This document shows positions 1 through 64,000 of a stretch of DNA of 64,000 nt, one piece after another. The stretch lies in the IMG/VR virus record IMGVR_UViG_3300032313_001394, positions 1 through 64,000 of that record; one strand, 5' to 3'. Made by a program: the position numbers and the translations under genes. Below the pieces are notes generated by a model. The model saw nothing but the letters and a program-made list of their open reading frames with translations. It was not told the DNA's origin and did no database searches. This DNA is from a virus. Each line of letters starts with the position of its first letter. The first letter of the stretch is position 1.

Positions 1-11
1 CCTTTTTTCAT
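1..11 (-). CDS. Start of a further gene, cut by the window edge
   Basis: An ATG followed by two lysine codons reads off the left edge on the minus strand. It lies about 18 bases downstream of a copy of the WATATTTAT promoter-like element, the same spacing seen for other operon heads here. Only three codons are visible, so nothing can be said about function. Confidence 0.25.
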
Positions 12-28
12 TGTCCAAAAGGTTCGAC

Positions 29-38
29 AATAAATATT
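29..38 (-). promoter_or_regulatory. Class 1 promoter-like element (variant)
   Basis: The coding strand reads TTAATATTTATTGTCG between the stop of the LamG-like gene and a new ATG at position 11. It matches the core found at other operon heads, with T instead of A after the core. Confidence 0.5.
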
Positions 39-49
39 AATAAGTTAAT

Positions 50-739
50 TTAATTTAAACCAAAGCGAGCTTTTTGTCCGTTGTAGTTTTGTAGTACTTC
101 CGCGTCCGAAAGAACTCTAGTATATACCTGAGCTATTGCATTGTATCCACTAGTAAAATTTGTAGTAGTAAGACTTCCTATAACCCAACCATCTGTAGAT
201 GTTCTTAAATTTGTAGTTGATGTATTTGTAGTAGCTTCTAATATACCATTTACATAATGTTTGATAGATACGCCGGCAGTCCAAACTCCTGTTAAATAGT
301 ACCAGCTATTTAATGCTAATGTTGAAGTTCCTGTAGCACTAAATTGAGTAGCGCCTCCAGAAGTGGTTACAACAGCAGACACCGATAGGCCTGTGGTAAA
401 GATTTTAATATGTAATGACCAACCATTCCCTGATCCATCTCTACCTCTAGCTAATAAAAACTTATCTTCTGAATAATTATCATTTTTAAACCAAGCAGCA
501 AATGTAAAACTATCAGTTGTATTCCCAAAATATGGAGAGGATATATAATCATTTGTACCATCTGTAAAAATAGAACCTCCATTACCGCTGTCGAATGTAG
601 GTCCATTTATTAATGTGCTATTATTATTATTCCCACTTAAATCATTCCACGTAGTCCCACTTCCCGGATATGATTTAGTATTTGCAGCATCTAATGCTAA
701 AACTAATCCGTTTGTTACTATGTTTGGTCCTGTATACAT
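50..739 (-). CDS. LamG-like (concanavalin-fold) adhesin, copy 3
   Basis: Protein of 229 residues, the last of three tandem paralogues. All begin with a GLVLALDAAN segment followed by WNDLSGNN, and end in EVLQNYNxxKxRF. The region in between resembles a LamG/concanavalin A-like beta sandwich, with blocks such as FDGTNDYI and WYYLTGVW. Such domains usually bind carbohydrate and occur on phage tail fibres and capsid decorations. The start is fixed by a TAATG overlap with the stop of the upstream paralogue. A role in surface glycan binding is inferred from fold resemblance and position at the end of the tail-fibre cassette. Confidence 0.75.
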   Translation of the reverse strand: MYTGPNIVTNGLVLALDAANTKSYPGSGTTWNDLSGNNNNSTLINGPTFDSGNGGSIFTDGTNDYISSPYFGNTTDSFTFAAWFKNDNYSEDKFLLARGRDGSGNGWSLHIKIFTTGLSVSAVVTTSGGATQFSATGTSTLALNSWYYLTGVWTAGVSIKHYVNGILEATTNTSTTNLRTSTDGWVIGSLTTTNFTSGYNAIAQVYTRVLSDAEVLQNYNGQKARFGLN

Positions 740-1485
740 TATAGGTTGAAGCGTGATTTTAATGCGTTATAGTTTTGTAATACTTCTTGTGATGAGAGTG
801 CTCTGTTGTATATTTGTGTAGTATATAATATTCCAGCAAAATAATTTTGATAAACGTTATTATAAAATTGAGATCCTAACGCTATAGCGGTAGATGTAGC
901 GGTTATACCGTTCCCTACCCATTTTCCGTTATTTAATCCACTAAAAACTGATAAAGTTTCTTCTACTCCATTAATATATATTTTATAAGAAGAAGGCAAC
1001 ATTACAAAAGCTATATTATAATTTGTGTTTGCGGTTATATTTGTTGATCCTATAATTGTATTATTTACAGAAACACCAGTATCAAGTACTCTAAATTGTA
1101 GTCTAGCATTTCCCGATGATGGTATTCCATCTCCGGAGCTTGTTAATCTAACATAGCAACCATAGGTTGTTGTAGCATTTCCGTAACCCATAATTCCTCT
1201 AACAGCAGTATCAACAGAACTAAAAGACAAATTAAATACACAAGTACTAGAACTTACATTCGCAAAACTAATAGGTAAATTACCGTATTGATTAGTTCCA
1301 TTAAATACAATACCTCCTCCATTAGTGCTGTTGAATGTGGGAGTATTAACTAAAGAACCGCTATAATTATTTCCACTTAAATCATTCCAAGTAGTTCCAC
1401 TTCCAGGATATGATTTAGTATTTGCAGCATCTAATGCTAACACTAATCCATTTGTAACTACATTTGAACCTCCAATAGTTGCCAT
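739..1485 (-). CDS. LamG-like (concanavalin-fold) adhesin, copy 2
   Basis: Protein of 248 residues, paralogous to both neighbours. It has the GLVLALDAANTKSYPGSGTT start, WNDLSGNN, a LamG-like core with an IYINGVEE strand, and the C-terminal QEVLQNYNALKSRFNL. The N-terminal and C-terminal blocks are nearly identical among the three copies while the middle differs strongly, as expected for binding domains that diversify between constant attachment ends. The stop overlaps the next start (TAATG). Confidence 0.75.
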   Translation of the reverse strand: MATIGGSNVVTNGLVLALDAANTKSYPGSGTTWNDLSGNNYSGSLVNTPTFNSTNGGGIVFNGTNQYGNLPISFANVSSSTCVFNLSFSSVDTAVRGIMGYGNATTTYGCYVRLTSSGDGIPSSGNARLQFRVLDTGVSVNNTIIGSTNITANTNYNIAFVMLPSSYKIYINGVEETLSVFSGLNNGKWVGNGITATSTAIALGSQFYNNVYQNYFAGILYTTQIYNRALSSQEVLQNYNALKSRFNL

Positions 1486-1486
1486 A

Positions 1487-1741
1487 TTATATAATTTCTT
1501 CCATCAATGGAGTCCATTCTTCAGTAGAAAGAATTACTAATATTTCTTCATGTGTGTATGGTCCTTCAGTGTTATCTAAAGTAGGCACAAATGAAGGTTG
1601 TTCACCCGACCATTTGATAAATGTTTTTGTACCGTCAACTGATTTTCTAACAGTTTCTTCTGATGTTTCTAGTACTTGATTAAAATCAATTTTAGAAAGT
1701 TCTGTGGTGGGAAATATAATATATTCTCTTGTACTATACAT
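1487..1741 (-). CDS. Small acidic protein between LamG-like genes
   Basis: Protein of 84 residues starting MYSTREYIIF. I do not recognise a named family. It contains a KTFIKWSGEQPSFV stretch and ends in EEWTPLMEEII. It is wedged between two LamG-like paralogues with a few bases on each side, so it is co-transcribed with them. An accessory or chaperone role for the fibres is possible but unproven. There are no membrane segments. Confidence 0.65.
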   Translation of the reverse strand: MYSTREYIIFPTTELSKIDFNQVLETSEETVRKSVDGTKTFIKWSGEQPSFVPTLDNTEGPYTHEEILVILSTEEWTPLMEEII

Positions 1742-1742
1742 G

Positions 1743-2411
1743 TTATGTTAAATTAAAGCGTGATTTTTGTGCGTTATAGTTTTGTAGTACTTCTGTGGAT
1801 GATAATGCTCTGTTATATATTTTATAATTACTACCATTTCCTACAAAGTATCCACCTCCTAACGAACGACCTATTAATATATTAGTTGTTCCTATAAATG
1901 AAGCAATATTTCCAGAACCTTGTAATATTCCATTTTTATAAATTGACGCTGTACCACTAGATTGAGTATAAGTATAGCATATATTATTCCATGCATTTAA
2001 TGTTCCTGTTCCAGCTTGGGCATCTGCTGAATAATGACCTTGATATATTGTACCGTTTCTAAATATTAAATGTAATCCTTGTCTAGTTGCTGTTTGTTCT
2101 GTTCCAAACATACTTCTATCACCAGTAAAATTAGTAGGATATACCCAAGCATCAAATGTATAATTTGCATCATATACTCCTAATTGAGTTGCCGTTTTTC
2201 CAGTATCAACATAATCATTAGTTCCATCAAACACAATACTACCACCATTAGCAGAACTAAATGTAGGTCCATTTACTAACGATCCACTATTATTATTTCC
2301 CGACAAATCATTCCACGTTGTACTACCCGACACATAACTCCTAGGATTAGCAGCATCTAATGCTAGCACTAATCCATCCGTAACTACATTTGGTCCTCTA
2401 AAAAACGCCAT
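1743..2411 (-). CDS. LamG-like (concanavalin-fold) adhesin, copy 1
   Basis: Protein of 222 residues, the first of the three LamG-like paralogues in transcription order. It has GLVLALDAANPRSY, WNDLSGNN, IVFDGTNDYVDTG and SGTASIYKNGILQGSG, typical of concanavalin-like sandwiches, and ends TEVLQNYNAQKSRFNLT. It follows the short fibre gene at 2413 with one base between stop and ATG. Likely a virion-surface glycan-binding protein, from family resemblance and position. Confidence 0.75.
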   Translation of the reverse strand: MAFFRGPNVVTDGLVLALDAANPRSYVSGSTTWNDLSGNNNSGSLVNGPTFSSANGGSIVFDGTNDYVDTGKTATQLGVYDANYTFDAWVYPTNFTGDRSMFGTEQTATRQGLHLIFRNGTIYQGHYSADAQAGTGTLNAWNNICYTYTQSSGTASIYKNGILQGSGNIASFIGTTNILIGRSLGGGYFVGNGSNYKIYNRALSSTEVLQNYNAQKSRFNLT

Positions 2412-2412
2412 A

Positions 2413-3309
2413 TTATAACAATCTAACTAATGAACGAACAGACCAAGCTGAACCTGAAATACCGGCTTGTAATACTATATTACTAGCACTTATTGCTGTT
2501 TGTAAAGTAACTACTGCTGTACTACCACCTAAGTCGCCTGTAAAGTTTTCGTAGAATTCTGTATTTGATCCGCTCCAAGTAGATACAACAGTACCTGCTC
2601 TAACAATAGATCCACTAAAAGCTACGTAATCAAAAAATGCTGATCGGAATGAGCCAGTAGCAGCGCTTACGATTGTTTGGAACGAGCCAGTAGCAACTGC
2701 TAGATTTTGTTGGTAGTTTAATGATGCTGATACTATTGTAGCGGTTCCGTTGAATACGGATGAACCTGATACATTTACAGATCCCGTAACAGTAGTATTA
2801 CCATTTAATCTTGTAGTACCATTTACATCTAATGACCCAGTAATACGAACAGATCCTGATATTAATACATTGCCCGATCCATCAGTTTGAACTTTACCAT
2901 TATCAAATGAAACTCTACCTCTAGTTGCAATAGCATTACCAGAACCACCCATTTTTAAGTCATATGCAACTCCTGAATAAGGGTCTACATATGACCCATT
3001 TGCTATATTTATCTCTCCTTTAACCGCTAATCCACCATTAATATCAACGGTAGATGGTTGAAAACCTGCACCACCATTAACTGATATCGCAGACGAACCA
3101 GTTATTCCAACAGATCCAGTAAATTGATGTGTATTAGTAAGTAAAGAACCAAATTTAGTTGAACCAGTTACAAAATCTCTAGATGATGTTATCTCCTGAA
3201 CTACTAACGTTTGAGCAACAAGTGTTCCTAATGTAGTAATAGTACCTGTAGAAGTTAAACTACCTGATAAAACTAACGAACCAGTAACTGAGGGATTATG
3301 TATTTTCAT
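2413..3309 (-). CDS. Short tail-fibre-like protein with SGS/TGS repeats
   Basis: Protein of 298 residues rich in Gly, Ser and Thr, with TGS-x-x-x-SGS spacings typical of trimeric beta-helical fibre shafts. It contains a block (AQTLVVQEITSS, then TNTHQFTGSV) that also occurs in the fibre proteins at 7383-12107 and 12462-15224. Its C-terminal third appears globular. It heads the LamG operon and is preceded by a class 1 element 19 bases upstream. Fibre role inferred from composition and neighbours. Confidence 0.7.
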   Translation of the reverse strand: MKIHNPSVTGSLVLSGSLTSTGTITTLGTLVAQTLVVQEITSSRDFVTGSTKFGSLLTNTHQFTGSVGITGSSAISVNGGAGFQPSTVDINGGLAVKGEINIANGSYVDPYSGVAYDLKMGGSGNAIATRGRVSFDNGKVQTDGSGNVLISGSVRITGSLDVNGTTRLNGNTTVTGSVNVSGSSVFNGTATIVSASLNYQQNLAVATGSFQTIVSAATGSFRSAFFDYVAFSGSIVRAGTVVSTWSGSNTEFYENFTGDLGGSTAVVTLQTAISASNIVLQAGISGSAWSVRSLVRLL

Positions 3310-3327
3310 TTAATTCTTTATTTCTAA

Positions 3328-3335
3328 TATAAATA
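3328..3335 (-). promoter_or_regulatory. Class 1 promoter-like element
   Basis: The coding strand reads TTAATATTTATATTAG, 19 bases before the ATG of the short fibre gene, in the gap after the Pro-Thr repeat gene. Confidence 0.6.
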
Positions 3336-3353
3336 TTAATTTAATATTATTTT

Positions 3354-4580
3354 TTAACATGTTGTGTAAGTATTAGATGCAGCACCATTTCCACTTGTTA
3401 TACTTACAGTTCCTTCACTAGCACAAACAGTACCAATAACATGTGAATAACCATCATAATCAGTAAATGATGTACTAGCATAACTTCCTCCTCCACGACA
3501 TATTCTATATTCTACATAAACAGTTTCATATGCGTTATAATTTATAATATTATATTCATAACATGTTGCTTCTGTTGGTGTTGGAGTTGGAGTAGGGGTT
3601 GGAGTTGGTGTTGGAGTAGGAGTTGGGGTTGGAGTTGGTGTTGGAGTCGGTGTTGGAGTTGGAGTAGGTGTTGGAGGATTACAATCCTCACAAGTACTAT
3701 GTTCGCTAACTACAGTCAAACTAGCTCCACCAACATATGTAGGTCCTGCTATTGTATAGCACGTTCCATTAGATGCTTTTATAATATCACCAGCATCTCT
3801 ATTACCATTATATGGTATCCTTAAATCGGCTGGTGTTGTTGTTCCACAAAGATATAGATCATACGATTGATAGACTGGTGTTGGAGTTGGAGTAGGAGTT
3901 GGTGTTGGAGTAGGAGTTGGGGTTGGAGTTGGTGTTGGAGTTGGTGTTGGAGTAGGAGTTGGTGTTGGAGGATTACAATCAATACAAGTACTATGTTCAC
4001 TAACTACAGTTAGACTAGCTCCTCCAACGGTTGTGGGGCCTACTATTGTATAACATATACCATTAGATGCTTTTATGATATCACCTGGATCTAAATTACC
4101 ATTATATGGTACTCTTAAATCAGCTGGAGTTGTTGTTCCACAAAGATATAAATCATATGATAAAAATACTGGAGTAGGGGTTGGTGTAGGTGTTGGTGTT
4201 GGAGTAGGAACAGGACATGATCCTATAGAACTAATTTTTCCCGCTGGACTTACATAATAAAATGTAGAACCATCTCCTCCAGCTCCATACCATCCAGAAA
4301 CAGCTAATGTTGTTCTTGAACTATCTGTCCATACATAATCACCTACATCTAATGATCCTCCATCTACCCAGTATAAACTTACAGTAGTTCCGGATCCTCC
4401 ACATAATGTTCCTTGAGATACATTAGTATATTTTATATTAATTAATGAAAATAACGCAGATGGGAAAACTATAGTTTCTCCCACAAACATTCGGTTTACT
4501 TGACTTGTGCCAAAATATACTTTACCTAATGTTTCTACATTTGTGGTTCCTAATTCTAATTTACCTGCGGTTAAAGCCAT
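3354..4580 (-). CDS. Pro-Thr repeat structural protein with duplicated Cys domain
   Basis: Protein of 408 residues. An N-terminal part (about 1-120) with a KLELGTTNVETLGKVYFG start is followed by a short Pro-Thr run. Two near-identical 65-residue domains (about 138-202 and 237-302) contain YDLYLCGTTTPADLR and SLTVVSEHSTC. They are separated and followed by long (PT)n linkers, and a C-terminal Cys-containing domain ends the protein. A third copy of the 65-residue domain is in the protein at 49872-51707. The PT runs probably form stiff, extended linkers in a fibre or decoration protein. The ATG overlaps the stop region of the collagen-like gene. Confidence 0.65.
   Translation of the reverse strand: MALTAGKLELGTTNVETLGKVYFGTSQVNRMFVGETIVFPSALFSLINIKYTNVSQGTLCGGSGTTVSLYWVDGGSLDVGDYVWTDSSRTTLAVSGWYGAGGDGSTFYYVSPAGKISSIGSCPVPTPTPTPTPTPTPVFLSYDLYLCGTTTPADLRVPYNGNLDPGDIIKASNGICYTIVGPTTVGGASLTVVSEHSTCIDCNPPTPTPTPTPTPTPTPTPTPTPTPTPTPTPTPVYQSYDLYLCGTTTPADLRIPYNGNRDAGDIIKASNGTCYTIAGPTYVGGASLTVVSEHSTCEDCNPPTPTPTPTPTPTPTPTPTPTPTPTPTPTPTPTPTEATCYEYNIINYNAYETVYVEYRICRGGGSYASTSFTDYDGYSHVIGTVCASEGTVSITSGNGAASNTYTTC
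3573..4208 (-). repeat. Hexanucleotide Pro-Thr repeats (three tracts)
   Basis: Tracts at about 3573-3675, 3876-3970 and 4171-4208 consist of GGTGTT/GGAGTT/GGAGTA hexamers on the plus strand, coding (PT)n on the minus strand. Because the unit is six bases, gain or loss of units would keep the reading frame and change linker length. Confidence 0.9.
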
Positions 4581-7171
4581 TAAATTATTACATATAACGT
4601 GTTAGTATCTTTACTACCTATAGCATCATATTCAGCTTGTGTTAAAGTTATTATTTTAGTTACTTTAGGAGTTGATGAATAAGTATCTGCTGTATTAGTA
4701 ATAAAATCAGCAGTTGATGGTGTAGTACCTTGGTTTCCTTGATTACCTTGATTACCTATAATACCTTGTAGACCTGTAGGACCTTGATTACCTTGTGGTC
4801 CTGTTGAACCTTGTATACCAATTGGACCTTGATTACCTTGTGGACCAATATTACCTTGAGGACCCGCAGGACCCTGATTACCTTGTGAACCAAAAGTTCC
4901 TTGAATTCCGGTTGGTCCTTGATTACCTTGTATACCTTGAGGTCCTAAATTTCCTTGTGGACCTTGATTTCCTTGTGGACCTTGACGACCTTGATTACCT
5001 TGTGGTCCAGCAATACCTTGATCACCTTGTGGACCTGCTGGTCCTTGACGACCTTGATTTCCTTGAGGACCTAATGGACCTTGGTTACCTTGTTGACCTT
5101 GTGGACCTAACGGACCTTGATTTCCTTGAAAACCTAATGGACCTTGATTACCTTGAGGTCCAAGTATACCTTGTAAACCTTGTGGACCATTCGGGCCTTG
5201 ATTACCTTGAACCCCTGTTGGTCCTTGGTTACCTTGAGGACCCTGATTACCTTGAGGACCATTCGGACCTTGGTTCCCTTGTGGACCTTGGTTACCTTGT
5301 TGGCCTGTTGGCCCTTGGTTACCTTGGGGACCCTGATTACCTTGAGGACCTTGACGACCTTGAGTACCTTGAGGTCCTAATGGACCTTGATTGCCTTGGG
5401 GACCGTTAAGTCCTTGATTTCCTTGTGGACCCTGATTACCTTGTGGACCTTGGTTTCCTTGAGGTCCTTGGTTACCTTGTGGACCTATTAAACCTTGAGG
5501 ACCATTTGGTCCTTGATTTCCTTGTGGGCCTTGATTACCTTGTGGACCTTGGCGACCTTGAGTACCTTGTGGACCATTAGGTCCTTGATTACCTTGAGTA
5601 CCTTGTACACCTGTTGGTCCTTGATTTCCCTGAGATCCTTGATTACCTTGGGCTCCTTGTGGACCCGTTCCTTGAAGACCTGTTGGTCCTTGAAAACCTT
5701 GAGGACCTTGTAAACCTTGAGCACCTTGCTGACCATTAACTCCTGTACCTACACCAAATGTGAATACAGCATTTCCAGCTTCAGCAACATGAAATGTTAT
5801 AGTAGTTTGATTTATAGAGTCACTATGAATAGAAGCGGGAATAATTACATTATCACTTCCATCATAAACTGTAATAGCAGGATATGGTATTTGTAAATTA
5901 TGAGTTACAACCCAAGTAACACTTGAAGATGCTTGATTATAAGTGTAAGTATCACCAGTAGTTTGTCCAGCTGATCCTTGAGTTCCGATTGTACCTTGAG
6001 GTCCTTGGTTACCTTGAGGTCCTTGGTTACCTTGAACGCCTGTTAGGCCCTGATTTCCTTGAACACCTGTTGGTCCTTGGTTACCTTGAGGTCCTTGATT
6101 ACCTTGTTGACCTATTGGTCCTTGGTTACCTTGTTGACCTGTTGGTCCCTGGTTTCCTTGAGGACCCTGATTACCTTGTGGGCCTAATGGTCCTTGTAAT
6201 CCTTGAAGACCTTGTGGGCCTTGATTTCCTTGTGGACCTTGATTACCCTGTGGTCCTTGATTGCCTTGAGGACCAATCGGTCCTTGATTTCCTTGAGGCC
6301 CTAATGGACCTTGATTGCCTTGTGGGCCGTTTGGACCTAATGGACCTTGATTTCCTTGTGGACCTTGATTACCCTGAGGTCCTAATGGACCCTGATTACC
6401 TTGTGGGCCTATTATACCTTGTGGACCATTTGGTCCTTGATTACCTTGTGGACCTTGATTACCTTGTGGGCCTTGATTACCTTGAGCACCCTGAGCACCA
6501 GTTGGGCCCTGATTACCTTGTAGGCCTTGATTGCCTTGATTTCCTTGAGGTCCTAATGGACCTTGATTGCCTTGATTACCTTGAGTACCATTTGGACCTT
6601 GATTTCCTTGAAGTCCAATTGGACCTTGAATACCTTGATCACCTGTTGGACCTTGATTACCTTGTGGGCCTTGACGACCTTGAGATCCTTGGATACCTTG
6701 TTCTCCAGCTAAACCTTGTGGTCCTAAAATACCTTGTGGACCTTGATTTCCTTGTGGACCTTGATTTCCTTGTTGACCTTGAGGGCCATTTGGTCCTTGA
6801 TTTCCTTGCAGTCCTAATGGACCTTGGTTTCCTTGTGGACCTTGATTACCTTGATTACCTTGGAATCCATTAGAATTTCCATTTAAAGTTAATGAACCAG
6901 TTATATTTAATGAACCAGTTACAGCTAATGAACCTGAAATTATAGCAGAACCAGTATATGGAAACGCATCAGCATATCCTTCTAAGAAAGAAGCAGTAGC
7001 AGCATATGATGAAGAGTGAGCACGTGAAGAACTTACCGCCCAACTTGAAGTTCCAAATAAACTACCAGTAAATGAAGGAGAAGTAACAGATGATGTTACT
7101 ATTAAAGAGCCACTAATTGTGGAATTACTTTGTGCAATTACGCCGTTACGCGCTATAAATTCATATGCCAT
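4580..7171 (-). CDS. Collagen-like structural protein with two GXX domains
   Basis: Protein of 863 residues. The N-terminus (1-100) has TGSL/SGSL fibre-type repeats. Residues about 102-404 and 477-812 are uninterrupted Gly-X-Y triplets dominated by GNQGPQ. A globular insert lies between them (about 405-476, with WVVTHNLQIPYPAITVYDG), and a C-terminal tail ends in AEYDAIGSKDTNTLYVII. Such domains form triple helices in phage fibres, and the insert and tail could act as trimerisation or binding units. The codon bias toward Gln/Asn rather than Pro at Y positions is notable. It is preceded by a class 1 element that overlaps the stop codon of a small upstream gene. Confidence 0.85.
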   Translation of the reverse strand: MAYEFIARNGVIAQSNSTISGSLIVTSSVTSPSFTGSLFGTSSWAVSSSRAHSSSYAATASFLEGYADAFPYTGSAIISGSLAVTGSLNITGSLTLNGNSNGFQGNQGNQGPQGNQGPLGLQGNQGPNGPQGQQGNQGPQGNQGPQGILGPQGLAGEQGIQGSQGRQGPQGNQGPTGDQGIQGPIGLQGNQGPNGTQGNQGNQGPLGPQGNQGNQGLQGNQGPTGAQGAQGNQGPQGNQGPQGNQGPNGPQGIIGPQGNQGPLGPQGNQGPQGNQGPLGPNGPQGNQGPLGPQGNQGPIGPQGNQGPQGNQGPQGNQGPQGLQGLQGPLGPQGNQGPQGNQGPTGQQGNQGPIGQQGNQGPQGNQGPTGVQGNQGLTGVQGNQGPQGNQGPQGTIGTQGSAGQTTGDTYTYNQASSSVTWVVTHNLQIPYPAITVYDGSDNVIIPASIHSDSINQTTITFHVAEAGNAVFTFGVGTGVNGQQGAQGLQGPQGFQGPTGLQGTGPQGAQGNQGSQGNQGPTGVQGTQGNQGPNGPQGTQGRQGPQGNQGPQGNQGPNGPQGLIGPQGNQGPQGNQGPQGNQGPQGNQGLNGPQGNQGPLGPQGTQGRQGPQGNQGPQGNQGPTGQQGNQGPQGNQGPNGPQGNQGPQGNQGPTGVQGNQGPNGPQGLQGILGPQGNQGPLGFQGNQGPLGPQGQQGNQGPLGPQGNQGRQGPAGPQGDQGIAGPQGNQGRQGPQGNQGPQGNLGPQGIQGNQGPTGIQGTFGSQGNQGPAGPQGNIGPQGNQGPIGIQGSTGPQGNQGPTGLQGIIGNQGNQGNQGTTPSTADFITNTADTYSSTPKVTKIITLTQAEYDAIGSKDTNTLYVII
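4730..6865 (-). repeat. Minisatellite-like collagen repeats (two blocks)
   Basis: Blocks at about 4735-5740 and 5960-6865 are built of 9- and 18-base units (CCTTGATTACCTTGTGGA-like on the plus strand) encoding GNQGPQ. The repetition produces long false open frames on both strands. Confidence 0.9.
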
Positions 7172-7207
7172 ATTATTCTTTAGTTCACTTTCCCTAAAGT
7201 GGGTCTG

Positions 7208-7381
7208 TTATAAATATACAACTCTATATAATCTTCCACTAGAATCAGCTGATTGTAATTCATTAGCTTTATTTATAGCTTCAGTTTCATCAGTATATTC
7301 ATAAATTGGATCTTCAGCTGTTAATCGAGCTACCCAAATCATATTATTTCCTGGAATAAATTCCATTTGTACTTGATACAT
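7208..7381 (-). CDS. Small protein of 57 residues
   Basis: An ORF starting MYQVQMEFIPGNNMIWVARL and ending GRLYRVVYL lies between the two collagen-containing fibre genes and fills a gap that otherwise looks empty. It begins two bases upstream of the stop of the large fibre gene at 7383, like the other tightly packed genes. Its stop codon lies inside the class 1 element that serves the next operon. The amino-acid composition is ordinary (Trp, charged residues), unlike shadows of repeats. The function is unknown, but proteins of this look accompany fibre genes in related phages, as I recall. Confidence 0.7.
   Translation of the reverse strand: MYQVQMEFIPGNNMIWVARLTAEDPIYEYTDETEAINKANELQSADSSGRLYRVVYL
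7209..7216 (-). promoter_or_regulatory. Class 1 promoter-like element
   Basis: The coding strand reads TATATTTATAACAGACCC, 38 bases before the ATG of the collagen-like gene. The TAA stop of the preceding 57-residue ORF is part of the element. Confidence 0.65.
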
Positions 7382-7382
7382 A

Positions 7383-10300
7383 TTATATTAAATTTATTGT
7401 TGATTTAAAATTCCAATTACTTGTGTCAAATACTCCTGATAATACTATAAACCCACTACTTAATGTAGCATTCAATACAGCACCTGAAGTACTACCAATA
7501 TCAACTGTTGAATTATCCATATATTGAATGTTATTACCATTCCAAACTGCTGTAAATTGACCGGCTCTAGCATTAGATGCTGAAGTTAATGTATAGTTAT
7601 AAAAAGCAGCAGTAAAAGAACCAGTTAAATCATTAGATAAAGCATTAGTTCCACCAGCAGATATAAAAATGTTTTTATTAGTGAATAAAGATTGAGATAC
7701 TAATAACGAACCGGTAACTCCAAAACTACCAGATACACCAATAGATCCACTAAATTCATGTATTATTGAATCATCTAAATGATCTCCACCTACTGATTTA
7801 GGAATTCTACCAGAAATTAAAGCACGTTCATCTCCTAATGATCCTGTATTACGAGGACCCGCCATTATTATAGCACCATCATAAGATGAACCTGAAGCGT
7901 TTTGGTAAATCCATCTATTTTTTAATGAATCCCAAGCAAATGAAGCAGTTGCTAAATGAGATAATGAACCTGAATCATAAACTTTTAATCCACCAAATCT
8001 TTCAGCTGGCTCAAATACGTTTACTGATATAAATGAAGCACTTAATGCTAATTGAGAAGCAGTTACATAAACAAATGAAGCAGTACCAAATACATTTAAA
8101 TTACCTGTTATTAATAATGAACCAGATATTGTTTGGTCGCCAATAAATGTGTTAGATCCAGTGGTAATAATTGAACCACTTGTAATACCAGCAATTGAAG
8201 TGGCATATGATGCTGTTATAGCATAAACCGCCCAACTCGCGGTTCCTTGCAGTGATCCTGTTATACCTTGAGTTACAGATAATGAACCTGTTATTGTTTG
8301 GTTACCATTGAATGTATTAGAACCAGTACTTGCAAATGAACCACTAGCTAATCCACCAACAGTTTCAGCGTATGTTGCATAACTTGAAGATCTAGCTTGT
8401 GTAGCATATGATGCCGTACCTAATAATGAACCTGTTAATGAGGTTGCATTTAATGAACCTGTTAAACCATATGAACCAGTTAATTGTTTAGAATTAATCC
8501 AAACAGAACCACTTTTAATTAATAAATCACCGTATGATCCAGTTGTTGTTGAATCGATTACATCATGTGCTTCGCCTAATTCAATTCCATTATCAATACG
8601 AATATAAATTGAACCATTAGTTTGTTGTACTCTAAGTACTTGACCTAAACGAACACCATGTAATGGTGCTTGTGGAGCAGAACCAGTAATAGAACCAGAA
8701 GCTCCTAAATATACTAACTGTCCTGCAGTCCATCCTGGGGTTGAAGTATCATATCCAATAAATGTACCTTCAGTTAATACATAACCAAAACTATCATGAG
8801 GTATATTTGCTGTAACTATACCTATAGTATTTGCTGATACTCCATCACTTGACCAATCAGCTAAAGATATTAAAGCATTATTTCCAACTGATCCGCTTAT
8901 TCGTACAATAGCACCTTTATTGATTTGAGCACCTGTTGAGTTTTTAACTGGTAAAACTATATCTAGTGCTTCATTAGATAATGAAGCAGTAGAGGCATAA
9001 GAAGCACTTACAGCATTTAAAACATATGATGCTGTTAATGCATAAGATGCTGTTGTAGCATAACTAGCAGTTCCTAATAATGAACTAGTAATTGATGAAG
9101 CATTAATTGAGCCTGAAATTGATACTGAACCTGTAAATTGGTGTGTATTAGTTATTAAAGAACCAAACTTAGTTGAACCAGTAACAAAATCGGTTGATGA
9201 TGTTATTGTTTGAGCAATAATTGTTTGTGCTGTTAACGTACCTCTTACAGTAAAATTATCAGCAGAGGAAGCAGTAGCTGCGTTTGAAGCACTTGTAGCA
9301 ATTCCTAATAAATTAGTTGATACTCCTGCTCCTAATGTTGATATATCAAGGAAAGCTCCTCTTGCGTTGCCACCTTGTTCAAAAAATCTTAATCTATTTT
9401 GCCAAATATCTATTGTAACACCACTACCTGTAAGTGTATTATTTGTAATAGGTTTACCTAATAAAATTTCACCACCTTCATCACCACCAACTGCAGATAC
9501 AATTAATTTACCTCCACCACTAATATCTACTGAGCCTGTTACTAATACATCTTGTACTAATGGATTAACATATGATGCAGTAGCAGCACTATCAGCTCGT
9601 GATGCAGATACAGCTCTAGAAGCACTTACTGCGTTTAGTACGTATGATGCGGTTTGTGCTAATACTACGAATGAAGCTGTGTTTGCAGTTTGTGCTAACG
9701 TGGCAAATGATGCACTTACGGCATTTAGAACATAAGATGCAGTTTGAGATGTTTCGGAAAATGAAGCAGTTAAAGCATATGATGCACTAGTTGAATTATT
9801 AGCATATGATGAGGTTAATGCATATGATGCTGTATTTGAAAAATTAGCATATGATGCGGTTCCTAATAATGAACCAGTAATTGATGGTGATTGTAAAGAA
9901 CCAGTAATAATTACTGAACCTGAAAATATAGCTGATCCCGTATATGGGAATGTTGCTGTACCTGAAGTACCTTGATTACCTTGGAAACCCTGAATACCTT
10001 GTGGGCCTTGATTACCTTGAAATCCTTGATTACCTTGAGCACCAGTTATACCTTGATCGCCTTGTGGTCCTTGATTGCCTTGAAAACCTGTTGGTCCTTG
10101 GTTACCTTGTGAACCTTGATTACCCTGCGGACCTTGATTACCTTGAAAACCTATAGGACCCTGATTACCTTGAGGTCCTTGGTTACCCTGCGGACCTTGA
10201 TTACCTTGTGGACCTTGGTTACCTTGATTACCTTGATTACCTTGTGGGCCTTGGTTACCTTGAAATCCTTGTGGTCCTTGATAACCCTGAGGTCCTTGAC

Positions 10301-12107
10301 TACCTTGATTACCTTGATTACCTTGTGGACCCTGATTTCCTTGAGGTCCTTGGTTACCTTGTAAACCTTGAAAACCTTGATCTCCTTGTATACCTTGAGG
10401 TCCTTGATTACCTTGTGGACCTTGGTTCCCTTGTAATCCTTGTAAACCTTGGGGACCTTGAGCACCTTGAGGACCTTGGTTACCTTGAAAACCTTGAATA
10501 CCTTGTGGGCCTTGATTACCTTGTAAACCTTGTGGACCTTGATTACCTTGTGGGCCTTGATTACCCTGATTACCTTGGAAACCATTTGGATTTCCATTTA
10601 ATGTTAATGAACCAGTTATATCAACTGAACCAGTAAACTGATGAGTATTTGATAATTCTGAACCAAATTGAGTAGAACCAGTTATAAAATTGGTTGATGA
10701 GGTAATAGTTTGAGCAACAATGGTTTGTGCAGTTAGTGTACCTCTTACTGTAAAATCATCAGCTGATGAAGCTGTTGCTGAATAAGATGCACTTATAGCA
10801 TTTAAAACATAAGATGCTGTGTCTGCGTTTGATGCTGTGATGGCTTGAATAGCAAATGATGCACTTACTGCTTGTAAAACATAAGATGCTGTATTAGCAT
10901 TTGATGCCGTTAATGCTTGGGTAGCATAACTAGCTGTTCCTAATAATGAACCAGTTATACCTCCATTAACACTTAAACTTCCAGTTGAAATAATTGAGCC
11001 AGTAATAAATAATGAACCAGTAAGTATTAATGTATCAGCATTTGATGAAAACAAGGTATTACCTGTTGTGCCAATAATATTTGTTGATCCACTTACAGTT
11101 AATGAACCTGAAATAACTGTAGATCCGGTTATAGTAGTATTAGTATTTACTCTAAATCCACTATCTGGAGAAATAGAAGCAGTAAATGAACCTGAAGAAA
11201 TTTGAGATAAATTTAATCCTACAACAGATGAAGCTGAAATATTAGTTAATCCTGAACCATCTCCTTTAAATGAACCTGTAAATGAACCTGTATTATATGA
11301 ACTACTAAATGATATAAATGAGCTAGATAATTGAGATATTGATCCACTGTTATTTAAAATACGGGTATTGAATGATGCACTTGAATCTAAGTAGCTTCCG
11401 CTTAACAATGCTATCGAACCACTGTTATTTAATATTTTTGCATCAAATGAAGCGCTTGAATTTAAATAGCTTCCGCTTAGTAAAGCAATTGAACTACTGT
11501 TGTTTAATATTCTTGTATTAAAAGACGCACTTGAATCTAAGTAACTACCACTTAATAAAACTATTGATCCACTGTTATTTAAAATACGGGTATTGAATGA
11601 TCCACTATCTGTTAAATAAGATGATGTGAACGAGTTAAATGAACTCGTTTGAATAAAAACAGATGAATCTAACCCATCTAATAAATCAGAATTTTGAGTA
11701 TAAGAAGATGTTAATGCTTGAGTAGCATAAGAGGATGTACCTAATAACGAACTAGTAATACCATTAATTACGATTAACGAACCTGATATTATTTGATCTC
11801 CTTTAAATATATTAGATCCCGTTGTAGCAATAGAACCACTATTTAAACCCCCAATATTATCAGCATTAACAGCATAACTTGCCGTTCCTAATAATGAACC
11901 TGTTATTCCTTCTGTTGCTATTATACTTCCAGAAATTACTAACGAACCAGAAAATAAAGCAGAACCTGTAAATGGAAAAATAGATGATGTAATCTCACTA
12001 AGTGCAATAGTATCCCAAGCTCTAAGATTAGAATTATATATAGGTATACTACCTGATTCTAGAGTAATTTTGGTATCTACAGTTTGTCTTCCTACTAATC
12101 TAGCCAT
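7383..12107 (-). CDS. Giant tail-fibre protein with fibre repeats and collagen domain
   Basis: Protein of 1574 residues, the largest in the window. It starts MARLVGRQTVDTKITLESGS. The shaft is made of SGSL/TASYA repeats. Residues about 156-262 hold tandem copies of a RILNNSGSIxLLSGSY unit. Residues about 506-714 are a collagen-like GNQGPQ domain. Residues about 1044-1182 form a globular domain (KNSTGAQINKGAIVRISGSV, then GQLVYLG). The AQTIxxQTITSS-to-THQFTGSV block appears twice. The C-terminus (about 1345-1572) is globular. It is likely the main long fibre or baseplate-attached adhesin. It has no class 1 element of its own and is transcribed with the upstream 12113 and 12462 genes. Confidence 0.8.
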   Translation of the reverse strand: MARLVGRQTVDTKITLESGSIPIYNSNLRAWDTIALSEITSSIFPFTGSALFSGSLVISGSIIATEGITGSLLGTASYAVNADNIGGLNSGSIATTGSNIFKGDQIISGSLIVINGITSSLLGTSSYATQALTSSYTQNSDLLDGLDSSVFIQTSSFNSFTSSYLTDSGSFNTRILNNSGSIVLLSGSYLDSSASFNTRILNNSSSIALLSGSYLNSSASFDAKILNNSGSIALLSGSYLDSSASFNTRILNNSGSISQLSSSFISFSSSYNTGSFTGSFKGDGSGLTNISASSVVGLNLSQISSGSFTASISPDSGFRVNTNTTITGSTVISGSLTVSGSTNIIGTTGNTLFSSNADTLILTGSLFITGSIISTGSLSVNGGITGSLLGTASYATQALTASNANTASYVLQAVSASFAIQAITASNADTASYVLNAISASYSATASSADDFTVRGTLTAQTIVAQTITSSTNFITGSTQFGSELSNTHQFTGSVDITGSLTLNGNPNGFQGNQGNQGPQGNQGPQGLQGNQGPQGIQGFQGNQGPQGAQGPQGLQGLQGNQGPQGNQGPQGIQGDQGFQGLQGNQGPQGNQGPQGNQGNQGSQGPQGYQGPQGFQGNQGPQGNQGNQGNQGPQGNQGPQGNQGPQGNQGPIGFQGNQGPQGNQGSQGNQGPTGFQGNQGPQGDQGITGAQGNQGFQGNQGPQGIQGFQGNQGTSGTATFPYTGSAIFSGSVIITGSLQSPSITGSLLGTASYANFSNTASYALTSSYANNSTSASYALTASFSETSQTASYVLNAVSASFATLAQTANTASFVVLAQTASYVLNAVSASRAVSASRADSAATASYVNPLVQDVLVTGSVDISGGGKLIVSAVGGDEGGEILLGKPITNNTLTGSGVTIDIWQNRLRFFEQGGNARGAFLDISTLGAGVSTNLLGIATSASNAATASSADNFTVRGTLTAQTIIAQTITSSTDFVTGSTKFGSLITNTHQFTGSVSISGSINASSITSSLLGTASYATTASYALTASYVLNAVSASYASTASLSNEALDIVLPVKNSTGAQINKGAIVRISGSVGNNALISLADWSSDGVSANTIGIVTANIPHDSFGYVLTEGTFIGYDTSTPGWTAGQLVYLGASGSITGSAPQAPLHGVRLGQVLRVQQTNGSIYIRIDNGIELGEAHDVIDSTTTGSYGDLLIKSGSVWINSKQLTGSYGLTGSLNATSLTGSLLGTASYATQARSSSYATYAETVGGLASGSFASTGSNTFNGNQTITGSLSVTQGITGSLQGTASWAVYAITASYATSIAGITSGSIITTGSNTFIGDQTISGSLLITGNLNVFGTASFVYVTASQLALSASFISVNVFEPAERFGGLKVYDSGSLSHLATASFAWDSLKNRWIYQNASGSSYDGAIIMAGPRNTGSLGDERALISGRIPKSVGGDHLDDSIIHEFSGSIGVSGSFGVTGSLLVSQSLFTNKNIFISAGGTNALSNDLTGSFTAAFYNYTLTSASNARAGQFTAVWNGNNIQYMDNSTVDIGSTSGAVLNATLSSGFIVLSGVFDTSNWNFKSTINLI
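9965..10590 (-). repeat. Collagen-like minisatellite inside giant fibre gene
   Basis: Units encoding GNQGPQ and GFQGNQ run for about 210 residues. They are closely related to the two blocks in the neighbouring collagen-like gene, giving scope for recombination between the genes. Confidence 0.9.
11320..11640 (-). repeat. Tandem repeat encoding RILNNSGS units
   Basis: About four to five copies of a roughly 69-base unit encode RILNNSGSIxLLSGSYLDSS. The copies differ at scattered positions, suggesting an older expansion than the collagen blocks. Confidence 0.8.
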
Positions 12108-12112
12108 TTATT

Positions 12113-12460
12113 TTAATTATTTGCGTTTTCTAAAACAGAAAGTATAGTATCTAATGAACCAGATACTGCACTATTAATATAAAATTGATCTCCTTTTTCA
12201 AGTACTAATTTACCTGCTAATGGACTTAATGATTCAGATACAGGTATTGCTCCATCTTTTAATAGAGTAAATTTACTAGCTGAACCACTTTTAGCTAATT
12301 GAACAGTAGCGTATTGAGTAGTATTTGATAGATTAGTAATCTGACATGATAAAACAATAGTTGATACATCTATACTTGAACTGTATATCATATTACTACC
12401 GCTATTTAATGTGCTAGCTAATAATCTAAATTTATTTAAAGGTAATGATGTTGTTGCCAT
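12113..12460 (-). CDS. Small structural protein of fibre operon
   Basis: Protein of 115 residues starting MATTSLPLNKFRLLASTLNS. It is predicted all-beta, with Ser/Thr/Leu-rich strands and no membrane segment. The family is not recognised by name. It lies between two large fibre genes with gaps of 1-5 bases, so it is probably a fibre-associated, decoration or connector protein. That role is inferred only from context. Confidence 0.65.
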   Translation of the reverse strand: MATTSLPLNKFRLLASTLNSGSNMIYSSSIDVSTIVLSCQITNLSNTTQYATVQLAKSGSASKFTLLKDGAIPVSESLSPLAGKLVLEKGDQFYINSAVSGSLDTILSVLENANN

Positions 12461-12461
12461 T

Positions 12462-15224
12462 TTATGAATATGTTTCTAATGCTAAATTTAAAGGAGTAAT
12501 TTGTGCTGATACTGATTTGTAGAATGTTCTACCTTCAATAGTTCCTGTAGCTAATCGAATTATAAAATCATTACCTACATAAAAATCTCCAGTTTCATCT
12601 CCTGCTGTGTAATAAACTCTACCACCATCTTCTTCTACAACTCTTAGATCAAAATTAGTTTCTCCTATTCCACCTTGATTAATAGGTAAAGCTAAAAAAT
12701 TAACTCCAGAACCAGCATATGAAAAGTCATGAGATGTTGAAGTAATTAATGATCCAAATTCTTGAATAAATTGGGCTCCAGCAGCATTTACTATAACTGC
12801 TGTTATTGTACTTATAACTTTATTGAATGATTGTTGGATTTTTGCTTTACCTCCAGCTCCTATAGCTGTAAATAAATTACTTGGATCATTTTGAATATAA
12901 TCTCTCATATATTGCCATGATTTTATAAAATCACCAGTTAATGATCCACTAGAATTCGATATTTGAGGTATAACTGTTACTACACCTTGTGTAAAACTAG
13001 AACCAGAGGCAATAGGTAAAGTATAAAGACTACTTGTTGTTGTATCTTGTGCTTTAAATAATCCTTGAATAAATTGAGATACACGAGATGATTTCGGTGA
13101 TAATAAATCATCAGAAATAGCATCAATTAATAAACCACTATCTGTTATTGTTGAAGTATAATATTCTCCACTACCACTGATATAGGATGTATTATAACTT
13201 CCAGATACTGATAATTGACTAATCATATAATTCTGTATATTAGATTTATATGTTTTTAATAATGATGATCCATTAGCATCAATTGATGAACTCATATCTG
13301 AGACATCAGGTACTACTAATAAACGAGATCCACTTGATCTTAAACCATAATCGCCAAATGTAGTATTTGAGTTTAATAATGAAGCATGTCCTCCATCTAT
13401 ACAATATACACCTATTCTATTAAAGTTTGTAAAAAATGATACTAACTGAGCATATCCTCTACCTCTAACACATATACCAATTCCATTAAATGCTACCTGT
13501 GTGTATGCATCTACAATCATTGATTTAAGTGGAGAATATCCATCTAAAACTGAATCATCTACTATCATACCTCCAGGACCTTTTCCTACTAATGGATTAG
13601 CTGAGCCTGAATCTAAAGGAACATAGAATTTATCAAATGGAGTAAAAATAGCTGAACAGTTCTGTACATATGGTGATGTAGATATATAAGCATTAGGAGC
13701 AAATGCAAAGAAGAAACCATTTCTTGGATCTTCTAAATTATCAATCACACATCCTTCTAATCTTAATCCATAAAAATAATCACCATTGTTTACTAAGAAT
13801 AAATTAGATCCACTAGTTGCAGTTGTTGGGCGAACAACTACTGTTCTTAAATCGTTTCCAATAATTGATGTATTTGAAGGAACAGTAACAGGTGCTATCT
13901 CTGAATAATATCCAGGTTCAACACGAATTGTCATTCTATAAGGTACTGAAGCTGGAGGAGCAGCAGCTATACTAGCAGAAGCAGCAGCCGCGGCGGCTTT
14001 AATTGTTCTAAATGGATAATTTAATGTTTTTCCATTATTTAAATCATTACCATCTTCAGCAACATAAAATACTTTTTCAATATAACCAATATTAGTTAAA
14101 TAAGCTCCATCTCCAAAAAATCCACTACCCGAAATAGAACCTGTAACTAATACAGAACCAGTAAACTGATGAGTATTAGACATTAAAGTTCCAAATCGAG
14201 TTGAACCGGTAATGAATTCAACTGAAGATGTTATAGTTTGTACTATTAATGTTTGAGCAGTAATAGTATTATTTACTACTAAACTACCACTTACATTTAA
14301 TGAACCTGTTAATTGGTGATTATTATTATAATTAATTACTAATTTTTGATTAGTAGCAGCATTATATCCTCCAGCAAACACATAAACTGATTGACTTTCA
14401 GAAGAATTACCTATTAATAATTTATTACCTGTTGAATATAAATAAGCATCATTTCCGGCACCAATAGAATTAGCTATATTAAAATTAGGACCATTAATAC
14501 CTACATTAATATAATTTTCGAATTCATTTCCATTACCTGCTGTAGCAACAAGATCAGAAGATGCTGAAACTCCTAGACTTTCATTTTTAATATTTAATTG
14601 AAGATAATTATTTATATCTCCATCACCTTGCATTACAGTAATAGACGATGTATCTATTTGTACTATACGTAAAGCTTCATGGGCCCCATTAAAACTAGTA
14701 GTATTAATAGCTACACCAATACTATCTTGAAAAACAATACTATTGTTTAAAGTATTAGGACCAACAAATACGGGTAAATATCCAATAGACCCACTTAATG
14801 AACTACTAATTCCAGGACCTACATTATTTGCATAAGATGCCGTTAAAGCAAATGAAGAAGATGTAGAATTATTAGAATAAGATGCTGTTAAAGCATAAGA
14901 AGCAGTAACGGAGTTAGGTATAGAACCACTAAAGAAAGATGCAGTTAAAGCATAAGATGCAGAAATAGCATTAGGTATAGAACCACTAAAGAAAGATGCT
15001 GTTAAAGCAAATGAAGCAGTTGTTGAATTTAAAGCATAAGATGAAGAAATAGCAAATGATGATGATTCTCCAACAGCTATAACAGATTGAGCTCCGTTAA
15101 CATCTTGTTTTAAATATAATTTACCATCGTTCGTGTTTAAAGCTAATTCACCTAAATCTAATTGACTTACAGTAGGGACACGACCGGGTACAGAGCTTCT
15201 TTTAAGCCTAATATTTTGAGACAT
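12462..15224 (-). CDS. Tail-fibre protein with beta-helix (pectin-lyase-like) domain
   Basis: Protein of 920 residues. Residues 6-38 carry the common phage fibre head LKRSSVPGRVPTVSQLDLGE with NTNDGKLYLK. A shaft of TASYA repeats follows, then the AQTLIVQTITSS block (about 318-355). From about residue 384 a FYVAEDGNDLNNG segment followed by TIKAAAAAA and RVEPGYYSE starts a right-handed beta-helix region like pectin-lyase-fold tailspikes. The C-terminal 250 residues are globular. A receptor-binding or glycan-degrading role is possible, but I see no catalytic residues I can assign. It heads its operon behind a class 1 element 50 bases upstream. Confidence 0.75.
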   Translation of the reverse strand: MSQNIRLKRSSVPGRVPTVSQLDLGELALNTNDGKLYLKQDVNGAQSVIAVGESSSFAISSSYALNSTTASFALTASFFSGSIPNAISASYALTASFFSGSIPNSVTASYALTASYSNNSTSSSFALTASYANNVGPGISSSLSGSIGYLPVFVGPNTLNNSIVFQDSIGVAINTTSFNGAHEALRIVQIDTSSITVMQGDGDINNYLQLNIKNESLGVSASSDLVATAGNGNEFENYINVGINGPNFNIANSIGAGNDAYLYSTGNKLLIGNSSESQSVYVFAGGYNAATNQKLVINYNNNHQLTGSLNVSGSLVVNNTITAQTLIVQTITSSVEFITGSTRFGTLMSNTHQFTGSVLVTGSISGSGFFGDGAYLTNIGYIEKVFYVAEDGNDLNNGKTLNYPFRTIKAAAAAASASIAAAPPASVPYRMTIRVEPGYYSEIAPVTVPSNTSIIGNDLRTVVVRPTTATSGSNLFLVNNGDYFYGLRLEGCVIDNLEDPRNGFFFAFAPNAYISTSPYVQNCSAIFTPFDKFYVPLDSGSANPLVGKGPGGMIVDDSVLDGYSPLKSMIVDAYTQVAFNGIGICVRGRGYAQLVSFFTNFNRIGVYCIDGGHASLLNSNTTFGDYGLRSSGSRLLVVPDVSDMSSSIDANGSSLLKTYKSNIQNYMISQLSVSGSYNTSYISGSGEYYTSTITDSGLLIDAISDDLLSPKSSRVSQFIQGLFKAQDTTTSSLYTLPIASGSSFTQGVVTVIPQISNSSGSLTGDFIKSWQYMRDYIQNDPSNLFTAIGAGGKAKIQQSFNKVISTITAVIVNAAGAQFIQEFGSLITSTSHDFSYAGSGVNFLALPINQGGIGETNFDLRVVEEDGGRVYYTAGDETGDFYVGNDFIIRLATGTIEGRTFYKSVSAQITPLNLALETYS

Positions 15225-15274
15225 TTGCTATTGTTTAACAGTATATACTAGTAGACACCTATATGAGGGCTGTG

Positions 15275-15282
15275 TATAAATA
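15275..15282 (-). promoter_or_regulatory. Class 1 promoter-like element
   Basis: The coding strand reads CTAATATTTATACACAG in the 68-base gap before the beta-helix fibre gene. Confidence 0.6.
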
Positions 15283-15292
15283 TTAGACAATT

Positions 15293-15526
15293 TTAGAAAG
15301 TACCACCATCTAAACCTCCACTTACAAATAAAGAACTAGTTGCTACATTTGGTGAATCTACTATAGCTTGAGAACCAGATACAATTATAGCTGGGGTTAA
15401 AGGATTAAATTGACGGAATATTGAAGAACCAGAAACATATAAACTTCCGGATAGAACTAATCTTAATGGATCGTTCGGATCTAATTTTAATGGAGATAAT
15501 ATTTGGTCTAATGTAATTTGAGCCAT
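15293..15526 (-). CDS. Short fibre-like protein (77 residues)
   Basis: Starts MAQITLDQILSPLKLDPNDP and contains SGSLYVSGS, the fibre-type repeat of the downstream genes. It ends SLFVSGGLDGGTF. It follows the 413-residue neck/tail gene with one base between and precedes the class 1 element of the fibre operon. It may be a fibre adaptor, or a remnant of a longer fibre gene. Function unknown. Confidence 0.6.
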   Translation of the reverse strand: MAQITLDQILSPLKLDPNDPLRLVLSGSLYVSGSSIFRQFNPLTPAIIVSGSQAIVDSPNVATSSLFVSGGLDGGTF

Positions 15527-15527
15527 T

Positions 15528-16769
15528 TTACAGGAATTTACCGATTGCTGTGATTTCTTTTCCAGTTAAATAATATCCTAATAAATTAGGGTCTATTACT
15601 AAAGTACAAGTATTATTTCCATTATCTGTAAATGAAATTATTTCATGATTAGGAATATATACTCCATTAACATAAAATACAAAATTAATTTTAGAAGTTG
15701 GAGGTAATGCTGAATTAGGTGGAGCGGGTAATATAGATGCTGGAGAGAATATTGCTGTATTTTCAGTAACTGTACTAGCTAATTTAATACTTATAGTACT
15801 TAAATAAATAATATCTTGAGTATCGGCTCCTTGAAGAGTTATATTACTTCCTCCTTCAAATATTGTAGTAGAATTCATTGGTGCTGTAGTTACTGTTTGT
15901 GCTTCGGCATCTAAAGTATTAAGATCTTCAGATGTTGTCTCCATCATAAATATCAGTTGAGAAGTTCCATAATATAAATCAGTATTCGCAATTTGTTTAT
16001 TAATTGTATCAGGAATAATATATCCATTTAAAATAATATTAAATGTTGATTTTACAGCACGTCCATCTTCAGTATTTACTTCAGTAGTTGTTGCAAATGA
16101 ATCAATTCTTGCTCTAAATTTAAAACGAGAAAAATCACCCCAATAAGAATCTGAAGAAAAATTAATAGCTTCAATAATAGGATTAATTTGTTCTACATAA
16201 TCTGTAAATATTACACAAGAATAAGTTAAAGTAACATAATCAGGTATAACGGATAAAATATATTCTTTAGAAGGTTTACGATTAGATAATACTGAAAAAC
16301 GATCATATTGATTTTTTGAATTATACTTAGTTTCAAAAATTTGATAATTATGAACTTTATTACCATCTAATTTATTACCTAATGAACGATTTTTTTCTAA
16401 TGTATCACGTTTATACATGATAAGTGGAACCATTAATTTTCCATCTTTATCACGATAATATCCATTAGCTTGAATAGAAGCCCAACGTTCAGGAGAACCA
16501 TATAAAATAGGTACAGGAAGTCTATTTCCGTTTTGAATTACTGATGGTTTTATTGTATTTTCAAAATAATATTTAATAACATTATCATGATCTTCTAAAG
16601 AAACCGAAAAATCTTTAATATTTTTATCTTTAAATGATATTTCTTTAGCACGATTTTGTGAAAATACAGTATCACTTGATATTTTAGATATACGATTATA
16701 TGATGGAGTTAAACCGTCTTGTAAAACTTCAGATTGATTTTTAGGAAGTGGTTTTAATATTTTAGCCAT
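15528..16769 (-). CDS. Conserved T4-type neck/tail-region structural protein
   Basis: Protein of 413 residues starting MAKILKPLPKNQSEVLQDGL. Distinct stretches are PVPILYGSPERWASIQANG, YRDKDGKLMVPLIMYKR and PDYVTLTYSCVIFTDYVEQI. I recognise this architecture from T4-like phages of aquatic metagenomes, where it sits after the neck genes. The T4 counterpart is uncertain; tail completion or sheath stabiliser (gp15-like) is one possibility. The C-terminal 100 residues look like a separate beta domain. The ATG overlaps the upstream stop. Confidence 0.6.
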   Translation of the reverse strand: MAKILKPLPKNQSEVLQDGLTPSYNRISKISSDTVFSQNRAKEISFKDKNIKDFSVSLEDHDNVIKYYFENTIKPSVIQNGNRLPVPILYGSPERWASIQANGYYRDKDGKLMVPLIMYKRDTLEKNRSLGNKLDGNKVHNYQIFETKYNSKNQYDRFSVLSNRKPSKEYILSVIPDYVTLTYSCVIFTDYVEQINPIIEAINFSSDSYWGDFSRFKFRARIDSFATTTEVNTEDGRAVKSTFNIILNGYIIPDTINKQIANTDLYYGTSQLIFMMETTSEDLNTLDAEAQTVTTAPMNSTTIFEGGSNITLQGADTQDIIYLSTISIKLASTVTENTAIFSPASILPAPPNSALPPTSKINFVFYVNGVYIPNHEIISFTDNGNNTCTLVIDPNLLGYYLTGKEITAIGKFL

Positions 16770-17260
16770 TATAATCTTTCTCTAGTTACGCCAACTTTTT
16801 CTGGACGGATATATTGAGCAGATACAATAATTGATATACTAGAACCAAAATCAGCATTATTTTCTGAGTATGAGAAAGATGGATCTTTACCTACGACAAA
16901 TTGGTTTTCAATAAGACTGCCGATTTCGTAATAATTTTCATCCCATAATATAATATCGCCAACTTTAGGGACAAGTTGAATATCTACAAGAATATCACGT
17001 AAAAAACGTACATTAATTGTACGAGTAACATCAGAACCAAATTCAGTTTCAGACCATGATTGATCTATACGATCTATTAAACAATTTACAAGTACTGGAT
17101 CTTGGTAAGTTTTAGAGAGAGATTCACCATATAAATTAGAATTAGTTTTTGATAAATCTAATATATAATATCCAACCTGTTGTTCAATAATATTATTGAT
17201 CAGCTCTTTATTAATATGTCTAATAAATGAAATGTCGCGTGAACCGCCATATAAAGCCAT
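16769..17260 (-). CDS. Neck protein, gp14-like
   Basis: Protein of 163 residues starting MALYGGSRDISFIRHINKEL. The MALYGGSRD start, the YQDPVLVNCLIDR segment and the PKVGDIILWDENYYEIGS segment are hallmarks I know from neck proteins of T4-like marine phages. The protein would join head and tail at the portal vertex. T4 gp14 is larger (256 residues), so assignment to gp14 is by position and motif memory, not length. It lies in a tight cluster with the 107-residue and 413-residue genes. Confidence 0.6.
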   Translation of the reverse strand: MALYGGSRDISFIRHINKELINNIIEQQVGYYILDLSKTNSNLYGESLSKTYQDPVLVNCLIDRIDQSWSETEFGSDVTRTINVRFLRDILVDIQLVPKVGDIILWDENYYEIGSLIENQFVVGKDPSFSYSENNADFGSSISIIVSAQYIRPEKVGVTRERL

Positions 17261-17261
17261 A

Positions 17262-17585
17262 TTAGTAATTTCTAATTTTAACTAATGATTTAGCACGTGG
17301 AAAGAATTTAACTAATCCTACTATTTTTAATGCTTTTTCTTTAATCATTGAAATAGTTTGTTCTGGGGTGCCTTCATTAATGAATTTAATTTCAAGTAAA
17401 GCATAATCATAATTATTATCAGATAAAGCTTCTATTTTTTCATTATTAACAATTTTAACAACAACAATATCCTGTATAGCTCTAACCTGATTATAAATTT
17501 CAGTATTATTAGCTTTACGTTTTTCAATTTTAATTATTGCTTGTAAGAAAAATGTTTCGAAATTAGCTTCGTTAATTAAATTCAT
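17262..17585 (-). CDS. Small neck-region protein
   Basis: Protein of 107 residues starting MNLINEANFETFFLQAIIKI. It has mixed alpha/beta composition with a C-terminal basic stretch (KFFPRAKSLVKIRNY). I do not recognise the family. It sits between two neck genes with 1-2 base gaps. By position it could be a head-tail adaptor or tail terminator, but this is conjecture. Confidence 0.6.
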   Translation of the reverse strand: MNLINEANFETFFLQAIIKIEKRKANNTEIYNQVRAIQDIVVVKIVNNEKIEALSDNNYDYALLEIKFINEGTPEQTISMIKEKALKIVGLVKFFPRAKSLVKIRNY

Positions 17586-17587
17586 AA

Positions 17588-18742
17588 TTAAAATATATAA
17601 ATAGGCATAGGAACATTATTTAATGTTTTTTGTAAATAATCTTCTTCAGATGCACGTTTTTCCATTTGTTTATTACGAGATGATTCATCTAGAGTAGCTC
17701 GTAATTGTTCTAGCAATGCTGCTTTTTCTGATCTAGCATCAGTTAATAAATCTTGTTGATTTAATGTTACTTCAGAACCAGGAATAGGAACTGTAGTGTA
17801 TTTACCACGAACATAAGCTAAAGTTTCTTTAACAACAGCTAAAGTATACTGGTAAATCCATTGACGCCCAATAGAATTTATTTGAGAATATACTGGATTC
17901 TGATAAGGTACATTAGAAACATTAGTTACCAAATTATTTCCTGAACCTGAAATAAAAGGTTGGTTACGTTCTGATTTTTTAATATAATGAATTAATATAC
18001 TTCCTGGATTTTGTGGTATAGGAAATAATCTTAATTGATTACCTACTAAATCAAATGAATATGCTGATTTTCTAATTTGATCGTTTAATTCAATTGCTTG
18101 TAATTTTAATAAGTCAAAATTCATGGGCATTAACATAAAGTTAATACCTGGAGAATATGATCCAAAGTTAAATGTTTCAAGTAATGATTGTATACCTGTA
18201 CCTGTACCAGCATATGGATCAAAATAACGAACAATTGATGGTGGAGCATCATTAAATACTTTTTTAATTTCAATTGAATCACCAGGTTGTAATGATGCTG
18301 ATTGAGAAGCCCAAGTATTTAAGTCATAATCTTGTTGTCCTGGAGTCATTGTAATTGATCCAGTATAATATTTTATAGTACCACCAGCACCAGCTTCAGA
18401 ACCGTATGTTGAGGCAATTCTAATTTGAGTTCCTAATGTAGGAGTAATTACTTGATTATTTAAAGCAGATCCAGTTGAAGAACCTTCAAAAGATAAATAA
18501 TTTTCTCTAACTTTCCATTGATAAACTTCATTACCATATGTAGTTACTGCTTCTTCGAATGCAGCATAAAACTGAATATCTTGTAATTCGATATTTTCAA
18601 TTGGATATCCTAAACGACGAGCACACCATGTTGTTACTTTATCTGCATCTACTCTAAAAGTAGAATCAGTGTCATAAAACCCAAACGGTGTTGAACCAGT
18701 AGCAAATGAACTCGAACCTGGATATATAGGAATATTAGCCAT
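17588..18742 (-). CDS. Neck protein, gp13-like
   Basis: Protein of 384 residues starting MANIPIYPGSSSF. It has an N-terminal helical part with VTTWCARRLGYPIENIELQD and FYAAFEEAVTTYGNEV, typical of head-closure/adaptor proteins of T4-like phages. A central beta region follows (MTPGQQDYDLNTWA), and the C-terminal half is helical (AYVRGKYTTVP). It heads the neck operon directly downstream of phoH, with a class 1 element 23 bases upstream. Assignment to gp13 is by position and family memory; T4 gp13 is shorter (309). Confidence 0.6.
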   Translation of the reverse strand: MANIPIYPGSSSFATGSTPFGFYDTDSTFRVDADKVTTWCARRLGYPIENIELQDIQFYAAFEEAVTTYGNEVYQWKVRENYLSFEGSSTGSALNNQVITPTLGTQIRIASTYGSEAGAGGTIKYYTGSITMTPGQQDYDLNTWASQSASLQPGDSIEIKKVFNDAPPSIVRYFDPYAGTGTGIQSLLETFNFGSYSPGINFMLMPMNFDLLKLQAIELNDQIRKSAYSFDLVGNQLRLFPIPQNPGSILIHYIKKSERNQPFISGSGNNLVTNVSNVPYQNPVYSQINSIGRQWIYQYTLAVVKETLAYVRGKYTTVPIPGSEVTLNQQDLLTDARSEKAALLEQLRATLDESSRNKQMEKRASEEDYLQKTLNNVPMPIYIF

Positions 18743-18764
18743 TAATCAAATATGTAGTGTTTGT

Positions 18765-18772
18765 TATAAATA
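18765..18772 (-). promoter_or_regulatory. Class 1 promoter-like element
   Basis: The coding strand reads TATATTTATAACAAAC, 23 bases before the neck operon. A TTTG lies about 18 bases upstream, which fits a Bacteroidota-type -33/-7 arrangement; this is not seen at most other copies. Confidence 0.65.
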
Positions 18773-18774
18773 TA

Positions 18775-18867
18775 TTAATTTTTAATGATACTCAAACTTC
18801 CACTATTATTAGTATTAATTAAAATAATATTACCAGCATTATTTGTATTTAATATAGTTAAAGTCAT
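18775..18867 (-). CDS. Possible 30-residue peptide coupled to phoH
   Basis: A short frame starting MTLTILNTNNAG and ending SLSIIKN begins with a TAATG overlap at the phoH stop, the same coupling used by many genes here. The rest of the gap holds only the class 1 element. It is short and Asn/Ile rich, so translation is unproven. Confidence 0.4.
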   Translation of the reverse strand: MTLTILNTNNAGNIILINTNNSGSLSIIKN

Positions 18868-19556
18868 TACATATGTTCTTTATACATGTTTAGAACTGAC
18901 TCCACAATTGGGTGTCTATGGTTTGTTTTTAACACTACCGATGCTACTCCTGGGATAGAACCAGCAACTTGTTTTGATAGAAAATACATACCAGAGTCTT
19001 TTTTATTTTTTAAATCAACTTGAGATGTATCTCCTACAATCACCATTTTACTTCCTTTACATAGACGAGATATTACCATTTCCATTTGAGGATCAGTAAC
19101 GTTTTGTGCCTCGTCTACTATAATAAATGCATTTGAGAAGTTACGTCCACGCATAAATGCGAATGGAACTATTTCTATTTGTCCTCGCTCAAAATACATA
19201 TCCACTTTTTCTTTATCGTATACTCGATATGCGTTATCGTATATTGGAGCAACGAATGGATCTAATTTTTCTTTAATACCACCAGGTAAGAAGCCGATAT
19301 CTTCTTTAGCTGTTACTACTGGTCTTGCTATAATGATCTTTTCAACTTCTTTATTGAATAATAGATCTAGCGCTGTTTGGACTGCTACTAATGTTTTACC
19401 ACTTCCTGCTTGTCCAGTAATGACTGTTATATCATTAGCTAATATTATACTCTTTGTTTCTTTTTGTTCTTCATTTAGTTGAACTTGGAACTTAATTGGA
19501 TTTTTAGGTTTACGTTTTTCCTGAAAAATCTCGTCATTGTGGTGATTTGAACTCAT
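18867..19556 (-). CDS. phoH: PhoH-like ATPase
   Basis: P-loop ATPase of 229 residues. Walker A is GQAGSGKT at about 48-55, Walker B is FIIVDEAQN, and a VIVGDTSQVDL segment follows, all typical of the PhoH/RhlB-like helicase family common in phages. Its role in phage biology is unclear (nucleotide or RNA metabolism has been proposed). A longer frame starting 14 codons upstream exists, but those codons cover the class 1 element at 19579-19586. I therefore choose the internal ATG (MSSNHH), 23 bases after the element. It lies between the capsid gene terminator and the neck operon. Confidence 0.9.
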   Translation of the reverse strand: MSSNHHNDEIFQEKRKPKNPIKFQVQLNEEQKETKSIILANDITVITGQAGSGKTLVAVQTALDLLFNKEVEKIIIARPVVTAKEDIGFLPGGIKEKLDPFVAPIYDNAYRVYDKEKVDMYFERGQIEIVPFAFMRGRNFSNAFIIVDEAQNVTDPQMEMVISRLCKGSKMVIVGDTSQVDLKNKKDSGMYFLSKQVAGSIPGVASVVLKTNHRHPIVESVLNMYKEHM

Positions 19557-19578
19557 AAAACTTGTTTTAGTTATCAGC

Positions 19579-19586
19579 AATAAATA
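19579..19586 (-). promoter_or_regulatory. Class 1 promoter-like element (variant)
   Basis: The coding strand reads ACATATTTATTGCTGA just after the capsid terminator and 23 bases before the chosen phoH start. It argues against the longer phoH frame. Confidence 0.5.
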
Positions 19587-19609
19587 TGTAAAAAACACAT
19601 TTAATAGAT

Positions 19610-19640
19610 AAAAAAAGGTCGGAACTAAGTTCCGACCCTT
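19610..19640 (-). terminator. Intrinsic terminator after major capsid gene
   Basis: On the coding strand a 9-bp stem (GGTCGGAAC/GTTCCGACC, loop of three) at 19617-19637 is followed by a run of seven T. It is the strongest terminator in the window and sits just after the capsid stop. Confidence 0.9.
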
Positions 19641-19662
19641 TAATTACTCTATTGAGTTAAGA

Positions 19663-21339
19663 TTAGTATCCTAATGTTTCTAATCCATGTACCAATACTT
19701 TACCATAGAATTCAGGACGAACCATTTTCTTAGCGTAACGAGTCATCAAACCTTTACGTGGAGTAAATGTTTCTGGATCGTATACTAATGGAGTCATGAT
19801 CAACGGAATGTATGGAGCATATACAGCACCAGTCTCAAGGAATTGAGATCCTTTGTAACCCATCAAGATTACGTTAGAAGTCAAATATGGGTTCTTGTAA
19901 ACTTTGTAACGAGAGTTTAATGAACCTATTTTCTGAATACCGAAGTTGAATTCTGATTTCTCACCATCACCGTCAGTAGCAAATCCTGGAATTGATTCTA
20001 ATACTGTAGCTACAGATGGAGAAACAACTAAGAAATTAGCACCACCACGTAATGTTTTCTGGTGAATAGTGTTAGATACTTTTTGCAATACAGTACCAAT
20101 AGTTTGGAACCATTCGCCTTGAGAGTTGTAGTATCCAGTCAAGTTTCCAGATTGAGAGTTAGCAGATACAGTTGTAAAGCCATTTCCGTTCCAGAATGTG
20201 TTATTAGCAGCTGACCAGTAACCAGTAGTAGCAGCATTTTCGATCAACATACCCAACAATTCTAAATCTACTTCCATTGCGATGTAGTTAGAGATCATTG
20301 AAGTTACTTCTGATTCAGCATCTACTGAGTGGTAAGCGTTCAAATCTTGAGCAAATTCTGGAGTCCATTGAGCTTTCAACTTACGAGTTTTAGCAACGAT
20401 AGCTTCAGATTTCAATTTAATATCAACTGAAGGGATAGCAATTTGAGTTGTTGACTCAGAGTTTGGATAACCAGCACCTGAAGCATCTTCGAAATCACCA
20501 CGAGCAGCAACAGTAGTTACTTTAGGGTAAGTTACGTTGTAAACTTGGTTAGCATTAGCACCAATTGTTGAACCAGAAACAATAAATACAATTGTACCGT
20601 CAGCGTTTAAAGTAGTAAATTCATTGATTATGTTAGCAGCTGATACTGAAGCAGCACCAGAACCTGAAGTGAATTCAATAGCTTTAACAGCGTTATCATC
20701 TAATCCTACTAAAGTACCTGAGGCGAAAGTAATAGTACGAGCTGAAGAACCGATTGAAGCTGAAGCAGCTGAATTGTAATTGAAAGAAGCGATTGAAGTT
20801 GATCCAGAAGTACCAGTAATACCTGCAGAAGCAGTAGTATTAATAGAATATCCGTAACGACCCTCACCATATAAACCACCAGCTACGTCTAAATTCTTAA
20901 CGTTTGGATGATTTTCAGCTTGGTTACCATAGATAGAAGCAGTTCCAAATCCAGCCTTACCTGAAGTTGAACCCATTCCTAAGTTAGAATATTTGAAGTC
21001 TAAGTAAAATACTAGACCAGAAGGTAAAGACATTGGTTGTACGGAAACGAATTCCTTAGCAACGATCTCACCAAACACACGGCGAACTAACGGTAAAGCA
21101 ACACCAGCCCAGTTTTCACCGGCTCCACCTGACATAGATGTAGTACCACCTGTTACGTTAGCTTCTTGAACTAATGAACGAGCTTGATTTTCTAAAATAA
21201 CAGACATGTTATTTTTGTCATACTCGTTAGATAGGTTTTTCAATAAACCTGTTTTTTCCCACTTAGAAACTAAGCGTCCTGCTTCGTTTTGACGATCCGT
21301 CCATGGGTTTGCGCTTTCTAAAAGACTTTGTACGTTCAT
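19663..21339 (-). CDS. Major capsid protein, gp23-like
   Basis: Protein of 558 residues (T4 gp23 has 521). The N-terminus resembles gp23 (LLESANPWTDRQNEAGRLVS). A prohead protease site, LVQE|A, lies at residues 56-60 and is followed by a Gly/Ser-rich stretch and WAGVALPLVRRVFGE. This matches T4, where cleavage removes about 65 residues at LTE|A. Other signatures are FYLDFKYSN near residue 110 and AQWTPEFAQDL. An inserted Ala/Ser/Gly-rich region lies at about 170-260. It is co-transcribed with the scaffold gene upstream and ends at a strong terminator. Confidence 0.95.
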   Translation of the reverse strand: MNVQSLLESANPWTDRQNEAGRLVSKWEKTGLLKNLSNEYDKNNMSVILENQARSLVQEANVTGGTTSMSGGAGENWAGVALPLVRRVFGEIVAKEFVSVQPMSLPSGLVFYLDFKYSNLGMGSTSGKAGFGTASIYGNQAENHPNVKNLDVAGGLYGEGRYGYSINTTASAGITGTSGSTSIASFNYNSAASASIGSSARTITFASGTLVGLDDNAVKAIEFTSGSGAASVSAANIINEFTTLNADGTIVFIVSGSTIGANANQVYNVTYPKVTTVAARGDFEDASGAGYPNSESTTQIAIPSVDIKLKSEAIVAKTRKLKAQWTPEFAQDLNAYHSVDAESEVTSMISNYIAMEVDLELLGMLIENAATTGYWSAANNTFWNGNGFTTVSANSQSGNLTGYYNSQGEWFQTIGTVLQKVSNTIHQKTLRGGANFLVVSPSVATVLESIPGFATDGDGEKSEFNFGIQKIGSLNSRYKVYKNPYLTSNVILMGYKGSQFLETGAVYAPYIPLIMTPLVYDPETFTPRKGLMTRYAKKMVRPEFYGKVLVHGLETLGY

Positions 21340-21367
21340 TTTAAATTTAAAATTAATTATTAATTAC

Positions 21368-22405
21368 TTATTTTAATCCCGCTAGTTTAGCCCAACGGTC
21401 TACTTGTGCATCTGAATCAATTACTTTATTTCTAGTAGTTGAACCAGCAATAATTCCTGATGCTTTTGATGCAAATCCTAAAGATTCTTTAATAGTTGAT
21501 TTTTCTACTTCTTTTTTAGCTAATGTAGTGCTTAAAGATTCGAATACCAATTTAGCTTCTTTAGCAGATTCAGCTTTGTCAAATGTTTTAACAACTTGAA
21601 TCTTTTGCGATTCTGTTAAGTTATGTCCTTTGAATACTTTATTCATGTATAATAACTTAGCATTTAATAAATTTGATTCTTGAAGTGACGAACGAAGTTC
21701 TTCGATTGTAGCTAAAGCTTGAGCTAATTCTTCTTCCATTTTAGATTTAGAATTATCTTCTTCTTTGCCATAATCTTCTTCTACTTCTTCTTCTTCTGAT
21801 AACCCGAATTCAGCCAATAATTCATCGATGTTGATATCGTCTTCAGTAATTTCTGCGTCGATATTTTCTTCCATTTTCTTATCTTCGTCTTCATCTTTCA
21901 TTTCATCTAAGTTGATTTCTTCTTCATCAGCTGGCATTTCTTCAGTATCAATTCCTAAGTCTTCACCTTCTTCACCTGGTAATTCCTCACCTTGTTCAGT
22001 TTCTAACTTTTCGAATTCTTCAGCAGCAATTTGACGAATATAATCTTCAACTTCTTCAGGTGTCATTTCAGTGATATCTTTATCTTCTTCTTCTTCACCT
22101 GCTTTTTCTTCACCTGCTTCTTCTTTAGCAGGAGCTTCATCTTCACCTGCTTTTTCTTCATCATCCGCTTCAGCTAATAATGCTTCTAAGTCAAGTGTTT
22201 CTTCCATTGAATCTTCGGCAATGTTTTCATACGCTTCGTCTTCATCTTTATCTTCTTCTAATTCATTTAACTTTGCAGCTAAAATAGATTGAAGTTGAGG
22301 AGTGAAAGCTTCTTCGAGAACTAATCTAGCTTGCGCTAATGCAGTCTCGCGTAAAGTTTTTGCTTCAGCAATGGCATCTTTTAAAGTTTGATTACCTTTA
22401 CTCAT
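21368..22405 (-). CDS. Prohead core scaffold, gp22-like
   Basis: Protein of 345 residues, extremely acidic between about 45 and 230 (runs of Glu/Asp) and helical on both sides. That is the usual character of T4-type core scaffolds next to the capsid gene. The N-terminus has TLKDAIAEAKTLRETALA and several [LI]xE sites for the prohead protease. The C-terminus is DRWAKLAGLK, a tag shared with two other proteins here. It likely forms the core on which gp23 assembles and is degraded by gp21. AAGGA lies upstream of the ATG, one of the few Shine-Dalgarno-like sites. Confidence 0.85.
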   Translation of the reverse strand: MSKGNQTLKDAIAEAKTLRETALAQARLVLEEAFTPQLQSILAAKLNELEEDKDEDEAYENIAEDSMEETLDLEALLAEADDEEKAGEDEAPAKEEAGEEKAGEEEEDKDITEMTPEEVEDYIRQIAAEEFEKLETEQGEELPGEEGEDLGIDTEEMPADEEEINLDEMKDEDEDKKMEENIDAEITEDDINIDELLAEFGLSEEEEVEEDYGKEEDNSKSKMEEELAQALATIEELRSSLQESNLLNAKLLYMNKVFKGHNLTESQKIQVVKTFDKAESAKEAKLVFESLSTTLAKKEVEKSTIKESLGFASKASGIIAGSTTRNKVIDSDAQVDRWAKLAGLK

Positions 22406-22506
22406 TTGTTGTCCTTAATTTTTTGTTTGGAAATAAGATTATTGAGAATCTTAATAGAAATATTTAATGATCGATACTATATAGATATAGTATATTTGAG
22501 GTCTGT

Positions 22507-22514
22507 CATAAATA
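22507..22514 (-). promoter_or_regulatory. Class 1 promoter-like element (variant)
   Basis: The coding strand reads ATATATTTATGACAGACC, 102 bases before the scaffold ATG, right after the terminator of the upstream gene. It would leave the longest leader of any class 1 copy. Confidence 0.55.
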
Positions 22515-22535
22515 TATGCGGATATAACCAAAGCG

Positions 22536-22568
22536 AAAAAAAGTGTCTTCTCTTTGTAGAAAAGACAC
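22536..22568 (-). terminator. Intrinsic terminator after core protein gene
   Basis: On the coding strand a stem GTGTCTT/AAGACAC (22543-22568) is followed by seven T. It separates the protease operon from the scaffold-capsid operon. Confidence 0.85.
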
Positions 22569-22604
22569 CAGAACTATAATACTGAGACTATAGTGGGGTA
22601 CGAA

Positions 22605-23204
22605 TTATTTAATTCCAGCGTAGTGTTGCCATCTGCTGATTGTCCATTCGTCTAATCCTTTTGGTTTATTTAATTCATCATAGAATGCTCTTGCTTTATT
22701 TTCCGAATCAAATACTTTTTCTTCAGTGCCATACTTAACAATCCAAAAACGACCTTCTGGTTCAATACTAGATAGTTCATTATGACCTAAATTAGCTTCA
22801 TCCATTTCTTCAGCACCGGCTTTATCATCCATTTGAGCATCTGATTCATGATATCCTTTAGCTGCTTGATAAATGTAGCTTTCTGCATTAGTAATATGAT
22901 CTTGAATCCAAGCTGGTAGGTTAATTTCTTTATCTCCCATTTGAGCTTTTAACATCATAGCAGAACGAATAATAGCATCTAATGAATCTTGTGCCATTGC
23001 CACTTCGTAATCTTCGTTTAAACCATCTTCAGCTAATTTTTTAGCTTTATCAGTAGCAATTGCGTACATAGCAGGAGCAGGACCTTTAAAATTCTTCTTC
23101 ATTGCTTTAACAATTTCCTCACGTTTTTTTTCTTCAGCAGCTGTTAATTCTTTTTCAGCAACAATTTTAGCTACGGTTTCTTTTACGATTTGTTCTAAGT
23201 TCAT
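22605..23204 (-). CDS. Prohead core protein with C-terminal RWxxYAG tag
   Basis: Protein of 199 residues. The N-terminus (MNLEQIVKETVAKIVAEKEL) is an amphipathic leader like those on other candidates for prohead packaging. Next is a Lys/Glu-rich helix, and the C-terminal part (WIVKYGTEEKVFDSENKAR) looks like a small alpha/beta fold. The protein ends SRWQHYAGIK, matching the ends of the scaffold and of the winged-helix protein at 32274. It overlaps the protease gene (TAATG). An inner core role is inferred from location, leader and tag; I do not recognise a named family. Confidence 0.65.
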   Translation of the reverse strand: MNLEQIVKETVAKIVAEKELTAAEEKKREEIVKAMKKNFKGPAPAMYAIATDKAKKLAEDGLNEDYEVAMAQDSLDAIIRSAMMLKAQMGDKEINLPAWIQDHITNAESYIYQAAKGYHESDAQMDDKAGAEEMDEANLGHNELSSIEPEGRFWIVKYGTEEKVFDSENKARAFYDELNKPKGLDEWTISRWQHYAGIK

Positions 23205-23833
23205 TATATATTATCAAAATCACAGGTACAGAATCCTGTGCGGTTACAAATAATTTCAGTAATTAAGCTATCTATTTTAGAATAGTCTTTTGATGGTTTA
23301 GAGTATGAAATAGATTCATTTACTACTTCCATATATGCACCTGGTGTAGATGGAGTTGAAACGAAATCCCAACACATTAATTCAAAATCGTCTTGTACCT
23401 CAATTGTTTCACCAATTTGACGTACAGAACCCATACCACGAGATGAGATACCTACGGTGATATTGTTGTTAAATAATGCTTTTAATATATTACCTGATGG
23501 AGTATTTAGTATTTCAATTTTACCATATAAATCTTTACCTTGCCAACTTAAAGCAACAATATTATGTGATACATTCTTTAAATTAATAACAGGAGAATCG
23601 GGATGATCTAATTCACCTAATGCACGACGTTCTTTAACTGGTCCTTCTAAGTATTTATCAGCTTCACGTCTTAATACTTCGTAAGGATAGACACGTCCAT
23701 TACCATTTTTAGTTTCAGCCTTTTGTATCAAACCTTCAACAAACATTTTACCGTTAGGATTTTGCATCGACTCCTTCAATGATTGAGGAGTGGCGGTAAA
23801 TAATGCTGTTTCTATTAATAATTGCTTATCCAT
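23204..23833 (-). CDS. Prohead core protease, gp21-like
   Basis: Protein of 209 residues (T4 gp21 has 212). It belongs to the S77/herpes-assemblin-like protease group. RVYPYEVL near 47-54, GELDHP with the likely catalytic His at 77, and VGISSRG with the likely catalytic Ser at 130 or 131 are in the order and spacing of the family. The enzyme matures capsid and core proteins at [LI]xE sites. It sits between two core genes with TAATG overlaps on both sides, which would fix stoichiometry. Confidence 0.9.
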   Translation of the reverse strand: MDKQLLIETALFTATPQSLKESMQNPNGKMFVEGLIQKAETKNGNGRVYPYEVLRREADKYLEGPVKERRALGELDHPDSPVINLKNVSHNIVALSWQGKDLYGKIEILNTPSGNILKALFNNNITVGISSRGMGSVRQIGETIEVQDDFELMCWDFVSTPSTPGAYMEVVNESISYSKPSKDYSKIDSLITEIICNRTGFCTCDFDNI

Positions 23834-24345
23834 TATTTCATTTCATTCAAGATACGACCAACTAAAACACTCATTTCGTCTTCAGTTAGTTTATCCATTT
23901 TAACTTTTTTGGTACCATTTACAGCATCAATTACATTACTATCTTTAACTTCAGTAGGTAAATCAGTGCGTTTTTTACGATCAATCTTCATTGCATCTTC
24001 GTTATAACCAGCTAAATGAAGTTGAGAATAATATGATACGTTATCTTTTAAGTTTTTGCAAACGATCTTATCAGCTTTTATTTCTTCAGTACCTTTATCT
24101 AACTCATAACGCATTCCTAAATCATATTCTTGAGGATTACACCAGTCATTTGGCATACCATATTCTTGTGGTTCAGATTTTGCTTCTGTAATAATACCTT
24201 TATTTTTTAAAATCCTAACAGCATCTTTAAAATTAACTGTATTAGAAATAAATTTAGGTAATGCCATTTTAACGTTACGTAAAAACTGAGCTTCACTCAA
24301 TTTTCCTTCATTTAATGATTTATATTGATCGAATATACTTTTCAT
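23833..24345 (-). CDS. Prohead-region protein, unknown
   Basis: Protein of 170 residues starting MKSIFDQYKSLNEGKLSEAQ. The start resembles a leader ending in LNE|G, a possible prohead protease site, and LSE|A follows closely. The middle contains EYGMPNDWCNPQEYDLGMRY. It ends in a helical TEDEMSVLVGRILNEMK. It overlaps both neighbours in the protease operon, so a core or internal head role is likely, but the family is not recognised. Confidence 0.6.
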   Translation of the reverse strand: MKSIFDQYKSLNEGKLSEAQFLRNVKMALPKFISNTVNFKDAVRILKNKGIITEAKSEPQEYGMPNDWCNPQEYDLGMRYELDKGTEEIKADKIVCKNLKDNVSYYSQLHLAGYNEDAMKIDRKKRTDLPTEVKDSNVIDAVNGTKKVKMDKLTEDEMSVLVGRILNEMK

Positions 24346-24977
24346 TATTTTTTTAATGTTTTAATTTTCTTGTTTAATACGGCTAATCGTTCAGTCATAG
24401 CTTCTAATCCTTTAATCGAATTAGTCAATTGATTTTCAGTTTTTAAATTATTTTCTTCACGTAAACGTAAAGTATAATCAGTTAATTGATCTATTTCTTT
24501 TAAACGTTTATTTATACCTCTGATCGCATTTGACATTTTACGCTCAGGCGACATTTCAGAAATTGATTTTGAAAATGAACGATACGATACTTCATTTACA
24601 GCACCTTTACCAATAATTTCTTGTTCGTCTTTATGAGATGTTTTCTTAATATTGGCTTCTGTGGCTTCTTCCATTCCGAATTGAGTAAGTGCTGTTGGAT
24701 TTATTTTTCCAAATGCATTTGGGGTTAAAATATATAAACGTTCGTTAACTAAGTCGTTAATTAATGATTCATATTTAACAAAATCAAATGTTTTACCTGA
24801 TTTAGGTTGTTTACCTACTAATTTGAAGCCTAATTTTTCAGCGTATTTAGTAGCTCTATTTTTACCACCTTTAGAAAATGCAAATGGAGTTGAATATGCT
24901 TCTCCACCCGAAGTAGCATTTTCTTCATCTAGAATTTCAGCAATTGCTTGACGTATTAATTCGCGTAATTTTTCCAT
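24345..24977 (-). CDS. Prohead-region protein with leader helix, unknown
   Basis: Protein of 210 residues. The N-terminus MEKLRELIRQAIAEILDEE is a typical amphipathic leader with IAE and LDE cut sites. A basic region (KGGKNRATKYAEKLGFKLVG) follows, and a long coiled-coil-like C-terminus spans about 150-210. TAATG overlaps on both sides place it firmly in the portal-distal core operon. Likely a core or internal protein; no enzymatic motif is seen. Confidence 0.6.
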   Translation of the reverse strand: MEKLRELIRQAIAEILDEENATSGGEAYSTPFAFSKGGKNRATKYAEKLGFKLVGKQPKSGKTFDFVKYESLINDLVNERLYILTPNAFGKINPTALTQFGMEEATEANIKKTSHKDEQEIIGKGAVNEVSYRSFSKSISEMSPERKMSNAIRGINKRLKEIDQLTDYTLRLREENNLKTENQLTNSIKGLEAMTERLAVLNKKIKTLKK

Positions 24978-25831
24978 TATGCTGTTCTTAATTCGTGTAA
25001 TAATTCGTAGTAATTCATCAAATTTAATACATCATCATCAGATACACTTTCCGATTTAGGAATCATGTTTAGTATATTATTTACTTCTGATAATTTGATT
25101 TGGGTTTTCTTATCTGATACTTTTTGAGATAATACTTCTAATTCTAATTTGATGTTTTGAATCTGTGAATTAACAAATTCTTTTAATGTTACTGTATTTG
25201 AAATATTATTGATGAATTCTTTCAATAATGATTTTTGTTCAGGTAATAGATTAGAATACTTAGTATTGAATTTTTCTACAATCATTCGATAAATAAACAA
25301 GCGAGTACTTTTATCTTGTTTAGCGTATTCTTCTAAGATTTGATCTTTGATTTGAGTTTTATCTACTGGTTTTTTAGTTAAAAATTCAAGTAATGTTACT
25401 TTATTATCAATAACAATTTTAGGGTCAGTAAATTCTAATGAATTATGTGATTCTAATAAGTTATAGATTGAAGCGTTTACTTTATAATTTTGAATTTTTG
25501 CCTTAAAGAAGTCCTCTAAATCATAATATTCTTTAATTTCTTTAATCAAATTGTATTTTTCCTTACGTAAAGCAGTTTTGTTTAACTTTTCAGATAAACG
25601 CAAAACAGTTTCAACTAATGACTCAGCTTTTGATTCTGATAATGATTGAACATTAATTAATGTTTGATATAATTTATGTTCTTTAGCTAATTCCGTTTTA
25701 GAAAAATATTTTTTAACTAAAGTAGCCGCTTGAGGATCTTTATTAGATAAAATATCACTGGCTATCTGGCGAACTAAAAGTTCAAATAATATGCCTGTGT
25801 TCTTATATTTTGAATTTTTCAATTTAGACAT
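24977..25831 (-). CDS. Conserved head-assembly region protein, unknown
   Basis: Protein of 284 residues, almost wholly helical and Lys/Leu/Glu-rich, starting MSKLKNSKYKNTGILFELLV. The KNTGILFELLVRQI start is familiar from T4-like marine phages, where the gene follows the portal. Function not known to me. It heads the core operon with a class 1 element 19 bases upstream. Confidence 0.6.
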   Translation of the reverse strand: MSKLKNSKYKNTGILFELLVRQIASDILSNKDPQAATLVKKYFSKTELAKEHKLYQTLINVQSLSESKAESLVETVLRLSEKLNKTALRKEKYNLIKEIKEYYDLEDFFKAKIQNYKVNASIYNLLESHNSLEFTDPKIVIDNKVTLLEFLTKKPVDKTQIKDQILEEYAKQDKSTRLFIYRMIVEKFNTKYSNLLPEQKSLLKEFINNISNTVTLKEFVNSQIQNIKLELEVLSQKVSDKKTQIKLSEVNNILNMIPKSESVSDDDVLNLMNYYELLHELRTA

Positions 25832-25849
25832 GTTCTAGTATTACTCTGT

Positions 25850-25857
25850 TATAAATA
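25850..25857 (-). promoter_or_regulatory. Class 1 promoter-like element
   Basis: The coding strand reads CGATATTTATAACAGAG, 19 bases before the ATG of the core operon, just after the portal stop. Confidence 0.65.
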
Positions 25858-25866
25858 TCGATTAGT

Positions 25867-27702
25867 TTATATATCCTTAATATTTGATTCATCTAATATT
25901 GAAGGTTCAGCCATAGCGTTGACTTTCTTGAATTTAATTTCTTCAAGCATCTTCTTATTTTTTAAATATTCAATTTCAGATGTTTGGTTTTCTAAAGTCC
26001 ATGTAGCCCCAGATCCAGGAGATGATTTTAAAGGCTCATGCATGCCTTTAGAACCAATAGGATCTCTACCTAATGCATGATCTTGTGTTCCATAATCAGA
26101 TGCTTTTTCTTTAGGACGACCAACTTCTTTTTCATCATATCCAATAGGTACTTCACCATAACGACCTTTACCATATAATGAAGCTAAATCATGTGGCGTA
26201 CCAAATGATGTACCTGATTCAACTGGATCATTACCTTCATTTTCGATTTGTGAGAATCTAAATGAACGTTTTTTATCTTCAATTACTTGATTTCTATATT
26301 CTGAATATTCGTCTTCTGAGAAATTAAATATGTTATGGTATATATAATCTGAAGGTAATAAATTTTTATCTAAAATACTATTAGATAATTCAATTTTTTC
26401 TTTTAATAGAGCAATTTTTTCTTGTTCGTAAATGATTGATGGTGTAGTTAATGATAATTCAAAGTTAGTTAATTCAGCATTATCGAATCCTTGAGTATAT
26501 AAGTGAACTAATGCAATTTTTGTTAGTTCTGAAACTATAATACGTTGGATACGTTCTACAGTACGAGCAAAACGAATATCTTCAGATGCTAGAGTTGCTT
26601 TACCTGTTAAATCTTTTTCAAAACCCATAAATGCTTTTGGAACACGTAAAGCAGCAAATAATTTATCACGTAAGTAAGTTACGTCTTCGATTGCTGTGTA
26701 TTCTAAGCCTTTTAATGTATCGATTTTTGTTGTTGAATCATTACCTCTAAGCGGAATAAAGAAATCTTCCGTTAGATTCATCATATTGTATTTTAAATTA
26801 TAGTCACCTGTAGCTGGGTCAACATAAGGAACTTTTTTAATACGTTGTTTCATTTTCTCCATATAAGGATCTACCTCATTAGGAGCAATATTTCCAATGT
26901 TTGTATAGAAAATACGTTTTTCTGGAGCACGCATAATACGATGAATTAACATCGCATCCTCCATTAAAGTTAATTGCTTGAATATTTTACGACCTGGTTC
27001 AAGATATGAACGTCCATAAGGTAAATATGATGGATCAGCTAATAATCTAAAGTGAGCTATTTCGTAGTTTTCGAAATAATCATCTCGTTCTGTATTTGTA
27101 GCATATCCATAAGATTGATTCATATTAATTTTGAATCTTACATATGATGGATTAGCTGGATTTGTTCCTTCTTCACGTTGAACATCATATACAGAAAATG
27201 GCATTACATTATACACACCATACTTTTCAGCAATATCTAGATGTAAATAAAAGTCACCATACTTACACATTGTTCTAATCCATGACCATAAATTAAATTC
27301 TACATTTAATACTTCATAGAATAAATTATATAGAACACGTTGTAATTTAGCATTCGGGGATTTAATATGTAATACTTCACCCTGCTCATTTTTTAAAGTA
27401 GCTTCATCAGCTATAATATCTAAAGCAGAAGCAATGATCGCATCCGTATCCATTGCTTCATAATCAGTATATAAAGAAGTACGTAATGTTTGATAATTCA
27501 TTAATGGCGTATAAGCCAATCTTGAATTACCTGCATGTATTCTGTTGAATCTGTCAATTAATGAATTCGTCTGAATATTGCCATATGATTGTAAACGGTC
27601 AACATCAATTACTCTTAATTGATCCCCTCCTACATTCCTAATAACAACATCAGTGGAAAATAACCTTCTTAATCGTCCGAAAAGACTAGTATCTATCGCC
27701 AT
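25867..27702 (-). CDS. Portal protein, gp20-like
   Basis: Protein of 611 residues (T4 gp20 has 524), forming the dodecameric DNA entry ring. Signatures include ALDIIADEATLKNEQGEVL, WIRTMCKYGDFYLHLDI, LPYGRSYLEPGRKIFKQLTL, MLIHRIMRAPEKRIFYTNIG and LRVPKAFMGFEKDLTGKATL, all conserved in T4-type portals. The C-terminal 120 residues are hydrophilic and less conserved. It is monocistronic by map, with class 1 elements on either side. Confidence 0.95.
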   Translation of the reverse strand: MAIDTSLFGRLRRLFSTDVVIRNVGGDQLRVIDVDRLQSYGNIQTNSLIDRFNRIHAGNSRLAYTPLMNYQTLRTSLYTDYEAMDTDAIIASALDIIADEATLKNEQGEVLHIKSPNAKLQRVLYNLFYEVLNVEFNLWSWIRTMCKYGDFYLHLDIAEKYGVYNVMPFSVYDVQREEGTNPANPSYVRFKINMNQSYGYATNTERDDYFENYEIAHFRLLADPSYLPYGRSYLEPGRKIFKQLTLMEDAMLIHRIMRAPEKRIFYTNIGNIAPNEVDPYMEKMKQRIKKVPYVDPATGDYNLKYNMMNLTEDFFIPLRGNDSTTKIDTLKGLEYTAIEDVTYLRDKLFAALRVPKAFMGFEKDLTGKATLASEDIRFARTVERIQRIIVSELTKIALVHLYTQGFDNAELTNFELSLTTPSIIYEQEKIALLKEKIELSNSILDKNLLPSDYIYHNIFNFSEDEYSEYRNQVIEDKKRSFRFSQIENEGNDPVESGTSFGTPHDLASLYGKGRYGEVPIGYDEKEVGRPKEKASDYGTQDHALGRDPIGSKGMHEPLKSSPGSGATWTLENQTSEIEYLKNKKMLEEIKFKKVNAMAEPSILDESNIKDI

Positions 27703-27730
27703 ATTATTTGTTTCAATATGTATTATATGT

Positions 27731-27738
27731 TATAAATA
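27731..27738 (-). promoter_or_regulatory. Class 1 promoter-like element
   Basis: The coding strand reads TTAATATTTATAACATA, 29 bases before the portal ATG. Confidence 0.65.
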
Positions 27739-27756
27739 TTAAATATAAGTAAGAAC

Positions 27757-29331
27757 CTACAATAACCAATTTAGATCATGATTGTTTCCATATCCGTCCT
27801 TCATTTCCCAAGGATTTGTAGGTAAATAACTTTGGTTATTTACTGATGTAGAAGAAATTGATAATGAATTTAAAGTTGCTTTAGTCATATCCATACCATT
27901 TTGATGGTAAACTAATGCGGTATCCCTGACGTATAACCCAAATGATAGAGCTAATACTAAGTCGTCGTTATATCCACCTTGAGCTTGAGCTTTGCCGTTT
28001 TCCCAAATGAATGTTCTTAATTCTTCGATTGTACGTTTTGATTGAACTACAAATTGACGTTCGCGTAATGATGTTTCTAATTTAGAAATAAATAACGGTC
28101 GTGTACGAGTTGAGTTAGTAATACCTTGAACAGTTTGATCATTTTCCATTCTAGATACAAAATTATCTATAGACATATCTGTTCCTTTTGGAGAATAATA
28201 TACATTCTGATATCCAGTATCAGCTATTGTATTTAAAACATCCCAACCTAAAGTTGCGTTTTCAACTACAAGTAATGCATTATTATATTCTGTTGCTGCT
28301 GTTACTAATAAACGTCCGAACTCTCGAGTTCCAATTTTAGATTTAAATTCAGCTACTTGTCTAAATTCTTTAGTAGCTATTATATGAAAAGTTGAATAAT
28401 CACTTCCATCTCCACGAGCAACGTCAGCACTTACTATATATGTTTCTGTTGGATTAGCGTATTCATAAATCCAATAATCACCTCCCATACCACGTCTTTC
28501 AACAGGATCTATTACATATGTTTTTTCATAAAATTCAATTATATCATTTGTAATAACATTATTACCAGAAGCTAAAAAGTCACACTCATATTCTTGAGCA
28601 ATCTCTCTAGGATTCATATTTTGTTTTTCACGATCAAACCATACTTCATCACGTTCAGGATGCACATCCCAAGGTAATTTAATTGGAACAAAATCGTTTT
28701 CTGAATTTAAAGCAGATACCCAAGTTTTATGGAACCAATTACCTACACCATTTGGTGAAGATAAAGCAATACACCCACCACCTGTTGAAATAGTAGGTTT
28801 AATACTTGTATATATTTTATCAATCCCATCAATAAAAGCAGCCTCATCAATTAATAATAATGAAACAGCATATGAACGACCTGCATCTCCCGCAGCTGAT
28901 GATGCTACAATCTGAGATCCGTTTGATAATTTTAATGATAATTTATTATTTGAATCTGGTTTTTGATTACCTTTAAGCCATCCTGGTAATTGTTGATACA
29001 TAAATTGTACCTTATCTACCATGTTTACGGCTGTAGTTTGTTTGGTTGCAATACAGAGTACAGTTTTATCTTTATGAAACAACATTGTCCATAATGAAAA
29101 ACCAGCAGCTAATGTTGATATACCTAATTGACGTGATTTGTTAATAATTGAATAATCGTGTTTTAACCACAATTTCAATACTTTTTCTTGGAATGGATAT
29201 AGATTAAAATTTACTCGACCTCTTGTAGGGTGTTGAACCATACAATATTTTTTCATAAAATGAATTGGATCTTGTAAGCACTTTATATATTCTTGACGGA
29301 TTATATCCTTTATATTCTGTTGATCGCTCAT
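27757..29331 (-). CDS. Terminase large subunit, gp17-like
   Basis: Protein of 524 residues (T4 gp17 has 610). It carries the packaging ATPase and headful nuclease. The Walker A position reads SRQLGISTLAA (66-76), lacking the usual Lys of GKT after the Gly. The conserved Arg/Gln pair upstream is present. Walker B is LLLIDEAAF (159-167, Asp162-Glu163). The RNase H-like nuclease starts at VSADVARGDGSDYS (Asp302), with LVVENATLG and NDDLVLALSF carrying the later acidic residues. It overlaps the lipase gene by ATGA. No small terminase is visible nearby. Confidence 0.95.
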   Translation of the reverse strand: MSDQQNIKDIIRQEYIKCLQDPIHFMKKYCMVQHPTRGRVNFNLYPFQEKVLKLWLKHDYSIINKSRQLGISTLAAGFSLWTMLFHKDKTVLCIATKQTTAVNMVDKVQFMYQQLPGWLKGNQKPDSNNKLSLKLSNGSQIVASSAAGDAGRSYAVSLLLIDEAAFIDGIDKIYTSIKPTISTGGGCIALSSPNGVGNWFHKTWVSALNSENDFVPIKLPWDVHPERDEVWFDREKQNMNPREIAQEYECDFLASGNNVITNDIIEFYEKTYVIDPVERRGMGGDYWIYEYANPTETYIVSADVARGDGSDYSTFHIIATKEFRQVAEFKSKIGTREFGRLLVTAATEYNNALLVVENATLGWDVLNTIADTGYQNVYYSPKGTDMSIDNFVSRMENDQTVQGITNSTRTRPLFISKLETSLRERQFVVQSKRTIEELRTFIWENGKAQAQGGYNDDLVLALSFGLYVRDTALVYHQNGMDMTKATLNSLSISSTSVNNQSYLPTNPWEMKDGYGNNHDLNWLL

Positions 29332-30065
29332 TTAATCCAGTTTTCTAATGCTTTTAAATAACCATCACCCATATGGTCTTTGACAGTTTTACCTGAAAAT
29401 AATGCTTTAAGATATAACCAAAATGATCTTAATGATGATTCTTTTTTTAATACATTACCATCTGTATCTAATCTTACTTGATAATTTACGTGGTGAAATC
29501 TAATGTATGGTACGTGAGTTACTAAATCGTTTTTATGTACAATTCGTAGAGTATCTATATCACTATTATCATAGTTATCCTTAAATACTTTATTACCAAC
29601 TCTAGGACTACCAATAGTTGTTGATTTAACATTATAATGCGGATAGTGTTTTTTAATTGAGTGTGCGTATAATGTTGCTACTGCACCCCCTAAACTATGT
29701 CCACAAACTACAATATCTGTAGCTTCACCTTGTAGATTTTCTAATGCAGTATCTATTGCGTTGTAAGTATCATCCACTACTGATTCCCAACAATATTTAA
29801 ATCCAATATGAACCTTTTCACCATCGTTTAAGAATGGTACTTTATCAATTGAAGCATCATTTTGGAAATCCTTCTTTGATTCACTACCTCTCCATACAAC
29901 ATATATTGATTTATCTTTTGTTGCTACAAATCCTTGTGTGTCTGATTTTTTATTTTCAATCCACTTAACTAATTCTAACCCATATTCATCCCAATTTATT
30001 TGGTCTTTGTTTGAATAAGCTAACACTGCTAATTTTGAATTATATAAGGCTTCGTTTCTTGTCAT
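29328..30065 (-). CDS. Class 3 lipase-like alpha/beta hydrolase
   Basis: Protein of 245 residues with a complete lipase_3 layout. An oxyanion-type VVWRGSESKKDF lies near 57-68, the nucleophile elbow GHSLGGA has Ser124, and SPRVGN follows at about 153-158. The acid is Asp180 in HKNDLVTHVP, and the His is probably His231 in DHMGDGYLKAL. Bacterial and fungal members hydrolyse acylglycerols or phospholipids. No signal peptide is visible, so it would act in the cytoplasm or leave at lysis. It is first in a two-gene late operon and overlaps the terminase start by four bases. Confidence 0.85.
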   Translation of the reverse strand: MTRNEALYNSKLAVLAYSNKDQINWDEYGLELVKWIENKKSDTQGFVATKDKSIYVVWRGSESKKDFQNDASIDKVPFLNDGEKVHIGFKYCWESVVDDTYNAIDTALENLQGEATDIVVCGHSLGGAVATLYAHSIKKHYPHYNVKSTTIGSPRVGNKVFKDNYDNSDIDTLRIVHKNDLVTHVPYIRFHHVNYQVRLDTDGNVLKKESSLRSFWLYLKALFSGKTVKDHMGDGYLKALENWIK

Positions 30066-30079
30066 AATGTGTTTTTGTA

Positions 30080-30087
30080 TATAAATA
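30080..30087 (-). promoter_or_regulatory. Class 1 promoter-like element
   Basis: The coding strand reads CTATATATTTATATACAAA, 15 bases before the lipase ATG and just beyond the upstream terminator. Confidence 0.6.
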
Positions 30088-30090
30088 TAT

Positions 30091-30120
30091 AGAAAAAGAA
30101 AAGCCTACTAAAAGTAGGCT
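30091..30120 (-). terminator. Intrinsic terminator after leader-bearing protein gene
   Basis: On the coding strand AGCCTACT/AGTAGGCT forms an 8-bp stem followed by TTTTCTTTTTC. It lies after the stop at 30153. Confidence 0.85.
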
Positions 30121-30152
30121 CTCTAAATAAACAAACATTATTATGAAAAATC

Positions 30153-31328
30153 TTATAGCTCTTCATCATCTTCGCCTTCACCAGCCGTATCGACACCTGT
30201 TAAATCTACTTTTTCATCATCAGGTACATCCATACCAATTGATTTGTAATAAGCTTCGATATCGTCTTTAGACATTGGGGCGCCTTTTTTCTTAGGAGCA
30301 AATTCTTTTTTACTTAGTGGTTTTAATTGTTTTGAATTAATTAATTTAGTTACTATTTCACTATATTTTTCGGTTAGTCCTTCTGGTTTTTTACCCTCTA
30401 ATAATCCGTTTTCATTAGCATAATCTTTTAATGGTTCATCAATTCCTGCTTCTAAATATCCTTCTTTCCATTGGTATAATAATGCTGCAGCTAAGTCATC
30501 ATTAAGCATATTTGCCATTTTTTCTGCTGATGTTATTTCACCTTGTTTACCTTTTAATGATTTATTGATTTTAACGTCTGCTCTATTTTGTGAACCTTTA
30601 GTAAAATAATCAGCTCGTAAGAATTTATAGTCTAGTACTTTTTCAGCTAATGTATTTGATTGTTTAAATGATGCTTGTTTAGCAGCAAATGCTTCAGGAT
30701 CAGTAACAGCTTGTTGTTGTGCTTTTTCAAAGTCAGTTAAACGTTTATCTTTAGAACGTACGAATGGAGTCCAAGAAATAGCATTTAAATCACCTGGTTC
30801 CCATTTCTCACCTGTAGCAGGATTAATTAATTGAGTATATCGTCTATTGAATTCATCTGAATTAATTCCACCCCATAACCATCCTTTAACGTTTACTGTT
30901 GCTTTTAGAGCAGCTAATGCTTCAGGATCGTTTGCTAATTCTTGTTTTAATTTAGTAAATAATTCACCTACAGATGCATTTTCTTCTATTTTTAGAATAT
31001 CAACCATTTTGATTATGATTCTTTTAACATATTCTTTTTCTTTTTTAATACGTGGTAGGTATTCTTTTAAACGCTCATCAGCATCTGCTTTTAAAGCATA
31101 AGTAGCAGTAGTTGGAGCCGCCATTTCACGAACTGAATTAATAGATTCTAAATTAACTGTATCTCCTTTCTTTAATGCATCTTCTGCATCTTTTTTACCT
31201 TGAGTACTTAATTGATTATATTTTTTGTCTTTTTTCAAGTTATTAATAGATTCAGAATCTTTACCACCGTATACTTCTTCACGAACGATATTTTTAATTA
31301 CTTCTTTTAATTTAGTATATTTATCCAT
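30153..31328 (-). CDS. Large leader-bearing protein, possible internal virion protein
   Basis: Protein of 391 residues. The N-terminus (MDKYTKLKEVIKNIVREEV) is an amphipathic leader. A Lys/Glu-rich spacer and two helical regions follow, the second with AEKVLDYKFLRADYFTKGSQ and ALLYQWKEGYLEAG. The tail is strongly acidic (ends GEGEDDEEL). No enzyme motif is visible. It is a one-gene unit with a class 1 element upstream and a terminator downstream, so it may be made in quantity late. The packaging idea is inference from the leader. Confidence 0.6.
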   Translation of the reverse strand: MDKYTKLKEVIKNIVREEVYGGKDSESINNLKKDKKYNQLSTQGKKDAEDALKKGDTVNLESINSVREMAAPTTATYALKADADERLKEYLPRIKKEKEYVKRIIIKMVDILKIEENASVGELFTKLKQELANDPEALAALKATVNVKGWLWGGINSDEFNRRYTQLINPATGEKWEPGDLNAISWTPFVRSKDKRLTDFEKAQQQAVTDPEAFAAKQASFKQSNTLAEKVLDYKFLRADYFTKGSQNRADVKINKSLKGKQGEITSAEKMANMLNDDLAAALLYQWKEGYLEAGIDEPLKDYANENGLLEGKKPEGLTEKYSEIVTKLINSKQLKPLSKKEFAPKKKGAPMSKDDIEAYYKSIGMDVPDDEKVDLTGVDTAGEGEDDEEL

Positions 31329-31353
31329 TATTTTTTATCTAGAGACGTTCTGT

Positions 31354-31361
31354 TATAAATA
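31354..31361 (-). promoter_or_regulatory. Class 1 promoter-like element
   Basis: The coding strand reads CAATATTTATAACAGAA, 26 bases before the ATG of the 391-residue protein. Confidence 0.65.
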
Positions 31362-31364
31362 TTG

Positions 31365-31889
31365 TTATTTCTTTAATTCATTTAATATAATAGCAATTCT
31401 TTCCTCAGTACTACCTTTAATTTCAACTGTGCGTTTTGGTCTATATATGTTTAGAAACCATTTAATAGATTTATCTATCCTATCCCTATATTCAGGATCT
31501 GTTTCTCTAATACCATTATTTTCTATATCTACACCTTCGGGTGATACATAAAAAATAATATCGTATTGCTTAGCCAACAACATAGCTGCGTCAAATAATA
31601 TCTCCTTTTCATTAGACTTAATCGACCTAGCTTCTTTAGTAAACGCACATACATCATATACTGTTCTGTCAGTTAATAGATTATTATTAAATAATTCACT
31701 CGCACGCTCAGCAATGAAAACTAACTGACCTTTAACACTAGAGTCAGTATTTAACGGAATACCTAAATCACTTAAATATTTAGACCGTTCAACACAACCA
31801 GTATATTCTTTAAATTCATCTAATTCTAATAATGCTTTAACTAAAGTAGTTTTACCTACTGACATTGTACCTGCTAATCCTATTTTCAT
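31365..31889 (-). CDS. NadR/AAA_28-like P-loop ATPase or kinase
   Basis: Protein of 174 residues. The Walker A motif GTMSVGKTT is at 7-15 and the overall pattern (DRTVYDVCAFTKEA, then DIIFYVSPEG and YRPKRTVEI) fits the AAA_28/NadR kinase-like family. NadR kinase phosphorylates nicotinamide riboside and other members act on nucleosides; the substrate here cannot be told. It follows the GRPK protein in a short operon behind a class 2 element. The mosaic protein's partners in NAD or nucleotide supply could include the nucleotidyltransferase at 46422. Confidence 0.75.
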   Translation of the reverse strand: MKIGLAGTMSVGKTTLVKALLELDEFKEYTGCVERSKYLSDLGIPLNTDSSVKGQLVFIAERASELFNNNLLTDRTVYDVCAFTKEARSIKSNEKEILFDAAMLLAKQYDIIFYVSPEGVDIENNGIRETDPEYRDRIDKSIKWFLNIYRPKRTVEIKGSTEERIAIILNELKK

Positions 31890-31890
31890 A

Positions 31891-32211
31891 TTATCCTCTT
31901 GCTAATCCTAATTTTAATGCTTTATTATGTGAAATTTCTTTACCTGTTTTTGGATTAATATATGTTCTATGAGCAACTGGTATCCAATGATTTTCTTTTT
32001 GAGTATAATCAATAATATGATTATATCCTTTAGGATAAAAAAAGTCTACTGATATAGGTCCATGTTGATTTTTATCTAAATCATACGTCCATACATCCTT
32101 CTTACCATCAGCATAATTAAATTCACGAGTATATTTACGTTGTTGAGACATACTTTCAGCTACTAATGTTTCGACCGATTTTGGTCTACCTCGTTTTGAT
32201 ATATTTTTCAT
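31891..32211 (-). CDS. Small AT-hook-like protein
   Basis: Protein of 106 residues with KRGRPKS at 6-12, an AT-hook-like DNA minor-groove motif. A beta-rich middle (FNYADGKKDVWTYDL, then YPKGYNHIIDYTQKENHWIP) follows, and the C-terminus holds TGKEISHNKALKLGLARG. DNA binding is suggested by the hook only. It heads its operon and has a class 2 promoter element starting 22 bases upstream. Confidence 0.6.
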   Translation of the reverse strand: MKNISKRGRPKSVETLVAESMSQQRKYTREFNYADGKKDVWTYDLDKNQHGPISVDFFYPKGYNHIIDYTQKENHWIPVAHRTYINPKTGKEISHNKALKLGLARG

Positions 32212-32232
32212 AACCTGTTTGTTTTATATTCT

Positions 32233-32249
32233 AAGATAATCAAGAAAGG
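32233..32249 (-). promoter_or_regulatory. Class 2 promoter-like element
   Basis: The coding strand reads CCTTTCTTGATTATCTT; its 3' end is 22 bases before the ATG at 32211. It starts inside the T-rich tail of the terminator hairpin of the previous gene. Confidence 0.6.
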
Positions 32250-32267
32250 GCATATTTCTATGCCCTT
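32246..32267 (-). terminator. Terminator hairpin after winged-helix gene
   Basis: On the coding strand AAGGGCATA/TATGCCCTT pairs closely around a 4-base loop and runs into CTTTCTTGATT. The T tract is imperfect, and it overlaps the class 2 element. Confidence 0.7.
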
Positions 32268-32273
32268 CTAATA

Positions 32274-32804
32274 TTATAATAAACCAGCTAGCTTATTCCA
32301 TCGAGATTCATTAATCGGTTCTTCTGAAGTTATTTCAGCAAGTTCTGATTCAGATATTGATGTTGCAGCATTATATAATTGAGTAATAAAATCAATTTCT
32401 TCAGGTGTAAAATCTGTTTCACCTTTAGCGAATTTTCTTAAAGCACCACCACCTAACATTTTAATTTCATCATTAGTTACTTTTGGACGACCTTTAATAC
32501 CAGGAGCATTAATTGTAGTTTTAACCATTTTAGGAGCAACTAATCCAGTATCAGCAATAATACCTGCTTGTTTTAAACCTTTAACTAATTGATTAACACT
32601 AGCAGTATCTGGACGACCATAAAGAGCCATTGCTACATCTTTCAAAGTAGCTGATCCATTATCTTTTAAAAATGCAATAATTTTTTGCATACGAGTTGAT
32701 GACCTAATATTTTCAGGTTGAGCAGCTAATGCAGCTTCATAATCATCAGCTAATTTTAATCCACTAGCTATACGTGCTAATTCTTCAATGTTATTGGTTT
32801 CCAT
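32274..32804 (-). CDS. Winged-helix protein with C-terminal RWNKLAGLL tag
   Basis: Protein of 176 residues. About 38-88 (MQKIIAFLKDNGSATLKDVA, then VNQLVKGLKQAGII) reads as a winged helix-turn-helix. A KGRPK hook-like stretch follows near 128. The C-terminal part has SESELAE and then the final SRWNKLAGLL, nearly the same ending as the prohead scaffold and the 22605 protein. It may be a DNA-binding protein taken into the prohead, or a late regulator. It overlaps the upstream small gene by 14 bases. Confidence 0.65.
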   Translation of the reverse strand: METNNIEELARIASGLKLADDYEAALAAQPENIRSSTRMQKIIAFLKDNGSATLKDVAMALYGRPDTASVNQLVKGLKQAGIIADTGLVAPKMVKTTINAPGIKGRPKVTNDEIKMLGGGALRKFAKGETDFTPEEIDFITQLYNAATSISESELAEITSEEPINESRWNKLAGLL

Positions 32805-33027
32805 AGTATTTGTAATATTGTAAAAAGTCGTTTATAATTTCTTTTTGTTCATCGTTAGATGAATCTTTTAATTCATTTATTTTCTGTATAACTACTTCAG
32901 ATTCATTTAATGATAATAATGATTCTTCTAGTTTAGATAATACTTCTTCAATTGGAGACATTTCATGATCTCCAAATGCGTCTGCATCCTCTTTATACAT
33001 TATTATTAATTGGGATATTTTTTTCAT
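32791..33027 (-). CDS. Small acidic helical protein
   Basis: Protein of 78 residues starting MKKISQLIIMYKEDADAFGD. It is helical and Glu/Asp-rich with a coiled-coil look (VLSKLEESLLSLNESEVVIQ). The start overlaps the upstream stop (ATGA). The family is not recognised; the leader-like N-terminus resembles neighbours only weakly. Confidence 0.5.
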   Translation of the reverse strand: MKKISQLIIMYKEDADAFGDHEMSPIEEVLSKLEESLLSLNESEVVIQKINELKDSSNDEQKEIINDFLQYYKYYGNQ

Positions 33028-33491
33028 CGTCCAAATATTAAATTTACTAATTTGATGAATCCTTCTTTAATCATCTTACCCATCTTTTGAGCATAAAACT
33101 GTAATTGTTGTCCAATACGTTTACCTTCAACAGGTGAAGACCAATTTTTAATTTCAGGTACAATATATTTTCTATATTTTGCTCCTGCTAATATTACGAA
33201 TTCATCGTTTTCTAAATCGTAGCGTTTTCTTAAACGAATTAATACTTCTTCAGCCCATTCTTTTACCTCATCTGAAGGCATATTCAATAATGTTTTATCG
33301 TAAGGAGCAATAACTTGTTCTAAAGGTAAAACATAATGTTTAGCAGATAAAATTACTATATCATCCGGATCTAATGAGTTAGCATACTCTAATGAACCTT
33401 TAAATAAAGGAGAATTATACAATTTACCTGCAGGAGCTGGTTTAGGTAATTTTGTTGCTACGCAAGATAAAAGTACTATCTTTTTAGGCAT
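33024..33491 (-). CDS. DUF6884-like protein
   Basis: Protein of 155 residues. CVATKLPKPAPAGKLYNSPL, then ILSAKHYVLPLEQVIAPYD and FVILAGAKYRKYIVP match, from memory, the DUF6884 family of phage and bacterial proteins. Cys10 in LLSCVATK and His52-like residues in SAKHY are the conserved features. A link to nucleotide or base metabolism has been suggested for relatives, but I cannot assign a reaction. It is in a late-type operon with the winged-helix gene. Confidence 0.6.
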   Translation of the reverse strand: MPKKIVLLSCVATKLPKPAPAGKLYNSPLFKGSLEYANSLDPDDIVILSAKHYVLPLEQVIAPYDKTLLNMPSDEVKEWAEEVLIRLRKRYDLENDEFVILAGAKYRKYIVPEIKNWSSPVEGKRIGQQLQFYAQKMGKMIKEGFIKLVNLIFGR

Positions 33492-33492
33492 A

Positions 33493-33699
33493 TTATGAGA
33501 AAGATTCAGCTCGTTGTCTTAATTCTTTAGCGTACTGTTCCATTGCTGTAGCTAAATTTATAAAATCGTATACATCATCAGTATAGGTTTCAGTAAAATC
33601 AGCTAATAAACCTAAATAATGTTTTACTGGTGGATGTTCATCCGCCATAGCTGATTTAATTTCTTCTTGAATTATAGCTTTTAATTCTTTTAGTTTCAT
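33493..33699 (-). CDS. Small leader-bearing protein
   Basis: Protein of 68 residues, MKLKELKAIIQEEIKSAMAD at the start, then a short helical body (YDFINLATAMEQYAKELRQR). The first 18 residues are one of the clearest examples of the amphipathic leader seen on many proteins here. A class 1 element lies 24 bases upstream, making it the head of the operon ending at 32274. Confidence 0.6.
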   Translation of the reverse strand: MKLKELKAIIQEEIKSAMADEHPPVKHYLGLLADFTETYTDDVYDFINLATAMEQYAKELRQRAESFS

Positions 33700-33722
33700 A
33701 GCATTATAAACAGTAGTATATT

Positions 33723-33730
33723 AATAAATA
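33723..33730 (-). promoter_or_regulatory. Class 1 promoter-like element (variant)
   Basis: The coding strand reads TTAATATTTATTAATA, 24 bases before the ATG of the 68-residue gene. Confidence 0.55.
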
Positions 33731-34780
33731 TTAAGATACTTTTATTTCTGTAATGATATTTTTACTAGTTGATTTATTAATAAATTGTCCTAATCCTTCA
33801 AACATTTGTTGTTTATATTCAGGATATTTAGTTAATATTTTAGTTAAAAAAGCAGGTGTACTATCATATACATAACTACTTTTTTCTTTAGATACAGATT
33901 GTAATAAATATCTAAAATTAGTATTATTATCTATTTTACGAAAATTAGGGAATAAATGTAATAATAATAAAACATATGGTTTAGCCGATATTGGATCCAT
34001 ATTAGATACAATTTCTTTAGCTAATTTAAGATTTGATTCATCATCACTACGCAACATATCAACTATATTAGCAAAAATATCAATATCCATTATCATATCT
34101 TCACTAATTGTTTGATTTAATTTCTCGTCAAATACGACATTAAAATCATATTTTCCGTAATTATTTACAATATCAACAAACAAATTATAATTTTCAAATG
34201 CTTTTTGATAACCCCATTCATTTAAAATTTCAATACCTTTAATAATATCAAATTGTTTAATTTGAGGTAATATTTTATTTACTTCAGGTTTGTTATTTGA
34301 ATAAGATAATAATGATTGTTTATCTAATAAAATATAAGAAATACTATCTGAATCATCTAAAAGATTATTTAATGAATGATCACGATGGTTATTATTAAGT
34401 AAAGGTTTAATATTTTTTTCATAAAACTCTTTAGGAATTTTATAGTATTCTTTTATAGTTTTATACGTACTTTCATTAAAATAATCAGTAATTAATTCAT
34501 TGCTTAAAACTACAGTATTAGAATCCTTTATATTTCTACTTTTTTTAATGTTTAAGTTATTATTCCAAATATATTCTTTTAATTTATATTGGGGTAATTT
34601 AGTTAATTTAGAAAAATGAATAGTTGAATTTGGAGTTAATACATTATCTTTATTAGATTCATATATTGATTTATACTTTGTTAATATAGATGGATCTAAT
34701 AAATACATTAAACAATCGTTTTTTTTCCAATTATTTAAATAAAAACTACCATGATATTTGAGTAAAACGTATTTTTCCAT
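33731..34780 (-). CDS. Unknown partner of MoxR-VWA pair
   Basis: Protein of 349 residues starting MEKYVLLKYHGSFYLNNWKK. It is helical, rich in Asn, Lys, Ile and Leu, with no motif I recognise. It follows the MoxR-like gene with only two bases between. Association with the ATPase is inferred from operon position. Adaptor or effector proteins in this position are found in MoxR-VWA systems, but no homology is claimed. Confidence 0.6.
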   Translation of the reverse strand: MEKYVLLKYHGSFYLNNWKKNDCLMYLLDPSILTKYKSIYESNKDNVLTPNSTIHFSKLTKLPQYKLKEYIWNNNLNIKKSRNIKDSNTVVLSNELITDYFNESTYKTIKEYYKIPKEFYEKNIKPLLNNNHRDHSLNNLLDDSDSISYILLDKQSLLSYSNNKPEVNKILPQIKQFDIIKGIEILNEWGYQKAFENYNLFVDIVNNYGKYDFNVVFDEKLNQTISEDMIMDIDIFANIVDMLRSDDESNLKLAKEIVSNMDPISAKPYVLLLLHLFPNFRKIDNNTNFRYLLQSVSKEKSSYVYDSTPAFLTKILTKYPEYKQQMFEGLGQFINKSTSKNIITEIKVS

Positions 34781-34782
34781 GA

Positions 34783-35958
34783 CTATTTAGTTAAGAATTT
34801 TAATAAATCTTTGTTCAACATTAATAATTTAAATGCAGATGAATTACCATTATAGATTGATTTAATCATATTATATTTTAAGTCAACAGCAAATAATTCT
34901 TCATTCATTAAAAACGCTAAACGTTCAATAAATGATTTTTCAATTTTATTGTCTTTAGCATAATATAAACTAAAGTTAATAATACGAGTAGATATAATAG
35001 ATGCTAAATCGGCTCTATAATCTTTATCTTTACCAATAATACCTTTTAGTGTATTTAAAATATATTCATCCTTTTCATGAGTCATAATTGTTTCTGGTGA
35101 GATAATTTTATCTAATTTATTATTGATAAAAATAGTAAATAATGTAGTGAATTCTGAACCAACACTACCTTCACCAATCATTTGAATTAAAGATAAATTA
35201 TCATCAAATGAAGGTAATGAACTAATTGAATTAAAGAACGTAGTAATTGATCTTGAATTAGTTTCTGTTGAAATTAATTCGGGATGTTTTAATAAAAAGT
35301 TAATACATCTGTTATCGATTTGAGCATTTTCTGCCCATTCGCTCCAACAATTAATATCAAATTTTAAATTAACAGAAATAAAACGTGTTTTCTGAGCGTT
35401 ATCAATACTATTAACTAAATAATCACCATTATCTGGATTTGCAGTTAAGATAATATGCCAATCTTTAGGTAATGACCAACTAATATATTGTTGTCTATCG
35501 ATTAGTTCCATTACCGCTTGTATAAACCTAACATCAGCTCTATTCCAATCGTCTAGTAATAAAATACCTCCTGATGATGAATTTGAAATCCATTCAGGTG
35601 GACAATAACTCATTCGATTTGCACCTGTAAATTGATAACCTTGTTTAGTATATTCTTGAACTGCATGTTCATCAATCCATAAACAATCTCCCCCATCAAC
35701 ACAAACTTCAAATTGTCTAATTGGAAAACCAACTAAATCACCTAATTCTTCAATTTGGGCTAAATTTAGTTTAACGAATTTTAAATCTAATTCGTTAGCT
35801 AATTGAATAATTGTTGATGTTTTTCCGATACCAGAATCACCAATTACTTCAACAGCGACAGGCAACTTACCATTTTCTTGTAAGTAACGATTGTTTTGAA
35901 CAATGTGAGATAGGAATTGTTTGGCTTCCTTAACGTTTAATGATATTTGTTTTGACAT
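34783..35958 (-). CDS. MoxR-like AAA+ ATPase
   Basis: Protein of 391 residues. Walker A is GDSGIGKTS (40-48), Walker B ILLLDD (132-137), and the sensor region LTANPDNGDYLV follows. These are typical of MoxR/CoxD-type AAA+ proteins, which remodel partners in concert with VWA-domain proteins. The C-terminal 150 residues are helical. It lies between the VWA gene and the 33731 gene, with its own class 2 element. The substrate in the phage cycle is not known. Confidence 0.85.
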   Translation of the reverse strand: MSKQISLNVKEAKQFLSHIVQNNRYLQENGKLPVAVEVIGDSGIGKTSTIIQLANELDLKFVKLNLAQIEELGDLVGFPIRQFEVCVDGGDCLWIDEHAVQEYTKQGYQFTGANRMSYCPPEWISNSSSGGILLLDDWNRADVRFIQAVMELIDRQQYISWSLPKDWHIILTANPDNGDYLVNSIDNAQKTRFISVNLKFDINCWSEWAENAQIDNRCINFLLKHPELISTETNSRSITTFFNSISSLPSFDDNLSLIQMIGEGSVGSEFTTLFTIFINNKLDKIISPETIMTHEKDEYILNTLKGIIGKDKDYRADLASIISTRIINFSLYYAKDNKIEKSFIERLAFLMNEELFAVDLKYNMIKSIYNGNSSAFKLLMLNKDLLKFLTK

Positions 35959-35979
35959 AATAATGTTATTTTGTTACGT

Positions 35980-36000
35980 ATAAAGATAATCAGGAAAGGA
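35980..36000 (-). promoter_or_regulatory. Class 2 promoter-like element
   Basis: The coding strand reads TCCTTTCCTGATTATCTTTA, ending 22 bases before the MoxR ATG. Identical over 21 bases to the copy at 37195. Confidence 0.7.
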
Positions 36001-36003
36001 AAA

Positions 36004-37173
36004 TTATTTTTGGATTTTAATTGTATTAATCCAACCTCCTTCTTTAACTGTTTCTATTTTTTCTCCATTAGAGCATACTACAGTTAATAACGGTTTGAAA
36101 GTATTTACTGAACGTTCTGGAATGTAACCATCAGTTAATATAATTAAGTTACTATATTGTTTATGTTTATTTACATATTCAACAAATGGATTCATATCTG
36201 TACCACCACGACCTGAAACGAATTCAGGCATTTTACCTTTATACTCATAAACATTATGAATATTAGTATCACCTTCAGCAACTGATACTTGTACTCCTGT
36301 TTTATGAATATGATATATTTCATTAAAAAACTCTTGTAAATCATTTTTACTAACTGAACCTGATGTATCAACTCCAATTAATATATGTTTTTTAGTTTTA
36401 ATTTTTAGAGCCGGATTCTCCTCATATCGTTTATTTAATTTACGACGAGTTTTCTTAGTATATGTTTTAGTTGATGTAGATGAGAAACGACGTAAATATG
36501 CTTTCCAATCATATGATGGAGGTGTAATTTCAAATAATGAATCAATATAATCTTTTAATTCATTAGGTACTTTACCTATATTTTTTTGACTCTCGACTAT
36601 TTCTTTAATTTGATGATCGATTTGAGCTTTAACTAATTTTTTATCAGCTTCAGATAATTCATCAAATTCTTTCCAAGTACCATGATAATCACTATCCATA
36701 TCATTTAACATTCCATCTAATTCAGGACTAGTTCCTTGTTGATGAGCTTGTTGTAATAACTCATAGTACATTTTAGTACCTGCTTTTTCAGGTAATGTTA
36801 AAGTAGGAAATGAAGATAATAAAATTAAATCAGGAGATGGATAATAAATTGGATCGATATATTGATTAATTTCTAAGTCAGCAGCTATATTATGTAGTTG
36901 ATGATTAGGAAACGATTCACGATTAATTAAATGATGAAAACAAATATGGAGTAATTCATGTTTAATTAAACCGATTTTTTTATTTTCATTATCTAAACTA
37001 GTCCAAAATTCTTCATTAATAGCTAATTGATAATTAATATTGTTTTTAGAGACGCCCGCTGTCGGAACATCTCTACGAACAACCTTATTTAAACTTGATG
37101 CAAATATACCATAGAACGGTTCTTTCAGCATAAGTTTTTTTACAATGACACTTACGTCTTCTAAAGTATTCAT
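36004..37173 (-). CDS. VWA-domain metallopeptidase-like protein
   Basis: Protein of 389 residues. The N-terminal part has an HExxH-type site, KHELLHICFHH (His72, Glu73, His76), with NIAADLEINQ about 20 residues later, as in the DUF2201 metallopeptidase-like group. The C-terminal VWA domain has the MIDAS residues DTSGS (269-273), GGTD (323-326) and ILTDG. Such proteins pair with MoxR ATPases. The pair may act as a chaperone or protease on a host or phage target. A class 2 element begins 22 bases upstream. Confidence 0.85.
   Translation of the reverse strand: MNTLEDVSVIVKKLMLKEPFYGIFASSLNKVVRRDVPTAGVSKNNINYQLAINEEFWTSLDNENKKIGLIKHELLHICFHHLINRESFPNHQLHNIAADLEINQYIDPIYYPSPDLILLSSFPTLTLPEKAGTKMYYELLQQAHQQGTSPELDGMLNDMDSDYHGTWKEFDELSEADKKLVKAQIDHQIKEIVESQKNIGKVPNELKDYIDSLFEITPPSYDWKAYLRRFSSTSTKTYTKKTRRKLNKRYEENPALKIKTKKHILIGVDTSGSVSKNDLQEFFNEIYHIHKTGVQVSVAEGDTNIHNVYEYKGKMPEFVSGRGGTDMNPFVEYVNKHKQYSNLIILTDGYIPERSVNTFKPLLTVVCSNGEKIETVKEGGWINTIKIQK
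36012..36032 (-). terminator. Weak hairpin at end of VWA gene
   Basis: GGATT/AATCC with an additional AAT/ATT pairing across a bulge, followed downstream by AT-rich sequence. It covers the last codons of the gene and leads into the class 2 element. Terminator function is uncertain. Confidence 0.35.
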
Positions 37174-37194
37174 AATAATGTTTTTTAGTACAAG

Positions 37195-37215
37195 ATAAAG
37201 ATAATCAGGAAAGGA
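37195..37215 (-). promoter_or_regulatory. Class 2 promoter-like element
   Basis: The coding strand reads TCCTTTCCTGATTATCTTTA, ending 22 bases before the VWA gene ATG. It follows a hairpin spanning the stop codon of the FAD gene. Confidence 0.7.
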
Positions 37216-37236
37216 GTATTATTAGTACTCTACTCC
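37213..37236 (-). terminator. Hairpin across the stop of the FAD gene
   Basis: GGAGTA/TACTCC encloses the stop codon of the FAD dehydrogenase gene and runs into CTTTCCTGATTAT. An alternative pairing with a 7-base loop exists. Function as terminator joined to the class 2 promoter is inferred. Confidence 0.5.
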
Positions 37237-38553
37237 TGTTATCTTTTCTAATAAACTTTGTCTAATAATAGACTCAGCAACATAAATACCATGTGCGCCA
37301 GATACTGTGATTCCCCTTGCAGATAACGCATCGCCTACAAAATGTACATTAGAGTAGTCGGTTAATGATAAATTATGATATCTCACCAATGGTTCTGGGG
37401 ATAGATATTTTACTTCAGGAATATACATTCCCCAATCATCACCTATTTCAGGAAATACTTTCTTCATATCTTGAATAAAATCCCAAATATATTTAAAATA
37501 TCCATCTAATGCGGGTTCAACTACATGAGATAATGTATCTAAACTGATTCGAGTAGCTGATACTGTGTTACCTTCTGATGTTGTTGATACTGTTCTAGAT
37601 GGTGAATAATATAATCCAGTTCCATGTTTTTGTAGTGTTTGTACTACATCTCTACTCCAAGCAAATGGATCTTCGATACCTTTAATTTCCATTAAGATAC
37701 CGAAGTTAGTCATATTGTTCCGGAATTCTTCCCCTTTTTTCGCATGACCATTGTAAGTAACATCACCATAAGTTTCTTCAACGGCCACATAAGCAGCGTT
37801 ATTATTAGTGCAGAAACTACGAAGAGATACACTATCAAATTTCTGATAAAGTTTGAAATCATAGCTGATATCGATTAATTTTTGGAAATATTTTTGTGGG
37901 GCTTCAAATCGAACACCAATTTGTACTGATTTAGGTTCATTAGGTAATTGATAATCGTCTGCTAATTTTTGAGCAAAATCAATACCTGATTTACCTACTG
38001 CAAATATTAATTCATCATATCCTATTACAAGATCTTGTTTATCAGCGTTTATTACTTGTACTTCAAAATCAATATGAGTAATTTCAGTATTCCAAATAAA
38101 TTCAACACCTTTATCAACTAAATATGAATACCACGCTTTAGCAATTTCATGCAAATAATTTGAACCAATATGCCATACTGGAAATAAACGTAATCCAAAA
38201 TATGGTTTAATGAAGTCAGGCTCAGTAATAGGATCAGACATAAATATTTCGTCTGGTTTAGGATGAAAACGAGTAAAGTTATCTACTACTTGCTTCATCA
38301 ATTCCATTGCCTTCTCTTCACCACAATATTTTGATAATTGTCCTCCAATTTCAGTATGATAAGTTAATTTACCATCTGACCATCCACCAGCACCTAACAT
38401 ACCTGTCATTACTTCTTCAGGTAAACGGTTATGTGGATCATTACCTTTATCAATGATTGTAATTAATTCACCCGGATATCCATTATCCACTAATTTAGTA
38501 GCTGCATTAATACATGCAACTCCAGCACCTACGATTATAATTTTTTTGTCCAT
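37222..38553 (-). CDS. FAD-dependent dehydrogenase (COG2509-like)
   Basis: Protein of 443 residues from the chosen ATG. The N-terminal Rossmann motif is KKIIIVGAGVACINAATKL, with the dinucleotide-binding acid in ITIIDKG. Further signatures are MLGAGGWSDGKLTYHTEIGG, ELIFAVGKSGIDFAQ and a C-terminal FVGDALSARGITVSGAHG. The set resembles the uncharacterised FAD-dependent dehydrogenases of COG2509. Substrate unknown. A 23-codon longer frame begins at 38622, but those codons lie in the terminator and class 2 element, so the internal ATG is preferred. Full-length flavoproteins of this type are rare in phages. Confidence 0.85.
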   Translation of the reverse strand: MDKKIIIVGAGVACINAATKLVDNGYPGELITIIDKGNDPHNRLPEEVMTGMLGAGGWSDGKLTYHTEIGGQLSKYCGEEKAMELMKQVVDNFTRFHPKPDEIFMSDPITEPDFIKPYFGLRLFPVWHIGSNYLHEIAKAWYSYLVDKGVEFIWNTEITHIDFEVQVINADKQDLVIGYDELIFAVGKSGIDFAQKLADDYQLPNEPKSVQIGVRFEAPQKYFQKLIDISYDFKLYQKFDSVSLRSFCTNNNAAYVAVEETYGDVTYNGHAKKGEEFRNNMTNFGILMEIKGIEDPFAWSRDVVQTLQKHGTGLYYSPSRTVSTTSEGNTVSATRISLDTLSHVVEPALDGYFKYIWDFIQDMKKVFPEIGDDWGMYIPEVKYLSPEPLVRYHNLSLTDYSNVHFVGDALSARGITVSGAHGIYVAESIIRQSLLEKITGVEY

Positions 38554-38573
38554 AATAAATTTTAAATTGCTTT

Positions 38574-38592
38574 TAAATATAATTAAGAAAGG
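38574..38592 (-). promoter_or_regulatory. Class 2 promoter-like element
   Basis: The coding strand reads CCTTTCTTAATTATATTTA, ending 21 bases before the preferred FAD gene ATG, directly on the tail of the terminator before it. Confidence 0.6.
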
Positions 38593-38612
38593 CCCAATCG
38601 TAAGATTGGGCC
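38591..38612 (-). terminator. Intrinsic terminator after 38667 gene
   Basis: On the coding strand a perfect 9-bp stem GGCCCAATC/GATTGGGCC with a 4-base loop is followed by TTTCTTAATTATATTT. Confidence 0.85.
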
Positions 38613-38666
38613 ACAGATCCATTTTTTAATATTAAGTCGAACGGCTATGAATCGTTCTAAATGTTT

Positions 38667-39836
38667 TTAAAATTCGTATTCTTCGTCTATAGTTTCTGTT
38701 CCTTTAGGAGAAAACTGAGGTCTATTACCTTGTGTAATTCCAATAAAATCAAAATTCTTAACAAATTCTTCTCCAGTTACTAATTCGAATTTACTATCAC
38801 TTACCATTACTAATCCACCATCTAATTCTTCAATAAATGATTTTTTAATATCATTATCTATTTCATCACCACTTAAATTAAATATATTTCTACCTAATAA
38901 AGTTTTAATAACACCTCTAAATCGTTGAACTTCTTCATAATCAGCAGCAGCAGGAATTATTTTACCTGATATAGAAATATTTTGATTAATATCTGCTTTT
39001 TGTATTTTTTCTAAATCTTCAGGAGATATATCAAATGCTTTATTACCAACTGTAAACTCAGGTTTTAATTTATCTGAAGATGATATTTCAATAAATTTAG
39101 TTCTTAAATCAGATAAAAATGATTTTAATTGGGGTAATTGTTTTTTACCAAATGATGTCCAGTTTACCTGTTTATTGTTTTGATCACCTTTAACTTTCTT
39201 ACCGAATTCTTCCCACCGTCTAAACAAATCATCACCTAATAGTTCCTTATATTTTTCTTTATTTTCACCATCAAATATTTCATCCTTAAGAAGCCATAAT
39301 GTTGTCGTTAAAGCAGTAACAGGACTTCTAAATGTACCTCCAGCTCTAATAGGAAGTTTATCATTTGCTTCTTTTAATTCATATGATTTACCACCTACAC
39401 TAACATCACCTAATTCTCCTTTTTTAGCAATTTTTTGACCATCTGAAGATGCTATGATTAAGGTTACTTCACCTCTACCCATATCACCTTCTTTAATATC
39501 AAATGTTTTTTTAATAAGTTCTGAGTTGCTGTTTAGAAACGAGATAGTTTTTACAATATTGTTTGAGGCGTTACTAACTATCTTTTTCTTATCCTCGTCT
39601 GATAATACAGAAGAAATTTTAGTTTTTGTTTCTTCTCTTAAAGTAGTTTTAGATTTAAGTAAATCATCAAATGATGTTACAGATGAAGTTCCATCTGTAT
39701 TTTCTTCAGCTTCGTTAATTCCTATTTCAGATAAAATTTCACGCATTAATTTTTTATCTGATGGATCTGTTAAATCAGGATATCCTTTAGGAAAACGATA
39801 CGAGTATTGTTCTAAGAATTTAGTTATAACATTCAT
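38667..39836 (-). CDS. Large conserved phage protein, possible internal protein
   Basis: Protein of 389 residues starting MNVITKFLEQYSYRFPKGYP. The start and the KKLMREILSE|IGINEAEE segment (a possible prohead protease site near 30-40) recall proteins of related T4-like phages. The middle contains LKEANDKLPIRAGGTFRSPV. It ends FSPKGTETIDEEYEF. No enzymatic motif is recognised. It is the last gene of the long operon starting at 43969 and ends at a strong terminator. Confidence 0.6.
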   Translation of the reverse strand: MNVITKFLEQYSYRFPKGYPDLTDPSDKKLMREILSEIGINEAEENTDGTSSVTSFDDLLKSKTTLREETKTKISSVLSDEDKKKIVSNASNNIVKTISFLNSNSELIKKTFDIKEGDMGRGEVTLIIASSDGQKIAKKGELGDVSVGGKSYELKEANDKLPIRAGGTFRSPVTALTTTLWLLKDEIFDGENKEKYKELLGDDLFRRWEEFGKKVKGDQNNKQVNWTSFGKKQLPQLKSFLSDLRTKFIEISSSDKLKPEFTVGNKAFDISPEDLEKIQKADINQNISISGKIIPAAADYEEVQRFRGVIKTLLGRNIFNLSGDEIDNDIKKSFIEELDGGLVMVSDSKFELVTGEEFVKNFDFIGITQGNRPQFSPKGTETIDEEYEF

Positions 39837-40306
39837 TATGCTTCTGTAGGTGTTTCTACAGGTGTTTCTTCAGGAACTTCATCTGCTGGATTTAATTCTT
39901 GAGAAGCTGTAGCTGAACCTTTATCAGGATTAATTGGACCTGTAATTAATAATTCTTGAATAGCTTTTATTGCTCTTTCATTATCACCTAATGATGATAA
40001 AGTATAATTAGTACCAGATACTCTAGCTATAAAATTATCAACATTCCATATTAAGTGGAAGTAGTTTTGATTTTTTAATATAACTTTAAATGTAGTAGGA
40101 CGAGGAGCAACCCATTCAATATTTTCAACAAATATTGTAAATTCATCTGACATTAAATTAGCTAATATTTCCTGTAGTTTAGGAAATTTGAATAACATAT
40201 CAGAGTATTTTAATGCCATTGGTGTTGCATTCTCAGGCTTATCAGCACGAGAGGCAACATTACGAGCCGCTACTCTTACTTTATCTGCTAATTCTTTTTT
40301 AGTCAT
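39836..40306 (-). CDS. Small conserved protein, unknown
   Basis: Protein of 156 residues with a basic helical N-terminus (MTKKELADKVRVAARNVASR), an alpha/beta middle (FVENIEWVAPRPTTFKVILK) and an acidic, Pro/Glu-rich tail. The stop overlaps the next ATG (TAATG). Function is unknown; no membrane segment is seen. Confidence 0.55.
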   Translation of the reverse strand: MTKKELADKVRVAARNVASRADKPENATPMALKYSDMLFKFPKLQEILANLMSDEFTIFVENIEWVAPRPTTFKVILKNQNYFHLIWNVDNFIARVSGTNYTLSSLGDNERAIKAIQELLITGPINPDKGSATASQELNPADEVPEETPVETPTEA

Positions 40307-40308
40307 TA

Positions 40309-40716
40309 TTATAATTGAGTTGCATCAATTGAAATTTCTTCAACTGGTTCTTCAGTTTCTAAGACTTCTTCTTTGTCTGCTTTTTTAGTAGACTTTTTAC
40401 CTTTTTTCTTATCTTCTTTATCACCACCTGACATTCTTTCTTCAAGTTCCAATCCAGCACTTTCATATTCTTGTATTGATTTATCCATCTCTTGCATTAC
40501 TTTTTCGAATAATTTTTCGCCTAAGTAACGAGATAGGTTAATTTTTTTCATTAATTCCATTACACTATTCGCTTTTTTAGCTTCTTGCTTAATTCGTTCC
40601 ATTTTTGCTTCGTTAGCAGCAATGTCACCAGCAGCATCAATTTCTTTGATACGCTGAGAAGTACCTTCGGCAATCATTTTTCTAACTAAAGCACGTAGTT
40701 TTTCGTTCTGAGTCAT
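40309..40716 (-). CDS. Leader-bearing helical protein
   Basis: Protein of 135 residues from the start MTQNEKLRALVRKMIAEG. A frame eight codons longer exists, but the shorter ATG forms the TAATG overlap with the upstream stop that is the rule in this genome. The leader ends in MIAE|G, a good prohead protease site. The rest is helical with a highly charged Lys/Glu tail. Unknown function; possible internal head protein. Confidence 0.6.
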   Translation of the reverse strand: MTQNEKLRALVRKMIAEGTSQRIKEIDAAGDIAANEAKMERIKQEAKKANSVMELMKKINLSRYLGEKLFEKVMQEMDKSIQEYESAGLELEERMSGGDKEDKKKGKKSTKKADKEEVLETEEPVEEISIDATQL

Positions 40717-41345
40717 TATTTTTTGAGTTTTATTTTCCAAGCTAAATTAACACCTATGTATTTATTCATATTAGGATCTACATATATGTTCAGGCCATAA
40801 ATATTGTCTTTTTTTGTCTTCAATGATAAATTCGGACCAGCCATTATTAATGAATTACCTACCATTCCTCCTACTCCAACATATACTTGATTTTTAGGTA
40901 ATTCTTTTACTATTTTAGTATCAGTTATAGTATGTTCTTTAATTTGAGCATTCCATTTACGTCCAATAATTTTATTCATTGATATAGTATCTGTTAATTC
41001 AATTGTACCTAAATCATTATCTAATACTAACTTATCTTTATATAATACTTTTTTATTATATTCTTGTACTATACGAATTGTATCACCTTTTAAATAAACA
41101 GGTACTTCAACACGTTTTTCTTTTTCAACTATAGTTTCATGATATATATCTTCACCTTTAACATATTTTGTTTTAAAGTGGTCTACAATAACAGTATCAA
41201 TTTTGTGTTTTAGTAATTCATATTTTTTCCCATCAACCTTAATTGTTGGATTTTCAGTACCATTATCAGACGTACATTGTTGAATAACAATTACACCGAT
41301 TAACACCAATATAATGATAATAAAGAAATTTTGTTTAGTAATCAT
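40716..41345 (-). CDS. Membrane-anchored protein, possible spanin-like
   Basis: Protein of 209 residues with a single N-terminal membrane helix (about 7-24), ending in QQC. An extracytoplasmic beta-rich and charged part follows (VEKEKRVEVPVYLKGDTIRI), and the last 60 residues (VYVGVGGMVGNSLIMAGPNL) look strand-rich. The layout resembles DUF6808-type proteins of Bacteroidota phages, as I recall, and could be an inner spanin or lysis/envelope protein. The QQC is not a canonical lipobox. No partner is visible. Confidence 0.55.
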   Translation of the reverse strand: MITKQNFFIIIILVLIGVIVIQQCTSDNGTENPTIKVDGKKYELLKHKIDTVIVDHFKTKYVKGEDIYHETIVEKEKRVEVPVYLKGDTIRIVQEYNKKVLYKDKLVLDNDLGTIELTDTISMNKIIGRKWNAQIKEHTITDTKIVKELPKNQVYVGVGGMVGNSLIMAGPNLSLKTKKDNIYGLNIYVDPNMNKYIGVNLAWKIKLKK

Positions 41346-41349
41346 AACA

Positions 41350-41619
41350 TTAAAATTTATAAATTTTTAGTCGTAACTTACCTGTTCCTTTAATTAAACG
41401 GTGGTATTTGTGTTTTGGTATAAATATTGGAGGAGTAAACGTTGTAGGGAGTTCATTTTCTAATTGAATTTTCCAATCAGTTTCACCCTGAAGATATAAT
41501 GTTCTATGTTCATTATCACGATGCCAAAGGAGTTCGATGGGATCTATATTCTCATCGAACTCACGAATAGTATATTCTTCAGTTATTTCTAAATCAGTAT
41601 ATGGTTTACCAGAATCCAC
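41350..41619 (-). CDS. Small cupin-like conserved phage protein
   Basis: Protein of 89 residues. IDPIELLWHRDNEHRTLYLQ, then GETDWKIQLENELPTTF and IFIPKHKYHRLIKGTGKLRL are the conserved blocks of a small protein widespread in T4-like phages. His residues in the WHRD and YHRLIKG positions suggest a metal-binding cupin-like fold. Function unknown. It overlaps the upstream mosaic gene by 14 bases. Confidence 0.65.
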   Translation of the reverse strand: MDSGKPYTDLEITEEYTIREFDENIDPIELLWHRDNEHRTLYLQGETDWKIQLENELPTTFTPPIFIPKHKYHRLIKGTGKLRLKIYKF

Positions 41620-43522
41620 TAAATGTTGTTTTAAAACCTAATAATTTAGCATATCTTGGTAAACGACATGACCAATAAGATGCTTTAGTTCTATCTTTTT
41701 TATTCTTACAATCATGACGAGCAGCAAAGGCACGACGTGCTTGGGGATTATTTAATTTAGCTCTTAATCCAGTTGTATCACCAAATGATACTTTTTTAAC
41801 TCCACCACCTGGTTTACGAACATAAACATAGAATTTTTTAGATCCACCACGTTTTGGTTTTCCAATTGGAGGTGTTTTCTTTTTATCGGCTTCAGATACT
41901 AATTCTTCTTCAATTAAAATATAATCAAACGGAAGTTCCATTCCTTTATATTTAAATGTTTCTCCAATATTTGATTCTAATATCTCAACATCATCTTCAG
42001 TTACTGAAAGTAATCCTTTGTTATATAATTCACGGGCTTCATTAAATAAAGCAAAATATTGTTCAGATAAAGGACGATATATATTATGAATTAATTGTTT
42101 GCCTTCAGCAATATGATATTTTAATCCTTCAGATAATATAGGTATATCTTGTCCTTCTTTTAATATTAATTTAGGACCGTTACAACCACAATCTTCATTT
42201 AAATTAGCTCCAATATCGTTTACATCTTGATATGCAAATTTATTCATCGGTTCGATAGTGCCTAAAATTACTTGTGGATTTATACCTTTTGCTCTAGCAA
42301 CCATTAAACGAGTATTACCACCTACTAAATAGTATTTATTCGGAGAATATTGGAGAATCAACGCAGGAGGTGTTTTTTCAGCGGCTAATATGCTTTGAAT
42401 ATCTTTACCGTAATGGCGCGCTAATTCTATCGCTTCTTCTTCAGAATTTATATCGTATGAGTCGGTATTTTCTAAACGACTCCACATTTCATCTGTTAAA
42501 GTAACTTCTTTACCATTAACAAATGAATTATATACTACATCATAAGGTAAACCTAATTCTCCAGCTGTACGTTCGATTTCCTCATTTTCAGCTTTTATAA
42601 TTGGTTCCCATCCTAATGGATTAATATCTTCTCTAAAACGTACTTTTGCTTTATCTGTATTTGGAACTACACGATCGCCTTTACGATCAGCAGCTGCTTT
42701 TTTACGAGCAGTAGCAGCACGTTCTTCTTTAGATAATGAATTTGCTTTAGCACGAGGCAAACAACGAGTTGTTGCTTGTCCTTTTTTCATTGTACCACAA
42801 GGCCCAGTTATGTTACCTGCTGTATCAATACGAACCCAATCTTCTTTTCTAAACCAATCACGTAGTGATTCATCTAAATTAATTAATTTATCTGAGTTTA
42901 ATATTTTAACTTTTATATTTTTATTAGCTGCTAAACTAGCATATAGTCTAGTTCTTCCACCAACTACATATAGAGTTCCATTTATATCAATTAATACAGG
43001 AGGTTCATAATTTCCTGTTGTTACTTGATCATATAAACTACCAATATCATATCCTCTTTGTCTATTACTATCATTTGAATCTCTTTTAGTCATTAAATCT
43101 ATATATCCTTGTCTTGGATTCTGAGATTTACTGATTTTGATTATATCTGTTATAAGAGATTCTTCACCAGATTTATTATTAAAATTTTTAAGTTTTGTTA
43201 CTTGAGATGGAGAAATATTAGTTGCAGGTGTTTTTTCAATAATAGGTATTAATTTATTAACAGATTCTTCATCATATTTAAATCCAGCATTTTTTACTAT
43301 TTTAGATATATTTAGATCTTTTTGACCTACTAATTCCCATGCTTCATCCTCACTTCCTTCTTCCATCAATCCTTTACATACCTTAACAGCACGACCAGAT
43401 AAATAAGCTGATGGTACTTCACCAGCAGCTATACGTCTATTATAATAAGCTTTACCCTTAGGACAAAGCTTTTTTTCCATTATAACATTCTCAATTATAG
43501 ATTTTATTTTATTTAAATCCAT
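41606..43522 (-). CDS. Mosaic protein with two ParB-like modules and protease sites
   Basis: Protein of 638 residues. It starts with the leader MDLNKIKSIIENVIMEK, then a Cys/basic block (about 20-51). ParB-like module 1 (about 165-208) has VVGGRTRLYA, and module 2 (about 385-422) has LVGGNTRLMVARA. A DUF6321-like block lies between them (about 219-285, with WVRIDTAGNITGPCGTMKKG). ILSE|G (462-466), HIAE|G (470-474) and LVSE|A (541-545) fit the prohead protease. The C-terminus (from about 562) matches, from memory, the DUF5872 block (VYVRKPGGGVKKVSFGD, ending RLPRYAKLLGF). The protein may be processed in the prohead into several pieces. Confidence 0.65.
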   Translation of the reverse strand: MDLNKIKSIIENVIMEKKLCPKGKAYYNRRIAAGEVPSAYLSGRAVKVCKGLMEEGSEDEAWELVGQKDLNISKIVKNAGFKYDEESVNKLIPIIEKTPATNISPSQVTKLKNFNNKSGEESLITDIIKISKSQNPRQGYIDLMTKRDSNDSNRQRGYDIGSLYDQVTTGNYEPPVLIDINGTLYVVGGRTRLYASLAANKNIKVKILNSDKLINLDESLRDWFRKEDWVRIDTAGNITGPCGTMKKGQATTRCLPRAKANSLSKEERAATARKKAAADRKGDRVVPNTDKAKVRFREDINPLGWEPIIKAENEEIERTAGELGLPYDVVYNSFVNGKEVTLTDEMWSRLENTDSYDINSEEEAIELARHYGKDIQSILAAEKTPPALILQYSPNKYYLVGGNTRLMVARAKGINPQVILGTIEPMNKFAYQDVNDIGANLNEDCGCNGPKLILKEGQDIPILSEGLKYHIAEGKQLIHNIYRPLSEQYFALFNEARELYNKGLLSVTEDDVEILESNIGETFKYKGMELPFDYILIEEELVSEADKKKTPPIGKPKRGGSKKFYVYVRKPGGGVKKVSFGDTTGLRAKLNNPQARRAFAARHDCKNKKDRTKASYWSCRLPRYAKLLGFKTTFSGFW

Positions 43523-43766
43523 TTTCTTCTTGTTTTGGCAAAAACCAGTTAGAACACCATTTTGAAGGATCTTTTATCTGATTTCCATCATTATCAACTA
43601 ATTCAGCAGTACCCATATGTTCTTGATAATTCGTACTTGAACACATATGTTTGTCGTCTTGTTTGTAGTAGAATTTACATACGTGACATCCAAATCCTAC
43701 AGGCGAGTACATATAAGGAGGAGATACCTCAGATACTTCACTTAATATATTGATTAATTTAATCAT
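43509..43766 (-). CDS. Small Cys-rich protein with capsid-targeting-like leader
   Basis: Protein of 85 residues. The leader MIKLINILSE|V is very close to those of the genes at 44561 and 45892. The body has four cysteines (GCHVCKFYY, then HMCSSTN and KWCSNWF), giving a CxxC plus two distant Cys pattern, suggestive of a zinc or iron-sulfur site. The start overlaps the upstream stop (TAATG). Function unknown; the packaged small metal protein idea is inference. Confidence 0.6.
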   Translation of the reverse strand: MIKLINILSEVSEVSPPYMYSPVGFGCHVCKFYYKQDDKHMCSSTNYQEHMGTAELVDNDGNQIKDPSKWCSNWFLPKQEENGFK

Positions 43767-43969
43767 TATTTACCTTTATTTTTTATCTTATAATATATTT
43801 GTACCCCGAGCCATCCAATAGATAGGATGTAAAATAGACCAGTAAGTACAGGATTTAACATAGAAAAAAAGCTATTAAGTAGTGCAATGCACGTTGTTGC
43901 TACTCCGGCAGCATTTAGCTCAGCTGATTGATGCATTTTATTAAGAAGGGATAAAAATGTTATACTCAT
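43766..43969 (-). CDS. Small membrane protein, possible holin
   Basis: Protein of 67 residues with two likely membrane helices (about 19-37 and 40-60) and a basic tail (YYKIKNKGK). This is the size and topology of a class II holin, but there is no endolysin next to it. The ATG lies inside a class 1 element, implying a nearly leaderless transcript or a different use of the element here. Confidence 0.55.
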   Translation of the reverse strand: MSITFLSLLNKMHQSAELNAAGVATTCIALLNSFFSMLNPVLTGLFYILSIGWLGVQIYYKIKNKGK

Positions 43970-43974
43970 AAATA
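43967..43974 (-). promoter_or_regulatory. Class 1-like element containing the start codon
   Basis: The coding strand reads TTAATATTTATGAGTA, where the last ATG is the start codon of the 67-residue membrane protein. If this is a promoter it cannot serve that gene by a normal leader. Confidence 0.4.
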
Positions 43975-44559
43975 TTAACTATTTAATTTAGCACGTGATT
44001 CTTTTACGTCTTTCATTACTTGTTCGCGTATTTTCTGTTTATCTAAAGCTTTAACATGCCAATCTTCAATATCACCTTGTTCAGTTACAAATCCAGTTGA
44101 ATCGAATGAATTCATATAATCTTCAAATCCGTTTTCAAATTCATTTAAAGTAAAATTAGCATTATTTTTCATTATATTTAATGCATATTCTTTCCATTTT
44201 CCTTCTATTTTTAATTGAGTTTCTTTTTTTATAACACAATTAAAACAAGTACTATGAATATGAAACATTTTCTTATCATACTCTGTTTTCATAGGTGTAT
44301 TACATTCCGGACAAAGAAGTGGCATAAAAGCATATGATTTTGCTCTATCTAATTTAGACACACTAATTCGGACACCGTTTTTGATTGTCCAAGATTTACC
44401 GTTTTCTTCCCATATTTCACCTTCTTTACGTTCAATATGTTTACGAGAATATCCTACTTGAGTTTGAGTAGCATCATGGTAATTACCGGATACTAAATTA
44501 CGAATTCGCTTTATATCTTTTTCAGTGAATTCTTTTTGTAATAATGTTTCTTTTGCCAT
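43975..44559 (-). CDS. Conserved phage protein with zinc-finger-like site
   Basis: Protein of 194 residues starting MAKETLLQKEFTEKDIKRIR. It has EGEIWEENGKSWTIKNGVRI, then CPECNTPM and HSTCFNC, a four-Cys zinc-ribbon-like arrangement with a basic linker. The C-terminus is a helical tail. Related proteins occur in many T4-like phages; a DNA- or RNA-binding role is possible. It ends the operon beginning at 47300. Confidence 0.65.
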   Translation of the reverse strand: MAKETLLQKEFTEKDIKRIRNLVSGNYHDATQTQVGYSRKHIERKEGEIWEENGKSWTIKNGVRISVSKLDRAKSYAFMPLLCPECNTPMKTEYDKKMFHIHSTCFNCVIKKETQLKIEGKWKEYALNIMKNNANFTLNEFENGFEDYMNSFDSTGFVTEQGDIEDWHVKALDKQKIREQVMKDVKESRAKLNS

Positions 44560-44560
44560 T

Positions 44561-45892
44561 TTATAACCCTAGTTTTTGTAATTGTTTTATTGTTGATTCT
44601 GTAGATGTATGACGGATACCAATTCCACCAGCATCTATCCATTGTTGGATATTATCTTTTCTATCATCAATCAATATTGCATTTGGTTCTGCTAGATCTT
44701 TTTTATCTTTTGCTTGTTTAAATACAATGGATGTACCTGGTATATTATTATCTACCCATTCTTGTTTACCTATTTCAGATGATTTTTCACGTGATGGAGC
44801 AGTTAATAATTTAGGATTATATTGTTTAATATAATTCCATAATTGTTGTCCATCAGACATCCAATTTAAATCAGCCCAAAATTTAGATCCTGCTTTAGTA
44901 ATTGCAGACCAAAAATCATTTTTATCATATGTTGAATCAACACCAGGTGTTTGCTTGCCTGTTAAATCATTATATCCACGTTCAAAATCAACTAATACAC
45001 CATCCATATCACAATATACTTTATATTGTTGTTCGCCTTCATTTAATTTAGAAGATTGATTATTAAATGATTTTACTTTAGATATAAGTTCAGGTTCAGA
45101 TAAAACAGAATCTTTAATTTTTTTATCTATAGTAATAAATTCACGTTCTAATTGAGATACTAATTGTTTAAATAGTTCTCTTGATTTTTCTGTTGCTTTA
45201 TCTTTTTTAGCTTGTTCTTCAGGTGATAAAGGCGAATCTTGTGTTTTACGGAAAGTAGATACAAATTGTTCTGGATTCTGAGATGTTAATTCTTCTAACC
45301 ATTCATATAATTTTCCTTGTTGAACTGCTTGATTAAATTCTTCTATTTCTTTTTTGTACTCATCATCTGGTGCTTGATATAATACAAAATTATCACCTAA
45401 TTTATTTTTATAAGCATCAATATTACCGTATACATTATTCCATGTTGATATAACACCTATTTTAGGTACTTTACGCTCACGTTTAAAATTTCTTAAAAAT
45501 GATACAATTGGGTGAGCATACACCATAATCATTAATGTATCATAATTAGAAGCAGCATTTAATAATCCTGGTGTTTCTTTACGTTTATATGTTCCTCCAA
45601 GTAATTTAGCTGCATTAGATGCTGTTGTGTCCCAAATAAATGATTTACCTGATAAAAGAGTATTAGGTACATCAACATCATCTACTTGAATAGAAGCTGC
45701 TGATAAATTATTAAACATTGGACTTGCTTTATCTTCAATGTATTTATCAGGATTAATTATTTCAAAACCAGGTGTTAATCCTTTAATTTTATCTATTAAA
45801 GTAGATTTACCAACTCCAGCACCCCCAGCTAAAATTATCATTTTATTTTGAGGTGAAATAATTTCTTGTAGTATATCAAATAATTTTATCAT
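44561..45892 (-). CDS. P-loop kinase fused to HAD phosphatase, with leader
   Basis: Protein of 443 residues. It starts with the leader MIKLFDILQE, then a kinase domain with Walker A GGAGVGKST (23-31) and INPDKYIED. A helical linker follows (about 180-290), with SSKLNE|GEQ just before the second domain, and then a HAD domain with CDMDGVLVDF (Asp295 and Asp297 as nucleophile and acid/base). LLTAPSREKS and ILIDDRKDN carry the later HAD residues. The order kinase-phosphatase is that of T4 polynucleotide kinase, but the sequences look like zeta-toxin-like kinase and 5'-deoxynucleotidase-like HAD. DNA/RNA end repair or nucleotide salvage are alternatives. Confidence 0.75.
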   Translation of the reverse strand: MIKLFDILQEIISPQNKMIILAGGAGVGKSTLIDKIKGLTPGFEIINPDKYIEDKASPMFNNLSAASIQVDDVDVPNTLLSGKSFIWDTTASNAAKLLGGTYKRKETPGLLNAASNYDTLMIMVYAHPIVSFLRNFKRERKVPKIGVISTWNNVYGNIDAYKNKLGDNFVLYQAPDDEYKKEIEEFNQAVQQGKLYEWLEELTSQNPEQFVSTFRKTQDSPLSPEEQAKKDKATEKSRELFKQLVSQLEREFITIDKKIKDSVLSEPELISKVKSFNNQSSKLNEGEQQYKVYCDMDGVLVDFERGYNDLTGKQTPGVDSTYDKNDFWSAITKAGSKFWADLNWMSDGQQLWNYIKQYNPKLLTAPSREKSSEIGKQEWVDNNIPGTSIVFKQAKDKKDLAEPNAILIDDRKDNIQQWIDAGGIGIRHTSTESTIKQLQKLGL

Positions 45893-46425
45893 TATTTTTT
45901 AAATGAACGCTTAATGTTTGATTTTGATGAAGTATTTGGTTTTCTTAGATAAACATGGTTATTAGAATCTTTTGTATAACTCCAATCAGATAAATTTCTT
46001 TCAACGTATGCTTTATATAATTTTTCTCTACCTTGATCCGATGGACCTGATTTTACAGGTTCGTATACTATCTCTACTACTTCAGGATGTTGTGAAACAT
46101 AATCTTTTAGTATTTTAGTGACAGTAGCCATTATTCTATATTGTTCTCCTCTATTAGTATCTAAAGTAGTATACTCTTCATTTCCAACTTTATTACCAAA
46201 TACTACCCCCAAATAATATTCATTTTTTGATTTGGATTGAGGTACATCATATTTATCCATTAAACCAGTATAAAGTTCAACAATATATGTATTATTCCCT
46301 ATTTCAAATTCATAGTTTATAGTCTTTTCATCTTTAGTTGAATTTAGTGATTCACCAGTTTTATTATATGGTACACTTAATGTAGCATCACCAATTTCAG
46401 ACAGTATATCAAATAATTTTATCAT
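45892..46425 (-). CDS. Leader-bearing protein, unknown
   Basis: Protein of 177 residues starting MIKLFDILSEIGDATLSVPY, where the first ten residues equal the leader of the next gene but for one residue. The body is alpha/beta (INYEFEIGNNTYIVELYTG, then YYLGVVFGNK and TVTKILKDYVSQHPEVVEIV). It ends in a basic tail (SSKSNIKRSFKK). TAATG and ATGA overlaps join it to both neighbours. No motif is recognised. Confidence 0.6.
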   Translation of the reverse strand: MIKLFDILSEIGDATLSVPYNKTGESLNSTKDEKTINYEFEIGNNTYIVELYTGLMDKYDVPQSKSKNEYYLGVVFGNKVGNEEYTTLDTNRGEQYRIMATVTKILKDYVSQHPEVVEIVYEPVKSGPSDQGREKLYKAYVERNLSDWSYTKDSNNHVYLRKPNTSSKSNIKRSFKK

Positions 46426-47300
46426 CTTACTATAAACATTTCAGGTCGCATTTGAGCGAAATTTCTCATCATAATAGCGGCGGCAGCATTAGCTTCATTT
46501 TCATGAGCATGTCCTGTTTTACCGGATTCTGGTGTTAATCTATTTTGTATATCTTGTTTATAATGAACTAACTCATGTGCTAATGTTCTAAAAACATCAG
46601 CTTGATGACGATTAGCTACACTTAATTCAATACTTTTATTGTTTGGATCGTATCCACCAAATGAACGTCTTGATTCTGCATTTGTAGGATCATATGACAT
46701 TTTTAATGGAGGTAATGATTTTAATTTTAAATATTCTCTGCAGTATCCAACAAATTCTTTTAATAATGGGAATTGATCTTCATATATTGGATGCTCATTT
46801 AATGAGTTTTTATTTTTTTCATACGTTCTAGTAAATGCATCAAAAAATTCTCTTGTTGAAACCCCATCAGGTAAAAATTTAGCTACTTGTTTTATATTAC
46901 GAGCTTGAATAGCATCTCTAAAGTCAGTTGCTGATATATTTTCAAAATTACCAGCGTCAAATATCTCAACTTTGGGATTGTCAGCTAATGAAGCAAAACG
47001 TGAACTTTCTTCTTTACCAAATGCAACTACAAAATCTTGATCAGGATTATTTTTAATCGATGATAATGTATAATATACAGGAGAGCCTTCAGATGATATA
47101 ACTTTAACTTTAGGACCTAATAAATTAGTATATAACGCCCAAATATCTAATGATTGATCTGCTGAAACTCCACCACGTTCTTTTGAAGAAACAGCAACAA
47201 CCACCTCAGAAATATCATCTCTATCAATTAATAGTTTAACTACTTGGAAATGACCTTTATGAGGTGGTTTAAACGCGCCTGGGTAAATTGCTATTTTCAT
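46422..47300 (-). CDS. Nucleotidyltransferase fused to HExxH metallopeptidase-like domain
   Basis: Protein of 292 residues. The N-terminal part is a cytidylyltransferase-like nucleotidyltransferase: YPGAFKPPHKGH with the HxGH site at 14-17, and ISATDFRDAI (122-131) in place of the ISSTxxR motif, as in NMN or phosphopantetheine adenylyltransferases. The C-terminal part (about 180-292) has TLAHELVHYKQD (His242, Glu243, His246) and a likely third ligand in HENEANAAA (Glu267 or Glu269), a gluzincin-like site. I know of no such standard fusion. The head has no leader. A class 1 element lies 26 bases upstream. Confidence 0.8.
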   Translation of the reverse strand: MKIAIYPGAFKPPHKGHFQVVKLLIDRDDISEVVVAVSSKERGGVSADQSLDIWALYTNLLGPKVKVISSEGSPVYYTLSSIKNNPDQDFVVAFGKEESSRFASLADNPKVEIFDAGNFENISATDFRDAIQARNIKQVAKFLPDGVSTREFFDAFTRTYEKNKNSLNEHPIYEDQFPLLKEFVGYCREYLKLKSLPPLKMSYDPTNAESRRSFGGYDPNNKSIELSVANRHQADVFRTLAHELVHYKQDIQNRLTPESGKTGHAHENEANAAAAIMMRNFAQMRPEMFIVR

Positions 47301-47325
47301 TAATTAATATACAGTATAATATACT

Positions 47326-47333
47326 TATAAATA
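47326..47333 (-). promoter_or_regulatory. Class 1 promoter-like element
   Basis: The coding strand reads TTAATATTTATAAGTA, 26 bases before the nucleotidyltransferase fusion gene. Confidence 0.6.
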
Positions 47334-48125
47334 TTAATTTTCTGCATTCAATTTAATTGATGTAGGTAATGTTTCAGTATATGGAGAAGCATTTGGATTC
47401 TCAAGTTTATATATATCTTGAATTTTAGTAAACATAGTAAAATTCTTTTCAATATCATCAACTATTTTAACTTGCCATCCTTTACCTTGCATTTGACCTT
47501 CTTTGCCTTCTCTATGTGTTTTAGCTTTCAACCAAATAATACCAGTACGTGTAACATGTTCAGTATGAGTTTCATTCCAAGCTTGAGCATAAGCGGCTAA
47601 TTGTAAATCATATGATGTATGTAGCGAATTTGATGTTTTAATATCTAATAACCATAATTCACCGTTTATTCTCACAATTAAATCGGCAGTACCAGCATAC
47701 TCATATTGGTCAGAAAATAAATGATATTCTTTAGATACTAATTCTGGTTTTACTTGGTTCCAAAAATCAGCAAATCGTAAAATCATTTTCCAAACATCTA
47801 ATTGATATTTAGCTGTTCCGTATTGATCAATCCATGTAATTTCTTTTCCGCCTAAAAAATCTTCAATAGCATCGTGTACTTGTGTTCCTTCATAAGCTGC
47901 TTTACGCATAATAATTTCACTATTATGACCAACATCTTTTAACCAAGCGTGAAAAAAATTGTTTTTAGGGAAATAATTCAATATGGAAGTAACAGATGGG
48001 TAATATTTTTCACTACGTCTGTAGAAACGACTATCTAAAATATTTATTTGTTTAGAATTTGCTGTATGTTCAACAATCCGTTTAATATTTGGATCATTAA
48101 TTACATTTGAATTTTGTTCAATCAT
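47334..48125 (-). CDS. PD-(D/E)XK nuclease, RecB/Cas4-like
   Basis: Protein of 263 residues. His84 in GTQVHDAIEDF, Asp148 in YAGTADLIV, Asp161-x-Lys163 in LLDIKTSN and YDLQLAAYA form the ordered motifs of RecB-type PD-(D/E)XK nucleases. The tyrosine-rich N-terminus (YYPSVTSILNYFP) is also usual in this group. It probably trims DNA ends in replication or recombination or degrades host DNA. It overlaps the primase gene by four bases. Confidence 0.85.
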   Translation of the reverse strand: MIEQNSNVINDPNIKRIVEHTANSKQINILDSRFYRRSEKYYPSVTSILNYFPKNNFFHAWLKDVGHNSEIIMRKAAYEGTQVHDAIEDFLGGKEITWIDQYGTAKYQLDVWKMILRFADFWNQVKPELVSKEYHLFSDQYEYAGTADLIVRINGELWLLDIKTSNSLHTSYDLQLAAYAQAWNETHTEHVTRTGIIWLKAKTHREGKEGQMQGKGWQVKIVDDIEKNFTMFTKIQDIYKLENPNASPYTETLPTSIKLNAEN

Positions 48126-49063
48126 GAGAGTTTTAGTTTTATACCCATTATTTTTTCAAAGGTTAGTGGATATGTGTTTTCAATTATATTTAAGAAATTC
48201 TTAAATCCGATTTCATTTGCATCTTTACCATCCATTTCAACTAAGTAAACTTCTTTACCATAATTCATTAATGTTTGACAGTGTTGTAATGCTTCACGTT
48301 GTGCATCTTTATCTAAAGCAACGTATACTTTTTCTACATCTGATGTTACTAATCGTTTCATTAGTGCTTCAGAGAGTACTTTACCAAATAATGGAATAAC
48401 ATTTCGTTGTATTGTTAAAGCATCAAACATACCTTCAACTAATACTACTGGCGCATCCCAATTTATGAAATATTCTAATCCGATTATGTTTTTATTTTGT
48501 ACTGATGGATTTTTATATTTGCGAGATGAGTCTTGATCAAACGAACGAGCAATAAAATAATTTAATTGACCCTCTGAATTATAAGATGGAATAATAATTC
48601 GTCCTTCATACTCGCCTTCAGTACAAAATCCAATATTATATTTTTTAATATGATTGTCTGTAATATCTCGCTTATGAAGAAAATGTAATGCTTGTTTAGC
48701 ATATATTTGATCCATTTTAGACAGTGAAGTAACGTCAATTAACGTTTTAAATTCTTTAGGTAATGTTATTTGATTATAAACTATCTCTTGGCGTTTACCA
48801 GGAATAATAATTGTATCTAGTTGTTCTGATTTAGAACCTGTTATTTTTAATGATTTAAATAACGATTTAATTGTTTTACCTTTAGTATTACAAACCCAAC
48901 AATGCCACGGATTTTCTTTCTTCTCATTAGTGGCTATATTAATTTCTAATTTAGGCTTATGATGCTTACAAAATGGACAATGGAATGAATGATTACCTTT
49001 AGATGTAGGTTTTGATTTACCTAATACCGATTCTAATAAACTAATTAAAACTAGATTTTCCAT
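48122..49063 (-). CDS. DNA primase, T4 gp61-like
   Basis: Protein of 313 residues (T4 gp61 has 342). The N-terminal zinc finger has HCPFC (Cys29, Cys32) and CWVC (Cys55, Cys58). The TOPRIM core includes VVLVEGMFDALT at about 206-217 and VYVALDKDAQ at about 249-258. It makes the RNA primers for lagging-strand synthesis with a replicative helicase, which is not in the window. The 3' end overlaps the nuclease start. Confidence 0.9.
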   Translation of the reverse strand: MENLVLISLLESVLGKSKPTSKGNHSFHCPFCKHHKPKLEINIATNEKKENPWHCWVCNTKGKTIKSLFKSLKITGSKSEQLDTIIIPGKRQEIVYNQITLPKEFKTLIDVTSLSKMDQIYAKQALHFLHKRDITDNHIKKYNIGFCTEGEYEGRIIIPSYNSEGQLNYFIARSFDQDSSRKYKNPSVQNKNIIGLEYFINWDAPVVLVEGMFDALTIQRNVIPLFGKVLSEALMKRLVTSDVEKVYVALDKDAQREALQHCQTLMNYGKEVYLVEMDGKDANEIGFKNFLNIIENTYPLTFEKIMGIKLKLS

Positions 49064-49068
49064 AATAT

Positions 49069-49084
49069 GAATATGGTAAGGAAA
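49069..49084 (-). promoter_or_regulatory. Possible class 2-like element
   Basis: The coding strand reads TTTCCTTACCATATTC just before the primase ATG. It resembles the class 2 element in its first half, but the distance to the ATG is far shorter, so this is a weak call. Confidence 0.3.
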
Positions 49085-49088
49085 TTTA

Positions 49089-49535
49089 CTATATCAAATC
49101 TTTACGGAAAAACTTACCTAATATATTATCGTTAATATAATGATCGTCTTCTAAAACGTTATATTGAAATAAATATTTTGTTTCCCAATATGTTAACTGT
49201 TTACTAGTTTTACATAATTTTAATACATAACGTGTCATTTCATCTTTAGGTAATGATTTAACTTCAGTTGATGAACCATAATATGTTTTCCAATCGCTTT
49301 CTTTAGTGACTGATTTTTTAGATGGTCTTTTACCTCTAGTAACAGGTATTTCAGCTAGTTCTTTTTTACCTAATTTTTTATTTAATATATGAAAGAAATT
49401 TTTCTTACCAATATATCGACGCCCAGTAGGTATATGAAGAGTTATATAAATATAACCGATATATTCATTAATATCAAAATTAGAATCATTGATTAAATCC
49501 TCTACTTTAGTAGTAGGACTAATTACTTGCATCAT
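49089..49535 (-). CDS. GIY-YIG-like nuclease (Seg-type)
   Basis: Protein of 148 residues. GYIYITLHIPTGRRYIGKKN (27-46) gives the two tyrosine motifs of GIY-YIG nucleases, with the conserved Arg/Lys and later Glu118 in YWETKYL. KRPSKKSVTKESDWKTYYGS is the block typical of phage Seg-like proteins. It may be a homing endonuclease or a free-standing nuclease in DNA processing. It stands between structural genes and the primase. Confidence 0.7.
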   Translation of the reverse strand: MMQVISPTTKVEDLINDSNFDINEYIGYIYITLHIPTGRRYIGKKNFFHILNKKLGKKELAEIPVTRGKRPSKKSVTKESDWKTYYGSSTEVKSLPKDEMTRYVLKLCKTSKQLTYWETKYLFQYNVLEDDHYINDNILGKFFRKDLI

Positions 49536-49546
49536 AACTTTTATTT

Positions 49547-49858
49547 TTAAGTATCGTAACGTATTAAGAAAGTCATATCTGTTTCTAAAGACATAGGAAC
49601 AGGTTGACCAAATTTAGCAACCATTATTAATTCATTATCATCATTATAAAATCCAATTGTTGAAGCATATGGAGCAAAATTAGATCCAGTAGCAAAATCT
49701 TTAATTTGAGAATAAGGATTCGATCCTGTTATTCTTAAACTTGGATTATAACTTAAATTAAATTCATTTTCTTTTACATGAGCCGTAATATAATTCTCAT
49801 AAACCGTATGTTGGTTTTTAAAAGATAACTTAAAATTATTTGTGTTTATTATACTCAT
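49547..49858 (-). CDS. Small structural protein, C-terminal-domain paralogue
   Basis: Protein of 103 residues. Its sequence (YNPSLRITGSNPYSQIKDFA, then TIGFYNDDNELIMVAKFGQP) parallels the C-terminal hundred residues of the 336-residue protein at 53033 (TVGMYNDNNELVAVAKLSRP). It seems to be a free-standing copy of that domain. The ATG is only six bases after a class 1-like element. Virion role inferred. Confidence 0.65.
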   Translation of the reverse strand: MSIINTNNFKLSFKNQHTVYENYITAHVKENEFNLSYNPSLRITGSNPYSQIKDFATGSNFAPYASTIGFYNDDNELIMVAKFGQPVPMSLETDMTFLIRYDT

Positions 49859-49863
49859 ATATT

Positions 49864-49871
49864 AATAAATA
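49864..49871 (-). promoter_or_regulatory. Class 1-like element (variant)
   Basis: The coding strand reads TTAATATTTATTAATA, ending six bases before the ATG of the 103-residue gene. Too close to allow a usual leader. Confidence 0.4.
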
Positions 49872-51707
<1,836 letters not shown>

Positions 51708-51714
51708 TTATTTT

Positions 51715-53022
51715 TTAATTACAATTACATACTTGAACAGTTCCCATTATTTGAGTTAAGCCACTCGTGCTATAAATAGCTCCTAAAGAATAATAACAGA
51801 ATCCACCCCCACTAAAATAAGTTTCTCCACTTGATATAAAATCGGTAGTATAATTATTAGTATCATAATTATCACATCTCATTAATTGGTATCCTACTAT
51901 AGTAGGAGTAGGAGTTGGAGTTGTTGTTGCGGTAGCGGTAGCTGTTATTGTTGTTGTTGCTGTAGCTGTTGCTGTTGCTGTTGTTGTAGCGGTCGTAGTA
52001 ACGGTTGGAGTTGCTGTTGTTGTAGCAGTTACAGTTGTAGTTGTTGTTGCTGTTGCCGTTACTGTTACTGTTGGAGTTGGAGTTGGAGTTGGTATTAATT
52101 CAGTAAAACTAACTGCAAAGTCACAATTATTTTTAACTATTGCTTTTATTAATCCAGCATTACTAGTTAATGTTTTATCATCACAATTACTTCCACTTAT
52201 AGTAGCATCAAAAGTATAATTAGTATAATATGTCCCTAAGCCAACATTAGCAAAAGTAGTAGTACCATTATTATTATCTGTAAATAAAGTGTAATCAAAA
52301 TTAAATAATTCTAAACTACCTGTTAATAATATATCATTAGTATTACGAAGTGTTATGGATGCTGATATTGGAATAATTCTACTAGTATCAGTATCTAAAT
52401 AATTTACTTCTCTATAATTAGCTAATGGTGGTAAAGGCCACATTGATTGATAATCTTGATTTGTTATTATTGCTAATCCATGAGCATAAAAGATATTACC
52501 TACATGAACATTAGAATTTTTAGTATCTCTTAAATTACCTATACCATCATCTTCAATATAATAAACAGAAGAGGATAATTCAAATTCGTAGGGTAAAATT
52601 TGTTCACCATATAAATTTTTACTTATAGATAAAACACGTATACCTTCATTAGCTCCAGTAGGAAATGTTTTTCTTAATCCTGAATTTTCATTATAATTAA
52701 AATAAGAACCCGTTGCTCTTACTTGAGAACTTCCATCATAATATAAAGAAGACAATAATGAACTAGTATTTAAATTTAAATTACTAGATGAATACTGTTG
52801 ATAAAATAAATGATTAATTTGAGAATAAACTAATCTCTCATATTCTCCTTGAGTTACCGGATCATGATTAGATGAAAAGGAACTGATTAGATTAGTTCCT
52901 TTCAAAATCTTTATATTTTGATCATTTTCCGGATAAGGACAATATTCGAAAACCCAATTTTTATTGGCTACATACGGAACGGAAATTATATCCGATCGTT
53001 TTAATCTTTTAAATGAAGCCAT
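51715..53022 (-). CDS. Structural protein with Thr-rich repeat tract
   Basis: Protein of 435 residues starting MASFKRLKRSDIISVPYVAN. The first 300 residues are a structural domain familiar from T4-like aquatic phages (FEYCPYPENDQNIKILKGTN). A (T/A/P)n tract (about 309-374) and a Cys-containing C-terminus with YQLMRCDNYDTNN follow. The same kind of end is found in the 49872 protein. Likely part of baseplate-attached fibres. Confidence 0.65.
   Translation of the reverse strand: MASFKRLKRSDIISVPYVANKNWVFEYCPYPENDQNIKILKGTNLISSFSSNHDPVTQGEYERLVYSQINHLFYQQYSSSNLNLNTSSLLSSLYYDGSSQVRATGSYFNYNENSGLRKTFPTGANEGIRVLSISKNLYGEQILPYEFELSSSVYYIEDDGIGNLRDTKNSNVHVGNIFYAHGLAIITNQDYQSMWPLPPLANYREVNYLDTDTSRIIPISASITLRNTNDILLTGSLELFNFDYTLFTDNNNGTTTFANVGLGTYYTNYTFDATISGSNCDDKTLTSNAGLIKAIVKNNCDFAVSFTELIPTPTPTPTVTVTATATTTTTVTATTTATPTVTTTATTTATATATATTTITATATATTTPTPTPTIVGYQLMRCDNYDTNNYTTDFISSGETYFSGGGFCYYSLGAIYSTSGLTQIMGTVQVCNCN
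51900..52093 (-). repeat. Hexanucleotide Thr-rich repeat
   Basis: About 65 codons of GTTGTT/GCTGTT/GGAGTT units in the gene at 51715. Confidence 0.85.
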
Positions 53023-53032
53023 TTAATTATTT

Positions 53033-54043
53033 TTAATAGTCTAACTTAATTCTAACTAAAGCTTCTTTAGTAAAATCTTTAATTAATGGACGAGACAATT
53101 TAGCAACAGCTACTAATTCGTTATTATCATTATACATACCTACAGTTGTAAAATATGTTTGAGGATTATTAATTAAAGTATCATATAATAAACTACCACT
53201 ATTATTTATAATTGAAGGATTTGTAGTATAATTATATTCATTATTTTTTACACGAGTGAAGAAATAACGAGATGATACAGTTTCTTCAGATTGAAGTGTA
53301 AAACTATTAGTTGTTCCTTTTATAACTCCGAATATTCTAGCATAATTACTAGTATTAGCAATATTAGTAGAATCAGTGACATTAATATCATTTAATGCTA
53401 TACCTCCTGAACCTGAATTTACAGATAGTGCCTTAGGGTTTAATAAAATAACACCTAAATCAGGAAACATTAAACCATAACTACCACTTACACCAGCTAA
53501 TGAAGTAGCAGCAGTTCCACCACTACCTGAAATTAAAGTATAATAACGATTTGAACCTATAAAATTAGTAACTGAACCATTTACTACACTATCATCTGTT
53601 AAACTAAGTATTGTTCTACCAAAATCAGAACCCGATAATTGTAAAGTTAAAGAACCAGGTTTAATTGCATCTTTATAACAAGAACGGGCAATATTTAAAG
53701 CAATAAAATCTGGAGAAGTATATGTTCCGAAAATAAAAGCTGAATTTTCATCATTATAGATTAAACTTCTATATTGTCCATAATTAATACGAGTTGGTGT
53801 TCTACCAACTACAGCAGCATTTAATGGAGCTGAACCTGAACCACTAACATGACCATATTGAATAGAAAATTGAACGGATGAAGTAGCTGAAGTATCGTAT
53901 ACATTCACATAATAAGGACTAGTAATAATACTAGAAGTAAAGAATGTGTTTAAACTAGCTGTATTAGTAGTTTTCCACATTCCTCTTACTACGGTTTCTG
54001 AACTTATTACTGAATCCTCAGTAGCGTATCTTGAAAATGACAT
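53033..54043 (-). CDS. Conserved T4-like structural protein
   Basis: Protein of 336 residues starting MSFSRYATEDSVISSETVVR. The beginning, with MWKTTNTASLNTFFTSS, and the LIYNDENSAFIFGTYTSPDF block are known to me from T4-like marine phages, where it lies near baseplate genes. The C-terminal hundred residues are paralogous to the 49547 protein. Exact role unknown. Confidence 0.65.
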   Translation of the reverse strand: MSFSRYATEDSVISSETVVRGMWKTTNTASLNTFFTSSIITSPYYVNVYDTSATSSVQFSIQYGHVSGSGSAPLNAAVVGRTPTRINYGQYRSLIYNDENSAFIFGTYTSPDFIALNIARSCYKDAIKPGSLTLQLSGSDFGRTILSLTDDSVVNGSVTNFIGSNRYYTLISGSGGTAATSLAGVSGSYGLMFPDLGVILLNPKALSVNSGSGGIALNDINVTDSTNIANTSNYARIFGVIKGTTNSFTLQSEETVSSRYFFTRVKNNEYNYTTNPSIINNSGSLLYDTLINNPQTYFTTVGMYNDNNELVAVAKLSRPLIKDFTKEALVRIKLDY

Positions 54044-54044
54044 A

Positions 54045-54707
54045 TTATAAGTTATTTACTTTAATTATATTTACAGGAATAGTAATTCTAGCACCTGAAT
54101 CTCTACCAATTACTGTAATAGTGGTTGATAATTGAGATGTTGAAGTACCAAATAATGTATTAATTGTAGTACCAGTTAATGTAAATGAAGTACCTAATAC
54201 TGATTTACTTAATTGAGCACCGGTAGTTGTATTAGCATCTGTTACTGGAGTATTTGAAGTAATACCAGTACCATTAAATGTAGATAGTAATCTAATATCT
54301 GCTATTGTTGCTGTATAGCCATTAGATTCAAATATTGAAGTAGCTCCTAGATAATTTAATGTTTGAGGAGTAATAGTTAATGTAGCTCCTTGACGAACTG
54401 ATATTATATCATATCCTAAAGAAATAACAGGCAATTTTGAAGTTCCACGAGGTAAAGTAACTAATTTATATCTCATAATTTGAGATTCATCAGGGAATGC
54501 TTCAATCATAGGCATGGCTTCAATAGCTTCACCATAAAAAGCTGAACCTGAAGGGTGAGTTGGATTATATAAAGTATAATCGATTTCATCATCAGCTAAT
54601 GAAAATTGGGTAATCTGAAAAGAACCGTCATTTCGTGCTAATAATTCACGTCCTTTGGTGGTTAATACAGCATCTACTGTTATTGTAGTATTATTTAAAA
54701 TTGCCAT
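54045..54707 (-). CDS. Conserved T4-like structural protein
   Basis: Protein of 220 residues starting MAILNNTTITVDAVLTTKGR. The segments LLARNDGSFQITQFSLADDE and IDYTLYNPTHPSG are conserved in T4-like aquatic phages. It is mostly beta. Role unknown. It heads an operon with a class 1 element 19 bases upstream. Confidence 0.65.
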   Translation of the reverse strand: MAILNNTTITVDAVLTTKGRELLARNDGSFQITQFSLADDEIDYTLYNPTHPSGSAFYGEAIEAMPMIEAFPDESQIMRYKLVTLPRGTSKLPVISLGYDIISVRQGATLTITPQTLNYLGATSIFESNGYTATIADIRLLSTFNGTGITSNTPVTDANTTTGAQLSKSVLGTSFTLTGTTINTLFGTSTSQLSTTITVIGRDSGARITIPVNIIKVNNL

Positions 54708-54725
54708 AATTTATTGTTATTTTCG

Positions 54726-54733
54726 TATAAATA
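54726..54733 (-). promoter_or_regulatory. Class 1 promoter-like element
   Basis: The coding strand reads ATATATTTATACGAAA, 19 bases before the ATG at 54707. Confidence 0.6.
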
Positions 54734-54755
54734 TATATGTTTATAAAATTATTGA

Positions 54756-57700
54756 TTAAAAGTTAGTATTTGTAATTCCAAAATCAATTAATTTTTGCTT
54801 TACTTCTTTAGTTATAGTATCTATATTATCTAATACATCAGGATGTATATTATTAGGTATAATAAGACCAATAGATGTTTCACCATCTTTTTTATTAAAT
54901 TGTAAAAGAATATTAGCTTCATCTTTAACTTTAGTTAAAAATAAAAATTGACTTATATCCGAACTAGAGTAAACTGATTTATTTAAAATACTAGGTAAAT
55001 CAGAATATAATTTTAAAGTTAATTGATTATTTAAAATATTAACATCTGATATTTCTGATTCGAAATAAGAATTTGAAGGACCATAATATAATATTATTAA
55101 ATCTCCTTTTTTAGGTGAGAATGTAAATAAAGCATCATTATAAGTATTATATAAAGTATTTTGAACAAATCCACTTCCACTAGGTAAAAATAAATAATCT
55201 TTAAAATTAGTTAAAGATCTATTTAATACTAAACTACCGGAAATAGAACCCGATATAAAAGGAGAAGCTCCTGAATTACTAGTAGCAAAAGGATTATTAC
55301 CTATTTGATTTTGTTGAATTGAACTAAAAATTATTCCATTATTTGATAAATTATCATATTTTTCAATAGAAGCAGTAAAGTTATTAGTTGTAAAAGCTAC
55401 ACTTCCTGTAGTTAATTCGAATGCTATTTTATCACCTAAAGTAAATGGTTTAAAATCTGAATCTAAATTAAAATTTAAATAATTAATTAGATTACTAGTA
55501 GGAAATGTATATAATTTTTTATCAGTTGTAGGTAAAAGAAAAGTATCAGTACAATTAGGAGAAAGAAGTCCAATTGATAAAAAATAAGCATTTGTTACAT
55601 AATATTCTCCACTACCAAATAAATTACATAAATTATCAAGATAAGCACCCGCTATAATTTTATATAATGTAGTATTTGCGGGTAATACTTCTCCAGTAGT
55701 ATTACCTCCTTCATCATAAATAGTTGTGTTAGCAGGTAAACTAATAGTAGGATTTCCTTCTGGTATTTTAGCAAATTGTAAACTAGTATTAACAGTAGAA
55801 CGAATTCCAGAGGCCGCGGAAAGTGTTTGAGATACTAATGTACTATCTCCTACTTTTTTAATAGCAGCAGTAAATGAACCTGCTTGATTATTAGATTTAA
55901 ATTCTAATTTTATTGTAAATTTAAAATTAAATCTTTGATCTCCCGTTTCTTGAATACTATAAGTAGAAAATGTATTATTTCCAAAATTACTATAAAAAAT
56001 ATTACCATCTTTATAAAGAGTATTATTTGGATCATTAGTTACTTTATCAACTGCTTTAAATATTTTACCTCCTACAATAGGATAAGTTTCAGTACCTGGT
56101 GTACTACCACTTATAATACCTCCATTTAATAAACGAATTTGAAATTGTTTAGCTAAAGTATCTCCAGTATAATTAAAATATAAATTTGAATTAGGATTAG
56201 AACTATACGGACCATTATATAATATAGGAAAATAAGAATATCCGCTAGTGTATATTAATTTTTCACCATCAGTTGATTTTTGAGAAACAGCATTAGTTTC
56301 AGAATTTCGAGAATTATCAAATTGAGCTACTGTTAATATCTCACCTGATTTAAAAATATTTTGTACTTCTTCCCAATTTTTATTCTTTTTATTTAATTCA
56401 GTTAAACTACCACTTTCATCAACAAGATATTTTAAAAAAACATTATTTTGTTGAGGATAAGTAAAAAATGGATTTCGTTGAATTTGAGTAAATAAACCTA
56501 ATTTTCTAGTATGATGATTAATAACTGATTCTTTACCAAATGTTATATCACCTCCATAATTAGAAGAAGCTGAAGAATATATATTTAATTTTAATCCTGA
56601 TAATTTACTTCCTTCATATCTAGAATTTTTATGTCCTAATAAATTTAATTGGCTATCTTGTAATTCAGCATCTGATATAAACTCATATTTGGTTGAACTA
56701 GTATTAAATACTTTACCATTAACCGTAGTATATAAAGGTTCTACTTTTTGTCTTATAGAAGAAACAATACTTGAAGAAACATTATTTAAAGTAATGTTAA
56801 AATCAGTATGATTAAATAAATTTATATCAATTGATTCAGTAGGAAATAAATATGGATTTATATGTTCATCATCAAAATAACTATAAACATTAACATATGA
56901 ACCTGTTATTTGTCCATCATAAAATGAAGTTTTAGTACCATTTAGTTTATCATAGTAATAACTTTTATCCTCTTCAATAGTTGGAGCAGCATATTCAGCT
57001 TCATATACTATATTTTCTTCTACTTTAGGATGATAAACAGGAATTTTATTTCTTTCTAAAACTGATGATTTGATAGTTACTCCAGTTAAAGCGTTTGTTC
57101 TAGCAGGAACAAAATCTTTTAGCATTTTAAATAAACTATTATCAAAATATTTTACTAATTCAATAAATCCTTTATAATCTAATGGTTTTTCACTACCGGA
57201 AATAGCAGAACTAGCTGAAATAAAATAATTATTTTGTTGAATTAATAATTGATAAGATGATGAATTTATTAAAGCCGGATCACCAATATAATCATCTAAT
57301 GAAAATGTAGGTGCTAAAATAGCAATAGATGCTGATAATCGGGTATTTAATTCATTTTGAGGACTAAAAGATAAATCAACAAAATGTAAATCAGTTGAAG
57401 TAAATTCAGATGATGAAGTTGATTTTTGTTGTAATGAAATAAATGGTGATAAAACACTACCCGTAATGGTATTATTTTGAATAGTTATTTTATCATTATC
57501 AAATCCTTTAATTTTATTTTTCTTAGTAGACCCACCAAATTCTTTAGGATTAAGTATACTACTAGTAATACCAAACGTATTAATTAAATTTTGTAAACCG
57601 ATAGATGTACCTCTAGTTTTAGATAATAAAGGTATATTATGGTATATTCTTTTATATGTTTCAGCTAATAAATCTTTTTTAGGAATATTATTTAAATAAC

Positions 57701-59210
57701 TACTAGTAATTGAAAAATTATCTGTAAATAATGTACTTCCGCTATTTAATCCTCCAACATAATCACTAAAATTATCATCACCTTTACTATTATAAAGTTT
57801 AACACCTAATGATTGTAAAGCATTATAGACTGTATCTTTAGATACACCTTTTTCTAAATTATTATCAGCATTATAAAGTTCATTAATTGATGTAATATAA
57901 ATCCATATATTATCAAAATAATGACCAATCATATCTACAAAATCATAATATGATTGATAATTAGTTGGATCATTTTTTATAAAATTAGGAATAATATTAT
58001 ATAAACGATCTAAATTATTTTCATCATAAATAATAGCAGAACCAGTATAAGTATTATACCAAGATACTACATTAATTGAACTAGTAGAAGCTAAATAATA
58101 TGGTTTTATATTAGTGGTTTTGGGCCAAGCATAAGATGAAGATTCAAAATACATATAGTTTTCAAATCCATCAAAATTTTTAATAATATTATCTATTTCT
58201 AATTTAATAGAAGCTGTTTGTTCATTTTTTAATACATTAGTAGAACCTGTAATTATATTAATATTATTATTATAATTTTCAATTTGTTTTACTTTATCAT
58301 AAAAAATATTTAAACGTGTTTCAGCTGAACTAAAATGAGTAAAATTTTCAAATGATGTATAATCAATATTTAAATCATATGAATCATCATTCATATAGTT
58401 TAAAACTTGTTGATATGATGAACCGGTTAAAGATGAAACTAAAGAAGAATAATTTTGATAATCAGTACTTACATTTTGTTTAACATCTATATTAATATCA
58501 AAATTAGGACCTCTTAATAAAGGAGCATCATTAGGAATTACAGAAGTGTCTAAATTTATATCAAACACATACGGTTCAATAATTTCTTCTGTTATCCAAC
58601 ATGTTTCTTTTTCAAATATATTTTGGATTAAAGGTTCATATAATTTTAATAAAATTGAAGAATCTTCAACTTTAATAGCAACATTAACTACTAATATTTT
58701 TACATTATCTGAAAAATTTAATATAAAATATTTTTGTTCTGAAGAACTTTCTAATTCATTAATTAAATCATTTCCATGTTTAATTAAATCTTCAGATGAT
58801 AATATTGTTGATTTAATACTAAGTTCAGTCCTATCTTCAGAAATTCTACTGATAAATAATTCTGAATCTGAAGATGATATTTTTTTAGTTTGAAAATTAT
58901 ATTGGGTTGTAAATTGACCCGAAATATATCCAAAAGATTGTAAATCTGTTGTTGGATCAATTTCAATTAAAGGTAATTTGAAATCAGGAGTAAGATAAGA
59001 ATCAGATGGTAATTTAAAATTTCTATAATTATAATTACTATCAATTAAATTTCCTCCACCATCATATATAAAATATTCAATATAATCATTTTCAAAACCA
59101 AAAGTTTGATTTTTTACTTGTACATTAAGTAAATTTAAATCTTCTAATTTTAAACGATTTATTCGTTGAATATCATTTATATTACCAATAATTCTTATAT
59201 TATCTGCCAT
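54756..59210 (-). CDS. Very large baseplate/tail structural protein
   Basis: Protein of 1484 residues starting MADNIRIIGNINDIQRINRL. It is rich in Asn, Ser and Ile with many beta-prone stretches and no collagen or PT repeats. RGTSIGLQNLINTFGITSS near 540 and KDFVPARTNALTGVTIKSSV near 710 are conserved in large proteins that follow the baseplate wedge genes of related phages. It would be a baseplate-peripheral or fibre-attachment protein. The C-terminal 150 residues look separate (IGLIIPNNIHPDVL). Confidence 0.65.
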   Translation of the reverse strand: MADNIRIIGNINDIQRINRLKLEDLNLLNVQVKNQTFGFENDYIEYFIYDGGGNLIDSNYNYRNFKLPSDSYLTPDFKLPLIEIDPTTDLQSFGYISGQFTTQYNFQTKKISSSDSELFISRISEDRTELSIKSTILSSEDLIKHGNDLINELESSSEQKYFILNFSDNVKILVVNVAIKVEDSSILLKLYEPLIQNIFEKETCWITEEIIEPYVFDINLDTSVIPNDAPLLRGPNFDINIDVKQNVSTDYQNYSSLVSSLTGSSYQQVLNYMNDDSYDLNIDYTSFENFTHFSSAETRLNIFYDKVKQIENYNNNINIITGSTNVLKNEQTASIKLEIDNIIKNFDGFENYMYFESSSYAWPKTTNIKPYYLASTSSINVVSWYNTYTGSAIIYDENNLDRLYNIIPNFIKNDPTNYQSYYDFVDMIGHYFDNIWIYITSINELYNADNNLEKGVSKDTVYNALQSLGVKLYNSKGDDNFSDYVGGLNSGSTLFTDNFSITSSYLNNIPKKDLLAETYKRIYHNIPLLSKTRGTSIGLQNLINTFGITSSILNPKEFGGSTKKNKIKGFDNDKITIQNNTITGSVLSPFISLQQKSTSSSEFTSTDLHFVDLSFSPQNELNTRLSASIAILAPTFSLDDYIGDPALINSSSYQLLIQQNNYFISASSAISGSEKPLDYKGFIELVKYFDNSLFKMLKDFVPARTNALTGVTIKSSVLERNKIPVYHPKVEENIVYEAEYAAPTIEEDKSYYYDKLNGTKTSFYDGQITGSYVNVYSYFDDEHINPYLFPTESIDINLFNHTDFNITLNNVSSSIVSSIRQKVEPLYTTVNGKVFNTSSTKYEFISDAELQDSQLNLLGHKNSRYEGSKLSGLKLNIYSSASSNYGGDITFGKESVINHHTRKLGLFTQIQRNPFFTYPQQNNVFLKYLVDESGSLTELNKKNKNWEEVQNIFKSGEILTVAQFDNSRNSETNAVSQKSTDGEKLIYTSGYSYFPILYNGPYSSNPNSNLYFNYTGDTLAKQFQIRLLNGGIISGSTPGTETYPIVGGKIFKAVDKVTNDPNNTLYKDGNIFYSNFGNNTFSTYSIQETGDQRFNFKFTIKLEFKSNNQAGSFTAAIKKVGDSTLVSQTLSAASGIRSTVNTSLQFAKIPEGNPTISLPANTTIYDEGGNTTGEVLPANTTLYKIIAGAYLDNLCNLFGSGEYYVTNAYFLSIGLLSPNCTDTFLLPTTDKKLYTFPTSNLINYLNFNLDSDFKPFTLGDKIAFELTTGSVAFTTNNFTASIEKYDNLSNNGIIFSSIQQNQIGNNPFATSNSGASPFISGSISGSLVLNRSLTNFKDYLFLPSGSGFVQNTLYNTYNDALFTFSPKKGDLIILYYGPSNSYFESEISDVNILNNQLTLKLYSDLPSILNKSVYSSSDISQFLFLTKVKDEANILLQFNKKDGETSIGLIIPNNIHPDVLDNIDTITKEVKQKLIDFGITNTNF

Positions 59211-59545
59211 TATTTTTTATTTAAATCTGATAATGTTTTATTAGCGCCTAATAATTCTTGTCTTAAAGAAGTAATTTCATCTAATAAAGCTTGTATATTG
59301 GTTTGATCATTTATATTAACACCTAAATATTCTGCTTCTTTATTTAAAATATATCGATGAGAATCTATATCTCCTTCTTTAGGAATTTGATTAAATAATT
59401 CGTCATATAATTGAAAGAAATCATCAAGAGTAAATGTATCTTCAACATTAACATCTTCATTAATTAATTGTTTGAATTTAGTATCAACTATTTTTTCAAA
59501 ATCTTGTTTATTAAAAATACTTTTATCTAAAGATATTTGAGTCAT
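59210..59545 (-). CDS. Small baseplate-region helical protein
   Basis: Protein of 111 residues starting MTQISLDKSIFNKQDFEKIV. It is helical, acidic, with a likely C-terminal coiled coil (ITSLRQELLGANKTLSDLNK). TAATG overlaps on both sides link it to the wedge operon. Function unknown; it may be a chaperone or a baseplate trimerisation element. Confidence 0.6.
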   Translation of the reverse strand: MTQISLDKSIFNKQDFEKIVDTKFKQLINEDVNVEDTFTLDDFFQLYDELFNQIPKEGDIDSHRYILNKEAEYLGVNINDQTNIQALLDEITSLRQELLGANKTLSDLNKK

Positions 59546-60621
59546 TATTGTATAACTTTAAAATAATTATTATCTTCAATTACTATTGTACTACCACTTA
59601 TAATTGTTTTTACTAATACTTGATAGTATCTTTCAGGTTGTAAACCATTCATATATAAATCAAAATAATTACCTGATGAATCACAAGATAATTTTGTAAA
59701 TGTAGTATCAAAGTCTATTATAAATTCATCAGTTTTAATATCTTTAATAGCATAATATGATGAAGTAGGTAATATTTTATTATTTAAATATACAGAAGAG
59801 GTTTGAAAACTCCTAGCAGGATATTGATCTCTTACATTTACTCTAAAACGATTTACTGAGTCAATTTGGAATTCACCTTTATTATTAGCTAATGTAATTG
59901 TTGGATTTGATGATATAATTGTAGATAAAGAACCAGGATTATAAATAAAATCATTCCATCTAAATTCTAAACATGGAGGATAAATAGTATGGGTATCTAC
60001 TGAAAAATATTTAGTTTCAAAAGGAAAATTTGTTGTAAATTCTAAAGAACTAGAATGTTTAATTATAAATCCATTTTGATAAAAACTAGAGCTAATAGTA
60101 TTAGTTACATCTAATTCAATATCTTTATCAGTAGCATATGTAAAAGATTGAGTAGCAGTAAAATAACTTGATGTATACCATACTCCTCCTCCTATATTAC
60201 TTCCAGTATATTCATTAGTAGTTCCATTAAAAGAAGAAGTAAATATACTTCCACTTAAATTATCTCTATATTTCCAACTTACCCCATTTGTAGTAGATGG
60301 AATATTAGCTGCTCTACCAGTTCCCATATTCCAAGATCCTGAAATAGGATGACAATATATAGTATAATTTAAAGGTATTTCATTAGTATTAGCTAGAAAT
60401 AATTTTAAATAAGCTTTATAATTAGATAAACCTATTTTATTAGTTAAAATATCTTGGATTTCTAAATTTGTAAACGATATTAGAATACGAGATACTTCAC
60501 CTAATTGTTCTATAGAATCGTAAATACTTAAATCTAATATTTCATCTAATCCAGTATTTTTTATTGGATAAAATGAATATATAGAAGCGTCTTTATCAGG
60601 AAATATTTTATAAATTGCCAT
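59545..60621 (-). CDS. Baseplate-region structural protein
   Basis: Protein of 358 residues starting MAIYKIFPDKDASIYSFYPI. The N-terminal part has DASIYSFYPIKNTGLDEIL and YLKLFLANTNEIPLNYTIYC, similar to DNRLRE-type adhesive beta domains of surface proteins. It ends in a beta-rich segment with YMNGLQPERYYQVLVKT. The place directly after gp6 corresponds to gp7/gp8 in T4, but no homology to those is claimed. Confidence 0.6.
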   Translation of the reverse strand: MAIYKIFPDKDASIYSFYPIKNTGLDEILDLSIYDSIEQLGEVSRILISFTNLEIQDILTNKIGLSNYKAYLKLFLANTNEIPLNYTIYCHPISGSWNMGTGRAANIPSTTNGVSWKYRDNLSGSIFTSSFNGTTNEYTGSNIGGGVWYTSSYFTATQSFTYATDKDIELDVTNTISSSFYQNGFIIKHSSSLEFTTNFPFETKYFSVDTHTIYPPCLEFRWNDFIYNPGSLSTIISSNPTITLANNKGEFQIDSVNRFRVNVRDQYPARSFQTSSVYLNNKILPTSSYYAIKDIKTDEFIIDFDTTFTKLSCDSSGNYFDLYMNGLQPERYYQVLVKTIISGSTIVIEDNNYFKVIQ

Positions 60622-60623
60622 TA

Positions 60624-62429
60624 TTAATATGTAATTATTCTACCATTTATGTCATTATCAAGGAAACGGACTTCAAATATACTTGGATCAATTGAAGGAT
60701 AAATTATTCCATTTCTAGTAGCTGATATAATATCATAAGCATATGGAGAATAACCACCGCTTTGCTTATTTACAATTTCAATTTTAGGAACGGATCTTAC
60801 ACCAGGAACTTTGATTAGAAGTGAATTAATTTCGGATAAAATAATAGGTTGATTAATTTGCCATGCATCTATATTAAAATAATTTTTTAATTGAGATATA
60901 CACGCAGATAATAATTCTTTATTATTATAACTTGGATCAACTGTTATTTCAAAATTTACTCCAATATTAATATAAAATGCATTTTTGATGTTAATAGCAT
61001 CAGTAATCATTCTATATTCATCTAAATATGTTTTTAAATTTGTTTTTAATACTGAATTAGTTTGGATTAATTGTTTATTTGCATTATATGCTAAAATATA
61101 TAAATCTAAACTTAAAGGATTACCAGAAACTAAATTACCTAATGAATTATAAGTTTCTTGTGTTATATATGCTTTAGCAATATTACCATAACGAGAAGGT
61201 AAACTTAATGTTCTAAATATATAATCTTCTTTAGTTACTGCTCTATTTTGAGCTGTATATGCGTTTAATGTATTTAAACGAATTTCTTCAATAGTATCAG
61301 CTCCTCTACCTCCAGTAGCAGGAATAGGATTATTTACTAATAAACTATTTATAATTATAGCTTTAACACCAGCATCTGCTGGATTATATTTAAACCAATT
61401 ACTTAAAGCATTAGTAGTATCAATTGATGATAATGAATTAGCAGGTAAATTAGATTCAATTCCACCTCCTACTAGATATTGAATATTTAAACTACCTGAA
61501 GGCGCTACTCCATATGTTTTAGAAAAAAATACAGAGGCTTTATTATAATCATCTACTAAACCTCCTACACTAGGTATTAAACCTAAATTAATATTTTCTG
61601 GAGTTGGTAATATTGTAGAATCATAATTAGATACTCCAGCACCAAATTGTAATTCAATAGATCCTGTATTTTTAACTCTAGTTACAAATCGATTAGGTAC
61701 ATTTTTTAATTGTAATAAATAATTAATTCCATCACTTCCTGATGTAGGATTTAAAGAAGATGAAAATATAATATTTTGAGCTAAATAAGGAACTTCATAC
61801 CATTTTGAATTATCACTACCACTAACAGATAATATTTGAATAATATTATTATCATTTATAGTAGTAGAAACGAATTTATTATTACCTAAAAAATTAACTG
61901 TTGTTGATTTAATTTCAGCTGAAATAACAGGAATTGTTTTTTTAGCTAAAAAATAATTATTATTATAAAAAGTAATTTCAGCAGATGAAGTTTGAGAAAA
62001 ATCTATATCTTCAGTTGTTATAAATTTAGAAAAATTAGAATTACTAGTTACTACTGTATTAGCAGGAATTAATAATGAATATGATAAATCAGGAGAACCA
62101 CCTACTGAAGGTAGTAATTGATATATTTCAATATTAGTAGTAGAAGCATAAGATAATTTAGGGCGATATCCAAATGAATAGGCTAAATTATATAAACTTT
62201 CTTGTTCTTTAGCTAAATTTAAAAAATTTTCTTGAAATTGAGTATCAATATAAAATGAAGAAACATCACCAACATATGATGCCATTTCAATAAACATATT
62301 TCCTGGAGATGCTTCTGAAAAATCATTATAAGTATTAGGAAAATAGGTTTTAGCAAAATCTTGAAGTGATAATTTAAAATCACTAAATGATTTATTTAAA
62401 TAATTTATATTTTTAGGCTCAGTTGTCAT
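60624..62429 (-). CDS. Baseplate wedge protein, gp6-like
   Basis: Protein of 601 residues (T4 gp6 has 660), of the baseplate J/gp6 family. FPNTYNDFSEASPGNMFIEM, then ASYVGDVSSFYIDTQFQENF and LYNLAYSFGYRPKL form the known N-terminal signature. The later RGADTIEEIRLNTLNAYTAQ and AVTKEDYIFRTLSLPSRYG are also typical. It forms the inner ring of the baseplate with gp25. It overlaps gp25 by four bases. Confidence 0.9.
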   Translation of the reverse strand: MTTEPKNINYLNKSFSDFKLSLQDFAKTYFPNTYNDFSEASPGNMFIEMASYVGDVSSFYIDTQFQENFLNLAKEQESLYNLAYSFGYRPKLSYASTTNIEIYQLLPSVGGSPDLSYSLLIPANTVVTSNSNFSKFITTEDIDFSQTSSAEITFYNNNYFLAKKTIPVISAEIKSTTVNFLGNNKFVSTTINDNNIIQILSVSGSDNSKWYEVPYLAQNIIFSSSLNPTSGSDGINYLLQLKNVPNRFVTRVKNTGSIELQFGAGVSNYDSTILPTPENINLGLIPSVGGLVDDYNKASVFFSKTYGVAPSGSLNIQYLVGGGIESNLPANSLSSIDTTNALSNWFKYNPADAGVKAIIINSLLVNNPIPATGGRGADTIEEIRLNTLNAYTAQNRAVTKEDYIFRTLSLPSRYGNIAKAYITQETYNSLGNLVSGNPLSLDLYILAYNANKQLIQTNSVLKTNLKTYLDEYRMITDAINIKNAFYINIGVNFEITVDPSYNNKELLSACISQLKNYFNIDAWQINQPIILSEINSLLIKVPGVRSVPKIEIVNKQSGGYSPYAYDIISATRNGIIYPSIDPSIFEVRFLDNDINGRIITY

Positions 62430-62845
62430 TGTAAAGTTGAGAAGTCTATAATAATATTATCTTTAGTTCCTGATAGTTTTATTATATATGAAATATTGAT
62501 ATATAAAATATTATAATCAGTATCAGGATTAATTTCTATATCAGTTAATTCAATTTCAGGTATATAAGTAGTTACACTATTAATTATTTGATTTTGTATT
62601 TTTTCAAATGTTTCTGGAGTGATTTGTTCAAATATTAATCGAGGTAAATCGGCACCAAATTCAGGATTTTCTATTCGTTCTCCTTTATATGTTAATAAAA
62701 GATTAATTAAATTAGATTTAATTTGATCTTTAGTAGCATATGTACTTTTAAATACACCTCCAGCATTAAACGGAAGACTAACTCCTACGGCTTTATTTTT
62801 ATCTAAATCTCTAGGATCAATCCTAACTACTTGAGGTATAGGCAT
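62426..62845 (-). CDS. Baseplate wedge protein, gp25-like (W_gp25 family)
   Basis: Protein of 139 residues (T4 gp25 has 132). The gp25/lysozyme-like signature includes VGVSLPFNAGGVFKSTYATK, then LLLTYKGERIENPEFGADLP and FEKIQNQIINSVTTYIPEIE. It joins the wedge to the sheath. It lies next to gp6 as in T4-like phages. Confidence 0.9.
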   Translation of the reverse strand: MPIPQVVRIDPRDLDKNKAVGVSLPFNAGGVFKSTYATKDQIKSNLINLLLTYKGERIENPEFGADLPRLIFEQITPETFEKIQNQIINSVTTYIPEIELTDIEINPDTDYNILYINISYIIKLSGTKDNIIIDFSTLQ

Positions 62846-62847
62846 AA

Positions 62848-63165
62848 TTATTCGCTATATTGTCTCATTTGAGCTAATTCTTGCGGAGTCATTGTAGCCG
62901 CAGTTTCAGCAATTATATCTAAATATGGATTTCCTGTTGATTGAACCTTTGGAGATGTTTGTTGATATCCATTATGTATAGGAGGAGTTTGTAAACCCAT
63001 CATATTAGCTAAATTTTTTCTATAAGCTACCATATCAACATCTTGTGAAGTAAAATTCATATTTCTATTCTCTTGAATAGGTTGAGGTTGAAAAGCAGAT
63101 AACTCCTCACGTAAAACTTCACGGACTGATTCTTTGATTAATTTTTTAAATACATCTATTTTCAT
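62848..63165 (-). CDS. Small leader-bearing baseplate-operon protein
   Basis: Protein of 105 residues with the leader MKIDVFKKLIKESVREVLRE, then a Gln/Pro/Asn-rich middle and a short helix (ELAQMRQYSE). It heads the gp25 operon. The ATG is only four bases after a class 1 element. Function unknown. Confidence 0.55.
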   Translation of the reverse strand: MKIDVFKKLIKESVREVLREELSAFQPQPIQENRNMNFTSQDVDMVAYRKNLANMMGLQTPPIHNGYQQTSPKVQSTGNPYLDIIAETAATMTPQELAQMRQYSE

Positions 63166-63168
63166 GAT

Positions 63169-63176
63169 TATAAATA
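63169..63176 (-). promoter_or_regulatory. Class 1 promoter-like element
   Basis: The coding strand reads TTAATATTTATAATCATG, with ATG four bases after the core. It lies between the stop of the rightmost gene and the baseplate operon. Confidence 0.5.
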
Positions 63177-64000
63177 TTAAGCCACGAGATTTTTCTCGTC
63201 TATTATTAATTTTAATTCTTCAACTAATATATCTGGTTCTAAAGTAAATGAAAATTGACTTTTTAATATTTCATTACCATCTTTATTTAAAGCAATTGCA
63301 TATCTACGTTTATTCCCTTTAACTACAAAATTAGGATTTTCTTCTTCTTTAATAAAAAATCTAAATCCTTTATAATCATATCCTTTTAAATAACCTAATC
63401 CAGAACGAGCATCATTTATTAATGCTGATATTTCCGTTGAAGTTAGATTTTCAAAATTAATATCTAAAATATTATTTATTTGTAATAGTCTTGATTCTTG
63501 AAAAATTAAATCTTCTAATAATTTAGAAGTAATTAGATTAGCTGTAGATAATAAAGAAGATGAATCGTTTAATATTTTTTGTAATTTTTGTAAAAGTTGA
63601 ATTGTTGCTCCTGTAATAGCTAAAGGAGGTAAAAAATTTAAAGCATTAATAATAGGATTTAATATTTGAATGATTAATTCTATTATACTTATTATTTTAT
63701 TTACATTTTGTAAAGATTGTTTATTTGTATTAATTAATGTTACTGCTTGATTTCTTAATAATTTTGCAGTTTCAATTTCATTTTTTGTAATAGCAGATGA
63801 AATAATATTATTAACATTATCTACTGTTTCAGTTATTTTAGCATTAGTTACAGAAATAAATTGAAAAAGTATAGATAATATAGTATTAATTGTGTTTACT
63901 ATATCATTAAAACTTTTAGGAATAGGTATTGTTAATTTATTTTTTGTATTATTTTGTATTTCACTAATTTTATCTGCTTTTAATCTAGCTAATCTTTCAG
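63177..64000 (-). CDS. Partial gene: helical structural or baseplate protein (C-terminal 274 residues)
   Basis: An open frame runs from the right edge to the stop at 63177-63179. The visible part is helical and Asn/Ile-rich (RLARLKADKISEIQ at the edge, then FNDIVNTINTILSILFQFIS), with a long coiled-coil-like stretch and a C-terminal alpha/beta domain (YKGFRFFIKEEENPNFVVKG, ending VEELKLIIDEKNLVA). The upstream part is outside the window. The neighbour gp25 suggests a baseplate or tail-tube role; no homology is claimed. Confidence 0.7.
   Translation of the reverse strand, partial: ERLARLKADKISEIQNNTKNKLTIPIPKSFNDIVNTINTILSILFQFISVTNAKITETVDNVNNIISSAITKNEIETAKLLRNQAVTLINTNKQSLQNVNKIISIIELIIQILNPIINALNFLPPLAITGATIQLLQKLQKILNDSSSLLSTANLITSKLLEDLIFQESRLLQINNILDINFENLTSTEISALINDARSGLGYLKGYDYKGFRFFIKEEENPNFVVKGNKRRYAIALNKDGNEILKSQFSFTLEPDILVEELKLIIDEKNLVA

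Follow-up and report, generated by a model that had tools for sequence, protein, structure and literature searches.

A class 3 lipase gene that stands directly ahead of the large terminase gene in this phage accompanies, across its viral relatives, envelope and lysis-type genes more widely than packaging genes. Because related viruses carry it in such company, the lipase is more likely to help break the host envelope than to help pack DNA. Our main reading, to which we give a probability of about 0.5, is that it is a cytoplasmic enzyme, made late, which would attack envelope lipids at lysis in the manner of LysB but from another protein family. The window, that is, the whole 64,000-nucleotide stretch analysed here, belongs to a viral record of 139,243 bases that carries a T4-like terminase, portal, major head protein, head-tail adaptor and tail fibres. 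The best isolate match to its terminase is that of Flavobacterium phage immuto (52%), so the host is probably a member of the Bacteroidota, and probably an aquatic, Flavobacterium-like bacterium; the same match argues against a host with a mycolic-acid outer membrane. Elsewhere the record encodes a 544-aa protein that by eye resembles a GroEL-like chaperonin (G000 106409-108043, L099).

The product is a real class 3 lipase. It matches Pfam Lipase_3 with E = 1.6e-29 and 103 bits against a cut-off of 22, solved fungal lipases match it (1lgy, for example, at E = 5.7e-20), as does the esterase/lipase family phrog_21992 (4.9e-13), and this homology to solved members implies an alpha/beta-hydrolase fold. 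The earlier note had described an intact triad and was right to place the nucleophile at Ser124; Asp180 and His231 complete it (Table 1). All three residues are unchanged in 38 of 38 non-redundant phage relatives and stay invariant when a cyanobacterial relative of 32% identity joins the alignment, the Ser-Asp-His order and the Ser within GxSxG are those of Lipase_3 members, and in the profile alignment D230-H231 falls on the "DH" of 6a0w, 1lgy and 1tgl. His192 was considered as the catalytic His and rejected, since it is invariant among the phages yet lost in the bacterial relative, while H231 aligns with the DH motif. That the protein has no signal peptide also holds: hydropathy finds no hydrophobic segment at its N-terminus, and in close relatives the most hydrophobic 19-residue stretch begins at residue 119, beside the active Ser. 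With a median pairwise dN/dS of 0.15 (1066 pairs), the gene is under purifying selection.

Table 1. Features of the lipase locus, in window coordinates
Feature	Position	Strand	Evidence or remark
Large terminase (T4-like gp17), 524 aa, downstream partner in transcript	27757..29331	-	Terminase_6N, phrog_2
ATGA overlap of lipase stop and terminase start	29328..29331	-	same overlap in group A relatives
Class 3 lipase gene, 245 aa, ATG start, cytoplasmic by sequence	29328..30065	-	Pfam Lipase_3, viral relatives, dN/dS
Catalytic His231 codon (KDHM)	29373..29375	-	invariant; aligned with DH motif of 1tgl, 1lgy, 6a0w
Catalytic Asp180 codon	29526..29528	-	invariant; aligned with Asp of 1lgy, 1tgl, 6a0w
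Catalytic Ser124 codon (GHSLGG)	29694..29696	-	invariant in 38 relatives; aligned with Ser of solved lipases
ATATTTATA promoter-like element, 14 nt before lipase ATG	30080..30088	-	strand and intergenic bias
Terminator-like hairpin with T run, closes upstream gene	30090..30124	-	fold -14 kcal/mol, z -2.3
Upstream gene, 391 aa	30153..31328	-	no Pfam or PHROG match

A terminator-like hairpin closes the upstream gene, and the lipase therefore opens a transcript. The stem of the hairpin, GCCTAC/GTAGGC, becomes GTCCGC/GCGGAC or ATCCGC/GCGGAT in relatives, with both sides changing. The "class 1 element" from which the gene had been said to be read is probably ATATTTATA, which recurs in the window in 13 copies, including those at 25850, 27731, 30080, 31354 and 54726. 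All 13 lie on the coding (minus) strand and none on the plus strand, and 11 are wholly or almost wholly intergenic, in a window that is ~96% coding. This bias in strand and placement is non-random; counted on both strands, the element is in no excess over shuffles (13 observed, 8.6 expected, with 13 of 100 shuffles reaching 13). The copy at the lipase is kept in five relatives (L002, L003, L004, L013 and L016). Since the element also stands before the portal gene and tail-side genes, it likely marks the late class, and we infer that it is a late promoter; its core, TATTTATA, is the T4 late-promoter box TATAAATA read on the opposite strand. At the other end of the gene, the coordinates bear out the ATGA overlap with the terminase (Terminase_6N, 7.5e-11; phrog_2, 2.7e-46): the lipase stop occupies 29328-29330 and the terminase ATG begins at 29331, and the overlap is present in all scorable group A loci. 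The gene upstream of the lipase shares with many unrelated proteins an N-terminus of the form M..LKxxIxxEE or MKxIxTESQ (window 30153-31328 and 33493-33699, and neighbours in L107 and L276), which may serve as a targeting signal for the head or prohead.

Scanning viral contigs yielded 66 lipase loci, to which later scans added L107 and L276-L278, for a total of 70. The terminase adjoins the lipase in 30 of these (two also with c11, a small membrane protein), and c3 and/or c4, members of an envelope cluster, lie beside it in 32 (three also with c11); c11 is the sole partner in three, all these partners are missing in five, and no locus among the 70 has both the terminase and c3/c4 near the lipase. 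The contexts are read from metagenomic contigs, of which many are fragments, and there are several near-duplicates among the loci; these counts are therefore of records and not of independent events. Lipases of groups A and B are 82-87% identical, and the group B terminase is only 49-52% identical to that of the window. In the lipase DNA tree, several forks of which are weak, groups A and B are intermixed, and L037/L039, L107 and group C, which are not terminase-linked, fall outside the mixture. This disparity and the mixed tree indicate that phages have exchanged the lipase gene and that its site has changed; its position ahead of the terminase is probably derived. Recent pick-up from a sequenced bacterium was rejected: one scan of 84,980 species genomes brought a single match, a 605-aa cyanobacterial protein at 36%. 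Isolate phages gave two distant matches, a Salicola phage protein and MT836410.1 (L237). The latter was deposited as "Bacteriophage sp."; by eye it looks like an effector locus of a secretion system and not like a phage, with its lipase after a large protein resembling a secretion-system spike, and it is perhaps bacterial DNA filed as phage. We found nothing close to a phage-encoded class 3 lipase in the literature.

The partner that recurs across contexts is c11, an 88-aa membrane coiled-coil protein with a short N-terminal part, one transmembrane segment and a charged helical tail; 224 relatives of it occur among viral contigs. In eight records from several unlike contexts (L011, L036, L033, L035, L044, L054, L063 and L107) the distance between c11 and the lipase is three genes at most, and in L011, L036 and L107 the stop of one gene overlaps the start of the other; L011 and L036 have a shorter upstream gene, then c11, on the upstream side of the lipase. 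In L063 the row reads CHAP endolysin (Pfam, 1.2e-9), c11, lipase, and it is only in this L063/L112 context that an endolysin lies two genes upstream of the lipase. The best ~80 c11 loci have among their neighbours, up to three genes away, a two-TM family (26 placements), c3 (14), GH19 endolysins (12) and M15 peptidases (6). The hydropathy of c11 fits the i-spanin plan of an N-terminal transmembrane segment and a helical tail, and its match to the Rz-like spanin family phrog_739 is weak (E = 0.057). Near the c11-lipase pairs of L011, L036, L063 and L107 there is no o-spanin-type lipoprotein; the clusters of groups B and C have lipoproteins 2-3.6 kb away. A c11 homologue also occurs in LR756502.1 (L101:5974-6285), a 642-kb uncultured phage genome, among unrelated genes with no lipase or endolysin close by.

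The envelope cluster of groups B and C comprises a protein with a C-type-lectin match, two small lipoproteins, c6, c4, c7 and c3, of which c6, c4 and c7 are small transmembrane proteins and c3 is a secreted protein of 239 aa. Profile searches placed none of these in a firm known family except for the lectin match, and the label "holin-like" is putative, being read from the transmembrane pattern. The genome of the window holds homologues of c6, c4, c7 and c3 and a weak lectin-type homologue at 123.1-127.6 kb, with no lipase among them, and a PG-binding/GH19 endolysin (G000 121806-122636) adjoins this cluster. Lysis regions in which a GH19 endolysin lies near small transmembrane proteins have been described for two other flavobacterial phages (PMC8776804). 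In group B a TonB-dependent-receptor-like protein follows one to three genes after the lipase, as an 827-aa outer membrane barrel in L039:7949-10432 (OMP_b-brl_3, Plug, CarbopepD_reg_2) and as homologues in L025, L027, L031, L037 and L043. To our knowledge, it is unusual for a phage to carry a receptor-type protein.

We propose that the enzyme would be made late in infection as a cytoplasmic serine lipase, from the same message as the terminase, and would build up harmlessly in the cytoplasm until the action of holin and endolysin lets it reach the envelope. Its targets there would be inner- or outer-membrane glycerophospholipids, whose cleavage would breach the last layer of the envelope and release the virions. 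In many relatives the lipase is paired with c11 or with envelope-cluster proteins; in the phage of the window it stands ahead of the terminase, and c11 was lost or never present. Of the two roles raised in the earlier note, action on the host membrane at lysis has gained comparative support from the c11 pairing, the endolysin-c11-lipase row and the endolysin beside the homologous cluster, while packing into the virion has gained none. Several observations count against the lysis reading: in the record of the window the lipase (29.3 kb) and the endolysin (121.8 kb) are ~92 kb apart in contig coordinates and a homologue search finds no c11, in other lineages the GH19 endolysin is at least 15 kb from the lipase, and no o-spanin-type lipoprotein accompanies c11 and the lipase in L011, L036, L063 or L107. 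A bolder form, in which a mobile module of lipase and c11 would serve T4-like and giant phages of Bacteroidota as an enzymatic means of disrupting the outer membrane, with lipid hydrolysis replacing spanin membrane fusion, is unlikely.

The serious rival is that the lipase modifies host lipids or the envelope during infection, acting in the cytoplasm on host membrane or storage lipids; fatty acids might be freed, the membrane remodelled, or the envelope altered jointly with the cluster's secreted proteins, for example against a second phage. This is possible, if distinctly less probable than action at lysis. A lipase with no export signal fits it, as does a gene exchanged between phages like cargo, and the neighbours in groups B and C, which are signal-peptide proteins and lipoproteins, need not be lysis genes, nor need the receptor-like barrel of group B. 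It accords less well with the promoter-like element common to structural genes, the co-transcription with the terminase in the lineage of the window, the c11 and endolysin neighbours, and the lack of any match to defence models; a defence effector was rejected, PADLOC returning no match.

That the lipase is packed in the head or tail and acts on the envelope at entry is quite improbable. The lineage of the window does transcribe the lipase with the terminase, ahead of the portal, but the protein lacks the head-targeting-like N-terminus of neighbouring proteins and is not fused to a tail module, and its position in groups B and C is not tied to structural genes. We give very little credence to the functional "coupling" to the terminase once proposed, in which the two products would be balanced for packaging or act jointly: the ATGA is conserved in all scorable group A loci, but a single phage lineage has the two genes side by side (30 of 70 loci), 32 loci hold the gene in another context and so refute any general rule, lipases 82-87% identical lie among secreted and membrane proteins 52-114 kb from the terminase in other phages (contig coordinates of the three group B records holding both), and in immuto the terminase and portal stand in the same row but no lipase precedes them.

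Among known enzymes, the fungal-type class 3 lipases of Rhizopus and Rhizomucor (1lgy, 1tgl) share with the phage lipase the core region by sequence, the GHSLGG motif and the Ser-Asp-His triad, but the latter is a phage gene product with no signal peptide, a short single domain of 245 aa and its own conserved SKKDFQNDASIDKVPF in the lid-aligned region. Mycobacteriophage LysB offers a functional parallel, as it too is a phage serine esterase/lipase for which a role at lysis, on the last layer of the envelope, has been proposed (PMC6116114, PMC5707550); its deletion lowers the burst from 147 to 53 and leaves phage trapped (PMC5707550). LysB, however, is cutinase-like, cleaves mycolyl-arabinogalactan and has its gene invariably downstream of lysA within the lysis module, whereas the lipase is of another family, has a probable Bacteroidota host and varies in gene place, and in the genome of the window it does not lie in a lysis cassette beside the endolysin. 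The GDSL lipase of Pseudomonas syringae phages (part24) is likewise lipolytic and encoded with lysis genes by a phage whose host is Gram-negative; from its place in a lysis cassette it contributes to killing Gram-negative cells (PMC12173070). It differs in being a GDSL enzyme that carries a carbohydrate-binding domain, not a Lipase_3 member, and the passages cited describe no c11 partner. The lambda Rz-type i-spanin resembles c11 in its single N-terminal transmembrane segment, charged helical tail and lysis-gene neighbours, but c11 gives a weak profile match, has no nearby o-spanin in four contexts and is absent from the genome of the window.

One survey found spanins annotated in only some flavobacterial phages (PMC8776804), and how Bacteroidota phages open the outer membrane is poorly described. 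A conserved and exchanged Lipase_3 gene linked to lysis-type genes is a candidate for a step in Gram-negative lysis that works by lipid hydrolysis; the case of the lipase and the terminase illustrates that gene adjacency can mislead on function.

Follow-up and report, generated by a model that had tools for sequence, protein, structure and literature searches.

The closest described systems to the gene studied here are the packaged and processed head proteins of large tailed phages. The T4 internal proteins IPII and IPIII both start MKTYQEFIAE↓A (here and below, the arrow marks a cut or predicted cut), a decamer with hydrophobic residues at positions 4, 7 and 8 and E at position 10. The excerpted text of PMC9026906 describes a capsid-targeting sequence (CTS) for the T4 internal proteins, gives targeting and processing positions that agree with those of the decamer, and has the protease gp21 cut after L/I-X-E. 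For the giant phages phiKZ and SPN3US, excerpts of PMC9026906 and PMC10052503 describe inner-body or ejection proteins that are packaged and then trimmed by a prohead protease after x-x-E, sometimes at several propeptide sites. In this report, we found a gene that probably encodes a head-cargo polyprotein, targeted by its leader and cut by the phage's own S77 protease at module starts into separate DNA-associated proteins.

The window, that is, the whole stretch of DNA analysed, comprises positions 1 to 64,000 of a virus contig of 139,243 bp (IMG/VR record IMGVR_UViG_3300032313_001394). We call this record T4-like because of its head genes, which encode a major capsid protein (a match to phrog_138 at 3.4e-71), a portal, a large terminase and a T4-gp21-type prohead protease. 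The reading frame at 41606-43522 described in the initial annotation is intact; it encodes 638 aa on the minus strand and is the single match within its record. The leader proposed there is likewise present, as aa 1-16 ending at IME16↓K. The module names used herein (CPKG, SrxA, PRAKA, SrxB, YHI and C5872) were coined from motifs (Table 1). The net charge is about +6 for CPKG, +9 for PRAKA and +21 for C5872, calculated with cut points that differ by 1-2 residues; YHI and SrxB are acidic. The labels DUF6321 and DUF5872, given earlier to two blocks of the protein, were not upheld, as neither Pfam model was listed at E up to 1. No Pfam model exceeded its cut-off for the whole protein or the individual modules, the only related hint being DUF5754, below cut-off, on a distant relative of C5872, and Rfam gave no match. 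The basic modules do match PHROGs of unknown function, namely 27331 (50 positions), 23735 (81) and 7595 (96). A literature search on DUF6321/DUF5872 and on phage prohead-protease polyproteins returned nothing useful.

Table 1. Features of the locus, with their coordinates in the window and the evidence for each assignment
Feature	Coordinates	Strand	Evidence
Putative cargo polyprotein ORF, 638 aa	41606..43522	(-)	Module HMMs
Leader, aa 1-16, MDLNKIKSIIENVIME↓K	43475..43522	(-)	KLCPKG preceded by [IVL]xE in almost all of 33 relatives
CPKG module, aa 17-55, basic	43358..43474	(-)	phrog_27331, 1.3e-5; leaderless 56-aa P-SCSP2 gene
SrxA, aa 56-218, VVGGRTRL, end LDE218↓S	42869..43357	(-)	Motif and weak SrxB similarity only
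PRAKA module, aa 219-298, basic	42629..42868	(-)	phrog_23735, 6.3e-15; start site in 97% of 34 relatives; 78-aa leaderless C75C1 gene
SrxB, aa 299-430, ParB/Srx-like, LVGGNTRL	42233..42628	(-)	PDB matches of model m4d4baa069a7a lie almost entirely within the ParB/Srx superfamily
Cys-rich linker, aa 431-465, NLNEDCGCNGPKLILKEGQDIPILSE↓	42128..42232	(-)	Equals N-terminal propeptide of standalone YHI proteins
YHI module, aa 466-544, acidic	41891..42127	(-)	[LIVMF]xE at start in 97% of 40 relatives; confident part of model
C5872 module, aa 545-638, strongly basic	41609..41890	(-)	phrog_7595, 4.4e-12; start site in 78/80 relatives; leaderless genes in non-T4 phages
T4-gp21-type prohead protease, presumed cutter	23204..23833	(-)	Peptidase_S77, 1.8e-27; GELDHP and SSRG conserved with T4 gp21
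Major capsid protein	19663..21339	(-)	SLVQE↓A aligned to T4 gp23 SFLTE↓A
Neighbour gene with targeting decamer MIKLINILSE	43509..43766	(-)	
Neighbour gene with decamer MIKLFDILQE; P-loop and 5'-3' deoxyribonucleotidase-like	44561..45892	(-)	
Neighbour gene with decamer MIKLFDILSE; DUF6934-like, below cut-off	45892..46425	(-)	

Several other genes of the record (G000) drew our attention. By eye, minus-strand ORFs at 106409-108332 resemble GroEL and GroES from their N-termini, and those at 134505-137429 resemble queE/queC/queD, suggesting 7-deazaguanine DNA modification. Three adjacent minus-strand ORFs at window positions 50-2411 have a common repeated start, TNGLVLALDAANTKSYPGSGTTWNDLSGNN or close to it, and are probably duplicated genes.

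The 638-aa protein contains 19 [LIVMF]xE motifs, at about 3% of its positions, so the motif alone means little. Counts were thus anchored on module starts in non-redundant relatives. The motif lies directly upstream of PRAKA in 97% of 34 and of YHI in 97% of 40; for CPKG, where KLC/KKLC permits two positions, one or the other carries it in nearly all of 33. Of 80 C5872 sequences, 78 have it at the start; P3 is L (48), I (19), V (7) or M (4), P1' is mostly A, and this site is retained behind unrelated inserted stretches. Control windows of 16 residues elsewhere in the same proteins contain the motif in 39% of cases. In the columns flanking the start sites its frequency is mostly <25%; higher values occur only at the other permitted CPKG position and, within the YHI propeptide, at a second site that is conserved 10-11 residues further upstream. 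The junction from PRAKA to SrxB is ambiguous: the window has FRE↓D there, and relatives, most of which have no clean site, usually show RLE↓S or RLE↓A. The YHI module of Flavobacterium phage immuto starts GLPTLQYH and lacks the site.

In the window, the sites at module starts are IME16↓K, LDE218↓S, LSE465↓G and VSE544↓A. The three sites quoted in the initial annotation are all present; ILSE465↓G and LVSE544↓A fall at conserved module starts, and HIAE473↓G was rejected as a cut, because no more than 7 of 27 relatives retain its E, which lies inside the first YHI helix of the model. The leader site and LDE218↓S had been missed, as had weaker sites at 55 and 298. In the full-length model (mean pLDDT 57.8; no significant match in the PDB), sites 218 and 544 lie in low-confidence linkers and E465 is at the edge or start of a confident helix.

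The initial annotation had asked whether the modules occur separately in relatives, and indeed they do. Module HMMs were run over 270 loci, and the relatives, gathered from viral contigs, amounted to about 200 related ORFs in which modules are shuffled, standalone or fused. Among unique ORFs, YHI-C5872 is represented 107 times, CPKG-PRAKA 37 times, C5872 alone 29 times and PRAKA alone 15 times; five-module architectures exist in two different orders, and further architectures are also present. Within this survey, only the window joins SrxA and SrxB in one chain. Because the modules occur separately and shuffle, the window gene appears to have arisen by fusion of genes that also exist on their own. 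In standalone genes, the leader ends at the very residue that forms the fusion junction (MIKLKELLPISE↓GLQYHI, MITQERLQEIITE↓SLRDWF and MIKLTDILNEILTE↓KKLCPKG), and the linker NLNEDCGCNGPKLILKEGQDIPILSE of the window resembles the starts of standalone YHI proteins, such as MLNEDCNCNGPKVMLNEGKNDILLSE. Elsewhere, a small minus-strand ORF (G000, 119957-120238) carries VTFDVPLFIRLLEFAREDA; in the relatives L232 and L236, this module is joined to CPKG on its upstream side.

Phages that do not belong to the T4 group carry C5872 as a small gene with neither leader nor site. It begins MAKYKGR, MAKYKNK or MAKYQGR in HTVC026P, 111P, 112P, 202P and Kolga and MATYKGK in CRP-901; in these six phages, the module starts at the predicted P1' Ala. 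In CRP-2, CRP-738, HTVC106P and ctfjg026, C5872 also has no leader or site, with a less exact alignment of the start. Similarly, PRAKA is a leaderless 78-aa gene in C75C1, and CPKG is a 56-aa gene starting MAKLCARGK in P-SCSP2, where it is located between the scaffold and capsid genes. These small leaderless genes are tied to the window modules through phrog_23735, phrog_27331 and phrog_7595. For all three modules, the phages concerned lack S77, and the leaderless gene starts at the predicted cut or a few residues away from it. The C-terminus of standalone PRAKA proteins reads KAKVKLNK or similar, with no E, whereas the four CPKG-PRAKA-C5872 fusions have SLNE, KINE or SLKE at the junction, or QLNE a few residues further in (L267). 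In so small a set, this difference is only suggestive of a glutamate acquired with fusion.

The leaders were compared with the T4 internal-protein decamer. The decamer pattern is found in 51 of the 206 module ORFs, compared to about 0.6 expected from an internal rate of 0.0028, although the module ORFs are related and the 51 matches thus cannot be counted as independent. Of the 192 genes of the phage genome that includes the window, 4 have it (0.5 expected; p = 0.002), and three of the four adjoin the polyprotein gene. Standalone relatives fit the decamer; the polyprotein's own 16-aa leader is longer and does not fit strictly. A looser test, [LIVMF]xE in the first 25 residues, showed no genome-wide enrichment.

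The presence of the presumed cutter follows that of the sites. S77 was found in 23 of the 25 genomes with leader- or site-bearing copies and in 0 of the 13 others (12 with leaderless copies, plus CRP-6), a co-occurrence that is confounded by lineage, since S77 marks T4-like phages and the relatives are not independent. T4, the positive control, was detected in the same search, and the two site-bearing contigs with no detected S77 are possibly incomplete. In Roseobacter phage CRP-6 (gp55; L108:2516-3205), C5872 is fused to a Peptidase_S78_2 head protease (7.2e-18); this gene is three genes from the capsid gene, and PLEE↓D precedes the module. The fusion is a possible direct link of C5872 to the head. 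In one relative (G021; L305:1086-2804), an in-frame LAGLIDADG intein splits the S77 gene directly after GELDHP. Taken together, junction conservation, standalone leader-module genes, leaderless starts and S77 co-occurrence bear out, with the corrections given above, the initial view of a mosaic with protease-type sites between its modules. These sequence comparisons lend strong support to a modular protein in which predicted prohead-protease sites mark the module starts.

Of the two ParB-like modules proposed initially, one is supported by its fold and the other by its motif, and both GGxTRL motifs are present (VVGGRTRL in SrxA and LVGGNTRL in SrxB). Modelled alone, SrxB has a pLDDT of 76.6, and its top PDB matches (PadC, sulfiredoxin, ParB-CDP, KorB, SbnI and Noc) belong almost all to the ParB/Srx superfamily. 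Since single matches reach E of about 0.07 and TM of about 0.3, SrxB is likely to be a member of this superfamily, if a remote one. SrxA, a low-confidence region of the full-length model, can be called ParB-like only by its motif and a weak similarity to SrxB; its sole other copy is in L009/L104. Pfam ParB_N (PF02195) does not match SrxB; the only match is in L138 (1-1023), where a ParB_N domain (7.6e-10) occupies the position of SrxB, ahead of a zincin of the type found after SrxB in other loci. The GGxTR arginine is changed in several relatives, which makes enzymatic activity of SrxB uncertain. A search for further Srx relatives in phages and bacterial genomes found none. TALE-like repeats in SrxA (Hax3, E 7.5e-8) were dismissed as an artefact of eight weak repeat matches summed (best single i-E 33), and SrxB matches to cyanovirin, IF-3 and DUF5597 were set aside as weak and unrelated to the fold result. 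Nearby, the minus-strand window gene 46422-47300 combines a weakly nucleotidyltransferase-like N-terminus with the zincin motif HELVH; in its homologues in L009, L246 and L024, SrxB is placed between or before the corresponding parts.

In one rival account, the leader alone is removed, the remainder being packaged as one multidomain protein in which the internal motifs are relics of fused standalone genes. The internal sites do equal standalone leader ends and hence were possibly inherited, and the excerpted PMC9026906 has the T4 internal proteins trimmed at the N-terminus. However, relics should decay, and the persistence of the C5872 site in 78 of 80 relatives, even behind unrelated insertions, renders this account unlikely. 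We consider it very improbable that the [LIVM]xE motifs are structural, serving as a helix cap or first module turn with no relation to proteolysis in a cytoplasmic protein. That E465 starts a confident helix would suit such a role, but the same motif precedes four unrelated modules, and leaderless C5872 homologues in phages without S77 lack it despite having the same module.

Another possibility is a polyvalent protein sensu Iyer et al. The chain would then be packaged either intact or after some processing, and a zincin metallopeptidase would do the cutting in place of the prohead protease. In favour of this, relatives carry SrxB joined to a zincin (AHELIH/AHELVH), the gene at window positions 46422-47300 ends in a zincin-like part, and P1 DdrB couples a ParB domain to a metallopeptidase at its C-terminus (PMC5512222). 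Yet no zincin motif was recognised in the 638-aa protein, and its conserved junctions fit gp21 specificity and track the presence of S77; we thus regard zincin processing as quite improbable. Our preferred reading is that of a polyprotein split by the prohead protease: with several small, interchangeable modules placed behind a predicted head-targeting leader and a cutting signal before four of them, a single chain probably enters the head and is there divided into several proteins.

By analogy to the T4 system, we infer packaging, cleavage, and the fate and activity of the fragments. Late in infection, the leader, acting like the T4 capsid-targeting sequence, would draw the polyprotein into the prohead core, where S77, once activated, would cut it along with the scaffold and capsid protein. 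Cuts are predicted after [LIVM]-x-E at E16↓K, E218↓S, E465↓G and E544↓A, and further cuts may occur at E55↓G, E298↓D, E443↓D and E456↓G. The leader would be lost, and the small, basic CPKG, PRAKA and C5872 modules would stay with the incoming packaged DNA; the acidic YHI module would also be released. One or two ParB/Srx-like modules would be carried along and may be ejected with the genome, after which they might bind nucleotides, perhaps CTP as the initial annotation suggested, or act as nuclease effectors.

A wider proposal, to which we give an even chance, is that the prohead protease serves aquatic T4-like phages as a cargo splitter. These phages would recombine a shared pool of basic and effector modules, many with a site in front, such that one leader loads a fixed-ratio cocktail that includes a nucleotide-binding ParB/Srx effector delivered with the genome. 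If true, a leader plus [LI]xE at module starts would mark head cargo and its cut points in uncultured T4-like phages, and PHROGs 7595, 23735 and 27331, of unknown function, would gain a likely location. It would also reveal how a phage can load several proteins through a single targeting signal, and leader-module fusions would be candidate cargo tags.

In the literature searched, which lay mostly outside the subscription journals, we found no description of such a cargo polyprotein. Like the T4 internal proteins (IPI-III and Alt), the protein has a hydrophobic N-terminal leader ending in xxE, a gp21-type protease is present, and standalone relatives and three neighbouring genes show the position pattern of MKTYQEFIAE↓A. 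It differs from them in having several modules per chain, four of which are preceded by a site, and a 16-aa leader that is not a strict decamer. With the polyvalent proteins (PMC5512222), it shares a multidomain mosaic of several unrelated domains, including ParB/Srx-like ones, carried near virion genes. Processing was proposed there to be by fused zincins and here by the prohead protease at module starts; the modules here are mostly small basic proteins, and the fused zincin-like peptidase, frequent but not obligatory in polyvalent proteins, is absent from the 638 aa and present in neighbours and relatives. Unlike this chain, the phiKZ and SPN3US proteins, in the excerpted accounts, lose fragments described as propeptides, and those excerpts contain no series of separately recurring modules. 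SrxB resembles the ParB/sulfiredoxin superfamily in the matches of its model and departs from it in its remoteness, its want of a Pfam match and the arginine lost in several relatives. What would be new relative to these known systems is the placement of predicted protease sites before several interchangeable modules.

Follow-up and report, generated by a model that had tools for sequence, protein, structure and literature searches.

A kinase–nucleotidase fusion with a predicted capsid-targeting leader in a virus record with T4-type head genes

In the internal protein IPIII of phage T4, the first ten residues suffice as a capsid-targeting sequence (CTS), with positions 4 and 7 serving targeting and positions 8 and 10 serving processing (PMC9026906). 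The T4 head protein gp24 is processed by gp21, and T4 Alt has a second, internal cut site at LTE-619 (PMC5694885). Reviewing the work of Black, his colleagues proposed that T4-like phages can package varied proteins by means of the CTS (PMC9026906). The accessible part of a virion proteomics report on Klebsiella phage describes packaged enzymes and names no zeta homolog (PMC13119998). A coliphage kinase related to the one described below, RB43ORF241c, figures in one paper as no more than a weak match to Pfam (PMC1524935). A search of the open-access literature retrieved no description of the leader class reported here, and none in which a kinase from this family is packaged. To our knowledge, the polynucleotide kinase of T4 (PseT/Pnkp) is not known as a packaged protein in T4.

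Here, we describe a gene found in a window of 64,000 nucleotides, which is part of a 139,243-base IMG/VR virus record. Its product joins a P-loop kinase to a 5'(3')-nucleotidase of the HAD type behind a 10-residue leader. Sequence comparison suggests that it is probably a head cargo enzyme, which the prohead protease would process and which would enter the host together with the DNA.

Domain layout and genome context

The features of the fusion gene and its surroundings are listed in Table 1. The ORF, the leader MIKLFDILQE, the Walker A motif, the LNE↓G site, and the HAD motif were all present as an earlier note on this DNA had described, HAD motif I being CDMDGVL at residues 294–300. That note had named the loss of catalytic residues as a ground against its own reading; such a loss was not seen, and the catalytic residues were conserved in both the kinase (Walker A, D49, D88, and R138/R140) and the HAD (D295, D297, and D409/D410).

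Table 1 Features of the fusion gene and of related genes in the window (↓, cut position)
Feature	Position	Strand	Evidence or remark
Leader–kinase–HAD fusion ORF	44561..45892	(-)	ATG start, 443 aa
Leader MIKLFDILQE, putative CTS; cut predicted after E10	45863..45892	(-)	conservation, AF2, codons, T4 comparison
P-loop kinase domain, PNK/zeta-like, about residues 15–222	45227..45850	(-)	profiles, AF2, Foldseek
Walker A GGAGVGKST, residues 23–31	45800..45826	(-)	invariant G/K residues
INPDKY, catalytic Asp motif	45740..45757	(-)	aligned to T4 PseT INRDDY
WDTTASN motif	45614..45634	(-)	D88, T90 invariant
RNFKRERK lid arginines	45470..45493	(-)	R138, R140 invariant
Helical kinase–HAD linker, residues 223–282	45047..45226	(-)	AF2 helices 224–262, 266–278
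LNE↓G, residues 283–286, predicted interdomain prohead-protease site	45035..45046	(-)	recurrence at HAD junctions
HAD 5'(3')-nucleotidase domain, residues 286–443	44564..45037	(-)	profiles, AF2 model
Neighbour ORF, 177 aa, leader MIKLFDILSE	45892..46425	(-)	weak DUF6934 match
Neighbour ORF, 85 aa, leader MIKLINILSE	43509..43766	(-)	strict leader pattern
HxGH nucleotidyltransferase (NMNAT/PPAT-like) + putative metallopeptidase	46422..47300	(-)	no leader; conserved together with kinase and HAD
gp21-type prohead protease, starts MDKQLLIE↓T	23204..23833	(-)	phrog_207, E 3.9e-54
gp23-type major capsid protein	19663..21339	(-)	phrog_138, E 3.4e-71
Portal	25867-27702	(-)	T4-type head gene
Large terminase	27757-29331	(-)	T4-type head gene

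Alignment of the kinase with 18 relatives indicated that the P-loop glycines and lysine, D49, D88, T90, R138, R140, T150, and W151 are invariant, and the motifs of the T4 Pnkp family (GxxGxGKS/T, the catalytic Asp, and the lid arginines) were found. A profile search of the PDB matched PezT (1.4e-4), Pnkp1 (9.5e-4), zeta (4e-3), and T4 PNK (0.03). A PDB search from the single sequence gave weak or chance matches only. When the Foldseek matches were aligned with VIA-align, Clostridium thermocellum Pnkp ranked highest, with a Z of 12.3 and an rmsd of 3.6 over 160 residues; phosphoseryl-tRNA kinase and others tied with it to within 1 Z. The hhalign comparison with T4 PseT gave a probability of 86% over 137 columns. 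The PDB profiles, VIA-align, and the alignment to PseT thus support a zeta/PNK-like kinase, in line with the zeta-like kinase of the earlier note. The score against PF06414 (zeta toxin) was 15.2 bits, below the curated Pfam cut-off of 22.3. No cellular relative was found by tblastn in genome contigs, a pattern-seeded scan that is weak evidence of absence.

The HAD matched phrog_2643 (E 4.5e-30) and, among PDB profiles, mitochondrial 5'(3')-deoxyribonucleotidase (E 8e-7). In the AF2 model of the whole protein, the HAD was covered by 5 of the 18 alignment rows and was poorly modelled; it was modelled alone instead, with a pLDDT of 91 and a deoxyribonucleotidase-like protein as the top Foldseek match. 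The sequence contains the motifs of NT5C-type HADs: DxDGV/L (motif I), Thr/Ser (motif II), Lys (motif III), and DD (motif IV). The domain is NT5C-like and a predicted 5'(3')-nucleotidase, in agreement with the earlier description, on the evidence of phrog_2643, the deoxyribonucleotidase profile, and the AF2 model. Membership in the Pnkp 3'-phosphatase family was not supported, since hhalign aligned the HAD with the PseT phosphatase at a probability of only 5% over an 18-residue motif-IV stretch and NT5C proteins were matched instead. Hence, the claim that the domain order equals that of T4 polynucleotide kinase holds for the order of the folds and for the alignable kinase, but not for the HAD, which shows no kinship outside those 18 residues.

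The T4-type head genes lie on the same strand as the fusion gene, and LVQE59↓A60 of the capsid protein aligns with the T4 gp23 cut FLTE↓A. The closest cultured relative identified from the DNA of the capsid region was Flavobacterium phage immuto; a Bacteroidota host is therefore likely. The kinase, the HxGH enzyme, and the HAD are separate neighbouring genes in four related loci (L033, L019, L037, and L023). A nucleotidyltransferase–HAD fusion was found in L008, L011, L017, L049, and most of L112–L124, and a kinase–HAD fusion in the window and in L001, L006, L012, and L014, with a second kinase subfamily joined to a nearly identical HAD in L012 and L014. Kinase, cytidyltransferase, and HAD occur within one stretch in Pelagibacter phage HTVC008M. 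Fusions of this family carry two to three enzyme domains per chain. Because the three enzymes fuse in varied combinations, the gene arrangements suggest one pathway.

Several other features of the region were observed. The nucleotidyltransferase is separated from the metallopeptidase-like part by a conserved SLNEH stretch (window 46422-47300; L049:4864-6543). A C-terminal tag, RWxKLAG(L/I)K, occurs on several otherwise unrelated proteins, among them the likely scaffold (window 21368-22405, 22605-23204, and 32274-32804; record 119957-120238; weaker at 79757-80374); the scaffold-like protein of immuto ends in SRWQKLAGIIK, and the tag may serve for docking on the scaffold or capsid. Amphipathic N-termini of the form LxxLIRxxIxEIL recur on head-region ORFs (window 22605, 24345, 30153, 40309, and 62848) and may be another head-targeting type. 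A long Thr-Ala/Thr-Pro repeat protein beside the gene cluster (window 49872-51707) is probably a fibre-like structural protein.

The leader and the interdomain site

K3, L4, and E10 of the leader were invariant in kinases that are only ~30% identical, across two kinase subfamilies, and the leader pattern was present in 25 further kinases. The strict pattern, M(x0-4)K[LI]xx[LIV][LIVM]xE, was found at 3 of the 462 ORF starts of the record, all three inside 43509-46425. In related loci, kinases and stand-alone HADs carried the leader, and so did many small unrelated proteins. It occurred in 9 of 92 protein families of these loci versus 0.04 expected from the internal rate (p 3e-19), a low count because the families were built by single linkage, which merged the fusion proteins into one family of 148. 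The K, L, and E codons of the leader differ synonymously and the DNA upstream is not conserved; therefore, selection acts on the peptide. The same codon variation and unrelated upstream DNA counter an origin of the likeness from duplicated gene starts. In the AF2 model, residues 1–10 were detached from the rest of the protein (pLDDT about 39). Against the predicted cut, the residue after E10 is Ile and the P1' position is broad across the leader set (A, N, I, S, and Q), although T4 Alt is cut at ITE↓L.

MIKLFDILQE and the T4 leader MKTYQEFIAE both have hydrophobic residues at positions 4, 7, and 8 and Glu at position 10. When the strict pattern was run on T4, one annotated start was matched, that of gp24 (MAKINELLRE↓S). 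The T4-type pattern matched only IPI, IPII, IPIII, and gp61.1 in T4, and had no match in immuto or in this record. T4 gp61.1 (L067 18966-19130) starts with the CTS-like MKTFKEFIKED and may be a further packaged protein. In immuto, a second leader-like N-terminus, (F/N)DLKKFLVENKLT-NS, was observed on at least four proteins (L053 13807, 27632, and 28633; L054 1803).

Kinases homologous to that of the fusion protein were identified in T4-family phages (profile comparison 95%, E 2e-8); in total, 255 phage records, mostly of the T4 family, contained one. The N-termini read in T4-family kinases were T4-type CTSs: MKSFKDFVSLDEA in RB16, MKSFKQFTESTLTEA in KP27, MTLKSFKEFITLDEA in Mm5, and MKKFSEFIKLEEK in Aeromonas phage 65. 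The same enzyme thus bears the leader of its own phage's type, and these lineage-matched leaders are the strongest and most telling test for the capsid-targeting reading. Together with conservation, the T4 CTS register, and the gp24 match, they support the earlier proposal that the leader is a capsid-targeting peptide, and we regard its prediction as a CTS as well supported. In RB16, KP27, and Mm5, the kinase gene is followed by a nucleotidase gene, near hoc.

Two unusual family members were also observed. ORF187 of Tenacibaculum phage PTm1 (L163:391-2232), whose leader is MKLFETINE↓S, has an apparent intein-like insert inside the kinase Walker A (GGAG-C...SGN-SGKGF). ORF331 of Vibrio phage nt-1 (L164:1456-2901) matches the kinase family without a recognisable Walker A and may be a dead relative.

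A lone LNE↓G between the domains was rejected as evidence, as 13.6% of 16-residue windows contain [LI]xE by chance; only recurrence counts. [LI]xE occurred within 16 residues before the HAD at 9 of 9 non-redundant junctions with different upstream domains, giving p 1.6e-8, a value that overstates independence because the nine junctions share ancestry in part. This recurrence supports the protease-like site noticed earlier, and a cut there is predicted. HAD homologs of XacN1, Atu_ph07, Phosso, Cr30, phiXF1, and Mm5 have no residues ahead of the first strand, and those of immuto, Melnitz, and HTVC008M have about 12–18 extra N-terminal residues ending in [LIV]xE. The recurrent junction site is most simply read as a cut site that derives from the end of a leader, retained from a time when the HAD gene stood alone.

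Proposed delivery and alternative readings

We propose the following model by summarizing the above results. The first ten residues would dock the protein on the prohead scaffold core, and the gp21-type protease would remove them after E10, probably with a second cut at LNE285↓G. The kinase and the 5'(3')-nucleotidase, fully separated or still loosely connected, would arrive in the next host along with the DNA. They would then work immediately on nucleotides or RNA ends, in concert with the adenylyltransferase-like enzyme encoded nearby. Packaging, both cuts, and delivery are steps that we infer. The substrate is the weakest step: we favour RNA or nucleotide 5'-OH/5'-phosphate chemistry, with confidence slightly short of even, over NAD-precursor chemistry, which we consider rather unlikely. 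The counter-nuclease role suggested in the earlier note is possible but unsupported and is speculation.

The leader could also be a helix that docks the enzymes to a cytoplasmic complex, such as the replication or RNA-processing machinery, in which case the enzymes would be intracellular, metabolic, and never packaged. Such a role would suit a gene that adjoins primase and exonuclease genes and not head genes, partners that lack the leader (the nucleotidyltransferase here and the HAD in T4-family phages), and the retention by T4 of its own polynucleotide kinase in the cell. However, the leader ends in a gp21-type consensus and fits both the gp24 propeptide and the CTS register, and homologous T4-family kinases bear T4-type CTSs; we therefore consider cytoplasmic docking quite unlikely. 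Injection is shared by a further reading, that the kinase is a toxin-like phosphotransferase of the zeta/PezT type disturbing cell-wall precursors or another host target. PezT and zeta were among the best sequence and Foldseek matches, but the folds of polynucleotide kinases and tRNA kinases score no worse, and the fact that a nucleotidase always accompanies the kinase suggests nucleotide chemistry, making a toxin very unlikely.

Two further readings concern what the packaged enzymes would do. True T4 Pnkp-like end-healing, delivered early, would repair tRNA or RNA cut by host anticodon nucleases. The shared domain order, the alignment of the kinase with PseT, and the first place of C. thermocellum Pnkp in VIA-align are consistent with this, but the HAD is NT5C-like and barely touches the PseT phosphatase. 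Furthermore, no match to either of two RNA ligase families (RNA_ligase and RtcB) was found in the 139 kb record, which may be incomplete; an end-repair role is weakened by this result, not excluded, and in this strict form we judge it unlikely. Alternatively, the enzymes may form a packaged NAD+ salvage or repair route, in which the kinase acts on nicotinamide riboside, the HxGH enzyme adenylylates NMN, and the HAD acts on NMN or 5'-nucleotides, restoring NAD+ after an NADase defence. The HxGH enzyme is closest to NMNAT and PPAT among solved structures, the three enzymes are syntenic and fused in differing combinations, and NadR-type NTase–kinase enzymes are known from phages (PMC7824862, PMC9503650). 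However, the HxGH domain fits PPAT as well as NMNAT, and the 60 PDB profile matches listed for the kinase include PezT, Pnkp1, zeta, and T4 PNK but no nicotinamide riboside kinase. In addition, no HxGH enzyme is annotated beside the kinase–HAD pair in the T4-family neighbourhoods examined. NAD+ salvage is rather unlikely on these grounds.

Beyond this locus, we tentatively suggest, as a possibility that is far from assured, a large, so far unrecognised class of aquatic (Bacteroidota-type) phages in which a KLxxLLxE leader loads a set of unrelated enzymes into the head. Among these would be the kinase/adenylyltransferase/nucleotidase trio, delivered as protease-cut polyproteins that would mend damaged nucleotides or remove nucleotide signals within minutes of entry; T4-family phages would have a cognate version tagged with their own CTS. 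If true, a ten-residue motif would be enough to predict, from sequence only, which proteins many uncultured phages probably inject. An enzyme family kept from T4-family coliphages to Bacteroidota phages would then be a candidate early-infection effector. As the homologous gene is present in coliphages RB16 and RB43, which can be grown on laboratory E. coli, its virion presence, the cut after Glu, and the kinase substrate are directly testable.

Comparison with known systems

The fusion protein resembles T4 PseT/Pnkp in its kinase–HAD order and alignable kinase domain, but differs in its NT5C-group HAD and added leader. Zeta and PezT kinases match its P-loop kinase weakly in sequence and fold, whereas the kinase here is paired with a nucleotidase and an HxGH enzyme, and no antitoxin partner was noticed. 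The 'zeta toxin' ORF of RB43/RB16 is a homologous kinase that is likewise followed by a nucleotidase gene, but it is unfused and carries a T4-type CTS. Polyvalent proteins of phages are also multi-enzyme proteins, some with a metallopeptidase, and predicted to be packaged and injected; the proteins here are small and predicted to be cut by the head protease, and leader-based targeting is not described for polyvalent proteins in the accessible part of their report (PMC5512222).

The gp24 propeptide matches the strict leader pattern exactly, but gp24 is a shell protein and not an ejected enzyme. T4 IPI, IPII, IPIII, and Alt (Mullaney and Black; reviewed in PMC9026906 and PMC3012670) share with this locus a leader of ~10 residues with hydrophobic positions 4, 7, and 8 and E10, an encoded gp21-type protease, and the use of one leader on unrelated proteins; Alt, too, is a packaged enzyme, packaging here being predicted from sequence. 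The leader here reads K-L-x-D-[LI]-[LI]-x-E, unlike the K-T-Y-Q-E-F-I-A-E of T4, and the cargo is a kinase and a nucleotidase with an extra predicted cut between the enzyme domains. These comparisons place the fusion with the T4-type internal (ejected) proteins, as a variant whose packaging is predicted.
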